DNA of 58,442 nucleotides from Chloroflexota bacterium (GTDB taxonomy: Bacteria; Chloroflexota; Limnocylindria; Limnocylindrales; CSP1-4). Location: assembly GCA_021802585.1 (NCBI GenBank), contig JAJZRQ010000010.1:1-58442 (forward strand), in the 5' to 3' direction. Below are positions 1 through 58,442 of this stretch, one piece after another (within the stretch, counting starts at the first letter, position 1; each line of letters opens with the position of its first letter). The position numbers and the translations under genes are program-made. The notes below the pieces were generated by a model. It was not told the origin of the DNA. It saw only the letters and a program-made list of their open reading frames with translations, and did not search any database.

Positions 1-2
1 AG

Positions 3-401
3 GTGATCCGGCGCTACCGGCAGTTCGGCTGGGCGCTCGGGCTCGCCTTCCAGCTCAACGACGACCTCCTCGGGATCTGGGGCCGCGAGCAGGCGACCGG
101 CAAGGAGCCCTCGGACCTCGCGAAGCACAAGAAGACGCTGCCGGTCATCTACGCCCTCGAGCACGCCGAGCCGACCGACCGGGCGCGCCTCGAGGCGCTC
201 TACGGGGCCGACCACCCGGGCGCGGCGGAGATCGCCGAGGCGATGGCGATCCTCGAGCGGACCGGCGCGCAGGAGTACACCCGCAAGGAGGCGCGGCGCT
301 GGCGCGACGAGGCGATCGCCCAGCTCGACGCGGCCGGCGTCGTCCAGCCGGAGGCGCGCGAGCGCCTCGAGCTGATCATGCGGAGCGTCATCAGCGCGTA
401 G
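3..401 (+). CDS. Polyprenyl synthetase family protein, C-terminal fragment
   Basis: This is the last 132 residues of a trans-isoprenyl diphosphate synthase; the start lies off the left edge. The visible part carries the second aspartate-rich motif (FQLNDDLLGIWG, about residues 16-27 of the fragment), followed by a Lys-rich stretch (SDLAKHKKTLPVIYALE) typical of the family. The enzyme condenses isopentenyl diphosphate with an allylic diphosphate to make longer chains for quinones, carotenoids or lipids. Chain length cannot be told because the first DDxxD region is missing. It is the only plus-strand gene in the window and converges on the next gene. Confidence 0.88.
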   Translation: MIRRYRQFGWALGLAFQLNDDLLGIWGREQATGKEPSDLAKHKKTLPVIYALEHAEPTDRARLEALYGADHPGAAEIAEAMAILERTGAQEYTRKEARRWRDEAIAQLDAAGVVQPEARERLELIMRSVISA

Positions 402-476
402 GGCCAACAGATGCGTGGGTGGCCATCGGGCCATGGGCACCGCGCCTGACATCGTCTGGGCGCGAACCCAATTGGC

Positions 477-495
477 GACCGCGCCCCGCGCGGTC
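477..495. terminator. Short hairpin between convergent genes
   Basis: A perfect 7-bp inverted repeat (GACCGCG / CGCGGTC, 5-nt loop) lies between the convergent polyprenyl synthase and the membrane-anchored unknown, and overlaps the stop codon of the latter. It could end transcripts from both sides. No T-run follows on either strand, so the call is weak. Confidence 0.3.
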
Positions 496-1129
496 ACGAT
501 CGAGCAGCAGCCTCGGTGAGCTGTCGGACGAGCTCGTCAAACGGGACATCCCGAACGCGGACAAGCCACTCGTCATCGGCGCCGATCGGTGGCTCCGCCG
601 CGCCGAAGTCGCGTACGTACCCCCGGTTCGGGCTGACGATGCCATAGACGGGCGTGATCGAGTCTTCCTTTCGATCCAGGAAGAGGATCAATCGCTCGGC
701 CGGCTGGGCCGCCTTGAACTCTGCAAACCTGGCCGGCACGGGGACGAACAGTTCGACGTCGATGGTGCCAGGCGTCGACGAGACGTAGCTGCCGCGGATG
801 ACCTGCTCGACCTTGACCGGAGACACGGCGTAGAAGGCGATGCCGTCCGGGCCCAGGTCGGGGTCCGCCACCCACGACCGTGACTCCCGGAGCTCACCCA
901 TGCGCCCGACGATGACCGTCTCCGACGAGCGCAGCATGTCCTCCATCGACGCGTAGCCGGGCGAGACGCCGTTGACGGACAGGCGCGCCCAGAAGGCGTC
1001 GGACGCCTCCGGGTCGGCTCGTGGCGGCGAGGCGAGGCTGGCGCCGACGACGATGGCGAACCCGACGAGCAGGCTGAACGCGATGAAGGGAAGCCATCGG
1101 CGCAGGGGCGTGTCCGGGTGTTGGCTCAT
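494..1129 (-). CDS. Membrane-anchored hypothetical protein
   Basis: A 211-residue protein of no family I recognise with confidence. Residues about 12-33 form one hydrophobic segment (LPFIAFSLLVGFAIVVGASLA) after a basic N-terminus, so it is probably a signal anchor with the rest outside the membrane. The outer part contains VIVGRMGELRES and VEQVIRG, a strand-rich pattern seen in secreted Gram-positive-type proteins of unknown role. The ATG at 1129 is chosen because a GAGG Shine-Dalgarno lies 8 nt upstream; an ATG at 1195 would add 22 unlikely residues. It follows the CNNM gene by about 80 bp. Confidence 0.7.
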   Translation of the reverse strand: MSQHPDTPLRRWLPFIAFSLLVGFAIVVGASLASPPRADPEASDAFWARLSVNGVSPGYASMEDMLRSSETVIVGRMGELRESRSWVADPDLGPDGIAFYAVSPVKVEQVIRGSYVSSTPGTIDVELFVPVPARFAEFKAAQPAERLILFLDRKEDSITPVYGIVSPNRGYVRDFGAAEPPIGADDEWLVRVRDVPFDELVRQLTEAAARS

Positions 1130-1210
1130 CTCGGCTGCCTCACCGATCATTCTCCTTGGCATGGTTGCCGTCGCGCTCATGACCGGGCCGGTCACGCTTG
1201 CGTGGCGCCG

Positions 1211-2548
1211 TCAGCGGTCGGCCTCGTCCTCGGCGGGGACCGGCCGCTCCCGGGTCACGAGGACCTTGCCGACCCGTCGGCCGTCGGTCGACTCGACGGT
1301 GATCGCCAGGCCGTCGATGCGGACCACGTCGCCCGGCTTCGGCACCCCGCCGATCCGATGGAAGACGAGGCCGCCGATCGTGTCGTACTCCTCGCGGTCT
1401 TCGAGGAGCGCCTCGAGGTCCAGGTCGTCCCAGGCCTCGCCGATCTCGTCGACCGAGGCGCGCCCGTCGAAACGGACCCGGTCGTCGTCGAGGCGGACGA
1501 CCATCTCCTCCTCCGCGTCGTACTCGTCCTGGATCTCGCCCACGATCTCCTCGAGGAGGTCCTCGATCGTCACGAGGCCGGCCGTGCCGCCGTACTCGTC
1601 GAGGACGATCGCGATGTGGACCTTCCGCCGCTGGAGCTCGTGGAGGAGGTCGTCGATCGACATCGACTCGGGGACGAAGACGGGAGGCCGGAGGAGCGCG
1701 CGGACCGTCGGCCGCTCCCCGGAGGCGGCCTTGAGGAACGGGAGGAGGTCCTTCGCGTAGAGGATCCCGACGACCTGGTCGACCGAGCCCTCCCAGACGG
1801 GAAGGCGGCTGTGGCCCTCCTCGATGATCCGGTCGACGGCCGTCTCGAGGTCCACCTCGGCCTCGAGGCCGACGATGTCGATCCGGGGGACCATGACCTC
1901 GTGGACGCGGCGCTCGCCGAGCTCGATGACCGCGTGGATCATCTGCTCCTCCTCCGCCTCGAGGACTCCCTCCTCGCCGCCGCGCTCGACGATGAGCTTC
2001 AGCTCCTCGGCGGTGATCTGGGCCTCCTTCGTGATGTCGGCCCCGAACGGCCGCACGATGAGGCGGGTGAGGGCGGTGAGGAGGGCGACGACCGGGGCGA
2101 GGAGCCGGCCAAGGAGGTCGACCGGGCCGCCAAGGGTGAGCGCCATCCGGTCGGGGAAGGCGAGCGCGAGCGCCTTCGGGACGAGCTCGCCGACGACGAT
2201 CGAGAAGAGGGAGAGGACGACGGTCACCGTCACGAGAGCGATCGCGTGCGCGCTCCCTCGCAGGGGCTCGATCGTCGCGAGGACGTCGGCGAGCATCCCG
2301 GCGAGCGAAACCGCCGCGACCGCCGAGGCGAGGAAGCCGATGAACGTGATCGCGATCTGGATGACCGCGAGGAAGCGGCCCGGGTCGTCGATGAGGTGGC
2401 GGAGGCGGCGCGCGCCGCGGCGGCCCTCGTCGACGAGCTGGTCGACCCGGCTCCGGCGGACGGACACGAGGGCGATCTCGGCGGCGACGAAGATCCCGGC
2501 GAGGAGCGTGAGGCCGACGACGAGAAGGAGCTCGCCCAGGGAGCCCAT
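1211..2548 (-). CDS. CNNM/CorC-type membrane protein with CBS domains (hemolysin family)
   Basis: A 445-residue protein with the standard layout of this family: an N-terminal CNNM (DUF21) transmembrane domain (about 1-190, with FVAAEIALVSV near residue 20), a CBS pair (about 200-330, including VMVPRIDIVGLE and DEYGGTAGLVTIEDLLEEIVGEI), and a C-terminal CorC/HlyC domain (about 350-435, YDTIGGLVFHRIG). Such proteins are linked to Mg2+ or other divalent cation export; the old hemolysin name is historical. Its ATG overlaps the glmU stop by one base (TGATG), so translation is probably coupled to glmU. Confidence 0.92.
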   Translation of the reverse strand: MGSLGELLLVVGLTLLAGIFVAAEIALVSVRRSRVDQLVDEGRRGARRLRHLIDDPGRFLAVIQIAITFIGFLASAVAAVSLAGMLADVLATIEPLRGSAHAIALVTVTVVLSLFSIVVGELVPKALALAFPDRMALTLGGPVDLLGRLLAPVVALLTALTRLIVRPFGADITKEAQITAEELKLIVERGGEEGVLEAEEEQMIHAVIELGERRVHEVMVPRIDIVGLEAEVDLETAVDRIIEEGHSRLPVWEGSVDQVVGILYAKDLLPFLKAASGERPTVRALLRPPVFVPESMSIDDLLHELQRRKVHIAIVLDEYGGTAGLVTIEDLLEEIVGEIQDEYDAEEEMVVRLDDDRVRFDGRASVDEIGEAWDDLDLEALLEDREEYDTIGGLVFHRIGGVPKPGDVVRIDGLAITVESTDGRRVGKVLVTRERPVPAEDEADR

Positions 2549-4014
2549 CAGCGAGGCTCCGCGGGAGGAGGTGACGGGTCGCCGGTCGGGTCTGCCGGGG
2601 CGGCGGCGGGCGCAGCCGGCCCGGGCGGGCCGCCGGGGCCCGCGGCGGGATCCTCGGGCGCGGGCGGGCGCGGGTCGCGGAGCCGCGCCGGGACGCCGAC
2701 GGCGAGCTTGCCGGCGGGGACGTCCCGGGTGACGACCGCGCCGGCGCCGGTCCGGGCGCCGTCCCCCAGCGTGAGCGGGGCCCGGAGCATCGTGTCGACG
2801 CCGAGGAAGACCCCCTTCCCGATCTCGGTGTGGTGCTTCCGGACGCCGTCGTAGTTCGCGGTGATCGTCCCCGCGCCGACGTTCGTGCCCTCGCCGACGT
2901 GGGCGTCGCCGAGGTAGCTCACGTGGTGCTGCTTCACCCCGGCCTCGAGGCGGCTGTTCTTCACCTCGGCGAAGTTGCCGAGCTCGACCCCGGGCCCGAT
3001 CGAGCTTCCGGGCCGGAGGTGGCTGAAGGGACCGATCGTCGTCCCCTCCTCCACGGTGGAGCGCTCGAGCACGCTCGCCCAGACGCGGCAGCGCGGGCCG
3101 ACGGTGCTGTCGAGGAGCTGGCTCCCAGCTCCGATCGTCGTCCCCTCCCCCACCCGGGTCCGGCCCCGGAGGACCACGTGCGGCTCGAGGACGACGTCGG
3201 CCGCCAGCTCGACGTCGGCGTCGACGTGGGCGGTCGCGGGGTCGAGCATCGTCACCCCGGCGGCCATCCAGGCGACGTTGATCCGTTCGCGGAGCATCGC
3301 CGTGGCCTCGGCGAGCTGGACCCGGTCGTTGATCCCGTCGAGCGTCCCGTCTTCGGGCGCCTCGTGGGCGACGACGGCCCGTCCGTCGGCGAGGGCGAGG
3401 TCGACGAGCTGGGTGAGGTAGAGCTCGCCGGTCGCGGGGGAAGGCGTGAGCCGCCCGATCGCGCCCCGGAGCCAGCCGGCGTCGAACGCGTAGAGCCCGA
3501 CGTTCACCTCGCCGACGGCGAGCTCGTCGGCGGTCGCGTCCTTCGCCTCGACGATCCGGGCCACGCCGGCGCCGTCGGGCGTGCGGATGACCCGCCCCAG
3601 GCTGCCCGGGTCCCAGGTCTCGAACGAGACGAGGGCCATGGCCGCGCCGGCCTCCCGGCGCCGGGCCAGGACCCCCGCGACGAGGTCGACCTCGACGAGG
3701 GGGATGTCACCGTTGAGGGCGACGACCTCGTCGGCCTCGGCCGGGACGACGGTCAGGCCCGCCCGCAGGGCGTCGCCGGTCCCGTCGGGGCGCTCCTGGA
3801 GCGCGAACGTGCCACCCTCGGGGAACGCGTCGCGGATCGCGGCGGTGGCCGGCGAGACGACGACGACGGGGTCGGCGCCGGTCGCCGCGCGAGCCGCGTC
3901 GAGGACGTAGGCGAGCATGGGACGGCCGCACAGCGGGTGGAGGAGCTTCGGTGTCGCCGAGCGCATCCGCGTGCCGAGCCCGCCGGCGAGCACGACGGCG
4001 ATGGGTCGCGTCAT
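2548..4014 (-). CDS. glmU: Bifunctional GlcNAc-1-P uridyltransferase / GlcN-1-P acetyltransferase
   Basis: GlmU makes UDP-GlcNAc for peptidoglycan in two steps. The N-terminal pyrophosphorylase shows LAGGLGTRM (residues 9-17) with the following lysine of PKLLHPLCGRP. The C-terminal left-handed beta-helix shows HLRPGSSIGPGVELGNFAEVKNS and GAGTITANYDG, the acetyl-CoA part. The 488 residues exceed the usual ~455 because of a Pro/Ala-rich tail of about 40 residues. Its partner genes glmM and glmS lie about 12 kb away on the same strand. A promoter candidate is at 4115-4144, leaving a leader of roughly 90 nt; no clear Shine-Dalgarno precedes the ATG. Confidence 0.96.
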   Translation of the reverse strand: MTRPIAVVLAGGLGTRMRSATPKLLHPLCGRPMLAYVLDAARAATGADPVVVVSPATAAIRDAFPEGGTFALQERPDGTGDALRAGLTVVPAEADEVVALNGDIPLVEVDLVAGVLARRREAGAAMALVSFETWDPGSLGRVIRTPDGAGVARIVEAKDATADELAVGEVNVGLYAFDAGWLRGAIGRLTPSPATGELYLTQLVDLALADGRAVVAHEAPEDGTLDGINDRVQLAEATAMLRERINVAWMAAGVTMLDPATAHVDADVELAADVVLEPHVVLRGRTRVGEGTTIGAGSQLLDSTVGPRCRVWASVLERSTVEEGTTIGPFSHLRPGSSIGPGVELGNFAEVKNSRLEAGVKQHHVSYLGDAHVGEGTNVGAGTITANYDGVRKHHTEIGKGVFLGVDTMLRAPLTLGDGARTGAGAVVTRDVPAGKLAVGVPARLRDPRPPAPEDPAAGPGGPPGPAAPAAAPADPTGDPSPPPAEPR

Positions 4015-4114
4015 CGGTGGGCGGGGCGGACGGCGCGTCCCGGGAGCGCGGCGGGCTCCGGGCCCGGGCGACTGCCGTCCGGCGGAGGTGGATCGGGTGT
4101 CATGTGGCCCCGGG

Positions 4115-4144
4115 ATCGTAGGGGCGCGCGCGCCGGTTCGTCAA
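4115..4144 (-). promoter_or_regulatory. Sigma-70-type promoter candidate for glmU
   Basis: On the minus strand TTGACG (4144-4139) is followed after 18 bp by TACGAT (4120-4115). It sits in the 153-bp gap between ridA and glmU, so it would drive glmU and the CNNM gene independently of the tsa cluster. The spacer is a GC-rich alternating tract. Confidence 0.6.
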
Positions 4145-4167
4145 CCGACGGGCCTTCCGAGCGGCGC

Positions 4168-4554
4168 TCACGCCCGGAGCCGCGCGATCGCCTCGATCTC
4201 TACGCGGCCGCCCTTCGGGAGGGCCGCCACCTGCACGGTCGAGCGGGCGGGCGGCGGGTCGGTGACGAAGCGGCCGTAGACGGCGTTGACCGCCGCGAAG
4301 TCGGCGATGTCGGCGAGGAAGATCGTCGTCTTCACCACGTCGTCGAACGTGCAGCCGGCCGCGTCGAGGACGTTCCGCAGGTTCGCCATCGCCCGCTCCG
4401 CCTGCGCCTCGACGCCCGGCCCGGCGAAGTCGCCGGTCGCGGGGTCGAGGCCGAGCTGCCCGGAGCAGAAGAGGAAGCCGCCGGCGCTGATCGCCTGGCT
4501 GTAGGGGCCGATGGCGGCCGGGGCCTGCGGGGTGGCGACGGGGGTGCGGGGCAT
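4168..4554 (-). CDS. ridA: RidA family enamine/imine deaminase
   Basis: A 128-residue RidA/YjgF/UK114 protein, normal length. Family features seen: IGPYSQAISAGGFLFCSGQLGLDPATG near the N-terminus and RSTVQVAALPKGGRVEIEAIA near the C-terminus, which holds the conserved Arg and the EIEAIA signature. RidA hydrolyses reactive 2-aminoacrylate and related imines made by PLP enzymes. It lies 20 bp after ispE and has a strong GGAGGAGG Shine-Dalgarno. A PLP alanine racemase is encoded further upstream on the same strand. Confidence 0.94.
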   Translation of the reverse strand: MPRTPVATPQAPAAIGPYSQAISAGGFLFCSGQLGLDPATGDFAGPGVEAQAERAMANLRNVLDAAGCTFDDVVKTTIFLADIADFAAVNAVYGRFVTDPPPARSTVQVAALPKGGRVEIEAIARLRA

Positions 4555-4574
4555 GGCGGTCCTCCTCCTCGGGT

Positions 4575-5618
4575 TCAGGTGGTCGCGGTCGGCTCGGGAT
4601 GGGCGACCGTGGCGGCTTCGGCCGAGACGCCGACGAGCGTGGCCGCGGCGACGAACGGCGGGCGCTCACCAGGGAGCGGCAGGAGCCCGTCGGCGAGCGC
4701 GGCCCGGATGATCGCGGCGTCTCCCCGCGCGTCGGCGAGCGACGGTGAGAGGGCGAAGAGCGTGGGCCCGGAGCCCGACTGGCCCACCGGGCGGTCGAGG
4801 ATCCGGGCGAGCGCCCGGCGGGCGGCGACGAGCCCCGGGACGAGGGCGGTCGCCGCGGGGAGCAGGTCGTTCGCCACGGCGATGACCCCGGCCCGCTCGA
4901 GGAAGCGGGCCGCCGAGAGGCCGGCGGCGAGCTCGGCGGCGAGGTACCGCGACGACGCGAGGGTCGCACCGCCCTCGGGGCGCCGGCCCCCCGCGTAGGC
5001 GGCGAACACCGCCGGCGTCGGGACCGGCACGGCCGGGGTGACGAGGACGACGCCCGGTGCCTCACCGCGCGGGGCCGGGAGCGGCGTCACCCGTTCGCCG
5101 CGGCCCTCGACGAGCGCCCAGCCGCCGGCGAGGAAGAACGGGCAGTCCGATCCGAGCGCGGCGGCGAGGTCGACGCGCTGGTCCGGCCCGAGGACGTCCG
5201 TCGCGCCCCACGCCTCGAGCGCCGCGTCGATCGCGGCCGCCGCGTCCGACGAGCCGCCGGCGAGGCCGGCCGCCGCCGGGATCCGCTTCTCGAGGCGGAT
5301 CGCGAGCGCCGGGAGGGGCCGCGCGTCGCCGGCGGCCCGGATCGCCTCCCGCGTCGCCCGGACGGCCCGCAGGGCGAGGTTCGCCTCGACCGGCCCGAGG
5401 TCCAGAGCGGGCGCCCCGCCGGGCCCGACGACATGGAGGCGGTCCTCCGGCCCGAACGCCGGGCTGAGCGCGAGGCCGTCCGCGAGGTCGAGCGGCGCCA
5501 TGACCGAGTGGAGGGCATGGAACCCGTCCGGCCGCCGGCCGACGACGGCGAGCGTCAGGTTCAGCTTCGCCGGGGCGAGCCGGACGACCGGGGTCACGCG
5601 GCGCGCCGGGTCGCTCAT
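4575..5618 (-). CDS. ispE: 4-diphosphocytidyl-2-C-methyl-D-erythritol kinase
   Basis: IspE phosphorylates CDP-ME in the MEP route to isoprenoids. The 347-residue protein is a GHMP kinase: PAKLNLTLAVVGRRPDGFHALHSV near the N-terminus, and the ATP-binding loop IPAAAGLAGGSSDAAAAIDA about a third of the way in. The ATG at 5618 overlaps the rsmA stop by four bases (ATGA). The frame stays open far upstream, but that part is a shadow of rsmA. The rsmA-ispE pairing is common in bacteria. It shows that this organism uses the MEP pathway, in line with the isoprenoid synthase at the left edge. Confidence 0.94.
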   Translation of the reverse strand: MSDPARRVTPVVRLAPAKLNLTLAVVGRRPDGFHALHSVMAPLDLADGLALSPAFGPEDRLHVVGPGGAPALDLGPVEANLALRAVRATREAIRAAGDARPLPALAIRLEKRIPAAAGLAGGSSDAAAAIDAALEAWGATDVLGPDQRVDLAAALGSDCPFFLAGGWALVEGRGERVTPLPAPRGEAPGVVLVTPAVPVPTPAVFAAYAGGRRPEGGATLASSRYLAAELAAGLSAARFLERAGVIAVANDLLPAATALVPGLVAARRALARILDRPVGQSGSGPTLFALSPSLADARGDAAIIRAALADGLLPLPGERPPFVAAATLVGVSAEAATVAHPEPTATT

Positions 5619-6526
5619 CGCGCTCCCTCCGCCCGCCGGCCGCGGCGGTCCTCGGGGAGCGGCCCGAGCGCCCCGAGGAGGCCGATCCACTCCCCCACCC
5701 CGAGCGTCTGCGGCCGGCGGTCGCCGGCGATCCCCGCCTCGGCGAGGGCGGCCGCGACGCGGGCCGGCTCGATCGGCAGCTGCCGGGCGAGGACGTTGTG
5801 GAGCATCTTCCGCCGCTCGCGGAAGCCGGCCTGGACGAGGCGCCAGAGGTCGTCCTCCATCGCCCCCGGGAGGCGGCCCGTGGCGTCGGGGTCCCGGATG
5901 TCGAGGGCGACGACCGCGGAATCGACCTCCGGCGCGGGCTCGAAGGCGGCGCGCGGGACCCGCCGCACGATCGACACGGCGGCGTGGTACTGGACGAAGA
6001 CCGACAGGTAGCTCATCCCGCCGGGGCGGGCCGCGATCCGCTCCGCGACCTCGCGCTGGAGCATGAGGACGCAGCGCTCCGGGCGCGGCCCGGCGGCCCC
6101 GCCGAGGAGCAGATGGAGGACCGGGCTCGTGACGTGGTACGGGAGGTTCGCCACGACATCGTACGGCGCCTCGACGAGCGCGGCGAGGTCGGCATCGAGG
6201 ATGTCCGCCTCGACGAGGGCGAGATCCCCGGCCGCGATCTCGGGCGCGAACGCCTCGCGGAGGTGGCCCGCGAGCCCCCGGTCGATCTCGACGGCGGTGA
6301 CGCGGGCCCCCGCGGCGAGGAGGCCGCCGGTGAGGATCCCGAGCCCGGGTCCGATCTCGAGAACCCGCCGTCCCGGGGCCGGCGCCGCCGCGTCGAGGAT
6401 CGCCTCGAGGACCTCGACGTCGGCGAGGAAGTTCTGAGAGAACCGTCGCTGGGCACGCAGGCCCGCCGCCCGGAGGGTGCGCCGGACCGCACCGGGGTCG
6501 AGGCGGGCGGGAGCCGGACCGTTCAC
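5615..6526 (-). CDS. rsmA: 16S rRNA (adenine1518/1519-N6)-dimethyltransferase
   Basis: RsmA (KsgA) dimethylates two adjacent adenines in helix 45 of 16S rRNA late in 30S assembly. The 303-residue protein shows the QNFL element (about 31-34), the SAM-binding LEIGPGLG (about 57-63), and the catalytic NLPY motif (127-130). The GTG start overlaps the tsaD stop by four bases (GTGA), and its own stop overlaps the ispE start in the same way, so it is a middle gene of a tightly coupled operon. Confidence 0.96.
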   Translation of the reverse strand: MNGPAPARLDPGAVRRTLRAAGLRAQRRFSQNFLADVEVLEAILDAAAPAPGRRVLEIGPGLGILTGGLLAAGARVTAVEIDRGLAGHLREAFAPEIAAGDLALVEADILDADLAALVEAPYDVVANLPYHVTSPVLHLLLGGAAGPRPERCVLMLQREVAERIAARPGGMSYLSVFVQYHAAVSIVRRVPRAAFEPAPEVDSAVVALDIRDPDATGRLPGAMEDDLWRLVQAGFRERRKMLHNVLARQLPIEPARVAAALAEAGIAGDRRPQTLGVGEWIGLLGALGPLPEDRRGRRAEGAR

Positions 6527-7695
6527 CGGGCGACCTTCCCGGCCGCGTCCGCCTCGGCGTCACGGAGCGCCGCGTACGCGCGGGCCGTCGCGCCGCGAGT
6601 CGGCGGCCGGCGGCTCCCGGGGGCTCCCGCGGGGCGGGCGAGCGGCCATGCGGCCCGCACCCCGAGGTCGAGCCCCGCGCGCTCGCCGGCGGCGAGCCGT
6701 CGCGCCCCCGCCGCGCCGATCATCGCCCCATTGTCGGTGCAGAGCCCCGGGCGCGGGATGACGAGGTCGACGCCGAGCGCCCCGGCGCCCGCGGCGAGCC
6801 GGGCCCGGAGCGCCGCGTTGGACGCCACGCCGCCGCCGACGACGATCGCCCGGGCTCCGACGTCCTCGGCGGCGCGAAGCGTCTTCGTCGCGAGGACGTC
6901 GACGACGCTTGCCTGGAACCCCGCCGCGAGCGCCGCAACCCGGCCCGCGGGGAGGCGTCCGCCCTCCTCGGCCGGGGGGAGCCCGGCGGCGGCGAGCTCC
7001 GCCTCGACGAGGCGGCGGAGAGCCGTCTTCAGCCCCGAGAAGCTGAAGTCGTACGAGGCGCCGAGCCAGGCCCGCGGGAGCCTCTCCGGCCTCCCCGGCG
7101 CCGCCTCGGCGGCGCGGGCGATCGCCGGGCCGCCGGGATACCCGAGCCCGAGGAGCCGGCCCGCCTTGTCGAACGCCTCGCCGGCGGCGTCGTCGACGGT
7201 CTCACCGAGGAGCCGGTACGCGAGGTGGTCGCGCATCTCGACGAGGAACGTGTGGCCGCCCGACACGACGAGGGCGACGAGCGGGAAGGGCGGCTCCGGC
7301 CGCTCCGCCTCGCCCGGGTCGAGGAGCCACGCCGCGTAGAGGTGGCCCTCGAGGTGGTTCACCCCGACGAGCGGGACGTCGAGCGCCCAGGCGAGCGCCT
7401 TCCCGTACGAGAGCCCGACGAGGAGCGAGCCGGCGAGGCCGGGACCGGCCGTCGCGGCCACGGCGCCGACGTCGGCGAGGGTCGCGCCGGCCGCCGCGAG
7501 GACCTCGTCGAGGGCCGGGTCGATCCAGCGGAGGTGGGCCCGCGCCGCGAGCTCCGGCACGATCCCGCCGGTTCCCGCGTGGAGCGCCACCTGGCTCGCG
7601 ACCGCCTCGGCGACGATCCGGCGCGAACCGTCGAGGAGCGCGACGCCCGTCTCGTCGCACGAGGACTCGATCGCCAGGAGGAGGCCGCGGCTCAC
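6523..7695 (-). CDS. tsaD: tRNA N6-adenosine threonylcarbamoyltransferase TsaD
   Basis: TsaD transfers the threonylcarbamoyl group to A37 of ANN-decoding tRNAs (t6A). The 390-residue ASKHA-fold protein shows LAIESSCDETGVAL at the N-terminus, the metal-binding NHLEGHLYA (H114 and H118), and CTDNGAMIGAAGARR near the end, which supplies a conserved Asp ligand. It has a somewhat long Arg/Ala-rich tail. The start is a GTG overlapping the rimI stop (GTGA); longer in-frame starts would run through rimI. Partners tsaB and tsaE are just upstream. Confidence 0.95.
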   Translation of the reverse strand: MSRGLLLAIESSCDETGVALLDGSRRIVAEAVASQVALHAGTGGIVPELAARAHLRWIDPALDEVLAAAGATLADVGAVAATAGPGLAGSLLVGLSYGKALAWALDVPLVGVNHLEGHLYAAWLLDPGEAERPEPPFPLVALVVSGGHTFLVEMRDHLAYRLLGETVDDAAGEAFDKAGRLLGLGYPGGPAIARAAEAAPGRPERLPRAWLGASYDFSFSGLKTALRRLVEAELAAAGLPPAEEGGRLPAGRVAALAAGFQASVVDVLATKTLRAAEDVGARAIVVGGGVASNAALRARLAAGAGALGVDLVIPRPGLCTDNGAMIGAAGARRLAAGERAGLDLGVRAAWPLARPAGAPGSRRPPTRGATARAYAALRDAEADAAGKVAR

Positions 7696-8234
7696 CCGGG
7701 CGCCTCCGGGTCGGGGATGGCCGCGAGCTCCGCCCGCCGTCGGGCGAGGAGCGCCGCCATCGCGGGCGCCTCGAGCGGCTCCGTCGTCATGATGAGGGCA
7801 TCCTCGTGGTCGTCGCTGTAGTAGCGCGGCCGGATCCCCACGGGCCGGAACCCGAACTTCTCGTAGAGCCGGCGCGCGCCGAGGTTCGAGAGCCGGACCT
7901 CGAGCGTCGCCTCGCGGGCCCCCCGCGCGATCGAGAGGTCGAGGAGGGCGAGGAGGAGGCGCTCGCCGACATGGTGGCGGCGCCACGCCGGGGTGACCGC
8001 GAACGTCGTGACGTGGGCCTCGTCGACCATGAGCCAGATGCCGGCGTACGCGACGACGGCGCCGGCGGCCCGCACGACGAGGTAGTGGGCGAGGCGGTTC
8101 GTCTCGAGCTCGTTCCGGTACGCGTACGAGGGCCACGGCGTCGTGAAGCTCGCCTTCTCGATCGCCTGGACCGCGGCGAGGTCGGCGTGGGTCATCCGGT
8201 CGATGACGAGCCTCACCGGGGGCCGCGCGACCAT
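7692..8234 (-). CDS. rimI: Ribosomal-protein-alanine N-acetyltransferase RimI-like GNAT
   Basis: A 180-residue GNAT acetyltransferase between tsaB and tsaD, the usual place for rimI. Visible: IDRMTHADLAAVQAIEKASF, the central VTTFAVTPAWRRHHVGERLL acetyl-CoA loop (motif A, basic R/G-rich), and LEVRLSNLGARRLYEKFGF (motif B). The family acetylates the N-terminal Ala of S18 and perhaps other proteins. ATG 8234 has a clear AGGAG 7 nt upstream and overlaps tsaB by 22 bp. A GTG at 8216 would give the 4-nt overlap seen elsewhere in the operon but has no Shine-Dalgarno, so the longer form is preferred. Confidence 0.88.
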   Translation of the reverse strand: MVARPPVRLVIDRMTHADLAAVQAIEKASFTTPWPSYAYRNELETNRLAHYLVVRAAGAVVAYAGIWLMVDEAHVTTFAVTPAWRRHHVGERLLLALLDLSIARGAREATLEVRLSNLGARRLYEKFGFRPVGIRPRYYSDDHEDALIMTTEPLEAPAMAALLARRRAELAAIPDPEAPG

Positions 8235-8944
8235 GCCACCTCTCCTGCCACCGCGGTCACACCGCGCGGCATCGTCACGTACTCCGGGACGAGGCTCGCC
8301 CGGTCGTCCTCGCCCGCGCGGAGGCGCGCCGCGCCGATCGCGAGGAGCGCCCGACCGAGTCCCGCCACCGCCGCCGCCCCGCGCGCCGACGCGTCGGCGG
8401 CCACGCGCCCGGCGAGGTCCACCGCGACGAGCGTCGCGCCGGGCGCGGGGTCGTCCTCCGCCGCCGGCGTCGCGTCCAGGGGGCCTGCCGGGACCGCGGC
8501 CAGGAGCGTCACCCGGCCAGCGCGGACGAGGTAGCGGCCGGCGGGACCGGCCGGGAGGAGGACCGCGACCGGCCGGTCCGGGCCGACTCCCGCGTCCTCC
8601 CGCGCCGCCGCCTCGAGCGAGGCCGCCGTCGGCACCCCGACGAGCGGAGCGCCCGCCGAGCGCGCGATCCCCCGTGCGGTCGCGATGCCGACGCGCAGGC
8701 CGGTGAAGCCGCCGGGCCCCGTGCCGACGACGACGCCGGCGAGGGAGCCGCTGCCCGGCCGCCCGACCCCGGCCCCCGCGAGGAGCCTCGCGATCCGCGC
8801 CAGCAGCTCCTCGGCGTGGCGGTGGCCCGCGTCCCACGCGTCGGCGGCGACGAGCGACCCGTCGGTGCGCCCGAGGGCGAGGGTCGCCCGCGCCGTCGCG
8901 GTGTCGATCGCGAGGACCGTGGCGCCCTGGCCGGCCGCGCTCAC
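8213..8944 (-). CDS. tsaB: tRNA threonylcarbamoyladenosine biosynthesis protein TsaB
   Basis: TsaB is the inactive ASKHA partner that dimerises with TsaD for t6A synthesis. The 243-residue protein opens with TVLAIDTATARATLAL and carries the family hallmark GTGPGGFTGLRVGIATARGIA (about a third in), followed by PLVGVPTAASLEA. The GTG start at 8944 overlaps the tsaE stop by four bases. The C-terminal half is Ala/Gly/Pro-rich and poorly conserved, as is common in the family. Confidence 0.92.
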   Translation of the reverse strand: MSAAGQGATVLAIDTATARATLALGRTDGSLVAADAWDAGHRHAEELLARIARLLAGAGVGRPGSGSLAGVVVGTGPGGFTGLRVGIATARGIARSAGAPLVGVPTAASLEAAAREDAGVGPDRPVAVLLPAGPAGRYLVRAGRVTLLAAVPAGPLDATPAAEDDPAPGATLVAVDLAGRVAADASARGAAAVAGLGRALLAIGAARLRAGEDDRASLVPEYVTMPRGVTAVAGEVAWSRGPR

Positions 8945-9411
8945 GGCAAGGCCCCCAGGAGGCGGGCATGGCGGGCGTCGGTCGCGCGGAGGACGAGCGT
9001 CCGCGGCTCGTCGCCAGCGCCGTCGATCGCGATCTCCAGGCGGCCGAGGGGGAGGGCCGCGCCGAGGCGGTCGGCCCACTCGACGACGGTGACCCCCTCG
9101 CCCGCGCGCTCGTCGAGGATGCCGGCGGCGAGGGCATCCTCCGCGCCCGCGATCCGGTAGCAGTCGACGTGGAAGAGCGGCAGCCGCCCGGCGTGCTCCG
9201 CGACGAGGACGAACGTCGGGGACGCCACCACGTCGCCGACCCCGAGGCCGCGGGCGATCCCCCGCGCGAGTTCCGTCTTCCCGGCGCCGAGCGGGCCGAC
9301 GAGGGCGATGACATCGCCGGCGGCCGCGGCCGCCCCGAGGCGCGCGCCGAGGGCACGCGTGGCGGCGGGGGAGGGGCTGGTCCGCCGGACGGCGGCGGGC
9401 GGCGAGGTCAT
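8941..9411 (-). CDS. tsaE: tRNA threonylcarbamoyladenosine biosynthesis ATPase TsaE
   Basis: TsaE is the small P-loop ATPase that resets the TsaB-TsaD complex. The 156-residue protein has Walker A GPLGAGKTEL (about 40-48), the family SPTFVLVAEH and the FHVDCYRI motif, and VVEWADRLG. It is the first gene of tsaE-tsaB-rimI-tsaD-rsmA-ispE. A hairpin lies upstream after the preceding gene. A weak TAGGCT -10-like hexamer (9424-9419) lies only about 8 nt before the ATG, so the message might be nearly leaderless; no convincing -35 is seen. Confidence 0.95.
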   Translation of the reverse strand: MTSPPAAVRRTSPSPAATRALGARLGAAAAAGDVIALVGPLGAGKTELARGIARGLGVGDVVASPTFVLVAEHAGRLPLFHVDCYRIAGAEDALAAGILDERAGEGVTVVEWADRLGAALPLGRLEIAIDGAGDEPRTLVLRATDARHARLLGALP

Positions 9412-9507
9412 CGAGCGGAGCCTACCGGAAGCGCAGGGCGCCGACGCCGCGCGTGCGCCGGCCGCGACGGCCGCGCCGCGCGGCGAAGGGGGCGACGCGT
9501 CGTCGAC

Positions 9508-9527
9508 CCGCCGGCGAGGGCCGGCGG
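9508..9527 (-). terminator. Hairpin after the 327-residue unknown gene
   Basis: A perfect 8-bp stem (CCGCCGGC / GCCGGCGG) with a 4-nt loop begins immediately after the TGA of the 9528-10511 gene. The following minus-strand sequence lacks a T-run, as in many very GC-rich genomes. It separates the mutL cassette from the tsa operon. The rest of the gap (9412-9507) holds only GC-rich sequence and the weak -10-like site before tsaE. Confidence 0.5.
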
Positions 9528-10511
9528 TCAGGCGAACCGCTCCAGGTCACCGAGGGGGACGACGACCTCCCGGCCGTCGTCGAGGCGCACGCGGGCAGCC
9601 TCCGTCGCGACGCCGGCGGTGAGTCGGCGCGGGCCTGCGAGCGCGAGGAATCGCCCGTCGCCCCCGGCCTCCGGACCGGTGCGGATGCGGACCCGGTCCG
9701 GGGCGGGCCGCGGCAGCGCCGTCGCCGGCCCCCCGTGGACGAGGAGGGGCGGGTCGGCGACGAGCCCGACCGGGGAGCCGGCGAGAGCGGCGAGGAGATC
9801 GCGCAGCGGCCCGGCGAGCGCCCGCCGGAGGTACCCCTCGACGACGAGGACGGGGAACGCGGCGAGGCGGTGGATGCCGGCCCGCTGGCGCGCCTCGGAC
9901 GCCTCCACGTCGCGGCGGTCGCGCTCCGCCAGCGAGGGGACAACCGCGCCGGCGATCCCCATCGCCCGGGCCCGGGTCAGCGTCTCCGCATCGGCCCGGC
10001 CGGAGAACACGACGATCGCGCCGGCATGGGCAACGTCGAGCGGCAGGCGCCCCTCCCCATCGCCCGGGAGGAGGACGAGCCGCCCGTGCCCCGGGTCCCC
10101 GAGGAGCGCCGAGCCCGGAATCCCGACCCCGTCGAGCTCGAGCTCGATCGCCGCGCCGGGACGGACCGCCGTGACCCGCCCGGCCGCGGGCGCCGTGACG
10201 AGGTCGAGGTGGGGCCCGGTGGCGACCCGCCGCCGCCCGCCATGGGAGAAGAGGACCTCGCCAGCCGCGACCGAGCCTCGACGGCCGTGCTCGGCGGCGA
10301 CCCACGACCCCGGCTGCGCCGGCACCGCCCGCACGTCCCGCTCCTCGACCTCCTCGAGCCGCGGGTCGCGAACGCGCTCGGCGAGGAGGTCCCCGGCGAC
10401 GACGAAGGCGCCCGCGGTCGTGACGACGCGGTCGCCCGGCTCGAGCGCGATCCGGACGACCGGCCGCTCGACGAGGAGGCGCCGCGCGGGGACGAGCGCG
10501 AGCCCGGTCAT
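9528..10511 (-). CDS. Conserved-looking hypothetical paired with MutL
   Basis: A 327-residue soluble protein of unrecognised function. Three parts can be guessed. Residues 1-120 are strand-rich, with VRIALEPGDRVVTTAG and APAAGRVTAVRPGAAIELEL, resembling barrel-sandwich (lipoyl/RnfC-like) folds but lacking a biotinyl-lysine motif. A middle alpha/beta part has AGAIVVFSGRADAETLTRARAMGIAGAVVPSL cut by helices. A C-terminal SH3/KOW-like strand set has VRLDDGREVVVPLGDLERF. No cysteine, signal or membrane segment is seen. Its ATG overlaps the mutL stop (ATGA), so the two are translated together and probably act together. It is the last gene of its transcript, ahead of a hairpin. Confidence 0.75.
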   Translation of the reverse strand: MTGLALVPARRLLVERPVVRIALEPGDRVVTTAGAFVVAGDLLAERVRDPRLEEVEERDVRAVPAQPGSWVAAEHGRRGSVAAGEVLFSHGGRRRVATGPHLDLVTAPAAGRVTAVRPGAAIELELDGVGIPGSALLGDPGHGRLVLLPGDGEGRLPLDVAHAGAIVVFSGRADAETLTRARAMGIAGAVVPSLAERDRRDVEASEARQRAGIHRLAAFPVLVVEGYLRRALAGPLRDLLAALAGSPVGLVADPPLLVHGGPATALPRPAPDRVRIRTGPEAGGDGRFLALAGPRRLTAGVATEAARVRLDDGREVVVPLGDLERFA

Positions 10512-12124
10512 CGATCGTGCTCCGGCCAGAGCGCCGCCTCCCAGCGGCCGAGGAGCCCGCGCCGCTCGTCCGGGCGATCGGGGAGGTGGAGCGGGTCGCC
10601 ACGCAGGTCGACGACGAGGCCGGCGAGGCCGCCCGTCGCGGGGGCGGCGAACCGGCGGCCCCGGGCCCCGAGGTCCGCCGTCCCCCGGAAGGCGAGGGTC
10701 GCCGCGCCCGCCTGGCCGGGCGGCAGGTCGACGAGGGCGAGCCGTCCGCCGGCGAGCTCGACCTCCACGGTCGCGTCGCCGCCGACGACGCGGAGGTGCC
10801 CGGCCTGGCGCCCGCCGCGGACGCCGCGCGCGACGGCGAGGGTGCCGAGCGGCACGAGGGCGTCGGGGACGAGGTCACGGAGGACTGCCGTCCGCTCGAC
10901 GGCGTCCTCGATCGTGCCGAGCGGGCCGAGCAGGCGGGCCGCGTCGAGCGCGACCTGGACGACCCCCGGCCGTCGGACGGCGTCCGCGAGAACGAGGAGC
11001 GCGGCCGGCGCCGGGATCGACGACCAGGCGCCCCCCGCGAGGACGACGAGGTCGGGGGCCGGGCCGCCGAGCTCGGCGTCGGTCGCCTCGACGAGCCGCT
11101 CGACGGAGGCGCGGAGCGCCGCCGCCCGGAGGAGCGGCCCGTCGCCGCCCCCCTCGGCCCACGGGGCGAGGCGCAGCTCGGCGAGGCGGTCGCGGAGGCG
11201 CGCCCGGTCGATCGGGAGCGTCGTCCAGCCCTCGACGCGGTCGACGGCGGCCTCGTCGGCGAGGCCGAGGAGGGCCGATGGGACCTCGCGAGCCGCGACA
11301 CGCGCGGCCTCGCCCGGCGCCCCGGCCGGCTCCGCCCGGACTCGGAGCGCGCCGCTCATCCCGACCTCGAGGAGCTCGACCCGGAGGTCGAGGACCCCGG
11401 CGAGCGTCGCGGCCGCGACGACGAGAGCCTGGCGCGGGTCGCCCGGGCCCGCCCGCCGGGCGGCGAGGATAGCGCGGAGGTCGGCCGACGGGTCGCCGTG
11501 CGGCCGCGGCACCGTCACGACGTCGGTCGCGAGCGGGAAGTCGGAGGCCCGACCGGCCGCCGCGCCGACGAGGACGACCGGCAGGTCGGGCCGCCGCTCG
11601 GCCGCGCCCGCCGCGAGGGCGACGATCTCGCCGAGGAGGTCGCGCTCCTCGGCGGACGGCGGGTCGCCGGTCCCGACGAGGAGCATCGCGACCCCGGGTC
11701 GTGTCGCGCGGCGGAGCATCGCGAGCGCGTCGTCCCGCTGGGCGCTCGCGCCGCTCGTCCGCCAGCCCGCGGCCGCGGCGTCCGCCTCGAGGAGCCGGCG
11801 CGTCGCGTCGGTCGCGGCAAGGACGGCCGCGTGCGGCGCCGGGCTGCCGGTCGCCTCGATCCGCGGCGGCGCCGCGGACCGGGCATCGAGGCCCATCTCG
11901 GCGGCGAGGTCGGGGTCGAGGTCCCGCGCCCGCTCGACGAGGAGTTCGACGAGGGCGGCGGGATCCGCGCCGGCGGGGACGGCCGCCGCCGCGACGAGGC
12001 GCCACCGTCGGTCGACCCGACCGACGAGCGCTGCGGCGCACGTCGCGGTGCCGCGGTCGAGGGTCGCGAACGCCGCCGCCGGTGGAGGCCCCGCGGCGCC
12101 GGCCGGGGCCGCCGCGTCGGTCAC
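10508..12124 (-). CDS. MutL/GlmL-type ASKHA protein (glutamate mutase L family)
   Basis: A 538-residue protein resembling MutL (GlmL), the chaperone-like ATPase found between the two subunits of coenzyme-B12 glutamate mutase in clostridia. Seen: an ASKHA phosphate-1 type motif LDRGTAT (about 22-28) and, in the C-terminal third, VVLAGGAWSSIPAPAALLVLADAVRRPGVVQVALDAARLLGPLGTIED, the strongest family-like stretch. The GTG start overlaps the preceding stop by four bases. No mutase S or E subunit is in the window, so it is an orphan; known MutL function cannot simply be transferred. It is flanked by two unnamed genes in a coupled cassette. Confidence 0.8.
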   Translation of the reverse strand: MTDAAAPAGAAGPPPAAAFATLDRGTATCAAALVGRVDRRWRLVAAAAVPAGADPAALVELLVERARDLDPDLAAEMGLDARSAAPPRIEATGSPAPHAAVLAATDATRRLLEADAAAAGWRTSGASAQRDDALAMLRRATRPGVAMLLVGTGDPPSAEERDLLGEIVALAAGAAERRPDLPVVLVGAAAGRASDFPLATDVVTVPRPHGDPSADLRAILAARRAGPGDPRQALVVAAATLAGVLDLRVELLEVGMSGALRVRAEPAGAPGEAARVAAREVPSALLGLADEAAVDRVEGWTTLPIDRARLRDRLAELRLAPWAEGGGDGPLLRAAALRASVERLVEATDAELGGPAPDLVVLAGGAWSSIPAPAALLVLADAVRRPGVVQVALDAARLLGPLGTIEDAVERTAVLRDLVPDALVPLGTLAVARGVRGGRQAGHLRVVGGDATVEVELAGGRLALVDLPPGQAGAATLAFRGTADLGARGRRFAAPATGGLAGLVVDLRGDPLHLPDRPDERRGLLGRWEAALWPEHDR

Positions 12125-12417
12125 GCGTCCCAGCTCGTCAGCTCGTCGAGCTCCTCGAGCCGGTCGATCAGCTGCTCGATCCCGATCTCGTCGGCGAGGA
12201 TCTCGCGCGCGGGCGAGTCCTCGCCGCCGAAGAGCCGGCGCAGGACGGGGTCGAAGAAGAGCATCGCGCTGCCCGGCAGCGATCCATCGGGCATCGACGC
12301 CTGGAGGAAGTGGACGGCGGGCCCCGCCATCCCGTGGAGGAGGATCTCGCGCGCGACCTCCTCGACGAGCTCGGCGCGGCGCTCGGGGGTCGGCAGCCCG
12401 CCTGCGAGGCCGGTCAC
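12121..12417 (-). CDS. Small helical hypothetical protein upstream of MutL
   Basis: A 98-residue, probably all-helical soluble protein that I do not recognise. It reads as two helical parts around a loop: an N-terminal ERRAELVEEVAREILLHGMAGPAVHFLQASMP, a central SAMLFFDPVLRRLFGG, and an acidic C-terminal EIGIEQLIDRLEELDELTSWDA. The GTG start overlaps the macro-gene stop (GTGA) and its own stop overlaps the mutL start in the same way, so it is a coupled middle gene. The hydrophobic FLQA/AMLFF stretches look more like an amphipathic surface than a membrane span. Longer in-frame starts would overlap the macro gene. Confidence 0.65.
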   Translation of the reverse strand: MTGLAGGLPTPERRAELVEEVAREILLHGMAGPAVHFLQASMPDGSLPGSAMLFFDPVLRRLFGGEDSPAREILADEIGIEQLIDRLEELDELTSWDA

Positions 12418-12947
12418 GCGGGACCGCCCGAGGCGGACGGTGCGCCGGCCGCGGCGAGCGCCGCGCGGAACGCCTCGTAGGCCGCCGCCCCGCGGAGGGC
12501 GAAGGTCACCGTCCGGAGCTGGGGCAGCCGGGTCATCCCGGCTCGCACCGCCTCGACGGTGATCCGGGCGGCCTCGGCGAGGGGGAAGCCGCCGACGCCG
12601 GTCCCGAGGGCGGGGATCGCGAGCGTCTCGACGCCGAGCTCGCGGGCGCGCGCCATTGCGCTCCGGACCGCCCGCTCGATCGCCGCGGCGTCCGTGCCGC
12701 GACGGTGGTCGAGGGAGACGGCGTGGATGACCCACCGCGCGGCGAGGTCCCCGCCCGGGGTCACGACCGCGTCGCCGATCGCGACGGGGCCCTGGCGGAC
12801 GGCGGCGAACTCGATCTCGTCCCCGCCGCGGCGCTTGATCGCGCCGGCGACGCCCGTCGACATCCAGAGGCTCAGGTTCGCGGGGCTCACGATCGCGTCC
12901 ACCTCGAGGTCGCAGATGTCGCCGTTCCAGAGCGCGAGCTGCGCCAT
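12414..12947 (-). CDS. Macro domain protein
   Basis: A 177-residue stand-alone macro domain. Seen: WNGDICDLEVDAIVSPAN with the conserved Asp and Asn of the ADP-ribose pocket, STGVAGAIKRRGGDEI, VIHAV, and the loop IPALGTGVGGFP. Such proteins bind ADP-ribose or O-acetyl-ADP-ribose and many are hydrolases removing ADP-ribose. The start ATG lies 61 bp inside the end of alr in another frame, a long overlap for this compact region; the first strand (LALWNGDI) needs this start. Its stop overlaps the next gene start (GTGA). Confidence 0.88.
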   Translation of the reverse strand: MAQLALWNGDICDLEVDAIVSPANLSLWMSTGVAGAIKRRGGDEIEFAAVRQGPVAIGDAVVTPGGDLAARWVIHAVSLDHRRGTDAAAIERAVRSAMARARELGVETLAIPALGTGVGGFPLAEAARITVEAVRAGMTRLPQLRTVTFALRGAAAYEAFRAALAAAGAPSASGGPA

Positions 12948-14224
12948 GACCCCCGTTCCTCGACGAGCGTGCGCATGCCGACCGGCACGGCGCCGGCAGT
13001 GTACACCCGGGGCATCCGCCGAGACATCGTCGCGACGACCTCCCACGTGATCGTGGTGCGGCCCTGCGCCAGCTCCGCGGCGGTGATCTCGTCGGGGCCC
13101 TGGGGGCCGAGGAGGACGAACTCGTCGGCGACCGAGACCGGCGGCCCCGGGACGTCGGTGACGTCGGCCATGACGGCGTCCATCGCGACGTTCCCGACGA
13201 GTGGGACGCGGGTCCCCCGGACGAGCGCCGCGGCGCGGTTCGAGACGGCCCGCGGCCAGCCGTCGGCGTAGCCGAGGGGGAGCGTCGCGATCCGGCTCGG
13301 GCGGGCGGTCACGAACGTCGGGCCGTAGCTCACCCCCTCCCCGGCCGGGACGTCGGCGACCCGGATCGGGTGCGCCCGGAGCGAGAGGACGGGACGGAGC
13401 CCGGCGTGGATCCCGACGGCCGCCGCCCCGATCGGGACGCCGTCCGGCGCGATCCCGTAGACGGCGAGGCCCACCCGCAGCCCATCGAAGACGGGGTGCT
13501 CGCCGGCGACGAGGCGGTCGACGGCGAGGAGGCCCCCCGAGGCGAGGATGTGGCGGTGCGGGATGACGACCCCCGCCTCGCGGAGCGTCTCGACCGCGGC
13601 CGCGAAGCGGGCCACCTGGCCGTCGGTCCGGGCGCGGTCGGCGGGCGCCTGGAGGTGCGACCACGCCCCCCGGAGCGCCGCGCCCGGGACGCGCGCGACG
13701 AGGCGGCCAGCGGCGACGGCCTCGGGAACGGTGAGGCCGTCGCGCCCGAGGCCCGTCTCGAGAGCGACCTGGACGCCGAGGCCCGGCATCGCGCGCCGGG
13801 CCCGCCGGCCGGCGGCCGCGTACGCGTCGAGGGCGCGCCCGAGGAGGCCGGCGTCGCCGGCCGCCACCTCGATTCCCCGCCGCGCCGCCAGGGGGGCGGC
13901 GTCGGGCGGCACCTGGAACAGGACGAGGATCGGGGCCGCGATCCCCCCGGCCCGGAGCTCGAGCGCCTCGTCGAGCGTCGCGACACAGAGCCCGCGGGCG
14001 CCGGCGGCGAGTGCAGCGTGGGCCACGGGGACCGCCCCGTGCCCATACGCGTCGGCCTTGACGACGACCTCGAGCGTCGTCGTCGGAGGGAGCGCCGCGC
14101 GGATCGCCGCGACATTCCCGGCGAGCCGGTCGAGGTCGATCTCGAGCCACGCCGTGCGGGGCAGCGACGGCAGGCCCGCGGCCCGGAGCCGGCTCGCGAT
14201 CCCTTCCTCGGCCGGGTGGGTCAC
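12887..14224 (-). CDS. alr: Alanine racemase
   Basis: Alr is the PLP enzyme making D-alanine for peptidoglycan. The 445-residue protein shows the PLP lysine in VVKADAYGHG (K56), the second catalytic Tyr in GVSYGPTFV, and VGNVAMDAVMADVTD. Length is larger than the usual 360-390 because of an N-terminal Ala/Glu-rich lead and about 30 extra C-terminal residues read through the start of the macro gene. The GTG at 14224 overlaps the nnrD stop (GTGA). Confidence 0.94.
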   Translation of the reverse strand: MTHPAEEGIASRLRAAGLPSLPRTAWLEIDLDRLAGNVAAIRAALPPTTTLEVVVKADAYGHGAVPVAHAALAAGARGLCVATLDEALELRAGGIAAPILVLFQVPPDAAPLAARRGIEVAAGDAGLLGRALDAYAAAGRRARRAMPGLGVQVALETGLGRDGLTVPEAVAAGRLVARVPGAALRGAWSHLQAPADRARTDGQVARFAAAVETLREAGVVIPHRHILASGGLLAVDRLVAGEHPVFDGLRVGLAVYGIAPDGVPIGAAAVGIHAGLRPVLSLRAHPIRVADVPAGEGVSYGPTFVTARPSRIATLPLGYADGWPRAVSNRAAALVRGTRVPLVGNVAMDAVMADVTDVPGPPVSVADEFVLLGPQGPDEITAAELAQGRTTITWEVVATMSRRMPRVYTAGAVPVGMRTLVEERGSWRSSRSGTATSATSRWTRS

Positions 14225-15198
14225 CGGACGCCGGCGCCGGGCGGGCCGCCCTCGCCCCCGCCGGAACCGCCGGCCCCCGCGAGGCCGGCGAGGCGACGAC
14301 GCGCGAGGGCCACCTCCAGCGGCAGGTCGCCGGCGAGGATCCCCGCGTCGCCGAGGCGGGCCCGGACCGCCTCGCCGGCCATGCCGTGAAGGTGGACGCC
14401 GAGGCGGGCGGCCGCGTACGGGGCAAGGCCCTGGGCGAGGAGCGCCCCGATCGTGCCGGCGAGGACGTCGCCGGTGCCCCCCGTCGCGAGCCCCGGGTTC
14501 GCGAACGGGGCGACCGCGAGCGACCCGTCCGGCGCGGCGACGACGGTGTGGGCGCCCTTGAGGACGAGGACGTGGCCCCATGTCGCGGCCGCGTCGAGGG
14601 CCGCCTCGGAGCGGGCCGCGTCGTCGGCGTTGAGGTCCCCGTCGGAGCCGGGCGAGATGCCCGACGCCGCGCGGAGCCGGGCGAACTCGCCGGCATGGGG
14701 CGTGAGGACCGACGGGCGGCGCACGCCCTCCCACCAGCCGTCCTCCGCGGCGAGCGTCCGGAGCGCCTCCGCGTCGACGACCGCCGCGCAGGCGTCCTCG
14801 CCGGCCGCCGGGCCGAGGATCCCGCGGACGAGGTCACCGATCGCGAGCGACGGCCGGAGGCCCGGCCCGACGACGAGGGCGTCATGGTCGTGGTCGAGGA
14901 TCCGGGCGAGTGCCGGCTCGGGGTCCACCTCCTCGACGTCGTCCTCGACGAGCGGCATCGTCGTCGCCTCGACGACCTTCGCCGCGAAGAGCGGCTGGAG
15001 CGACTCCGGGACGGCGAGCGTCACGAGCCCGGCGCCGGCGCGGCCGGCGGCCTGGCAGACGAGGAGAGCGGCCCCCGCGTAGTCGAGGGAGCCGGCCACG
15101 ACGAGGAGCTTCCCGAACGTCCCCTTGTGGCCGCGCTCCGGGCGGGGCGGCAGGAGGGCGGCGGCGAGCCGATCGTCGAGCCGCTCGACATCAGCCAT
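14221..15198 (-). CDS. nnrD: ADP-dependent NAD(P)H-hydrate dehydratase
   Basis: NnrD dehydrates S-NAD(P)HX back to NAD(P)H, a metabolite-repair step. The 325-residue ribokinase-like protein shows ERGHKGTFGKLLVVAGSLDYAGAALL at the N-terminus, LVVGPGL, VLTPHAGEFARL, LVLKGAHTVVAAPDG and the nucleotide-binding NPGLATGGTGDVLAG. The N-terminal epimerase half (NnrE/YjeF_N) seen fused in many bacteria is absent. Start ATG 15198 is chosen over a longer frame because family similarity begins just after it and a GGGAGG precedes it. It overlaps acpS by 8 bp. Confidence 0.9.
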   Translation of the reverse strand: MADVERLDDRLAAALLPPRPERGHKGTFGKLLVVAGSLDYAGAALLVCQAAGRAGAGLVTLAVPESLQPLFAAKVVEATTMPLVEDDVEEVDPEPALARILDHDHDALVVGPGLRPSLAIGDLVRGILGPAAGEDACAAVVDAEALRTLAAEDGWWEGVRRPSVLTPHAGEFARLRAASGISPGSDGDLNADDAARSEAALDAAATWGHVLVLKGAHTVVAAPDGSLAVAPFANPGLATGGTGDVLAGTIGALLAQGLAPYAAARLGVHLHGMAGEAVRARLGDAGILAGDLPLEVALARRRLAGLAGAGGSGGGEGGPPGAGVR

Positions 15199-15796
15199 CG
15201 GCGGCCTCCCGCGGGGCGTCGCCGCGCCCCGCGTCGACGACGGCGGGCCGGGAGCCCGCGCTCGGCCGCCCCGCGCTCGGGCCCTCGAGGGCGGCCGCCT
15301 CGATGGCCAGCTCCCGGAGCCGCTCAACGCGGCGGGCAAGGGCGGCCTCACGCTCGTCGAGGCGCGCCTCGATGTCCGGCGGGAAGACGTACCGCCCCCC
15401 GGCGCGGCGAACGCCGAACGCGATCGCCAACGCGTACTCTCGCTCGTGCGTGATGCTGACGGCGACGCGCGCGACGCCGAGCTGGTCGGCCCGGGCGGCT
15501 GCGCGGCCGTGGAGGCGGACGGCCGGCTGGCCGGTCGGCAGCCGCTCGATCTCGATCTCGCGCCAGCCGATCCCGTGGACGCCGAGGCCGAGGACCTTGC
15601 TCACGGCCTCTTTCGCGGCCCACCGCCCGGCGAACGTCTCGGAACGGCCCCGGACGTAGCGCGCCTCGCCGGGGGTGAGGACCCGCGCGACGAAGCGGTC
15701 CCCGAAGCGCGCGAGGGCGGCGCGGATCCGGTCGACGCGGACGATGTCGAGGCCGATCTCGGCCGTTCCCTCGGGAGCGGGCGGCGTCGCATCCAC
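15191..15796 (-). CDS. acpS: Holo-[acyl-carrier-protein] synthase with C-terminal extension
   Basis: AcpS attaches 4-phosphopantetheine from CoA to acyl carrier protein. The AcpS core (about residues 12-130) shows IGLDIVRVDRI with the metal Asp, RWAAKEAVSKVLG with the catalytic Glu/Lys, and VAVSITHEREYALAIAFG. The protein is 201 residues, against about 125 for the family: roughly 70 extra C-terminal residues begin at GGRYVFPPDIEARL and form a charged, likely coiled-coil segment. The GTG start lies 5 bp after glmS; the same acpS-nnrD-alr order occurs in many Gram-positive-type genomes. Confidence 0.9.
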   Translation of the reverse strand: MDATPPAPEGTAEIGLDIVRVDRIRAALARFGDRFVARVLTPGEARYVRGRSETFAGRWAAKEAVSKVLGLGVHGIGWREIEIERLPTGQPAVRLHGRAAARADQLGVARVAVSITHEREYALAIAFGVRRAGGRYVFPPDIEARLDEREAALARRVERLRELAIEAAALEGPSAGRPSAGSRPAVVDAGRGDAPREAADG

Positions 15797-15801
15797 GGCG
15801 C

Positions 15802-17631
15802 CTACTCCACCGTCACCGACTTCGCCAGGTTCCGCGGCTGGTCGACGTCCGTGCCCCGGGCGACAGCGGTGTGATAAGCGAACAGCTGGAGCGGGATGAT
15901 CGCGAGGATCGGGCTCAGCGCCTCGACCGTGTCCGGGACCCACAGGACGTCGTCCGCGTACCGTTCGATCTGGGCGTCTCCCTCGGTCGCCACGGCGATG
16001 ACCCGCGCGTCGCGGGCCCGTCCCTCGAGGATGTTGCTGATGAGCTTGTCGTAGACCGACGACCGCGTCGCGACCGCCACGAGCGGGCACTCGACGTCGA
16101 GGAGGCTGATGGGGCCGTGCTTCAGCTCGCCCGCCGCGTAGCCCTCGGCGTGGACGTAGCTGACCTCCTTGAGCTTGAGGGCGCCCTCGAGGGCGGCCGG
16201 ATAGGAGGTCCCGCGCCCGACGAACATGAACCCCCGGCTGTTGACGTAGCGCCGGGCGAGGTCCCGCACGCCGGCGCTCGCGTCGAGCGCCCGCTGGGCG
16301 GCGTCGGGAAGCGCCCGCAGCGACGCCACGAGGGCCCGCTCCTCGGCCGCGCCGAAGGCGCCCCGCGCCCGGGCGATCGCCGCGGCGACCATCACGAGGG
16401 TCGCCACCTGGGTCGTGAAGGTCTTCGAGGCCGCCACCGCGATCTCGGGCCCCGCCTGGAGGAACAGGACCGCGTCGGCCTCGCGGGTGATCGCCGAGCC
16501 GACGGTGTTCGTCACGGCGACGATCGGGCAGCCCTGCTCGCGCGCGTAGCGCGTCGGCGCGATCGTGTCGGCCGTCTCCCCGGACTGCGTCACGGCGATG
16601 ACGAGCGTCGACGCGTCGAGGGGCGGCGGGCTGTAGCGGAACTCGGAGCCGACCGTGAGGCGCGCCGGGAGGCCCGTCCAGCGCTCGATGAGGGCCGCCC
16701 CGACGAGCGAGGCGTAGGAGGCCGTCCCGCAGGCCACGAGCTCCACGCGGGTGATCCCCCGGAGGACGTCGGCGAGCGGCGCGAGCTCGTCGACGCGGAG
16801 CTCGTCGTCGGCCGTCACGCGGCCGGCGAGGCACTGGCGGAGGGCCTGCGGCTGCTCGTGGATCTCCTTGAGCATGAAGTGCGGGAAGCCGCCCTTCTCG
16901 GCCGCCTCCGCGGTCCACGTGATCTCGGTCACGGCGCGCTCGCGCGGCGCGCCGGCGACGTCAGTGATCGCGACCCCCCACGGCCGGAGGTCGGCGACGT
17001 CGCCCTCCTCGAGGAAGACGACCCGCCGCGTGTGCGGCAGGAGGGCGGCGACGTCGGAGGCGAGGAAGGACTCGCCGTCGGCGACGCCGACGACGAGGGG
17101 CACGTTCATCCGCGCGCCAACGAGGCGGTCGGGCTCGGCGCGGTGCATGACCGCGACGGCGTACGCTCCCTGCGCCCGCGCGAGCGCCGCTCGGGTCGCG
17201 GCTGCGAGGTCGCCGGCGTACGCCTCCTCGACGAGGTGGGCGAGCGCCTCCGTGTCGGTCTCCGACGAGAGGCGATGGCCGCGCGCCTCGAGCTCATCGC
17301 GGAGCTCCCGGAAGTTCTCGATGATCCCGTTGTGGATGACCGTGATCTCGCCGGTGCAGTCGACGTGCGGGTGCGCGTTGAGGTCGTTGGGCCGGCCGTG
17401 CGTCGCCCAGCGGGTGTGGGCGAGCCCGATCCCCGAGCTCGGCGTGCGGTCGGCGATCGCGGCGGCGAGGTTCGCGAGCTTGCCGGCCTTCTTCTCGACG
17501 AAGAGGTCGCCCGCCTCCGTCACGAGGGCGATCCCCGCGGAGTCGTAGCCCCGGTACTCGAGGCGCCGCAGCCCTTCCATGAGGATCGGGCCCGCCGCGC
17601 GTGGTCCCGTGTAGCCGACGATTCCGCACAT
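15802..17631 (-). CDS. glmS: Glutamine-fructose-6-phosphate aminotransferase (isomerizing)
   Basis: GlmS makes glucosamine-6-P from fructose-6-P and glutamine, the entry to UDP-GlcNAc. The 609-residue protein begins MCGIVGY, so Cys2 becomes the N-terminal nucleophile; the ATG 15 bases upstream is therefore rejected. The glutaminase domain has EYRGYDSAGIAL and THTRW-like AHTRWATHGRP; two SIS domains follow, with VACGTASYAS, SQSGET-like TQSGETADT and GRGTSYPAALEGALKLKE, ending in NLAKSVTVE. It sits between glmM and acpS. Confidence 0.97.
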   Translation of the reverse strand: MCGIVGYTGPRAAGPILMEGLRRLEYRGYDSAGIALVTEAGDLFVEKKAGKLANLAAAIADRTPSSGIGLAHTRWATHGRPNDLNAHPHVDCTGEITVIHNGIIENFRELRDELEARGHRLSSETDTEALAHLVEEAYAGDLAAATRAALARAQGAYAVAVMHRAEPDRLVGARMNVPLVVGVADGESFLASDVAALLPHTRRVVFLEEGDVADLRPWGVAITDVAGAPRERAVTEITWTAEAAEKGGFPHFMLKEIHEQPQALRQCLAGRVTADDELRVDELAPLADVLRGITRVELVACGTASYASLVGAALIERWTGLPARLTVGSEFRYSPPPLDASTLVIAVTQSGETADTIAPTRYAREQGCPIVAVTNTVGSAITREADAVLFLQAGPEIAVAASKTFTTQVATLVMVAAAIARARGAFGAAEERALVASLRALPDAAQRALDASAGVRDLARRYVNSRGFMFVGRGTSYPAALEGALKLKEVSYVHAEGYAAGELKHGPISLLDVECPLVAVATRSSVYDKLISNILEGRARDARVIAVATEGDAQIERYADDVLWVPDTVEALSPILAIIPLQLFAYHTAVARGTDVDQPRNLAKSVTVE

Positions 17632-17657
17632 GCCGTCCGAACCCACCTCCGCTCCCC

Positions 17658-17677
17658 GGGCGCCCGCGCCGGCGCCC
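17658..17677 (-). other. Hairpin in the glmS leader
   Basis: A 7-bp inverted repeat (GGGCGCC / GGCGCCC, 6-nt loop) lies in the 55-bp gap between glmM and glmS. It could be a weak attenuator or simply reflect GC richness. The gap is far too short for a glmS ribozyme. Confidence 0.3.
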
Positions 17678-17686
17678 GCCGGGACG

Positions 17687-19018
17687 CTAGTGTAGGCGCT
17701 CCCCCGCCAGGGCAGCGAGGCCGTCGGCGAGCTCGGCGACGAGCGCCGCGTCGGTGCCCTCGACCATCACGCGGAGCGCCGGCTCCGTGCCGGACGGCCG
17801 GACGAGGACGCGGCCGTTCGCGCCGAGCCGGGTCCGGGCGTCCTCGATCGCCACCCCGAGGACCGGATCGGCCTCCCACTGCTCCTTGCGGCGCGCGACG
17901 ACGGCCCGCTGCTCCTGCGGGAGGAGCGGGATCGCCGCCGCGAGCTCGTCGATCGACCGGTCCGCCCGCCCGAGGATCCCGAGGAGCTCGAGGCCGGTGA
18001 CGAGCCCGTCCCCGGAGCTCGTGTGCTCGAGGACGATGACGTGGCCGCTCTTCTCCCCGCCGAGCCCGGCGCCGGTCACCTGCATTCCCTCGAGGATGTA
18101 CTTGTCGCCGACCGGAGTGCGGACGAGGCGGCCGCCCGCCGCGCCGAGCGCGACCTCGAGCCCGCCGTTCGAGAGGACGGTGACGACGAGGATCCCGCCG
18201 GGGAGGGCGCCCCGGGCGAGGCGGTCGAGGGCACAGACCCCGAGGAGCTGGTCGCCGTCGACGACGCGCCCCTGGCGGTCCACGACGACGAGGCGGTCGG
18301 CGTCGCCGTCGAGGGCGAAGCCGAGGTCGGCCCCGCGGGCCGCGACCGCGGCGACGAGCGAGGCCGGGGCCGTCGCCCCGCACCCGGCGTTGATGTTCAC
18401 GCCGTCGGGCTCGTTGTGGACGACGTCGACCCGGGCCCCGGTCGCGGCGAGGATCTCGGGGGCCGTGGCGCCGCCGGCACCGTTCGCGCAGTCGAGGACG
18501 ATGTGGAGGTCACATGGCGTCGCCCGGGCGAGGCGGAGCCGGTCGGCGCGGTAGCGATCGACGAGCCCGGGGGCGTCGACGACGCGGCCGATCCCGGCGT
18601 TCCGCGGCCCGCCGAGCTCCTCGGCCCGCCAGATGAGCGCCTCGAGCGCGTCCTCCGCCGGGTCGTCGAGCTTGAGCCCCCGGCTGTCGAGGACCTTGAG
18701 GCCGTTGTCGTCGGCCGGGTTGTGGGACGCCGACACCATGACCCCGGCGGCGAAGTCCCCCGTCCCGGCCAGGTACGCGAGGGCCGGGGTCGGGAGGACG
18801 CCCGCGACTCGGACGTCGCTCCCGAGGCTGGCCGCGCCGGCCGCGATCGCCGCCACGAGCATCCCGCCCGAGCGTCGCGTGTCCTGGCCGACGACGAGCG
18901 ACCCGCCGGCCCCGACGAGCTCATGGGAGACGGCGCGCCCGAGGGCGTACGCGAGCGGGGGCCGCAGGTCGACGTTCGCGACCCCCCGGATCCCATCCGT
19001 GCCGAACAGCCGGCCCAT
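17687..19018 (-). CDS. glmM: Phosphoglucosamine mutase
   Basis: GlmM converts glucosamine-6-P to glucosamine-1-P, between GlmS and GlmU. The 443-residue protein shows FGTDGIRGVAN at the N-terminus, the active phosphoserine in VSASHNPADDNG (S98), the Mg-binding DGDADRLVVVD, GEKSGH and the phosphate-binding RPSGTEPALRVM near the end, all in normal order and spacing. The ATG is two bases after cdaR. The cdaA-cdaR-glmM order is a well-known conserved arrangement in which CdaR and GlmM bind and control CdaA. Confidence 0.97.
   Translation of the reverse strand: MGRLFGTDGIRGVANVDLRPPLAYALGRAVSHELVGAGGSLVVGQDTRRSGGMLVAAIAAGAASLGSDVRVAGVLPTPALAYLAGTGDFAAGVMVSASHNPADDNGLKVLDSRGLKLDDPAEDALEALIWRAEELGGPRNAGIGRVVDAPGLVDRYRADRLRLARATPCDLHIVLDCANGAGGATAPEILAATGARVDVVHNEPDGVNINAGCGATAPASLVAAVAARGADLGFALDGDADRLVVVDRQGRVVDGDQLLGVCALDRLARGALPGGILVVTVLSNGGLEVALGAAGGRLVRTPVGDKYILEGMQVTGAGLGGEKSGHVIVLEHTSSGDGLVTGLELLGILGRADRSIDELAAAIPLLPQEQRAVVARRKEQWEADPVLGVAIEDARTRLGANGRVLVRPSGTEPALRVMVEGTDAALVAELADGLAALAGERLH
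17689..17694 (-). promoter_or_regulatory. Possible -10 element before glmS
   Basis: TACACT on the minus strand (17694-17689) overlaps the last codons and stop of glmM. The same hexamer serves as the -10 in the much clearer rpoB and rpsL promoters. No TTGACA-like box is found at the right distance, so this is only a candidate; it would leave a leader of about 50 nt for glmS. Confidence 0.3.
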
Positions 19019-19020
19019 CG

Positions 19021-20274
19021 TCAGGGCACCGGGCCGGGGGTCGTCGGCGCGGGAACCGGCGAGGCGACGAGGGTCGCCGTGAGCGAGACCTCCGGCGGCG
19101 ACGCGGCGACGAGGGTGACCCCGGCCGGGAGGTCGAGGCTCACGGCGACGACGCTCGTCCCTGCCCCGAGCCCCGCGACGTCGAGGCGAGCGGTGAGCTG
19201 CGCCGGGTTGACTGCGTCGAGCGCCTCGAGCGTGCCGGCGAGCGTGAGGAGGACCCGGTCGACGGCCGGCCGGTACTCCAGCCCCGGGGCCGCGTTCACG
19301 AGCTCGATCCCGGCCTCGTACGTCCGAGTCCCCGACCGCGGCCGCACGGTGATCGTGACCCGGACCTGGTCGACCCCCACGACCGCGACGCCCTGGGGGA
19401 CGACGAGCCCGACCTCGGTGACGACGTCGGCCGTCGCCCCGGCGATCGCCACGGGGCGCGTGTCGAGGGCCGAGAGCCCGGCGAGGACGTCCGCCTCCCC
19501 CTCGACCGTCACGAGCGCCGGCTGGACCTCGACCAGGGCGATCTCCGAGGAACCGGCGGGCCGCCCGGTGACGACCGGGTTCACCGGGAGCGTCCGCGTC
19601 GCCAGCTGGCTCCCGATCTGGATCGTCACCCGGATCGCGCTCGGCTGGACGTCGACGCCGTCGACGACCTCGCCGCGGGCGTCGACCGGGAGGAGCCCCA
19701 CGGTCTCGTTCACGTCGAGCCCGGAGGGATCGATCCGGACGCGGGCCTCCGCGGACGCGACGAACCGCACCGCCGACTCGGGGCCCGAGACGGCGACAGT
19801 GTCCTGGGCGACGACCGGGTCGCGGACGTCGAGGCCGGACGGGACGGAGCCGAGGTCGACCTTCACCGGCACGTCGCGCGTCACGAGCGGGTCCAGGCGG
19901 ACCGCGACCCGCGAGGGCGCGAAGTCGACGACCTGGATCCGCGGATCGACCGCCTGCACCTTCACCGGGAAGGTGGCGGGCGGTGCTCCCGGGAGGGCGG
20001 TGGCGTCGGCGAGGTCGACCGTGGCGGTGAACGCCGAGGAGGTGATCTGCGGCCGGTCCGTGCCGATCTCGAGATAGCGGACCGACGTGACGTCGTCGAT
20101 CGTCCCGAGGATGAACGTCTGCTCCGGCTGGTTGAGGACCTGGATCGGGATCCGCCCCTGGAACGTCTCGGCGGAGGCGGAGACGATGAGGCCGGCGTAG
20201 AGGAGCGTTGCCATCGCGAGCGCGGCGAGCTTGAGCGGCCAGTTGCGGAGGATGAACCCCGCGGCGGCGCGCAC
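19021..20274 (-). CDS. cdaR: YbbR-domain regulator of CdaA (CdaR)
   Basis: A 417-residue protein with an N-terminal membrane anchor (NWPLKLAALAMATLLYAGLIVSA, about 10-32) followed by several strand-rich YbbR repeats outside the membrane, recognisable by recurring FxVxVQAVDP/VxPSxVxVRLDP-like units. In Gram-positive bacteria CdaR binds the diadenylate cyclase CdaA and tunes its activity. Location between cdaA and glmM supports this. The GTG start begins 5 bp after the cdaA stop. The C-terminus ends in a Pro/Thr-rich tail. Confidence 0.9.
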   Translation of the reverse strand: MRAAAGFILRNWPLKLAALAMATLLYAGLIVSASAETFQGRIPIQVLNQPEQTFILGTIDDVTSVRYLEIGTDRPQITSSAFTATVDLADATALPGAPPATFPVKVQAVDPRIQVVDFAPSRVAVRLDPLVTRDVPVKVDLGSVPSGLDVRDPVVAQDTVAVSGPESAVRFVASAEARVRIDPSGLDVNETVGLLPVDARGEVVDGVDVQPSAIRVTIQIGSQLATRTLPVNPVVTGRPAGSSEIALVEVQPALVTVEGEADVLAGLSALDTRPVAIAGATADVVTEVGLVVPQGVAVVGVDQVRVTITVRPRSGTRTYEAGIELVNAAPGLEYRPAVDRVLLTLAGTLEALDAVNPAQLTARLDVAGLGAGTSVVAVSLDLPAGVTLVAASPPEVSLTATLVASPVPAPTTPGPVP

Positions 20275-20279
20275 CGGCG

Positions 20280-21212
20280 TCAGCGCCCCGCCTCGGCGGC
20301 GGCGCCCGACGCGTCCTCGTGCGCCTCATCGGCGGGCCCGCGCTCCCGGGCGACGCGCCCGAGGCCTCCGACCGCCGCCCGGCGGAGGCTCCCCGGGGCC
20401 GGCCACCCGAGCCGGTCGCGGAGCGTGCCGCGGCGCTCCGGGCGGAGGAGTTCGGCCAGCGCCCGCGAGAGCTGGGCCTCGTCGAGATTACGGCGGATCC
20501 GCGCCCGCTCCACGAGGCTCGCCTGGCCCGTCTCCTCGGAGACGACGACGACGACGGCGTCGGTCTGCTCGGTGATCCCGAGGGCGGCCCGGTGGCGGGT
20601 TCCGTAGCGCTCCGCCTGGAGTGTCGTCTCGGCAAGCGGCAGGAGCGCGCCGGCGGCGACGATCGTCTCGCCGCGCACGATGACCGCGCCGTCGTGGAGC
20701 GCCCCGCGGGGCGTGAAGAGCGCCTCGAGGAGGTCGGCCGTCAGGTCGCCCCGGATCATGACGCCCGTCTCGGCGATCTCCTCGAGGCCCGTCTGGCGCT
20801 CGATGACGACGAGGGCGCCGCGCCCCTCGGCCGCGAGCCGCGACGCGGCGCGCGCGACGACCCAGGCCACCCGCTCGGCGGCCCGCTGGTCGGCGGGCGA
20901 CACGAGCCAGGCGAACGAGCCGACGCGCCCGAGCCGCTCGAGGCCACGCCGGAGCTCCGGCTGGAAGACGACGACCAGGGCGAAGAGGCCGACGACCGCG
21001 CCGGCCTGGAGGAGCTGGGTGAAGAGGCGGAGGCCGGCCGCCTGGGCGATCCCGTAGATGACGAGGATCACGCTCACGCCGATCACGAGCCGCACCGCGC
21101 GGGTCCCACGGATGAGGCTGAAGATCCAGTAGATGACGACCGCGGTCAGCGCGATGTCGACGAGGGTGTTCAGCCGGATCTGGCTGGCGATCGACTGGAG
21201 GAGGTCCGACAT
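20280..21212 (-). CDS. cdaA: Diadenylate cyclase CdaA
   Basis: CdaA makes c-di-AMP from two ATP. The 310-residue protein has three hydrophobic N-terminal segments (about 15-85) and a DAC domain with both catalytic signatures: LHDGAVIV (DGA at 174-176) and GTRHRAALG (RHR at 206-208). About 35 charged residues after the core form a tail not typical of the family. Its ATG lies close to an extended -10 element, so the transcript may be almost leaderless. c-di-AMP usually governs K+ and osmolyte balance and wall integrity. Confidence 0.96.
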   Translation of the reverse strand: MSDLLQSIASQIRLNTLVDIALTAVVIYWIFSLIRGTRAVRLVIGVSVILVIYGIAQAAGLRLFTQLLQAGAVVGLFALVVVFQPELRRGLERLGRVGSFAWLVSPADQRAAERVAWVVARAASRLAAEGRGALVVIERQTGLEEIAETGVMIRGDLTADLLEALFTPRGALHDGAVIVRGETIVAAGALLPLAETTLQAERYGTRHRAALGITEQTDAVVVVVSEETGQASLVERARIRRNLDEAQLSRALAELLRPERRGTLRDRLGWPAPGSLRRAAVGGLGRVARERGPADEAHEDASGAAAEAGR

Positions 21213-21221
21213 CGTCCGCCG

Positions 21222-21230
21222 AGTGTAGCA
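21222..21230 (-). promoter_or_regulatory. Extended -10 promoter candidate for cdaA
   Basis: TGCTACACT on the minus strand (21230-21222) is a TGn-TACACT extended -10. Transcription would start near 21215, only a few bases before the cdaA ATG at 21212, giving an almost leaderless message. No -35 hexamer is seen. The rest of the 115-bp gap is GC-rich with only short inverted repeats. Confidence 0.45.
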
Positions 21231-21327
21231 CCGGCCTCCCGGCCCACCCGCACGGGGCCGCCCGCGCGGGGGCCCGCGACGGCGCGCCCAACGGCCCGCG
21301 GCCGCCGGGTCGCGGTCGAGGCCGAGG

Positions 21328-22266
21328 TCAGCCCGGCAGGTCGAGGTCGACGGCGGGCAGGCGCGCGTCCGCCGCCGCTCGCACGGCCGCGGCGAGCGCG
21401 GGGTCGCCCTCGAGGTCGGCGAGGCGGATGAGATTCCGGTACACGTCCGCGGCATGGCCGGTCCAGCCGCGGTCGACCGCCAGGTCGGCAAGGAGGAGGT
21501 GGAGCTCGACGTCGGCGGGGCGCACGCCGATCCCCTCGAGGCAGGCGTCGAAGGCGGCCGCGGCCTGGCCGCGGCCGCGGTACCCGCGGGCGGCGAGGAG
21601 GGCGGCGGCCGCCGCGCCATCGGCGTCGCCGCGGTCGGCGGCGGCCTCGAGCTCCAGGACGAGCGCCTCGGGATCCGGGGGTGCCGGCTCCAGCTCCGCC
21701 CGCGCCCCGCCGGGCACCTCGCCGACGGCGGCCCCGGCGTCGGGAGCGGGCCCTTCGTCCTCCAGCCAGGCCGCGGCGTCCACCCCGGGTGCGAGCGGTG
21801 GGGGACCCTCCTCCGGCTCGCTCCCCCCGGCGGCCCTGAGCGCGGCGGCAAGCGCCGCGTGCCGCTCCCGCCGTGCGTCGGTCGGCTCGATCGCGAGCGC
21901 GCGGCGACCCGCCTCGGCGGCGTCCGCGAGCCGGTCGCTCGCCCGGCGGAGCTCGGCGAGCCGGTCGTACACCTCCGCCGCCTCCGCCGTGCGACGGAGG
22001 ACGACGAGCGCCTGGGCACGCGCGAGGATCGCGGCGTCGTCCTCGGGGACGAGGGCGAGGGCCCGGTCGCACGCCTCGAGCGCCTCCTCCGGCTCGCCGA
22101 GCCGGAGGAGGACCCGCCCGAGGGCGATCCACGGCACGGCCCGGTCGGGGGCGATCGCGAGCGCCGCGCGGTATGCGACCGCGGCGTCCTCGAGCCGGCC
22201 CCGCGAGACCGCCACGTGGCCGGCCCGGAGGGCCTCCTTGTACCGCTCGAAGAGGGTCTCGGTCAT
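21328..22266 (-). CDS. Tetratricopeptide repeat protein
   Basis: A 312-residue soluble protein. The N-terminal half holds TPR units: AVAYRAALAIAPDRAVPWIALGRVLLRLGEPEEALEACDRALALVPED and a further RALAIEPTDARRERHAAL. A low-complexity acidic/Pro/Gly linker (about 155-205) leads to a C-terminal helical half with GYRGRGQAAAAFDACLEGIGVRPADVELHLLLADLAVDRG, again TPR-like. No signal peptide or enzyme domain is visible, so it is probably a scaffold or adaptor. It lies between rpsI and cdaA with a GGAGG Shine-Dalgarno 8 nt before the ATG. Confidence 0.82.
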   Translation of the reverse strand: MTETLFERYKEALRAGHVAVSRGRLEDAAVAYRAALAIAPDRAVPWIALGRVLLRLGEPEEALEACDRALALVPEDDAAILARAQALVVLRRTAEAAEVYDRLAELRRASDRLADAAEAGRRALAIEPTDARRERHAALAAALRAAGGSEPEEGPPPLAPGVDAAAWLEDEGPAPDAGAAVGEVPGGARAELEPAPPDPEALVLELEAAADRGDADGAAAAALLAARGYRGRGQAAAAFDACLEGIGVRPADVELHLLLADLAVDRGWTGHAADVYRNLIRLADLEGDPALAAAVRAAADARLPAVDLDLPG

Positions 22267-22289
22267 CGCCGCGGCCTCCGGAGACGGAG

Positions 22290-22313
22290 CGGGCGCCCCT
22301 CCCGGGGCGCCCG
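22290..22313 (-). terminator. Strong hairpin after rpsI
   Basis: A perfect 10-bp stem (CGGGCGCCCC / GGGGCGCCCG) with a 4-nt loop begins 5 bp after the rpsI stop. No T-run follows. It marks the end of the ribosomal-protein transcript, though read-through into the TPR gene is possible because only 23 bp separate it from that ATG. Confidence 0.65.
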
Positions 22314-22318
22314 TCGTG

Positions 22319-22717
22319 TCAGCGCTTCGTGTACTGCGGCGCCTTGCGGGCCCGCTTGAGGCCGTACTTCTTCCGCTCCTTCATCCGCGGATCGCGGGTG
22401 AGGAGGCCCGCCTGCCGAAGCGGCAGCCGATAGCCCTCGGGGTCGACGGTGAGGAGGGCCCGGGCGATGCCGTGCCGGATGGCGCCGGCCTGGCCGGTCA
22501 CGCCGCCGCCCTCGACCTTGATCATCGCGTTGTAGCGCCCCTCGGTCGCGGTCACCCGGAAGGGCATCCGAAGGTCGCCCTCGGCGATCGCGTTGCCGAA
22601 GTGCTGCTCGAGCGACCGGCCGTTGACGACGATCTCGCCCTCGCCGGGCATGAGGCGCACACGGGCGACGGCCGTCTTGCGGCGCCCGGTTCCCTGGAAG
22701 TAGGCGGGAGTGGTCAT
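22319..22717 (-). CDS. rpsI: 30S ribosomal protein S9
   Basis: 132 residues. Signature [17 protein letters not shown] at the N-terminus, [20 protein letters not shown] in the middle, and [25 protein letters not shown] at the end; the terminal KR reaches the P-site tRNA. ATG 22717 is used, with AGGAG 9 nt upstream; the preceding in-frame codon is TTG. It is the last gene of the ribosomal run and forms the usual L13-S9 pair. Confidence 0.96.
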
Positions 22718-22732
22718 CAAGGCATGCTCCTG

Positions 22733-23164
22733 TCAGGCGAGCGGCTCGGGCCGCTGGGCCTGGTGGGGATGGTCCGAACCGGCGTAGATCTTGAGCTTGC
22801 GGAGCTGCTTCGCGCCGAGCCGGGAGTGCGGCAGCATCCCCTTCACCGCACGGCGGACGACCTCCTCGGGGCGTCGTTCGAGGAGGTGCCCGAGGGTCTC
22901 CTCCTTGTAGCCCTGCGGGTAGCCGCTGTGGCGCGCGTAGACCTTCGAGGTCAGCTTGTCCCGCGACACCGCGATCTTCCCCGCGTTGAGGACGATCACG
23001 TGGTCGCCGGAGTCGAGGTTCGGCGTGTACGTCGGCTTGTGCTTGCCCTCGAGGACGCGGGCGATCCGTGACGCGAGCCGGCCGAGCGTCTCGTCCGTCG
23101 CATCGACGACGTACCAGCGGCGCTCGATCTCCGGCCCCCGGAGCGTGTACGTCTTCGTGGTCAT
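22733..23164 (-). CDS. rplM: 50S ribosomal protein L13
   Basis: 143 residues, usual length. Shows WYVVDATDETLGRLASRIA, the GDHVIVLNAGKIAVS segment and the signature AVKGMLPHSRLGAKQLRKLKIYAGSDHPHQAQRP. L13 is an early assembly protein of the large subunit. Its ATG overlaps the truA stop by four bases (ATGA), and S9 follows after 15 bp. Confidence 0.96.
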   Translation of the reverse strand: MTTKTYTLRGPEIERRWYVVDATDETLGRLASRIARVLEGKHKPTYTPNLDSGDHVIVLNAGKIAVSRDKLTSKVYARHSGYPQGYKEETLGHLLERRPEEVVRRAVKGMLPHSRLGAKQLRKLKIYAGSDHPHQAQRPEPLA

Positions 23165-23916
23165 CTGTCTCCGTTCATCTCCCCGGCTCGCCGTCCCAGG
23201 ACGACCCGCCGCAGGCAGAGCCCCTTCGCCGGGGCGACCGCCCCGTTGAAGGCTGGTGTCCGCGACGCGAGCGCCCCGGCCACCGCCGACTCCTCGACCT
23301 CGCCTCGGCCCACCAGGATGAGCGCGGCGGCGATCCGCCGGACCATCTGGCGGAGGAAGGCGTCGCCCGCGACGTCGATCGTCACGAGCGGGCCGTCCCC
23401 CCGGACCCGGACCCGGTGGAGGGTCCGGACCGGCTGCCGGTCCGCCGCCCCGAAGGCCGAGAAGTCGTGCCGGCCCTCGAGGACCGACCCGGCCCGCGCC
23501 ATCGCGGCGGTGTCGAGCGGGACCCGCACCCCGAGCGCGAAGCGCTCGCGGAGCGGGCTGCGCGGCCCGTTCCAGACGGTGTAGCGGTACTCCCGGTACC
23601 GCGCCGCATACCGCGGGTGGAACCCAGCCGGCACGCGCCGGAGGTCCCGGACCGCGACGTCGCGCGGCAGGAGCGCGTCGAGCGCCCGGCCGAGCTCCGC
23701 CGCCGCGAGCCGTCCGCGGTAGGTGAAGGCGATCACCTGGCCTGCCGCGTGGACTCCCGCGTCGGTCCTGCCTGCCGCGTCGACCCGCAGCCGGCTTCCG
23801 CCGGCGAGCGAGGCGAGCGCGGCCTCGAGCTCTCCCTGGACGGTCCGGGCGCCCGGCTGGGCCTGGAACCCGGCGAACTCCGTCCCGTCGTATTCGACCC
23901 GCGCGCGGTAGCGCAC
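23161..23916 (-). CDS. truA: tRNA pseudouridine(38-40) synthase TruA
   Basis: TruA makes pseudouridine at 38-40 of the anticodon arm. The 251-residue protein has EYDGTEFAGFQAQPGARTVQGELEAAL, the catalytic Asp in AGRTDAGVHAAGQV, and FLRQMVRRIAAALILVGRG near the end. GTG 23916 is preferred: a GAGAGG lies 6-7 nt upstream and similarity starts just after it, while the ATG at 23988 would overlap rplQ by 44 bp. Location between rplQ and rplM is typical. Confidence 0.93.
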   Translation of the reverse strand: MRYRARVEYDGTEFAGFQAQPGARTVQGELEAALASLAGGSRLRVDAAGRTDAGVHAAGQVIAFTYRGRLAAAELGRALDALLPRDVAVRDLRRVPAGFHPRYAARYREYRYTVWNGPRSPLRERFALGVRVPLDTAAMARAGSVLEGRHDFSAFGAADRQPVRTLHRVRVRGDGPLVTIDVAGDAFLRQMVRRIAAALILVGRGEVEESAVAGALASRTPAFNGAVAPAKGLCLRRVVLGRRAGEMNGDR

Positions 23917-23944
23917 GGGGGCACCCTCTCGGGCGCCTCGCCGG

Positions 23945-24298
23945 TCAGACGAGCTCGATCTGGACGATCGGGGCCGCGTCACCGGCACGCTGGCCGATGT
24001 GCACCAGGCGGGTGTACCCGGAGGTGCGATCGGCGTACTTGGGGGCGATCTCGTCGAAGAGCTTCCGGATGACGAGGGGCTCGTCGGGAAGCTCGGCCGC
24101 GACGGTGCGCCGCGCGGCGAGGTCGCCGCGCTTCGCGAGGGTGATCATCCGCTCGACCTGCGGGCGGATCTCCTTCGCCTTCGCCTCCGTCGTCTTCACC
24201 TTCTCGTAGCGGAACACGGAGACGATGAGGTTGCCGTAGAGGGACAGCCGCGGGCCGTGCGGGCGCCCGAGCTTGCGGCCGTCGATGCGGTGGGCCAT
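23945..24298 (-). CDS. rplQ: 50S ribosomal protein L17
   Basis: 117 residues. Starts MAHRIDGRKLGRPHGPRLSLYGNLIVSVF, where most bacteria have MRHRxxGRKLGR with RxALLRNLxxSL, and ends GYTRLVHIGQRAGDAAPIVQIELV, the family signature of the last strand. It follows rpoA by 12 bp, as in the standard alpha operon, with an AGGAG about 9 nt before the ATG. Confidence 0.95.
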   Translation of the reverse strand: MAHRIDGRKLGRPHGPRLSLYGNLIVSVFRYEKVKTTEAKAKEIRPQVERMITLAKRGDLAARRTVAAELPDEPLVIRKLFDEIAPKYADRTSGYTRLVHIGQRAGDAAPIVQIELV

Positions 24299-24310
24299 CG
24301 GTCCGGACTC

Positions 24311-25357
24311 CTAGGGCTCGAACGGGGCGTCGACGGCCTCGGAGGGGTCGCCCTCGAGCTCGTCGGCGGTGGCGGTCTGCTCGTCCTCGAGCTCGTCGTC
24401 GTCCAGCCCTTCGAGGTCTGCCGGCTCCGTTTCCGGGACGAGGAAGCCCCGCATCCGGAGGCGTTCCTTCATCTCGTCGAGCGACTTCTTCCCGAAGTTC
24501 CGCATCCGGAGGAGCTCGTCGTCGGAGAGCTGGAGGAGCTGCCCGACCTTGACGATGTTGTTCCGCTTCAGGGAATTGTAGGCACGCATCGGGAGGTCGA
24601 GCTCCTCGATCGGCATCTCGAGCATGTTCGCCGGGACCTGCGGGGCCCCGGGCGCCGTCGCCGCCGGGACCGCCGCGGCGCCGACGTTCGCGAAGAGCCG
24701 GAACTGCTCGACGAGGATGTTCGCCGCCCGGGCGAGGGCGTCCTCCGGGGCGATCGTGCCGTCGGTCTCGATCTCGAGCGTCAGCTTGTCGTAGTTCGTC
24801 ATCTGGCCGACGCGCGTGTTCTCGACCTGGAAGTTCACCTTCCGGACCGGGGTGAAGATCGCGTCGACGGGGATGACCCCGATCGGCAGGCCCTCGGGCC
24901 GCTCCGCGGCGAGGTACCCCACCCCGCGCTCGATCGTGAGGTCCATCTCGATCTGGACGTCGTCCGAGTCGAGGGTCATGAGGAGCTGGTCGGGGTTCAC
25001 GATCTCGACGTCGGCCGACTCGAGGATGTCGGCGGCGGTCACCGCGCCGGCCCCCGACTTGATGAGCTTGAGCTGCACCGGGTGGGCAGCGAAGCTCCGC
25101 AGGCGGAGCCGCTTCACGTTCAGGACGATCTGGGTGACGTCCTCCTTGACGCCGGGGATCGTCGCGAACTCGTGGTAGATGTCGCGGATCTGGATCGAGG
25201 TGACGGCCGCGCCCTCGAGCGAGGAGAGGAGGACGCGCCGGAGCGCGTTCCCGAGCGTCGTCCCGTACCCGGCCGGCAGCGGACCGGCCTCGTACCTGGC
25301 GTACGGGCCCTGCTCCGCGACGGGCTCGATCTGGGTCGTGGTCTCGAGTTCGATCAT
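24311..25357 (-). CDS. rpoA: DNA-directed RNA polymerase subunit alpha
   Basis: 348 residues. The N-terminal dimer domain has LPAGYGTTLGNALRRVLLSSLEGAAVTSI; the C-terminal alpha-CTD has MPIEELDLPMRAYNSLKRNNIVKVGQLLQL and MRNFGKKSLDEMKERL, which contact UP elements and activators. About 35 acidic residues follow the CTD (from PETEPADLEGLDDDELEDE), longer than the usual short tail. It lies between rpsD and rplQ, the normal alpha-operon place. Confidence 0.97.
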   Translation of the reverse strand: MIELETTTQIEPVAEQGPYARYEAGPLPAGYGTTLGNALRRVLLSSLEGAAVTSIQIRDIYHEFATIPGVKEDVTQIVLNVKRLRLRSFAAHPVQLKLIKSGAGAVTAADILESADVEIVNPDQLLMTLDSDDVQIEMDLTIERGVGYLAAERPEGLPIGVIPVDAIFTPVRKVNFQVENTRVGQMTNYDKLTLEIETDGTIAPEDALARAANILVEQFRLFANVGAAAVPAATAPGAPQVPANMLEMPIEELDLPMRAYNSLKRNNIVKVGQLLQLSDDELLRMRNFGKKSLDEMKERLRMRGFLVPETEPADLEGLDDDELEDEQTATADELEGDPSEAVDAPFEP

Positions 25358-25366
25358 GGGGCCGGG

Positions 25367-25993
25367 CTACCTCGAGTAGTACTCGACCACGAGCTGCTCG
25401 TTGAGCTCGAGCGGCATCTGGTCGCGCCGCGGGGCCGCGGCGATCGTTGCGCTGAGGTTCGCCGGATCGAGGGTCAGCCAGTCCGGGACCTGGACCGCGC
25501 GGAGCGCGTCCTTCGCGACCTTGAACGGCTCGCGGTCGCGGCGGCCCTCGCGGACGGCGATCGTGTCGCCCGGCTTGAGCTGGTACGACGGGATGTTCGT
25601 GGCCCGGCCGTTCACCGCGAAGTGGCCGTGCCCGACGAGCTGGCGGGCATGGTCGCGCGACGACGCCATGCCGAGCCGGAAGATGACATTGTCGAGGCGG
25701 AGCTCGAGGATGCGGAGGAGGTTCTCGCCGGTGACCCCGGGGCGCGACTCGGCGACCTCGAAGTAGTTGCGGAACTGCTTCTCGAGGATGCGGTAGATCC
25801 GACGGACCTTCTGCTTCTCCCGCAGCTGGAGGCCGTATTCGCCGACCTTGCGACGGCGGACGCCGTGCTGGCCGGGCGGCGACGGGCGGCGCTCGAAGGC
25901 GCACTTCTTCGTATAGCAGCGCGCGCCCTTCAGGAAGAGCTTCGCGCCCTCGCGGCGGCAGAGCCGGCAGACGGAGTCGGTGTAGCGAGCCAT
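25367..25993 (-). CDS. rpsD: 30S ribosomal protein S4
   Basis: 208 residues. A zinc-type N-terminus is visible: C9 and C12 in CRLCRREG, then C26 and C31 in [13 protein letters not shown], the same four-Cys spacing as Thermus S4. The S4 RNA-binding domain has [39 protein letters not shown]4 nucleates 30S assembly and in many bacteria represses its own operon; no such leader structure can be claimed here. Confidence 0.97.
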
Positions 25994-26009
25994 GGGACGG
26001 GCGCTCCGG

Positions 26010-26405
26010 TCAGACGCGGCGCCGCTTCGGCGGGCGGCATCCGTTGTGCGGGATCGGGGTGACGTCGGTGATCGCGGTGACCTCGAGGCCGGCCGCCTGG
26101 AGCGACCGGATCGCCTGCTCGCGGCCGGCGCCGGGGCCCTTCACGTAGACCTCGACCTGGCGCATCCCGTGCTCCATCGCCTTCTTGGCGGCGGAGTCGG
26201 CGGAGAGCGCCGCGGCATACGGCGTGCTCTTGCGGGAGCCTTTGAACCCGACGACCCCGGCCGATCCCCAGCTGATGACGTTCCCGGCCGGGTCCGTCAG
26301 CGTGATGACCGTGTTGTTGAAGGTCGCCTGGATGTGCGCGTGCCCCTGGGGCACGTTCTTCCGCTCCCGCCGGCGCTGCTTGGGAGCCCGCTTGCGATCG
26401 GCCAT
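26010..26405 (-). CDS. rpsK: 30S ribosomal protein S11
   Basis: 131 residues. Lys/Arg-rich start, then [50 protein letters not shown] and the highly conserved C-terminal [21 protein letters not shown]11 lines the E-site side of the 30S platform. It sits between rpsM and rpsD, with 18 bp to S13. Confidence 0.97.
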
Positions 26406-26423
26406 GCGTCCGACTCGTCCCTC

Positions 26424-26795
26424 TTACTTCTTGCGCCGGGCGCCGACGGTCTTCTTCGGACCGCGCCGCTGGCGAGCGTTGGTCTTCGTTCGCTGGCCCC
26501 GGACCGGGAGGTTCCGCCGGTGGCGGAGGCCGCGGTACGAGCCGATCTCGATGAGGCGCTTGATGTTGAGCGCGACCTCGCGGCGGAGGTCGCCCTCCAC
26601 CTTGTAGCGCCGGTCGATGACCTCCCGCAGCCGGTTCACCTGGTCCTCGGTGAGGTCCCGGACCCGGGTGTCGGGGTTGACGTTCGTCTGCTGGAGGATC
26701 TTCTGGCTCGTGGGGAGCCCGATCCCGTAGATGTACGTGAGGGCGACCTCGACGCGCTTCTCGCGCGGGATGTCGACGCCCGCGATCCGTGCCAT
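26424..26795 (-). CDS. rpsM: 30S ribosomal protein S13
   Basis: 123 residues. [34 protein letters not shown] at the N-terminus and [29 protein letters not shown] at the C-terminus, both near-universal. S13 forms intersubunit bridges and touches P-site tRNA with its basic tail. It begins 4 bp after rpmJ. Confidence 0.97.
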
Positions 26796-26799
26796 TCGT

Positions 26800-26913
26800 C
26801 TAGCCCTGCCGCTGCTTGTGCTTCGGGTTGGCGCAGATGACCATGACGGTCCCGTGGCGGCGGATCACTTTGCAGTTGTCGCAGCGGGCCTTCACGGAGG
26901 CTCGGACTTTCAA
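26800..26913 (-). CDS. rpmJ: 50S ribosomal protein L36
   Basis: A 37-residue protein: (M)[20 protein letters not shown] then [16 protein letters not shown]. The zinc ligands C11, C14, C27 and H32 are all present, so this is the C+ form. The start is TTG (26913), preceded by GAAGAGGG, fitting the family's KVRxSVK start exactly. It lies between infA and rpsM, the classical position. Confidence 0.95.
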
Positions 26914-26945
26914 CGGGACCCTCTTCGCTTCTGCGTGCTGCCCGG

Positions 26946-27164
26946 CTACTTGAGCCGGTACGTGATGCGACCTCGCGTGAGGTCGTAGGGGGAGAGCTCG
27001 ACCCGGACCCGGTCGCCCGGCAGGATGCGGATGAAGTTCATCCGGAGCTTCCCGCTGATGTGGGCGAGGACGCGATGGCCGTTCTCGAGCTCCACCGCGA
27101 ACATCGTGTTCGGCAGCGGCTCGATGACGGTCCCTTCGACCTCGATGGCGTCCTTCTTGCCCAC
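26946..27164 (-). CDS. infA: Translation initiation factor IF-1
   Basis: 72 residues, normal for IF-1: an OB fold with [51 protein letters not shown] and [20 protein letters not shown]-1 blocks the A site during initiation. Start is GTG with AAGGGAG just upstream. It is the first gene after the promoter candidate at 27227-27255 and heads the alpha-operon part. Confidence 0.97.
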
Positions 27165-27226
27165 GGGCTCCCTTGAATCTTCGTCACATGATCATGCGCC
27201 GGCCGAGGCCGGGCGCACGAACGCGT

Positions 27227-27255
27227 AGCGTACCAACTTCGTCTCGATCCGGCAA
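27227..27255 (-). promoter_or_regulatory. Promoter candidate for infA and the alpha cluster
   Basis: TTGCCG (27255-27250), 17-bp spacer, TACGCT (27232-27227) on the minus strand, in the 107-bp map-infA gap. It leaves a leader of about 55 nt that contains a GC-rich hairpin with one bulge near 27196-27215 (GCGCCGGCC arm). That hairpin could terminate upstream transcription only if a second, later start exists; its role is open. Confidence 0.55.
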
Positions 27256-27271
27256 GCGCGGGACGCCACGC

Positions 27272-28018
27272 TCACGGCCGCGTGAGGACCTCCGGCCCCT
27301 GCTCCGTCACGGCGATCGAGTCCTCCCAGTGGGCGGCGATCGACCCGTCGCGGGTGACGACCGTCCAGCCGTCCTGCCGCGTCTCGACGTCGGCCGAGCC
27401 GAGCGTGAACATCGGCTCGATCGCGAGGCAGATCCCCGGAGCGAGCTCGATCCCGCGCGTCTTCGTGCGGTAGTTCGGGACCTGGGGCTCCTCGTGCATC
27501 GCGGTGCCGATCCCGTGGCCGACGTACGGCCGGACGACGCCGTACCCGCCGCCGAGAGCGACGTCCTCGACGGCCGCCGAGACGTCCCAGACCCGGTTCC
27601 CGGGGACGGCCGCCGCGATGCCGGCGTCGAGGGCCCGCCTCGTCGCCTCGACGAGGTCACGGACCGCCGGCGGGGCGTCCCCGACGACGAACGTCCGGGC
27701 CGCGTCGCCGTGCCAGCCGTCGAGGATGGCGCCCGCGTCGACCGAGACGACCTGCCCCTCGCGGACGACGCGGTCGCCGGGGATCCCGTGGACGACCTCG
27801 CGGTCGATCGAGATGCAGAGCGACGACGGGTACCCGTGATACCCCTTGAACGAGGGGGTCGCGCCCGCCTTCCGGATGTACGCCTCGGCAAGCGCGTCGA
27901 GCCGCGCCGTCGAGACGCCGGGGCGGAGCTCCTCCTCGACGAGGGCCAGGACGTCGGCGACGACGCGCCCCGCGCGACGCATCCGCGCGATCTCGGCAGC
28001 GGACTTCCGGGTGATCAC
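27272..28018 (-). CDS. map: Type I methionine aminopeptidase
   Basis: MAP removes the initiator Met from new proteins. The 248-residue protein keeps all five metal ligands in order: two Asp in VSVDAGAILDGWHGDAARTF, His in YVGHGIGTAMHE, Glu in CLAIEPMF and Glu in AHWEDSIAVTE. The substrate His in GYHGYPSSLCIS is also present. The GTG start overlaps the adk stop by four bases. The secY-adk-map-infA order is standard. Confidence 0.97.
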   Translation of the reverse strand: MITRKSAAEIARMRRAGRVVADVLALVEEELRPGVSTARLDALAEAYIRKAGATPSFKGYHGYPSSLCISIDREVVHGIPGDRVVREGQVVSVDAGAILDGWHGDAARTFVVGDAPPAVRDLVEATRRALDAGIAAAVPGNRVWDVSAAVEDVALGGGYGVVRPYVGHGIGTAMHEEPQVPNYRTKTRGIELAPGICLAIEPMFTLGSADVETRQDGWTVVTRDGSIAAHWEDSIAVTEQGPEVLTRP

Positions 28019-28686
28019 GGGTGGGTCCGCCAGTACGGGACCGGCTCGATGGAGTCGAGGAGGTCGTTCGTCACGGCCGCGATCGGGCGCCGCCCGTCGA
28101 CGGCCTGGAGGATCCCGGCGGCTCGGTAGTGCTCGACGACCTCCGCGAGGGCGCCGAGCTGCTTCTCCAGGCGCGCCCGGACGACCTCCGGCCGGTCGTC
28201 GTCGCGCTGGACGAGGCGCGAGCCGTCGACGTCGCAGATGCCCGGCACGCGCGGCGGGTAGGCGGTCTCGTGGTACGTGTGCCCGGCGGCCTCGCAGAGC
28301 CAGCGCCCCGAGAGGCGGGCGAGGAGCTCGTCCGCCGGCACGTCGACGTAGAGCGCGGCCTCGACCGCGGCCCCGCGCTCAGCGAGCGCCCGGTCGAGGG
28401 CGGCCGCCTGGGACCGCGTCCGGGGGAACCCGTCGAGGATCGCCCCGCGGGCCGCGTCGTCCGCGGCGAGGCGCTCGAGGAGCATCCCGACGGTGATCTC
28501 GTCGGGCACGAGCTCGCCGCGCTCCATGTACGCCTGCGCGGCGGTCCCAAGCGGCGTCCCCTCCCGGACGGCGGCCCGGAAGAGGTCGCCCGTCGCCACC
28601 CGGGGCAGGCCGAGGTGGCGGGCGAGGATGTGGGCCTGGGTCCCCTTCCCCGCCCCGGGCGCGCCGAGGAGGACGAGGACCCTCAT
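28015..28686 (-). CDS. adk: Adenylate kinase
   Basis: Adk balances ATP, ADP and AMP. The 223-residue protein has the P-loop GAPGAGKGTQ (8-17), VATGDLFRAAV, DGFPRTRSQA and a long-type LID. The LID looks like the zinc-bearing form but is incomplete: the first Cys (LCEAAGH), third Cys and Asp (GICDVDG) are present, while the second Cys position holds Ala, with a His two residues on. It sits between secY and map. Confidence 0.96.
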   Translation of the reverse strand: MRVLVLLGAPGAGKGTQAHILARHLGLPRVATGDLFRAAVREGTPLGTAAQAYMERGELVPDEITVGMLLERLAADDAARGAILDGFPRTRSQAAALDRALAERGAAVEAALYVDVPADELLARLSGRWLCEAAGHTYHETAYPPRVPGICDVDGSRLVQRDDDRPEVVRARLEKQLGALAEVVEHYRAAGILQAVDGRRPIAAVTNDLLDSIEPVPYWRTHP

Positions 28687-28714
28687 CGGCGCGAGGCCCC
28701 GGGAGCCTCCGCGG

Positions 28715-29998
28715 TCACCGGATGAAGCCCTCGTAGCTCCGCATGAGGAGCTGGGCCTCGAGCTGCTTCATCGTCTCGACGACGACGCTGACGGCGATGA
28801 GGAGGCTCGTCCCCCCGAGCGAGAGGGAGGAGCTGCCGGGGAAGAAGATCGTGATCACGAACGGCATGACCGCGATGATCCCGAGGAAGAGGGCGCCGGC
28901 GACGGTGATCCGGTTCACGACCCGCGCCAGGTAGTCCTGGGTCGGGCGCCCGGGCCGGATGCCGGGGATGAAGCCGCCGTTCTTCCGGAGCTGCTCTGCC
29001 GTCTCGTCGGGCTTGAAGGTGAAAGCCGTGTAGAAGTACGTGAAGCCGACCGTCAGGAGGAAGTAGAGGCCGCCGTAGACCACGGGGTTCTGCGGCCCGA
29101 ACGTGTTGACGAAGAACGTCGCGAGGTCCTTCACGACCTGGACGCTCGAGCTCGTGAAGTAGCCGGCGATCTGGCTCGGGAAGAGGAGGATGCTCACCGC
29201 GAAGATGATCGGGATGACGCCGGCCTGGTTCACCCGCAGGGGGAGGAACGTCGTCCCGCCCTGGTACATCCGCCGCCCGCGCACCCGGCTCGCGTACTGG
29301 ACGGGAATCCGCCGCTGGCCCTCGGTGATGAAGACGATCACTGCGATGGCGACGATGGCGAACGCCCCGAAGACGATCGCCTGGACCCAGTTCGGGGACT
29401 CCAGGAACGTCACGACCGAGCCCGGGATCCGGGAGACGATCCCGGCGAAGATGATGAAGCTGATCCCGTTCCCGATCCCCTTCTCCGTGATGAGCTCGCC
29501 GAGCCACATGAGGAGGACGGAGCCGGCCGTCAGGGTGACGATCTGGGTGAGGGTGTCGAACGAGGCGAGGTCGAAGCGGGTCGTGAGGACGCCCGACGAG
29601 TTGAGGAGGGCGAGGAACCCGTAGCCCTGGAGGACCGCCAGCGGGACCGACAGGTAGCGGGTGTACTGGTTGATCTTGTTCCGGCCGTACTCGCCCTCGC
29701 GCTGGAGCGCCTGGAGGGCGGGGACGACCCCGGTCATCAGCTGCATGATGATCGAGGCGTTGATGTATGGGTTGACGCCGAGTCCCACGACCGAGAAGCG
29801 GGACAGGCCCCCGCCCGAGAAGAGGTCGAGGAGCCCGAAGAGGGCGTTGTTCTGGAAGAAGTTCGCCAGCGCCTTCGGGTCGGCTCCCGGGACCGGGACG
29901 TGCGCCAGCGCGCGGAAGACGATGAGGACCCCCAGGACGAAGAGGATCCGCCGGCGGATGTCCGGGGCGCGGAAGGCGTTGAGGAGGGACTCGAACAT
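28715..29998 (-). CDS. secY: Protein translocase subunit SecY
   Basis: SecY is the ten-helix pore of the Sec translocase. The 427-residue protein shows ALFGLLDLFSGGGLSRFSVVGLGVNPYINASIIMQL at the plug/TM2 region, GEYGRNKINQYTRYL, ITEKGIGNGISFIIF and the cytosolic RVRGRRMYQGGTTFLPLRVNQAGVIPIIFA. The C-terminal KPDETAEQLRKNGGFIPGIRPGRPT loop is also typical. Partner secE is encoded about 25 kb upstream in the same transcription direction. Confidence 0.97.
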   Translation of the reverse strand: MFESLLNAFRAPDIRRRILFVLGVLIVFRALAHVPVPGADPKALANFFQNNALFGLLDLFSGGGLSRFSVVGLGVNPYINASIIMQLMTGVVPALQALQREGEYGRNKINQYTRYLSVPLAVLQGYGFLALLNSSGVLTTRFDLASFDTLTQIVTLTAGSVLLMWLGELITEKGIGNGISFIIFAGIVSRIPGSVVTFLESPNWVQAIVFGAFAIVAIAVIVFITEGQRRIPVQYASRVRGRRMYQGGTTFLPLRVNQAGVIPIIFAVSILLFPSQIAGYFTSSSVQVVKDLATFFVNTFGPQNPVVYGGLYFLLTVGFTYFYTAFTFKPDETAEQLRKNGGFIPGIRPGRPTQDYLARVVNRITVAGALFLGIIAVMPFVITIFFPGSSSLSLGGTSLLIAVSVVVETMKQLEAQLLMRSYEGFIR

Positions 29999-30004
29999 CG
30001 GGGC

Positions 30005-30541
30005 CTAGGCCTCGTCGGCCGGGGCGGGCTCCACCCCGAGGGCCGCGAGCGGGCCGGTCGGGATCTCGAGGAGCTGGACGGTGCCGCCCGCCGCCTCGAT
30101 CTTCTCGCGGGCGCTCTTCGTGCAGGCGTCCGCGACGACGAAGAACGGCCGCGTCGCCTCGCCGCCGCCGAGGATCTTCAGCGGCCGGTCGAGGCTGCGG
30201 ACGAGGCCCGCCACCCGGAGGAGGTCCTGGGTCACCGTCACGGGGGCGCCCTGGGCCCCCTCGGGGAGGCGGCCCATGTCGGCAGCGGCGCTGATCCGGC
30301 CGATGTTCACGACCTCGTACTCGATCCGGTTGACGTTGCGGAAGCCGCGCAGCTTCGGGATGCGGATGTGGAGCGGCGTCTGGCCGCCCTCGAACCACGG
30401 CGGGATCGAGGCGCCGGTGCGGGACTTCTGGCCCTTCGTGCCGCGCCCAGCGGTCTTGCCCTTGCCGGCCGCGATGCCGCGGCCGACGCGGGTCTTCTTC
30501 GTGTGGGCCCCGGCCGCGGGCCGGAGATCGTGGAGCTTCAT
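30005..30541 (-). CDS. rplO: 50S ribosomal protein L15
   Basis: 178 residues, about 30 more than usual. N-terminus [43 protein letters not shown] and [16 protein letters not shown] are the family hallmarks. The C-terminal domain contains [40 protein letters not shown] and then an extra Ala/Pro/Glu tail. ATG overlaps the rpmD stop (ATGA). Confidence 0.96.
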
Positions 30542-30750
30542 CGCTTCTTCTTCTCCGGGGCAGCGTCGGGGAGCTCCTCGACCGCCACGAGGAAGCGGAT
30601 CTGGCGGACCATGCCCCGCGTCGCCTCGTTGTCGGGGACCTCGACCGTGTCGCCGATCCGCCGCAGCCCGAGGGCGCGGGCCGTGGCGCGGTTCTTCTCG
30701 ATGTGGCTGATCGTGCTCTTCACCTGCGTGACACGGAGCCTACCGGGCAT
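30538..30750 (-). CDS. rpmD: 50S ribosomal protein L30
   Basis: 70 residues; [55 protein letters not shown] is the whole family domain, followed by a short KKKR tail. ATG 30750 overlaps the end of rpsE by 11 bp; an earlier start would run deeper into rpsE and is rejected. Confidence 0.94.
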
Positions 30751-31273
30751 CGGCCACCTCCCCCGCCGGCTGGCCGGCCACGACGATCCGGAGCGCAACC
30801 CCGCGGCGCGCCCCGAGCTCCTCTGCCGACCGCAGGTCGCGGAGGGCCTCGAGCGTCGCCCGGACGACGTTGACCGGGTTCGTCGAGCCGTGCACCTTCG
30901 TGAGGATGTCGCGGACGCCCGCGGCCTCCACGACCGCCCGGACGGACCCGCCGGCGATGACGCCCGTCCCCTGGGAGGCGGGCTTCAGCATGACCCTCGC
31001 GGCGGCGTACTCGGCGTGCACCTCGTGCGGGATCGTCGTCCCGATCGTCGGGATCCGGATGAGGTGCTTCTTGGCGTCCTCGACGCCCTTGCGGATCGCT
31101 TCGGGGACCTCGCCGGCCTTCCCGAGCCCCGCGCCGACGTGCCCCTGCCCGTCGCCGACGACGACGACGGCGCTGAAGCTGAAGCGACGGCCGCCCTTGA
31201 CGACCTTCGCGACGCGGTTGATCTGGACGACCCGCTCCTCGAGCGTCAGCTTCGCTGGATCGATCCTGGCCAC
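30740..31273 (-). CDS. rpsE: 30S ribosomal protein S5
   Basis: 177 residues. The dsRBD-like N-terminal part has [48 protein letters not shown]; the C-terminal part has [42 protein letters not shown]5 helps decoding accuracy near the mRNA entry. Start is GTG. It sits between rplR and rpmD. Confidence 0.97.
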
Positions 31274-31286
31274 GGTCGGTCTCCTC

Positions 31287-31649
31287 CTAGAAGTCGAGAC
31301 CGGCTTCCCGGGCGGCGTCGGCGAGCGTCTTCACGCGACCGTGGTAGCGATACCCGGCCCGGTCGAAGACGACCGTCGCGACGCCGGCGGTGCGGGCCCG
31401 CTCGGCGACCAGGCGGCCGACGATCCTCGCCTCCTCGACCTTCGTCTGCGTCGAGCCCTTGAAGGAGGGCTCGCGCGTGGAGGCCGCGGCGAGCGTCGTG
31501 CCCGCCGCATCGTCGATCACCTGGGCGTAGATGTGGTTGAGGCTGCGGAAGACCGCGAGACGCGGGCGACCGGCGGTGCCCTCCACGCGGAGGCGGATCC
31601 GCTCGTGCCGCTTCTGCCGCGCGGCGCCGCGCGAGGCGGCCTTCGTCAT
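31287..31649 (-). CDS. rplR: 50S ribosomal protein L18
   Basis: 120 residues. [46 protein letters not shown] and the closing [26 protein letters not shown] are typical. L18 binds 5S rRNA together with L5. It lies 13 bp before rpsE. Confidence 0.96.
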
Positions 31650-31665
31650 CTCGGACGTCCCTTCG

Positions 31666-32217
31666 TTACTTCTTGCCGCCGATCTTCCCGGCCTTGCCGG
31701 CCTTCCGGCGGATCACCTCGCCGGCGTACCGGACGCCCTTGCCCTTGTAGGGCTCCGGCTTCCGGGTAGCGCGGACCTTCGCGGCGACCTGGCCGACGAG
31801 CTCCTTGTCGATGCCGACGACGGCGAGCTTCACCGGCGTCTCCACCTCGAAGGAGATGCCCGCGGGGGGCACGATCTCGACCGGGTGGCTGTAGCCGAGG
31901 TTCAGCTGCAGCTTGTCGCCGATCTTCTGGGCGCGGTAGCCCACGCCGGCGATCTCCAGCGTCTTCCGGTAGCCGGTCGTGACGCCGTCGACCATGTTCG
32001 CGACGAGCGTCCGGGTGAGGCCGTGGAGCTGCTTGTGCCCCTTCGCCTCCGACGGGCGGGTGACGACGAGCGTCCCTTCCGTCGCGGCGACCGTCATCGC
32101 CGGCGGGAGCGAGCGGGTGAGGGTCCCCTTCGGGCCCGTCACCGTGATGACCGGGCCGTCGAGGGTCACCTCGACGCCGGCCGGGATCGGGATCGGCCGT
32201 CGACCGATGCGCGACAT
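31666..32217 (-). CDS. rplF: 50S ribosomal protein L6
   Basis: 183 residues, two L6 repeats. [35 protein letters not shown] opens the protein and the second repeat ends with [31 protein letters not shown], the L6 signature. L6 sits near the GTPase-associated centre. rpsH precedes it by 10 bp. Confidence 0.97.
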
Positions 32218-32227
32218 CGCCGTCCCC

Positions 32228-32626
32228 CTACCAGACGTACGCCAGGACTTCGCCGCCGAGCTGCGCCCTGCGCGCCTGCTGGCCGGTCATGATCCCCTGG
32301 CTCGTGCTGACGATGACGATCCCGAGGCCCCCGAGGACCCGCGGGATCTCCGTCTTCCGGGCGTAGACACGGAGGCCGGGCTTGCTGATCCGCTTCAGCC
32401 CGGAGACGACGGGCGCCTTCCCGTCGACGTACTTGAGGGTCAGCCGCAGGACCTGCGCGGGCCCCTCGCGCTCCTCGCTGAAGCCGGAGATGAACCCCTC
32501 CTCGACGAGGATGCGGGCGATCTCGCGCTTCACGCGGGAGGCCGGGACGACCACCTCGAGGTGGTGCGCCCGCGACGCGTTGCGGACCCGCGTGAGCATG
32601 TCGGCGATTGGATCGGACACGTTCAT
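32228..32626 (-). CDS. rpsH: 30S ribosomal protein S8
   Basis: 132 residues. [42 protein letters not shown] at the N-terminus and the signature [33 protein letters not shown] at the end. S8 binds the central domain of 16S rRNA and represses the spc operon in enterobacteria; no matching mRNA structure was sought successfully here. Confidence 0.97.
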
Positions 32627-32633
32627 CGGCGGC

Positions 32634-32819
32634 TCACCAGCTGGACTTCGTCACGCCCGGCAGCTCGCCCGCGAGGGCGCGCTCCCGGAAGCAGATCCGG
32701 CAGAGGGCGAAGCGCCGCATGTACGCCCGCGGCCGGCCGCACACCGTGCAGCGGTGGTAGGCCTGGGCCTTGTGCTTCGGGGCGCGCCTCGCCTTCGCGA
32801 TCATCGATTTCTTGGCCAT
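32634..32819 (-). CDS. rpsN: 30S ribosomal protein S14, zinc type
   Basis: 61 residues, the short zinc-binding S14 (type Z). The four ligands are in [26 protein letters not shown], with the conserved closing PGVTKSSW. This short form is usual in Gram-positive and Chloroflexota lineages. Located between rplE and rpsH. Confidence 0.97.
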
Positions 32820-32835
32820 CGTCTCCTCCCCGCGC

Positions 32836-33378
32836 TCAGCCGGCGAAGGGCATGCCGAGGAGTTCCAGCAGCCTGCGGGACTCCTCGTCGGTCTTCGCCG
32901 TCGTCACGATGCTGATCTCCAGCCCGCGGAGACGGTCGACCTTGTCGTAATCGATCTCGGGGAACGCGAGCTGCTCGCGGAACCCGAGGCTGTAGTTGCC
33001 CCGCCCGTCGAACGACTTGCCGGGCACGCCCCGGAAGTCGCGGATGCGGGGCAGGGCGAGGGTCGTGAGGCGCTCGAGGAAGTCCCACATCCGCTCGCCG
33101 CGGAGGGTGACCTTCGCCCCGATCGTGTTCCCGGTCCGCAGGCGGAACTGGGCGATCGAGCGCTTCGCCTTCGTCACGATCGGCCGCTGGCCGGTGATGA
33201 GGGCGAGGTCGCCGACGGCCGCGTCGACGGCCTTGGCGTTCTGGAGCGCCTCGCCGAGCCCGATGTTCACCACGATCTTCTCGAGGCGCGGCACTTCCAT
33301 CGGGTTCGCGTAGGAGAAATGCTTCGCGAGCGCGGGGACGACGTCGGTCGCGTAGCGCTCCCTCAGGCGGTTCGTCAC
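32836..33378 (-). CDS. rplE: 50S ribosomal protein L5
   Basis: 180 residues. [51 protein letters not shown] is the family signature, followed by [18 protein letters not shown] and [24 protein letters not shown]5 binds 5S rRNA and contacts P-site tRNA. The GTG start overlaps the rplX stop (GTGA). Confidence 0.97.
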
Positions 33379-33776
33379 GCGCCCTTCACCTCCACGGCCT
33401 GGCCGCAGTGGCCGCAGGCCCGCACCCGGGCGCCGGTCTCCAGCTGCAGGTGCCGAATCCGCGTCGGGTGGTCGCAGCGGGGGCAGACGAGCATGACGCG
33501 GCCGATCGGGACGCCCATCGGCTTCTCGATGATGCCGCCCTGCTGCATCTGCGGCGTGCGGTCGTTCTGGTTCATCTTCGGGCGCGGCTTCGTGTGCCGC
33601 TTCGCGAGGTTGAGGCCCTCGACGACGACGCGGTACGGCTGCCCGACGAGCGCGGGGCGCTCGACGCGCTTCACCTCGCCGCGCTTGCCGGCGTCCTTGC
33701 CGGCGAGCACGACGACGGTGTCCCCGGCCCGGATCTCGGGGACCTTCGTCAGGCGGGGAGCGACGGCGTGCGCCAT
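33375..33776 (-). CDS. rplX: 50S ribosomal protein L24 with zinc ribbon
   Basis: 133 residues. The KOW motif is in [28 protein letters not shown]. The C-terminal part has two CxxC pairs ([12 protein letters not shown] and [12 protein letters not shown]), a zinc-ribbon form of L24. L24 is an assembly-initiation protein. It starts 1 bp after rplN and overlaps rplE by four bases. Confidence 0.96.
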
Positions 33777-33777
33777 G

Positions 33778-34146
33778 TCAGAGCACCTCCGGCGCGAGCG
33801 AGACGATCTTCATGTAGTTCCGGTCCCGGAGCTCGCGGGCGACGGGCCCGAAGATCCGCGTCCCGCGGGGGTTCCCCTGGTTGTTGATGAGGACCGCGGC
33901 GTTCTCGTCGAAGCGGATGTAGCTCCCGTCGGGGCGGCCGTACTCCTTCGCGGTCCGCACGACGACCGCCCGGACGACGTCGCCCTTCTTGACGGCGGCG
34001 TTGGGGATCGCCTGCTTGACGCTCGCAACGATGACGTCGCCGACCTCGGCGGTCGTCTTCCGGGAGCGTCCCATGATCCGGATGCACTGGATGACGCGCG
34101 CCCCGGTGTTGTCGGCGACGCGCAGCCGCGTCTGCTGCTGGATCAC
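33778..34146 (-). CDS. rplN: 50S ribosomal protein L14
   Basis: 122 residues, exact family length. [59 protein letters not shown] and [43 protein letters not shown] are nearly universal. GTG start overlaps the rpsQ stop by four bases. Confidence 0.97.
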
Positions 34147-34523
34147 GCCGGGGTCTCCTCGTGGGACTCGGCGTGCGCCCGGCCGGGATGGGCCGCGGCG
34201 TGGATCGCCTCGGACGTCTCCGTCTCCTCGGCGACGATCTCCGCCGGGCGGTCCTCGCCGGCGCGGGACATGACCTCGACGAGGCGCCAGCGCTTCGTCC
34301 GCGAGAGCGGGCGCGACTCCTCGATGAGGACGGTGTCCCCGACGCGGGCCTCGTTCAGCTCGTCGTGGACGGCGAACTTCTTCGTCAGCCGGATGACCCG
34401 CTTGTAGAGGGGGTGGCGCGCCAGCCGCTCGACGGAGACGACGATCGTCTTGTCCATCCGGTCGCTGACGACGCGCCCGACCTTCGTCTTGCGCTGGCCC
34501 TGCACCTGTGCTGCTCCTGCCAT
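34143..34523 (-). CDS. rpsQ: 30S ribosomal protein S17 with acidic tail
   Basis: 126 residues against the usual 85-90. The S17 core is [75 protein letters not shown]. About 40 further residues (Glu/Ala/His-rich, ending HEETPA) form a disordered tail of unknown use. Confidence 0.96.
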
Positions 34524-34534
34524 GTCCCGCTCCC

Positions 34535-34735
34535 CTATGCCGTCGGCCCGAGCTTGCGCTCGTGCCGGACGGTGAGGATCCGGGCGATCGTGCGGCGCGT
34601 GCCCGAGATCGTGCTGTAGTCCTTCAGCTGGCGCGTGGCAAGCTCGAAGCGGGCCTGCCAGAGGTCCCGCTTGGCGTCCCGCAGCGCCTGCTCGAGCTCC
34701 GCGTCCGAGAGGGCGCGGACCTTGTCGATGTCCAT
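34535..34735 (-). CDS. rpmC: 50S ribosomal protein L29
   Basis: 66 residues. Two helices: [54 protein letters not shown], the standard L29 pattern. L29 is at the nascent chain exit. The ATG overlaps the rplP stop by one base (TGATG). The longer open frame upstream is a shadow of rplP. Confidence 0.95.
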
Positions 34736-35154
34736 CACGCGCCCTCCTCTTCCCTGACGATGAAGCGAGTCGCGACCGGCAGCTTGTGCGCCGCGAGGCG
34801 CATCGCCTCGACGGCCTGGTCGCGCTCGACGCCGGCCATCTCGAAGAGGATCCGGCCGGGGCGGACGACCGCGACCCAGTGGTCGGGGGCGCCCTTGCCG
34901 GAGCCCATCCGCGTCTCGGCGGGCTTCTTCGTCGCCGGCTTGTCCGGGAAGATCCGGATCCAGATCTTGCCGCCGCGCTTGACCGAGCGGGTCATCGCCC
35001 GCCGGGCCGCCTCGATCTGGCGGCTCGTGATCCACGCGGGCTCCAGCGTCGCGAGCCCGAACTCGCCGAAGGAGACGGCCGTGCCGCCCTTCGCCATGCC
35101 GGACATCCGGCCGCGCATCACCTTGCGGTGCTTGACGCGGCGAGGCATCAGCAT
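34735..35154 (-). CDS. rplP: 50S ribosomal protein L16
   Basis: 139 residues. [103 protein letters not shown] covers the family. L16 helps build the A site. ATG 35154 is chosen over 35148 because a AGGGGG lies about 9 nt upstream. Confidence 0.97.
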
Positions 35155-35158
35155 CGCG

Positions 35159-35845
35159 TCAGACCCCCTGGGCGGCCGGCGCGACCGCGGGGGCGGCCGC
35201 GGGCCGGGCGGCCCGCTGGTCGGGGACGTCGCCCCGGTAGATCCAGACCTTCACCCCGATCGCGCCGTACGTCGTCCGGGAGAGGACGTAGCCGTAGCTG
35301 ATGTCGGCGCGGAGGGTGCCGAGGGGGATCCGCCCCTCGCGGTCCCACTCGCGGCGGGCCATCTCGGACCCGCCGAGGCGGCCGGCGACGGCGATCTTCA
35401 CGCCCTTCGCCCCCGCCTTCATCGTCCGCTGGATGCCCTGCTTCATCGCCTTCCGGAACGCGATCCGGCGGGCGAGCTGCTGGGCGATGTTCGCGGCGAC
35501 GAGGTACGCGTCGAGCTCCGGCTGGCGGATCTCCTTGATCTCCAGCTTCACCTTCCGCGGCCTCGTCAGGTCGCCGATCTGCTTGCGGAGCATCTCGACG
35601 TTCGCGCCGCCCTTGCCGATCACGATGCCCGGCTTCGCGGTGTGGATCGTCACGGTCACGTAGTTGATGCCGCGCTCGATCTCGACGCCGCTCACGCTGG
35701 CGTTCGCGAGGCGCCGCTCGATGAGCCGGCGGATCGCGATGTCCTCCTGGAGGAGCGTCGTGTACTCCTTGTCGGCGTACCACTTCGCGGTCCAGGTGCG
35801 CGTCGTCCCCAGGCGGAAGCCGTAGGGGTGGACCTTGTGTCCCAT
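35159..35845 (-). CDS. rpsC: 30S ribosomal protein S3
   Basis: 228 residues. N-terminal [32 protein letters not shown], a KH domain with [17 protein letters not shown], and the C-terminal domain [32 protein letters not shown]. An Ala/Pro-rich tail ends the protein. S3 is at the mRNA entry pore. The ATG follows the rplV stop with no gap. Confidence 0.97.
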
Positions 35846-36184
35846 CTAGGCCTCCCGATCCTCGAGAACGATGGTGATGTGCGTCATCGGCTTGTGGATC
35901 GGGAACGCCCGACCCTGGGCCCGCGGCTTCCAGCGCTTCATCGTCGGTCCCTCGTTGGCGAGGGCCTCGACGATGACGAGCCGGTCGGCCGGCAGGTTGT
36001 GGTTGTTCTCCGCGTTCGCGGTCGCGCTGGCGAGGACGCGCGCGACATCGCGCGCGGCACCCTGCGGCATGAACCGCAGGATGGCGGCGGCGTCCTCGGC
36101 GCGGCGGCCCCGGATGGCCCGCACGACGAGGTCCGTCTTGCGGGTGGACCCGCGGAGGTACTTGGCGGTTGCGGAAACGCGCAC
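35846..36184 (-). CDS. rplV: 50S ribosomal protein L22
   Basis: 112 residues. VSATAKYLRGSTRKTDLVVRAIRGRRAEDAAAILRFMPQGAARDVARVLASATANAENNHNL and the tunnel-lining hairpin KRWKPRAQGRAFPIHKPMTHITIVLED. Macrolide-resistance changes arise in this hairpin in other bacteria; here it looks ordinary. GTG start. Confidence 0.97.
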   Translation of the reverse strand: MRVSATAKYLRGSTRKTDLVVRAIRGRRAEDAAAILRFMPQGAARDVARVLASATANAENNHNLPADRLVIVEALANEGPTMKRWKPRAQGRAFPIHKPMTHITIVLEDREA

Positions 36185-36193
36185 GACCCGGCC

Positions 36194-36478
36194 CTACCTG
36201 AGCGACGCCGAGCGGTCGGTCTTCTTCTCGTGCCCGCGGAAGGTGCGGGTCGGGGCGAACTCCCCGAAGCGATGGCCGACCATGTTCTCGGTGACGAAGA
36301 CGGGCACGTGCTTGCGGCCGTTGTAGACGGCGACGGTGTGCCCGATGAAGTCGGGGAAGATGACGGAGGCCCGCGACCAGGTCTTCACGACCTTCCGCTC
36401 GCTCCGCTTGTTCATCTCCTGGACGCGGCCGAGGAGCCGCGCCTCGACGTACGGTCCCTTCTTGACCGAACGCGACAT
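36194..36478 (-). CDS. rpsS: 30S ribosomal protein S19
   Basis: 94 residues. [83 protein letters not shown], a very conserved protein of the 30S head. Between rplB and rplV. Confidence 0.97.
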
Positions 36479-36493
36479 GCTCCGGTTCCTCCC

Positions 36494-37324
36494 CTACGAC
36501 TTGCGATGCCGCGACCGGACGACGAGCCGGTTCGGCTTCTTGCGCTTCACGGTGCGGTAGCCCATCGCGGGCTTGCCCCAGGGCGTCTTCGGCGGCATGC
36601 CCGCCGGCGACTTGCCCTCGCCACCGCCGTGGGGGTGGTCGCGGGGGGTCATCGCCACGCCGCGCGTTTCGGGCCGGAGGCCCATGTGGCGAGCCCGGCC
36701 GGCCTTCCCGAGGCTCTGGTTCTCGTGGTCGAGGTTCGACACCTGGCCCACGGTCGCCATGCAGCGGAGCGGCACCCGGCGCATCTCCCCCGAAGGGAGG
36801 CGGATCGTCGCGAAGTCGCCCTCCTTGGCGAGGAGCTGGGCGCTCGCGCCGGCCGAGCGGACGATCTGGCCGCCCTTCCCGGGCACGAGCTCGATGTTGT
36901 GGACCGTCGTGCCGAGGGGGATGGTCGCGAGCGGGAGGGCGTTGCCCACCCGCGCCTCGGCGTCGGGCCCGGCAACGACGACGTCGCCGACCTTGAGGCC
37001 GTGCGGGAGGAGCATGTAGCGCTTCTCGCCGTCGCGGTAGTGGAGGAGCCCGATCCGAGCCGACCGGTTCGGGTCGTACTCGACCGTGGCGATCTTCGCC
37101 GGCACGCCGAGCTTGTCGCGCCGGAAGTCGATGATCCGGTAGTGGCGCTTCTCGCCGCCGCCGCGGTGGCGGACGGTGAGGCGGCCCTGGTTGTTCCGGC
37201 CCGAGCCGCGCTTCATCGGCTCGAGGAGCGGCTTGTAGGGCTCGCGGGTCGTGACCTCCTCGAACGTCGAGCGGGTCATGAACCGCCGGCCGGCCGAGGT
37301 GGGCTTGTAGCTGCGGAGCGGCAT
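36494..37324 (-). CDS. rplB: 50S ribosomal protein L2
   Basis: 276 residues. [17 protein letters not shown] at the start, [30 protein letters not shown], and the peptidyl-transferase-supporting [33 protein letters not shown], which carries the conserved His. ATG 37324 is fixed by family similarity; the longer open frame is a shadow of rplW. Confidence 0.97.
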
Positions 37325-37326
37325 CG

Positions 37327-37629
37327 CTACACCCCCTCGAAGAACTCGATCTTCTGGCCCGCGGCGAGCGTCACGATCGCCTTGCGCCAGGGCGTGGTCC
37401 AGCCGCTGATCCGGCCGCGCTTCGTGCCGCGGCGCTTCTCCTTGGCCTTCGTCGTGAGGACGTTGACCTTCGTCACCTGGACCTTGAAGAGCTCCTCGAC
37501 GGCCGCCTTCACCTGGATCTTGGAGGCGTCGCCGTGGACCTCGAACGTGTACTTGCCGCGGCCGGACACGTCCATCGACTTCTCGCTGATGATCGGCCGG
37601 ACGATGACGTCGTGGGCGGTGAGCGTCAC
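37327..37629 (-). CDS. rplW: 50S ribosomal protein L23
   Basis: 100 residues. [93 protein letters not shown] matches the family fully. L23 docks trigger factor and SRP at the exit tunnel. GTG start overlaps the rplD stop (GTGA). Confidence 0.97.
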
Positions 37630-38249
37630 GCGTACACCTCCTCGAGGCGCGCCAGCGCCGGCTGCTCGATGACGACGACATCGGCGTTGAGGACGTCGAC
37701 GACGTTGAGCGCGTCGGCGAGGAGGACCCCGACGCCCGGGAGGTTGCGTGCCGACAGGTCGAGCTTCTCGTCCCGCACAGGGGCGACGATGAGCACGCGG
37801 CCGCTCGCCTGGAGGTTCCCGAGGACGCCGACGAGCTCCTTCGTCCGGATCTGCTCGAGGGCGAACGCGTCGAGGACCTTGATCGCGCCGTCGTTCAGCT
37901 TCGCCGTGAGCGCGCCGCGGAGGGCCAGGCGCTTCATCCGGCGCGGGAGGCGCTGGGCGTAGGAGCGCGGGTGCGGGCCGAAGACGGTCCCGCCACCGGC
38001 GAAGTGCGGGGCGCGCCGCGAGCCCTGGCGGGCCCGGCCGGTCCCCTTCTGGCGGTACGGCTTCTTGCCGCCGCCGGCGACCTCGCCGCGGGTCTTCGTG
38101 TCGTGGGTCCCGAGGCGGCGGCCGGCCAGCTGCGCGATCACCGCCTGGTGCATGACCGCGGCGTTCACCGGGGCGGCGAAGAGCTCGTCGGAGAGCTCGA
38201 CCGTCCCGATCGCGTCGCCGCTGCGGGCGTAGAGGGTGGTCTCGGGCAT
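37626..38249 (-). CDS. rplD: 50S ribosomal protein L4
   Basis: 207 residues. The tunnel loop region is [65 protein letters not shown]4 in enterobacteria also represses the S10 operon. It lies 2 bp before rplC's stop in the standard rplC-rplD-rplW-rplB order. Confidence 0.97.
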
Positions 38250-38251
38250 CG

Positions 38252-38860
38252 TCAGGCCTTCTTCACGAGGACGAGGGCGTTCGGGGCGCCCGGGATCGAC
38301 CCCCGCACGAGGAGGAGGTTCCGGTCCGCATCGGCGCGCACGACTCGCAGCTTCTTCACGGTGACGCGCTCGTCGCCCATGTGGCCGGCCATCCGGCTGC
38401 CGCGGTAGACGCGCCCGGGCGTCGTGCCGGGGCCGATGGAGCCGGGCTCGCGGTGGTGATCCGAGCCGTGCGTCTTCGGGCCGCGCCGGAAGTTGTGGCG
38501 CTTCACGGTGCCGGCGAAGCCCTTGCCCTTCGACGTCCCGGTGACGTCGATGAGGTCGCCGGCGGCGAAGAGGCTGACGTCGAGCGTCTGGCCGACCGCG
38601 TACGCCGCGGGGTCCTCGACGCGGAACTCGCGGATGACGGCAACCTTCGGGAGGTCCCGGAGCTGGCCCGCCTCCGGCTTCGTGAGCTTCCGGCTCGGCT
38701 CCACCCCGAGCTGGACGGCCGCGTAGCCGTCCCGGTCGGGCGTGCGGAGCCGGGTCACCGTGTTCGGCTCGATGGCCAGGACGCTCACCGGGATCATCGT
38801 CCCGTCGTCCTGGAAGATCTGGGTCATGCCGACCTTGCGGCCGATCAGTCCGATGCTCAT
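38252..38860 (-). CDS. rplC: 50S ribosomal protein L3
   Basis: 202 residues. [39 protein letters not shown] opens the protein; the core loop near the peptidyl transferase centre is [58 protein letters not shown] 38860 is chosen; a GTG two codons upstream (38866) is possible, and neither has a strong Shine-Dalgarno. Confidence 0.96.
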
Positions 38861-38867
38861 CGCCACG

Positions 38868-39176
38868 TCACATCTTGATCTCGATGTCGACGCCCGCCGC
38901 CAGCGAGAGCCGCATCAGGGCGTCGACGGTCTTCGCCGACGGGTCGAGGATGTCGACGAGGCGCTTGTGCGTCCGGATCTCGAACTGCTCGCGGCTGTCC
39001 TTGTCGATGAAGGGCGACCGGAGGACCGTGAACTTCTCGATCCGCGTCGGGAGCGGCACCGGGCCGACGACGTCGGCGCCGGTCCGCTGGGCGGTCTCCA
39101 CGATCTGCGCGGCCGACTGGTCGAGCAGGCGGTGGTCGTAGGCCTTGAGGCGGATCCGGATCCGCTGCTTCGCCAT
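38868..39176 (-). CDS. rpsJ: 30S ribosomal protein S10
   Basis: 102 residues. [76 protein letters not shown], close to universal. S10 is also NusE. Its start and Shine-Dalgarno (GGACGAG) lie inside the repeat shared with the second tuf locus, so its initiation region is identical to that of rpmG. Confidence 0.97.
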
Positions 39177-40379
39177 CTCGTCCCTACTCCTCGATCGAGA
39201 CGATCGCCCCGGCCCCGACGGTCCGGCCGCCCTCGCGGATCGCGAAGCGCTGGCCGATCTCGAGGGCGATCGGGGTGATGAGCTCGACGGTCATGTCGAC
39301 GTTGTCGCCGGGCATGATCATCTCGGCCCCCTCGGGGAGCCCGATCGCGCCGGTCACGTCCGTCGTGCGGAGGTAGAACTGGGGGCGGTACCCGTTGTAG
39401 AACGGGGTGTGGCGGCCGCCCTCCTCCTTCGTGAGGACGTAGACGCGGGCGGTGAACTTCGTGTGGGGCTTGATCGAGCCGGCCTTCGCCAGGACCTGGC
39501 CGCGCTCGATGTCGTCGCGCTCGATCCCCCGGAGGAGGCAGCCGACGTTGTCCCCGGCGCGGCCCTCGTCGAGGAGCTTCTTGAACATCTCGACGCCGGT
39601 GACGACGACCTTGCGGGTCGGGCGGATCCCGACGATCTCGACCTCGTCGGAGACCTTCACGACGCCGCGCTCGATGCGCCCGGTCGCGACCGTGCCCCGG
39701 CCCTTGATCCCGAAGACGTCCTCGACGGGCATGAGGAACGGCTTGTCGACGGCCCGCTCGGGGGTCGGGATGTACGAGTCGACCGCGTCCATGAGCTCCT
39801 GGATCGGGGCGTAGGCGGGGTCGGCCGGGTTGTCGGGGGCCTCGAGGGCCTTGAGGGCGGAGCCGCGGATGACCGGGAGGTCGTCGCCCGGGAAGTTGTA
39901 CTTGCTGAGGAGCTCGCGGACCTCGAGCTCGACGAGGTCGAGGAGCTCGGGGTCGTCGACCATGTCGACCTTGTTGAGGAAGACGACGATGTACGGGACC
40001 TCGACCTGGCGGGCCAGGAGGATGTGCTCCCGGGTCTGGGGCATCGGGCCGTCGGTCGCGGCGACGACGAGGATCGCGCCGTCCATCTGGGCGGCGCCGG
40101 TGATCATGTTCTTGATGTAGTCGGCGTGCCCGGGGCAGTCGACGTGGGCGTAGTGGCGGGCGGCGGTCTGGTACTCGACGTGGGCGATCGCGATCGTGAT
40201 CCCCCGCTCGCGCTCCTCGGGGGCGTTGTCGATCGTGTCGAACGCGCGGTACTCGGCCTCGCCCTTGAGGGCGAGGTACTTCGTGATCGCCGCGGTGAGC
40301 GACGTCTTCCCGTGGTCGATGTGACCGATCGTGCCGATGTTGACGTGCGGCTTCGTCCGCTCGAACTTCTTCTTCGCCA
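39168..40379. repeat. Identical tuf repeat, copy 1
   Basis: This 1212-bp segment matches 55583-56794 base for base by direct reading. It covers tuf from the second base of the start codon position through the stop, the 7-bp spacer with the Shine-Dalgarno, and the first nine bases of the next gene. Flanks differ at once on both sides. This pattern is expected of ongoing gene conversion between tuf copies. Confidence 0.95.
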
Positions 40380-40380
40380 T
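39184..40380 (-). CDS. tuf: Elongation factor Tu (copy 1)
   Basis: EF-Tu carries aminoacyl-tRNA to the A site. 398 residues with GHIDHGKT (19-26), the DCPGHADY G3 motif, NKVD G4 and SALK G5 motifs, then domains 2 and 3 ending [15 protein letters not shown]. This copy is in the str cluster between fusA and rpsJ and starts with ATG. Its protein is identical to copy 2 (55599-56795) apart from the start codon used. No promoter is evident in the 74-bp gap after fusA. Confidence 0.98.
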
Positions 40381-40454
40381 CGTCGTGCTTGCTCCCTGGC
40401 TCCTCGCCGCGTCCGGGCCCCGCGAGGGACGTCCGCCGCCGGCTCCGCCGCCTC

Positions 40455-42530
40455 CTAGACCCTGGACTTCTGGACGAGCTCCGCGGCGAGATTGCCGGGG
40501 ACCTCGGCGTAGTGCGACAGCTCCATCGAGTAGCTCGCCCGGCCCTGGGTCAGCGACCGCAGGTCCGTGGCGTACCCGAACATCTCCGAGAGCGGGACGA
40601 ACGCGCGGACGACCTGCGTCGAGCCGCGGGAGTCCATCCCCTCCACCTGGCCGCGCCGGCTGTTGAGGTCGCCGATCACGTCGCCCATGAACTGCTCCGG
40701 CATCGTCACCTCGACCCGCATCATCGGCTCGAGGATCGCCGGGTCGGCCTTCTCGACCGCGTCCTTCACCGCCATCGAGGCGGCGATCTTGAAGGCCATC
40801 TCGCTCGAGTCGACCTCGTGGTACGACCCGTCGAAGGCCGTGGCCCGGACGTCGACCATCGGGTACCCGGCGTAGACGCCCGTCTCGAGCGCCGACCGGA
40901 CGCCGGTGTCGATCGCCCGCATGTACTCCTTCGGGATGACGCCGCCGATCGTCTTGTCGACGAACTCCACCCCGCTCCCCTTCTCGAGCGGCTCGAGGCG
41001 GAGGATGACGTGGCCGTACTGGCCCTTGCCGCCGGTCTGGCGGACGAACCGGCCGTTCCCCTCGGCGACGCGCCGGATCGTCTCGCGGTAGGAGACCTGG
41101 GGCTTGCCGATGTTCGCCGCGACTTTGAACTCGCGGACCATCCGGTCGACGAGGACGTCGAGGTGGAGCTCCCCCATCCCGGCAATGAGCGTCTCCCCGC
41201 TCTCCTCGTCGGTCTTCACCCGGAACGTCGGGTCCTCCTCGGCGAGGCGCTGGAGGGCCAGGCCCATCTTGTCCTGGTCGACCTTCGTCTTCGGCTCGAT
41301 CTTCACCTCGATGACCGGCTCGGGGAACGTCATCGACTCGAGGATGACCGGGTGCGCCGGGTCGGTGAGGGTGTCCCCGGTGTACGTCTCCTTGAGGCCG
41401 ACGGCGGCGGCGATGTCGCCGGCGTAGACCTCGTCGATCTCCTCGCGGTGGTTCGCGTGCATCTGGAGGACGCGGCCGATCCGCTCCTTCTTGCCCTTCG
41501 TCGCGTTGAGGACGTAGGAACCGGACTTCAGGGTCCCGGAGTAGACGCGGAAGAAGGCGAGCTTCCCGACGAAGGGGTCGGCCGCGATCTTGAAGGCGAG
41601 GGCGCTGAACGGCTCGGCGTCGTCGACGGTCCGGAGGACCTCCGCGTGGGTCACGGGGTGCTCGCCGATGACCGGGGGGACGTCGAGCGGCGAGGGGAGG
41701 TAGGAGACGACGGCGTCGAGCATCGGCTGGATGCCCTTGTTCTTCAGCGCCGACCCGGTGAGGACCGGGACGATCCGATACTGGAGCGTCCCCAGGCGGA
41801 GCCCGCGGACGATCTCGTCCTCGGTGAGCTCCTCGCCCTCGAGGTACTTGTGCATGAGGTCGTCGTCCATCTCGGCGACCGCCTCGATGAGCTTCTCGCG
41901 GTGGCGGCGGGCCTCGGCCTCGAGCTCGGCCGGAATGTCGACGACGTCGATCTGGGCGCCGGCGTCGTCGCGGTAGAGGATCGCGCGCATCCGGACGAGG
42001 TCGACGACGCCCGCGAAGGTGTCCTCCGAGCCGATCGGGATCTGGACGGGCAGGGCGTTCGCGCCGAGGCGCTCCTCGATCATCGCGACGCAGTGCCAGA
42101 AGTCGGCGCCCGTCCGGTCGAGCTTGTTGATGAAGCAGATCCGCGGCACGCGGTAGCGGTCGGCCTGCCGCCAGACGGTCTCGGACTGCGGCTCGACCCC
42201 CGCGACCCCGTCGAAGACGACGACGGCGCCGTCGAGGACGCGGAGGCTGCGCTCCACCTCGACGGTGAAGTCCACGTGCCCGGGCGTATCGATGATGTTC
42301 ACGCGATGGTCGTCCCAGAAGCAGGTCGTGGCCGCGGCGGTGATCGTGATGCCGCGCTCCTGCTCCTGGGGCATCCAGTCCATCGTCGCCGCGCCCTCGT
42401 GGACCTCGCCGATCTTGTAGATCTTCTTCGTGAAGAAGAGGATCCGCTCGGTGACGGTCGTCTTGCCGGCGTCGATGTGCGCGATGATCCCGATGTTCCG
42501 GGTACGCACGAGGGGGACGAGGCGGGCCAT
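40455..42530 (-). CDS. fusA: Elongation factor G
   Basis: EF-G drives translocation and, with RRF, ribosome recycling. 691 residues with G1 AHIDAGKTT (about 17-25), the switch [16 protein letters not shown]3 [17 protein letters not shown]4 [10 protein letters not shown] and the domain IV tip region SYRETIRR... GGKGQYGHV. It lies between rpsG and tuf copy 1, the standard str order. Confidence 0.98.
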
Positions 42531-42546
42531 CAGGGACGCGTCCCGT

Positions 42547-43014
42547 CTACCACTTGAAGTGGCTGAAGGCCCGGTTGGCCTCGGCCATCTTGTGGGTGTC
42601 CTCGCGACGCTTGACGGCCGCGCCCAGCCCGTTCGCCGCGTCGACGAACTCGGCGGCGAGCTTCTCGCTCATGCTCTTGCCGTTGCGCTTCCGCGCCGCC
42701 TGGACGAGCCAGCGGACGCCGAGCGACATCCGGCGGTCGCCGCGGATCTCGACCGGGACCTGGTACGTGGCGCCGCCGACGCGGCGGGGCTTGACCTCGA
42801 TGATCGGGGTCGCGTTGCGGAGGGCGGCCTCGAGCACCTCGAGCCCGGGGCGCTTCGCATGGGCCTCGGCGCGCGCGAGCGCCTGGCGGAGGATCCGGTC
42901 GGCGAGGTTCCGCTTGCCGTTCGTCATGAGCTTCGCCGTGATCCGGGCGTTCGTCCGGTTGACCGGCGTCGCCTCGTACTTGGCCTTGCGGGGGATGCTG
43001 GCGCGGCGCGGCAT
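42547..43014 (-). CDS. rpsG: 30S ribosomal protein S7
   Basis: 155 residues. [20 protein letters not shown] at the start, [61 protein letters not shown] and NRAFSHFKW at the end. S7 nucleates the 30S head. In enterobacteria S7 represses the str operon from a site between rpsL and rpsG; here that gap is only 5 bp. Confidence 0.97.
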
Positions 43015-43019
43015 GGTCC

Positions 43020-43454
43020 CTACTTCTTCTGGCCGGGCAGCTGAGCCGTGGCCTTCGCCCCGTACTTCGAGCGGCCCTGCTTGCGGTCGCGGACGCCGGC
43101 GGTGTCGAGCGTCCCGCGGATGATGTGGTACTTCACCGACGGCAGGTCCTTGACCCGCCCGCCGCGGACGAGGACGACCGAGTGCTCCTGGAGGTTGTGG
43201 CCGATCCCGGGGATGTAGGCCGTGACCTCCATCTGGTTCGAGAGGCGGACGCGGGCGATCTTCCGGAGCGCCGAGTTCGGCTTCTTCGGCGTCATCGTGC
43301 GCACCTGCAGGCAGACGCCGCGCTTCTGGGGGGCGCCCGGAATCGGGGTCTGGCGCTGGTCGAGGCTGTTCCAGATCCTGCGCATCGCCGGGGCCTTGAC
43401 CTTCGCGATCTTCGGCTTCCGGCCGTGGCGCACGAGCTGGCTGATCGTCGGCAC
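43020..43454 (-). CDS. rpsL: 30S ribosomal protein S12
   Basis: 144 residues. [23 protein letters not shown], then [19 protein letters not shown] and [26 protein letters not shown]. The two lysines where streptomycin-resistance mutations arise (PKKPNS and RVKDLP) are both wild type. Start is GTG 43454; an AGGAAGG lies rather far (about 11-15 nt) upstream. First gene of the str cluster, behind the promoter at 43589-43618. Confidence 0.96.
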
Positions 43455-43588
43455 GGAGACGCTGTTCCTTCCTGGTCCTGCTGGGCGTTGGCCTCGCCCA
43501 CCCGCGGGCGGCTCGGCCGTTGGACCCCGTCGCCGCTGGCGCGGGGCGCACGCGCCCACGGCCGGCCGGTCGGGGCACGCAAGCGCGG

Positions 43589-43618
43589 AGTGTACCAGCG
43601 GGCCTCGGAGCGTGTCAA
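43589..43618 (-). promoter_or_regulatory. Sigma-70-type promoter for the str cluster
   Basis: TTGACA (43618-43613), 18-bp spacer, TACACT (43594-43589) on the minus strand, between rpoC and rpsL. The perfect -35 and the good -10 make this one of the clearest promoters in the window. The leader to rpsL would be about 128 nt; it is GC-rich and no known leader element was recognised. Confidence 0.75.
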
Positions 43619-43627
43619 AGGCTCCGA
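43605..43627. promoter_or_regulatory. Inverted repeat enclosing the rpsL -35 box
   Basis: A perfect 7-bp inverted repeat, TCGGAGC (43605-43611) and GCTCCGA (43621-43627), has a 9-nt centre containing the TTGACA box. In RNA it forms a hairpin directly after rpoC; in DNA it could be an operator. It may serve as a weak rpoC terminator, a regulator site, or both. Confidence 0.45.
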
Positions 43628-43642
43628 CGCCCGCCGGCTGTG

Positions 43643-48157
<4,515 letters not shown>

Positions 48158-48267
48158 TGTTCTCCTCCGCGCCGCCGCGGGCCCTCAGCGGCGCGATCCG
48201 GACCGGGTGCGAGCGGAGCCGGGCCGGCCGAGCGCCGGCTCCGCGGGGTGGTGGTCGGGGTGGGCGG

Positions 48268-51732
<3,465 letters not shown>

Positions 51733-51791
51733 GAACCGCTCCTTGGCGGAGGAGGGAGAGAGGTGGGAGGGCCGCGCTCACGGAATTGGAA

Positions 51792-51819
51792 AGTGTACCG
51801 CGATTCCCCCGGCTGTCAA
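51792..51819 (-). promoter_or_regulatory. Sigma-70-type promoter for rpoBC
   Basis: TTGACA (51819-51814), 16-bp spacer, TACACT (51797-51792) on the minus strand, 60 bp before the rpoB ATG. It lies right after a strong hairpin behind rplL, so rpoBC can be transcribed separately from rplJL. The leader would be about 50 nt. Confidence 0.75.
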
Positions 51820-51830
51820 ACGCGCCGAAG

Positions 51831-51861
51831 GCCGGGCCGGCGACCGAGGTCGCCGCCCGGC
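51831..51861 (-). terminator. Strong hairpin between rplL and rpoB
   Basis: Arms of 14 and 15 nt (GCCGGGCGGCGACC against GGTCGCC-G-GCCCGGC, one bulged G) with a 2-nt centre, on the transcript downstream of rplL. No T-run follows. It sits where many bacteria have an rplL-rpoB attenuator and directly before the rpoB promoter. Confidence 0.55.
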
Positions 51862-51927
51862 TCACGGGCCCTGGCGCCGGCCGGCCGCCCGTCGGCGCCC
51901 GGCCGTCACGTCGGATGACGGGCTGCC

Positions 51928-52317
51928 CTACTTGATCTCGACCTTGGCGCCCTGCTCCTCGAGGGCGGCCTTGATCTTCTCGGCCTCGTCCTTCGCGACC
52001 CCTTCCTTCACCGGCTTGGGGGACGCGTCGACGAGGTCCTTCGCCTCCTTGAGGCCGAGGCCGGTGAGCTCGCGGACGACCTTGATCACGGGGATCTTGT
52101 TCGGGCCGACCTCGGCGAGGATCGCGGCGAACTCGGTCTGCTCCTCCTCCGCGGCCGCGGGGGCGGCGGCGGCGGCCGGGGCGGCCGCGGCCGCGGCGAC
52201 GGGCGCGGCCGCGGTGACGCCGAACTTCTCCTCGAACTTCTTCACGAAGTCGGCGACCTCGACGAGGGTCATCGCGCCGATCGCGTCGAGGATCTGCTCC
52301 TGGGTGAGAGTGGCCAT
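51928..52317 (-). CDS. rplL: 50S ribosomal protein L7/L12
   Basis: 129 residues. N-terminal dimer domain [30 protein letters not shown], an Ala-rich hinge of about 20 residues, and the factor-binding C-terminal domain [68 protein letters not shown]. It forms the flexible stalk with L10. rplJ is 65 bp upstream. Confidence 0.97.
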
Positions 52318-52382
52318 CGGGTGGGTGCTCCTTCGGGTGGGCCCCGGCGGCGACGCGCGGGGGCGGGGTCGTCAGGCGGCGC

Positions 52383-52910
52383 CTACGCGCCGGCCTGGGC
52401 CTGCCGGTCCCGGACCTGGGCGAGGACCGAGCCGAGGTTGCGGAGGTTCGCGGCGAGGAGGCCGGCGACCTGGGTGGCGGGGGCGTTGAAGGCGCCGCCC
52501 AGCTGGGCCAGGATGACCTCCCGCGAGGGCAGCGTCGCGAGGCGCTGGACGCCGTCGGCGTCGAGGGTCCGGCCCCCGACGACGGCGCCCGTGACCTTCA
52601 CGAGCTTGAACGGGCGGACGGCGTCGATGACCGTCTTCGCGACGGCCGCCTCGTCGCCGGACCCGAACGCGATCGCCGACGGGCCGCGGAGGAGCGGGGC
52701 GAGACCCGGGTTCCCCTCCTGCTCGGCCGCGATCCGCATGAGGCGGTTCTTGACGACCCGGTACGTGACATCGTTCTTGCGGAGCGCGCGGCGGATCTCC
52801 CCGATCTCCCGGACCGTGAGGCCGCGGTACTCGGTCGTGATGAGCGTCGTGCTCCGGGCGAGGTCGTCGCGGAGCTCGGCCACCGTGGCCCGCTTGGCTT
52901 CGGTCGGCAT
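52383..52910 (-). CDS. rplJ: 50S ribosomal protein L10
   Basis: 175 residues. PTEAKRATVAELRDDLARSTTLITTEYRGLTVREIGEIRRALRKNDVTYRVVKNRLMRIA is the rRNA-binding N-terminus; the C-terminal helix that binds L12 dimers follows ATLPSREVILAQLGGAFNAPATQVAGLLAANLRNL. L10 with L12 usually represses rplJL by binding the mRNA leader; the 368-bp spacer upstream is long enough for this. Confidence 0.96.
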   Translation of the reverse strand: MPTEAKRATVAELRDDLARSTTLITTEYRGLTVREIGEIRRALRKNDVTYRVVKNRLMRIAAEQEGNPGLAPLLRGPSAIAFGSGDEAAVAKTVIDAVRPFKLVKVTGAVVGGRTLDADGVQRLATLPSREVILAQLGGAFNAPATQVAGLLAANLRNLGSVLAQVRDRQAQAGA

Positions 52911-53278
52911 GCAACCCTCTCGTCGTCGCGCGCTGCCGGCGCGCCCGGTGGACCCGCAGGGCGGGGCCCCTGCCAGACGGTGCTCCCTCGCGTCTCGCAG
53001 GTTCCGCGCGGATCCGCCCCGGGGAGGGCGTTCGCTCGTGGTCCTGCCTCGGCGTGCCCGCCGTCGTCCCCGGGCCCGCTCGCGCGGGCGCCGGTCCGGT
53101 CCGGCGGATCAAGCCCCGGCCGTGCCGCCGGCCGGTTGGGCCCGGGCGGCGCGGCCCGCGGGCGCAGGCTGTCTGCGGCGGTCCGTCTTCGATCTCGTGC
53201 GGCGCGCCGGGCGGCGGGCCGCGCTGCGGGATGGTAGCCGATCGCCGCCCGGCGCGCGCCGGGCGGGACGGCCGTCGG
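52911..53278. other. 368-bp rplA-rplJ spacer, no gene seen
   Basis: This is the longest non-coding gap in the window. No start-Shine-Dalgarno pair leading to a plausible protein was found in either direction, and open frames crossing it are composition-driven. It contains a 22-bp palindrome next to rplA and several GC-rich arms. A TACCAT -10-like hexamer occurs near 53230 without a -35. The L10(L12)4 autoregulatory leader is expected here from other bacteria but its kink-turn motif could not be identified by eye. Confidence 0.6.
53245..53266. terminator. 22-bp perfect palindrome after rplA
   Basis: CCGCCCGGCGC followed by its exact reverse complement gives 11 paired bases per strand; as RNA it folds with a small loop into a very stable stem 12 bp past the rplA stop. 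No T-run follows. It may act as a terminator or attenuator between rplKA and rplJL. Confidence 0.45.
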
Positions 53279-53986
53279 TCAGGCGGCCGCGGCGGCCAGG
53301 AGCGAGGGCAGGTCGACGCGGACGCCCGGCCCCATCGTGCTGGCGATCGTCACGCCGCGGAGGTACGTGCCCTTCGCGCCGGACGGCTTCGCCCGGTTCA
53401 CGGCGTCGAGGAGGGCGGCGAGGTTCGCGACGAGGGCGTCGGCGTCGAAGCTCGCCTTGCCGACGGGGACGTGGATGATCGCCCCCTTGTCGACCTTGAA
53501 CTCGACGCGGCCGGCCTTCACCTCGCCGATCGCGCGCTCGACGTCGAACGTGACGGTCCCGGCCTTCGGGTTCGGCATGAGGCCCCGCCGGCCGAGGATC
53601 CGGCCGAGCTTGCCGACCATCCCCATCATGTCGGGGGTGGCGACGGCGACGTCGAAGTCGAGCCAACCGCCCTCGATCCGCTTCACGAGGTCCTCGCCGC
53701 CGACCTCGTCGGCCCCGGCGCGGAGGGCCTCCTGGGCCTTCTCCCCCTGGGCGAAGACGGCGACCCGGACGACCTTGCCGGTCCCGTGCGGGAGCACGAC
53801 CGTGCCGCGGACCATCTGGTCGGCGTGGCGGGGATCGACGCCGAGGCGGATGTGCGCCTCGATCGAGGGGTCGAAGTTCACGACCGACGTCTGCTTCACG
53901 AGCTCGACGGCCTCCGCGGGCACGTAGGCCCGGGTGCGGTCGACGAGCTTCGCGGCATCCTGGTACTTCTTGCCGTGGGTGGCCAT
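53279..53986 (-). CDS. rplA: 50S ribosomal protein L1
   Basis: 235 residues. [68 protein letters not shown], then [40 protein letters not shown], the L1 signature, and [21 protein letters not shown]1 forms the mobile stalk that moves E-site tRNA. GGAGGAG precedes the ATG. Confidence 0.97.
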
Positions 53987-54004
53987 CGCGGCTCCTCCGT
54001 TGGC

Positions 54005-54060
54005 GGCCGGCGTTCCGGCCTCCCCCGTCTCGTGGGGTCGCCGTCCGGCCGTCCGGCCGG
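54005..54060 (-). promoter_or_regulatory. Two adjacent hairpins in the rplA leader
   Basis: In the 92-bp rplK-rplA gap the transcript can form GGCCGG-4 nt-CCGGCC at 54020-54005 and CCGGCC-4 nt-GGCCGG at 54060-54045. L1 often represses its own operon by binding an mRNA mimic of its 23S site, and leaders of this kind lie before rplK or rplA. Whether either hairpin mimics that site is not shown. Confidence 0.3.
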
Positions 54061-54078
54061 AACGGGGGGCGTCGCCGG

Positions 54079-54504
54079 CTAGCCGGCGACCTCGATGCCC
54101 ATGCTCCTCGCGGTGCCCTCGACCTGTCGCATCGCGGCCTCGAGGTCATTCGCGTTCAGGTCGGCGAGCTTGATCGCCGCGATCTCCCGGAGCTGGTCCC
54201 GGGTGATCGTCCCGGCCTTCTCGCGGCCGGTCGTCGCCGATCCCCGATCGACGCCGGCGGCCTTGCGGAGGAGGTCCGCGGCCGGCGGCGTCTTGAGGAC
54301 GAACGTGAACGAGCGGTCCTCGAAGATCGTGATCTGCGCCGGGATGACCTGGCCGACCTTGTCGGCGGTCTTCTCGTTGTACGTCTTCGTGAACTCGACG
54401 ATGTTGATCCCGTGCGGTCCGAGCGCGGTGCCGACGGGCGGCGCCGGGGTCGCCTTGCCGGCCGGGAGCTGGAGGGTGAGGACGATGCGGATCTTCTTCG
54501 CCAC
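54079..54504 (-). CDS. rplK: 50S ribosomal protein L11
   Basis: 141 residues. [44 protein letters not shown] holds the Pro-rich linker region near the thiostrepton site; [26 protein letters not shown] and [24 protein letters not shown] follow. L11 is part of the GTPase-associated centre. GTG start with AAAGGAA upstream. Confidence 0.97.
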
Positions 54505-54525
54505 GGTCGCAGGGATTCCTTTCGC

Positions 54526-55107
54526 TCAGAGCTTCTCGACCTGGAGGAGGTCGAGCTCGACGGGCGTCTCGCGGCCGAAGATGCTCACGAGGACCTTCAC
54601 CTTGTTGCGCTCCGCGTCGACCTCGTCGACCGTGCCGACGAACTCGGCGAACGGCCCGTCGGTGACGCGGACGCTCTGGCCCTTCGCGAACGCGACGCGG
54701 AACTTCGGCGTTTCCACGCCCATCTGGCGGAGGATCGCCTTGACCTCGTGCTCCTCGAGCGGGATCGGCTCGCTGCGCGCGCCGGGGAGGTTGCCCGTGC
54801 CCACGAAGCTCGTGACGCCGGGAGTGTTCCGGACGACGTACCACGATTCGGGGTCGTAGATCATCTCGACGAGGACGTAGCCGGGAAACACCTTCTTCTG
54901 GACGGTGTGCCGCTGGCCCTGCTTGATCTCGATCTCGTCCTCCATCGGGACGAGGACCTGGAAGATCTTGTCCTCCATGCCCATCGACTCGATGCGGTGC
55001 TCGAGGTTGGCCTTGACCTTGTTCTCGTAGCCCGAGTACGTGTGGATCACGTACCACCGCTTCTCCGGCGCGCGGACGCCCTCGGTCGTCACCTCGGCGC
55101 TCCTCAC
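54526..55107 (-). CDS. nusG: Transcription termination/antitermination factor NusG
   Basis: 193 residues. NGN domain [39 protein letters not shown] and [34 protein letters not shown]-terminal KOW domain [51 protein letters not shown]. It binds the polymerase clamp encoded just downstream. GTG start overlaps the secE stop (GTGA). Confidence 0.97.
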
Positions 55108-55295
55108 GCGGCCCCGGGCGTGATGATCTTGACGACCTCGGTGAAGACGAAGTCCCAGACGGCGATGAAGACGCCGATCGCGGCGCTCACGACGAAGACG
55201 AGCACCGTCAGGTTGCGGACCTGGTCACGGGTGGGCCAGGCGACCTTCTTGAGCTCGGACCAGGATTCCTGGAAGTAGCGGCGGATGCGACCCAC
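55104..55295 (-). CDS. secE: Protein translocase subunit SecE
   Basis: 63 residues, the short single-span form. [53 protein letters not shown] contains the amphipathic helix with the conserved KKVxWP, then one transmembrane helix. GTG start; the Shine-Dalgarno is weak. It lies between tRNA-Trp and nusG, as in many bacteria. Confidence 0.96.
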
Positions 55296-55331
55296 GGTTC
55301 GGCTGCTTGCTCTCTCGATGAAGGAGGGGGA

Positions 55332-55407
55332 TGGCAGGGGCGATAGGACTCGAACCTACAACCGCCGGTTTTGGAGACCGGTGCTCTGCCAATTGAGCTA
55401 CACCCCT
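55332..55407 (-). tRNA. tRNA-Trp (anticodon CCA)
   Basis: 76 nt with an encoded CCA end. Acceptor AGGGGTG pairs with CGCCCCT (one G-T pair), the anticodon stem CCGGT/ACCGG holds loop CTCCAAA, and the T-arm has GGTTCGAGTCC. It sits between rpmG and secE, a common place for tRNA-Trp, and probably is cut from the tuf-rpmG-secE-nusG transcript. Confidence 0.97.
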
Positions 55408-55423
55408 GTGGTTTCTCTCTCTC

Positions 55424-55591
55424 CTACTTCGCCTCCCGGTGAAGGGTGTGGCGGCGTTCCCGCGGACAATACTTCCGCAGCTCGATCCGGTTCGGATCGT
55501 TCCTCTTGTTCTTCCGCGTCGTGTACGTCCGCGTCTTGCACTCGGTGCAGGCCAGCTGGACGATCGGGCGGTTCTCGGCGGCCTTCGCCAT
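55424..55591 (-). CDS. rpmG: 50S ribosomal protein L33 with incomplete zinc motif
   Basis: 55 residues: [20 protein letters not shown] then [20 protein letters not shown] and [15 protein letters not shown]. The first CxxC pair is intact, but the second reads CPRE where zinc-type L33 has CPRC, so three of four cysteines remain. Its start and Shine-Dalgarno lie within the tuf repeat. It precedes tRNA-Trp and secE, the usual neighbours. Confidence 0.95.
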
Positions 55592-56794
55592 CTCGTCCCT
55601 ACTCCTCGATCGAGACGATCGCCCCGGCCCCGACGGTCCGGCCGCCCTCGCGGATCGCGAAGCGCTGGCCGATCTCGAGGGCGATCGGGGTGATGAGCTC
55701 GACGGTCATGTCGACGTTGTCGCCGGGCATGATCATCTCGGCCCCCTCGGGGAGCCCGATCGCGCCGGTCACGTCCGTCGTGCGGAGGTAGAACTGGGGG
55801 CGGTACCCGTTGTAGAACGGGGTGTGGCGGCCGCCCTCCTCCTTCGTGAGGACGTAGACGCGGGCGGTGAACTTCGTGTGGGGCTTGATCGAGCCGGCCT
55901 TCGCCAGGACCTGGCCGCGCTCGATGTCGTCGCGCTCGATCCCCCGGAGGAGGCAGCCGACGTTGTCCCCGGCGCGGCCCTCGTCGAGGAGCTTCTTGAA
56001 CATCTCGACGCCGGTGACGACGACCTTGCGGGTCGGGCGGATCCCGACGATCTCGACCTCGTCGGAGACCTTCACGACGCCGCGCTCGATGCGCCCGGTC
56101 GCGACCGTGCCCCGGCCCTTGATCCCGAAGACGTCCTCGACGGGCATGAGGAACGGCTTGTCGACGGCCCGCTCGGGGGTCGGGATGTACGAGTCGACCG
56201 CGTCCATGAGCTCCTGGATCGGGGCGTAGGCGGGGTCGGCCGGGTTGTCGGGGGCCTCGAGGGCCTTGAGGGCGGAGCCGCGGATGACCGGGAGGTCGTC
56301 GCCCGGGAAGTTGTACTTGCTGAGGAGCTCGCGGACCTCGAGCTCGACGAGGTCGAGGAGCTCGGGGTCGTCGACCATGTCGACCTTGTTGAGGAAGACG
56401 ACGATGTACGGGACCTCGACCTGGCGGGCCAGGAGGATGTGCTCCCGGGTCTGGGGCATCGGGCCGTCGGTCGCGGCGACGACGAGGATCGCGCCGTCCA
56501 TCTGGGCGGCGCCGGTGATCATGTTCTTGATGTAGTCGGCGTGCCCGGGGCAGTCGACGTGGGCGTAGTGGCGGGCGGCGGTCTGGTACTCGACGTGGGC
56601 GATCGCGATCGTGATCCCCCGCTCGCGCTCCTCGGGGGCGTTGTCGATCGTGTCGAACGCGCGGTACTCGGCCTCGCCCTTGAGGGCGAGGTACTTCGTG
56701 ATCGCCGCGGTGAGCGACGTCTTCCCGTGGTCGATGTGACCGATCGTGCCGATGTTGACGTGCGGCTTCGTCCGCTCGAACTTCTTCTTCGCCA
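55583..56794. repeat. Identical tuf repeat, copy 2
   Basis: Partner of 39168-40379; same 1212 bases in the same orientation, 16415 bp apart. Identity stops at the last base of the tuf start codon (C here, T in copy 1 on the plus strand) and at the tenth base of the downstream gene (rpmG here, rpsJ in copy 1). Confidence 0.95.
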
Positions 56795-56795
56795 C
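55599..56795 (-). CDS. tuf: Elongation factor Tu (copy 2)
   Basis: 398 residues, same protein as copy 1, with GHIDHGKT at 19-26. This copy follows a tRNA-Thr/Tyr/Thr cluster and precedes rpmG, the tufB arrangement of proteobacteria. The start codon is GTG, whereas copy 1 uses ATG, and only a distant AGG (about 11 nt) serves as Shine-Dalgarno. It is probably co-transcribed with the tRNAs from 57203-57232. Confidence 0.98.
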
Positions 56796-56836
56796 GTGCG
56801 CGTCTACCTGCTACCTCTGTTGGCCGGCTGGAGGGG

Positions 56837-56912
56837 TGGAGCCCAGAATGGGACTTGAACCCATGACCTCATCCTTACCAAGGATGTGCTCTGCCAGCTG
56901 AGCTATCTGGGC
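56837..56912 (-). tRNA. tRNA-Thr (anticodon GGT)
   Basis: 76 nt with encoded CCA. Acceptor GCCCAGA/TCTGGGC, anticodon stem CATCC/GGATG with loop TTGGTAA, T-loop TTCAAGT. 41 bp before tuf copy 2 and 21 bp after tRNA-Tyr. Confidence 0.97.
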
Positions 56913-56933
56913 CCGTGCGTGCCCGGTGGATCG

Positions 56934-57018
56934 TGGTGGGCAGGAGAGGAATCGAACCTCTACAGTCGAAGACGGCTGATTTACAGTCAGCTGAGCTCAC
57001 CACCTGCTCAACCTACCC
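56934..57018 (-). tRNA. tRNA-Tyr (anticodon GTA)
   Basis: 85 nt, class II with a long variable arm and encoded CCA. Acceptor GGGTAGG pairs with CCTGCCC, D-stem GAGC/GCTC, anticodon stem GCTGA/TCAGC with loop CTGTAAA, T-stem AGAGG/CCTCT, discriminator A. Confidence 0.96.
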
Positions 57019-57084
57019 ACGGAGACGATCGGCCGGGCGAGGCTGCGGCACCGTGGTTGGTGCCCGGACGATGACCTGTTCAGT

Positions 57085-57159
57085 TGGAGCCGACGACGGG
57101 ACTCGAACCCGGACCGGCGGTTTACAAAACCGCTGCTCTGCCAATTGAGCTACGTCGGC
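57085..57159 (-). tRNA. tRNA-Thr (anticodon TGT)
   Basis: 75 nt with encoded CCA. Acceptor GCCGACG/CGTCGGC, anticodon stem GCGGT/ACCGC with loop TTTGTAA, T-loop TTCGAGT; the outer T-stem pair looks mismatched. First gene after the promoter at 57203-57232. The 66 bp to tRNA-Tyr hold no further tRNA. Confidence 0.95.
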
Positions 57160-57202
57160 GGGCGCAGGAGAACACCGCAGTCGTCTCCGAGGCGCAGCGG
57201 CG

Positions 57203-57232
57203 ATCATATTCGGGCGGGCCGACGACGGTCAA
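57203..57232 (-). promoter_or_regulatory. Sigma-70-type promoter of the tRNA-tuf transcript
   Basis: TTGACC (57232-57227), 18-bp spacer, TATGAT (57208-57203) on the minus strand, in the 86-bp gap between rlmB and tRNA-Thr(TGT). The -10 stands out as the only AT-rich patch. Transcription would begin near 57196, about 37 nt before the tRNA. Confidence 0.75.
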
Positions 57233-57245
57233 GCGCGACCCCCCG

Positions 57246-58442
57246 TCAACCCTCCTCGCCCGGGCCGCCGCCATCCTCCGCGCGCCCCTGCGGCGACCGC
57301 TCCGGGAGCGCGCGCTGGGCCGCAGCCTCGAAGACGAGGACCGACCCGGCGACCGCCGCGTTGAGGGAGTCGATCCGCCCGCGCATCGGGATCCGGACGA
57401 GGACGTCGCAGCGGCGCCGGACCGCCGGCGCGAGGCCCCGCCCCTCGCTGCCGACGACGAGCACGAGCCCGCCCCGGAGGTCGGCATCGCGGTACGTCAG
57501 GCTCGCACCGGCCTCCGTCCCCACGACCCGCAGGCCGCGGACGTGGAGCTCGGCGAGCGTCGCCGCGAGGTCATCCACCGGCGCGAGCAGGAGGTGCTCG
57601 GTCGCCCCCGCGGAGGCCTTGATCGCGGCGGGAGAGAGGGGCGCCTGCCGGCGTGTCGGGAAGACGACCCCGTGCACCCCGGCCGCCTCCGCGCTCCGGA
57701 GGAGCGTCCCCACGTTCTGGGGATCCTCGAGCGAGTCGAGGACGAGGACGAAGGCCGGCTCGTCGCGCTCGAGCGCGCGCGCCAGGATGTCGGCAACGCC
57801 GGCAGGCCGCCGGGCGGCGACGACGAGCGCGACGCCCTGGTGGCCGTCGAACCCGGCGACGGCGGTGAGCGATCCGCCCTCGATCTCGACGACCGGGATC
57901 CGGAGCGTCGTCGCGTGGAGGACGATCCGCTCGAGGGCGTCGCGCCGCCCGGGCGTCACGAGGAGCCGCAGCGCCTCGCGCCCGGCGACGAACGCCTCCT
58001 CGACCGGATGGCGCCCGGCGATGAGCTCCTCGCCCTCGGCGAGCGCCGCCTCGGGCGGCGCGGCGGGAGCGGCCCACGACGGTCGCGGGCGCGGCGGGAG
58101 CGGGGCCGCCGGCCGCGGAGCCCGAGGTCCGGGCACCCAGGGCCGCCCGCCGGGTCGCGGCGGCACGAACGGCGCCGGACGGCCCGGACCGGGGGCGGTC
58201 CCGGGAGCCCGGAGATCGGCGTCCGGTGCGGCCTCCGCCCGCCACGGCGCGCCGGCGGGTCGGCGCCATCCGCCGCCCTCCGCCGGCCGCCCGACCGACG
58301 GTGGCACCGGCCGCGGTCGCGGACCGTGCGGACGACCCGGCGCGGCGGCCCGCGCCCCGTACGGCCGGAAGGGGCCGCCGGGCCGGGGCCCCGGACGAGG
58401 GCCGGGCGGGGTCGCACCCGGCGGAGTCCAGCCGGGCGGGCC
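57246..58442 (-). CDS. rlmB: 23S rRNA (guanosine2251-2-O)-methyltransferase RlmB, start off window
   Basis: RlmB methylates G2251 in the P loop of 23S rRNA. The SPOUT catalytic part has LDSLEDPQNVGTLLRSAEAAGVHGVVFP, LVLVVGSEGRGLAPAVRRRCDVLVRIPMRGRIDSLNAAVAGSVLVFEA (motifs 1-3). The substrate-binding domain begins at ELIAGRHPVEEAFVAGREALRLL. Before it lie at least 90 residues rich in Pro, Arg, Gly and Ala, and the frame stays open to the right edge without a stop. A GTG at 58307 would give 353 residues, but the same composition continues upstream, so the true start is probably outside. Confidence 0.88.
   Translation of the reverse strand, partial: GPPGWTPPGATPPGPRPGPRPGGPFRPYGARAAAPGRPHGPRPRPVPPSVGRPAEGGGWRRPAGAPWRAEAAPDADLRAPGTAPGPGRPAPFVPPRPGGRPWVPGPRAPRPAAPLPPRPRPSWAAPAAPPEAALAEGEELIAGRHPVEEAFVAGREALRLLVTPGRRDALERIVLHATTLRIPVVEIEGGSLTAVAGFDGHQGVALVVAARRPAGVADILARALERDEPAFVLVLDSLEDPQNVGTLLRSAEAAGVHGVVFPTRRQAPLSPAAIKASAGATEHLLLAPVDDLAATLAELHVRGLRVVGTEAGASLTYRDADLRGGLVLVVGSEGRGLAPAVRRRCDVLVRIPMRGRIDSLNAAVAGSVLVFEAAAQRALPERSPQGRAEDGGGPGEEG

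Follow-up and report, generated by a model that had tools for sequence, protein, structure and literature searches.

A terminator-like hairpin past rpoC overlies a candidate str promoter in a Chloroflexota genome

The rpoC–rpsL junction

The window, by which we mean the whole 58,442-nucleotide stretch of Chloroflexota DNA that was analysed, carries on its minus strand rpoB, rpoC, rpsL, rpsG, fusA and tuf, in that order in its list of open reading frames. Pfam matches to S12, S7 and EF-G identified rpsL, rpsG and fusA, and Pfam also identified rpoC; rpoB and tuf were recognized by eye in the translations. The gene for the RNA polymerase beta' subunit, rpoC (43643–48157, minus strand), encodes five RNA_pol_Rpb1 domains and ends in a TGA codon at 43645-43643. 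The str operon opens with rpsL (ribosomal protein S12; 43020–43454, minus strand), whose GTG start codon is at 43454-43452; this codon and the rpoC stop were read directly from the sequence. The source genome comprises 2.65 Mb in 141 contigs, encodes Rho and has a GC content of 75% (measured over 405 kb, the window plus 347 kb). A purine-rich Shine-Dalgarno sequence and a recurring GCGTCTCC lie immediately 5' of the rpsL start (43454-43475, minus strand), and in several relatives the two could pair with each other (GGAG..CTCC).

A promoter scan placed a -35 box, TTGACA, at 43613–43618 and a -10 box, TACACT, at 43589–43594, both on the minus strand. The boxes are 18 nt apart, TG precedes the -10 box, and 801 bases contained no second site resembling a promoter (mean over shuffles 0.0). 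The pair has the form of a sigma-70-type promoter, in which the two hexamers lie 16-18 nt apart, with 10 of 12 positions matching at a spacing of 18. The str leader and initially transcribed region would then occupy 43455–43588 (minus strand), with a predicted start. The initial bases of this region are strongly conserved as TCGTGGC in the family of the source genome (f1), at 1.35-1.86 bits per column (52 sequences). Within f1, the bases just past the -10 box (CTCCGC..TTCGTGGCC; 43570-43588, minus strand) are conserved nearly as well as the boxes. Variants of the initial transcribed bases elsewhere in the class read TTCGGTGTCCC in family f5 and TTCGGCTGTC or TTCGGCCTGTC in family f4.

Upstream regions of relatives

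At the level of the order, 85 of 126 genomes gave rpsL matches, and at the level of the class 111 of 151 did so; 115 upstream regions were read, with some hits located at contig ends left out (for example G120, G047 and G137). A loose finder detected a -35/-10 pair in 111 of the 115, the exceptions being G017, G096, G147 and G151, and removal of near-identical regions reduced the 111 to 102. The finder demands TTGAC or TTGTC together with TA...T, so the near-fixed box columns are partly a product of selection. Besides f1, the sample contains two more distant families, f4 and f5, and a group of five sequences, f2, that is too small to be informative; the f4 boxes are weaker (TTGACC and TAAACT). 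Most family-level counts below refer to 63 f1 sequences, from which five with weak promoters were excluded (G013, G022, G095, G098 and G108). One of the 63, G050, is a pattern hit without an rpsL start. It was removed when the main tests were repeated with 62 sequences, and is still included in the arm-swap profile, the column information, the first shuffle test and the classing of stems.

The -35 box is conserved in f1 and the -10 box recurs in relatives. The pattern TTGACAC-N14-TGNTANNCTNC was found in 48 of 107 family genomes (reversed control, 0), as a single copy in 47 of the 48 and in three copies in G053. Two identical str-like promoters in that genome lie near contig ends (G053:C242:16-47, the first, in L130, and G053:C585:95-126), and a str-like promoter in G050 (G050:C6:2155-2186; L127, L205) leads into initial transcribed bases that differ. 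G053 and G050 belong to the same genus, and a position of these copies ahead of rpsL is putative at most. Two further sites of the source genome come close to the promoter pattern, as judged by eye; a second promoter-like match there reads TTTGACCC-N17-TACACT (G000:C58:15875-15905, L041), likewise inspected by eye.

A hairpin encloses the -35 box

A preliminary description of this DNA had reported a perfect 7-bp inverted repeat whose 9-nt centre contains TTGACA, and this repeat is present at 43605-43627. The observation was confirmed and proved understated, as the repeat is the inner portion of a larger one with 17-nt arms at 43595-43611 and 43621-43637 and 9 nt between them. Fifteen of the 17 positions form Watson–Crick pairs, and the remaining two are a G-U pair (on the rpoC/str strand) and a G-G mismatch. 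Read along the minus strand, the gap between rpoC and rpsL has the layout CCGGCGGGCGTCGGAGC-CTTTGACAC-GCTCCGAGGCCCGCTGG, followed directly by TACACT. The left (5') arm, CCGGCGGGCGTCGGAGC (43621–43637), begins 5 nt past the rpoC stop codon; the 9-nt loop, CTTTGACAC (43612–43620), contains the -35 box; and the right (3') arm, GCTCCGAGGCCCGCTGG (43595–43611), covers 17 nt of the 18-nt promoter spacer, including the TG of the extended -10 element, so that the -10 box adjoins the 3' end of the hairpin.

Folded as RNA in isolation, the hairpin reaches -34.7 kcal/mol. A 91-nt region containing it folds to -48.8 kcal/mol, with a z score of -3.4 against dinucleotide shuffles, 1 of 200 of which did equally well. 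In having a stable, GC-rich stem-loop past the last codon of a transcription unit, the element resembles an intrinsic terminator. The U-tract that such terminators carry right behind the stem is absent, the tail here being TACACTCCGCG, and a scan of the locus found no standard terminator with a T-run. We also considered a known structured RNA and rejected this candidate after a search of 501 bases around the locus with Rfam covariance models returned no match up to an E value of 1.

Pairing persists in part of the family while the left arm varies

Sequence conservation in f1 extends to the promoter and not to the left half of the repeat. Across 52 sequences, the information content is 0.14-0.38 bit in left-arm columns -19 to -4, 0.60 bit in column -3 and 0.80-1.11 bit in right-arm columns +14 to +18. 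We asked of each sequence how well its own two arms pair. When left arms were permuted among 68 f1 sequences, the native combination paired better than all 2,000 permutations (z -7.0), and a repeat with 62 sequences, from which one misplaced sequence and five with weak promoters had been dropped, gave z -7.2. When each of the 20 genera was represented by one sequence only, 20 random draws gave a median z of -3.7 (range -5.7 to -2.1) and a median p of 0.002 (worst 0.028). The same permutation revealed no excess of pairing in f4 (z 0.6) or f5 (z -0.8), with 14 sequences each; f2 gave z -0.3 on five sequences, too few to interpret.

Two further controls were less specific. When arms were swapped between genera around a sliding centre, the largest excess of native over swapped pairing fell at the -35 box (-15.1 versus -12.1 kcal/mol; 63 sequences) and was absent there in f4 and f5 taken together (-8.9 versus -9.8). 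The genus-level t at -35 was -2.05, and because centres at -64, -49, -46, +62 and +65 equalled or exceeded it, the swap profile is not decisive by itself. Shuffling the left flank left 16 of 63 f1 sequences at p<=0.02 at -35 (11 of 20 genera; 150 shuffles), or 15 with 1,000 shuffles, and ten other offsets gave 0-5 of 63. The corresponding counts at -35 in the other families were 1 of 5 (f2), 0 of 14 (f4) and 1 of 14 (f5). Repeating the test without G050 yielded 13 of 62 with 200 shuffles and 15 of 62 with 1,000 (10 genera), which corresponds to 9-10 genera overall. Twelve other offsets were included in the repeat, +20 and +30 being added only at that stage; ten gave 0-4, offset -50 gave 5 and offset +30 gave 7 of 62. 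At p<=0.05, offset +30 reached 16 of 62 against 19 of 62 at -35 (7 against 13 at p<=0.02). Offset +30 sets the spacer against the conserved initial transcribed bases, and swapped arms pair as well there as native ones (own -11.1, swapped -11.5), indicating that its signal stems from shared sequence and not from matched arms. Since this offset also scores, shuffles alone are an unspecific control: it weakens the shuffle test, and the one-per-genus permutation strengthens the case.

Individual relatives enclose the -35 box in stems with very different arms, as in G016 (13 of 13 positions paired), G101 (14 of 15), G008 (11 of 11) and G005 (10 of 10). Loops of twelve enclosing stems range from 7 to 21 nt, and arm sequences vary even inside a genus. 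In three aligned sequences from the genus of the source genome, two pairs had changed on both sides (A-U/G-C and A-U/C-G, G-U being the third pair type), and 88.9% of cells were paired, against at most 58.3% when the arms were slid; 66 of 500 shuffles matched this pair count, which makes the alignment an illustration and not a test. Mismatch types do not discriminate RNA from DNA in the enclosing stems. With equal scoring, 16 enclosing stems contained 5 G-T and 4 A-C; for the 30 upstream stems the counts were 16 and 6 (p 0.05). A second equal-scoring count of enclosing stems gave G-T to A-C as 9 to 6; a ratio of 9 to 1 arose with a scoring that favoured G-T and is biased. Complementarity persists above controls only in part of f1, where a significant enclosing stem was found in a minority of members (13-16 of 62-63).

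Stem position tends to follow the length of the gap

A strong stem between the rpoC stop codon and the -10 box was found in 39 of the 63 f1 members; the other 24 had none by the threshold used. Stems were classed by stem score. The minimum free energy of local windows is of little use for this purpose in GC-rich sequence, where the best fold often extended into the end of the rpoC coding region. The stem encloses the -35 box in 12 members from 8 genera (shuffles: mean 2.9, maximum 7; 60 runs) and lies entirely 5' of it in 27 members from 9 genera (shuffles: mean 9.9, maximum 17). Elsewhere, one of the five f2 sequences had an enclosing stem, and the 14 sequences each of f4 and f5 contained no enclosing stem and, respectively, 2 and 4 upstream stems. 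The distance from the stop codon to the -35 box had a median of 42.5 nt with enclosing stems (12 sequences) and 66 nt with upstream stems (24 measured; Mann–Whitney p 0.0003). Three members of the genus of the source genome, G002, G004 and G005, have an upstream and an enclosing stem that both score 8 or more. In these genomes the enclosing stem may be dispensable as a terminator, and a simple short-space reading does not by itself account for them. The left arm of the window shares GCCGGCGGGC with three or more members of the genus, and it is suggestive that the window stem could be a deletion product of the upstream stem of the genus, an origin we do not claim on an alignment that is ambiguous.

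These data bear on whether the stem has any function. GC-rich flanks might pair by chance, and the stem at the -35 box would then be an accident or the outcome of template switching in a quasi-palindrome, a process that can mimic paired changes and keep arms complementary without selection. The 75% GC content (405 kb), the 47 of 63 f1 members that miss p<=0.02, the good pairing of swapped arms (-12.1 kcal/mol) and the second offset that scores against shuffles are all in keeping with this view. Against it stand the excess over permuted arms, which holds even with one sequence per genus, the excess of stems over region shuffles, and the lack of a permutation excess in f4 and f5. On balance we regard a stem without function as unlikely.

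Similar hairpins at other gene ends of the genome

We surveyed 405 kb of the source genome (the window and 18 further stretches totalling 347 kb), with genes predicted by an ad hoc gene finder, for hairpins with at least 15 of 17 positions paired and a loop of 3-24 nt. Of 36 raw hits, 6 were runs of N, leaving 30 strong hairpins, 21 within predicted genes and 9 intergenic; 8 of the 9 intergenic ones sit close to a stop codon, at distances of -3 to 24 nt, whereas the 21 within genes weigh against a gene-end role. Restricting the loop to at most 12 nt left 13 hairpins, 6 in genes and 7 intergenic, with all 7 near a stop codon. The window hairpin alone among the 30 has TTGACA in its loop. Under a looser criterion of 12 paired positions in 13, hairpins occurred at 7 of 89 tandem gene ends followed by a gap of at least 100 nt, the rpoC end being one of the 7. 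They were found at 3 of 42 ends with gaps of 40-100 nt, at 1 of 146 with gaps below 40 nt and at 2 of the 71 ends that were convergent or of another kind, and their rate within genes was about 0.01 per 70 nt. The tails of the gene-end hairpins are poor in T, which accounts for 19 of their 116 bases. At L240:12539, L245:2867, L246:15100, L247:8565 and L253:7331, and at position 53201 of the window, very strong GC hairpins that lack a T-tail lie right past stop codons.

GC-rich hairpins lacking a U-tract thus seem to end some operons in this genome, and are likely its own style of gene end. With its strong, short-loop stem past a stop codon and T-poor tail, the rpoC hairpin belongs to this class.

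A probable gene-end hairpin over a promoter

We consider it probable that the element is a 3'-end hairpin of rpoBC, terminator-like and U-less, overlying a sigma-70-type str promoter whose -35 box lies in the loop. Three computed observations underlie this reading: the anatomy of the element, pairing above controls in part of the family, and similar post-stop hairpins in the genome. Where the space between stop codon and promoter is short, the stem would take the promoter spacer as its right arm and leave the fixed TTTGACAC in the loop. At the DNA level a sigma factor would read the boxes of a presumably active str promoter, and at the RNA level the rpoC transcript would fold at the same bases into a hairpin that may end or protect rpoC mRNA. 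An invariant, AT-containing box would fit poorly in a varying, GC-rich stem, which may be why it lies in the loop; a gene-end hairpin that is wanted where there is little space would be overlaid in such a way that the invariant box stays unpaired. The suggestion in the preliminary description that an RNA hairpin forms just past rpoC on DNA shared with the str promoter, as a candidate rpoC end, is supported by its position, by the kept pairing and by the similar gene-end hairpins.

The hairpin could instead be a processing site or a barrier to decay in a transcript that continues from rpoC into rpsL, without terminating it. The lack of a U-tract and the position directly 3' of the stop codon are consistent with such a role, as is the presence of a gene for Rho, with which transcript ends may be set otherwise. 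The strong conserved promoter directly after the hairpin argues for two units, and we judge a barrier within one transcript to be improbable, although it is compatible with a gene-end hairpin over the promoter and does not exclude it.

The preliminary description had also seen in the repeat the geometry of a repressor operator, for which a repressor or activator dimer would cover the -35 box and control str. The inner 7-bp dyad, which is perfect and has the -35 box at its centre, fits this proposal, but the comparison of arms with boxes (52 sequences, boxes partly selected) went against an operator at the sequence level, the arms being unconserved (0.14-0.38 bit, column -3 at 0.60) while the boxes are nearly fixed. 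Relatives lack conserved half-sites: left-arm columns are nearly free of information where a common protein would need a common half-site, arms differ among genomes even in one genus, and loops span 7-21 nt. We therefore rejected the operator, which we regard as very improbable. Least probable of all is a cruciform whose arms would extrude when the DNA is negatively supercoiled, so that the -35 box is exposed or hidden and str responds to supercoiling; the long GC arms, the -35 box in the loop and the lack of strand bias among mismatches of enclosing stems would suit it, but upstream-only stems in relatives do not, and cruciforms rich in GC extrude less readily than those rich in AT, as is generally known and as an excerpt of PMC3890552 also states.

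A bolder version of the gene-end hairpin is a fused terminator-promoter, which we consider a long shot. rpoBC would end at the hairpin, and the polymerase, stopped on the str promoter, would restart at once on str. Just as speculatively, RNA polymerase and ribosomal protein synthesis would be coupled by bases in common, and selection would act on pairing in the stem and on sigma recognition in the loop. It is offered as a bold reading only; its basis is single-molecule work with E. coli polymerase (excerpts of PMC6978380 and PMC11347151).

If the stem does end rpoC transcripts, one short sequence would serve an RNA fold and a promoter simultaneously. Such a dual-use stem would recur, each time with other arms, in roughly 8 to 11 of the 20 genera according to the criterion applied, and would offer a good test bed for polymerase restart at a promoter on the same bases as a terminator.

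Comparison with known systems

In the open-access literature we found no description of an rpoC/rpsL arrangement with a promoter inside a terminator-like hairpin, and this absence is itself unproven. The parts are known, and a gene-end hairpin over a promoter, as a variant of them, is the best account of the element. In other bacteria, hairpins past stop codons often lack a U-trail, according to excerpts of PMC8355165, and the U-less post-stop terminators described there resemble the rpoC hairpin in having a GC-rich stem within 80 nt of the stop codon, near an operon end. Unlike in intrinsic terminators, the 9-nt loop here holds the -35 box of the next promoter and no U-tract follows, making the hairpin terminator-like by its sequence only.

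The likeness to dyad operators over -35 boxes, as generally known, is an inverted repeat centred on the box; here, in contrast, the arms are unconserved, the loop is variable, and what is kept is pairing rather than half-sites. In general terms, and not with reference to named model promoters, the site is also like the str promoters of other bacteria in lying ahead of rpsL-rpsG-fusA-tuf, but it stands immediately behind rpoC with the rpoC hairpin overlaid.

Polymerase recycling offers the closest parallel to the bold reading. Excerpts of PMC6978380 report single-molecule assays in which E. coli polymerase released at a terminator restarts at a promoter, and those of PMC11347151 state that coupling of termination to reinitiation has no in vivo demonstration yet. 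Our locus is like these systems in having a transcript end beside a promoter of the same orientation that serves a functionally linked operon. Recycling has been considered over terminator–promoter distances of up to about 1000 bp (excerpts of PMC11347151), whereas at the rpoC–rpsL junction both signals would share the same bases.
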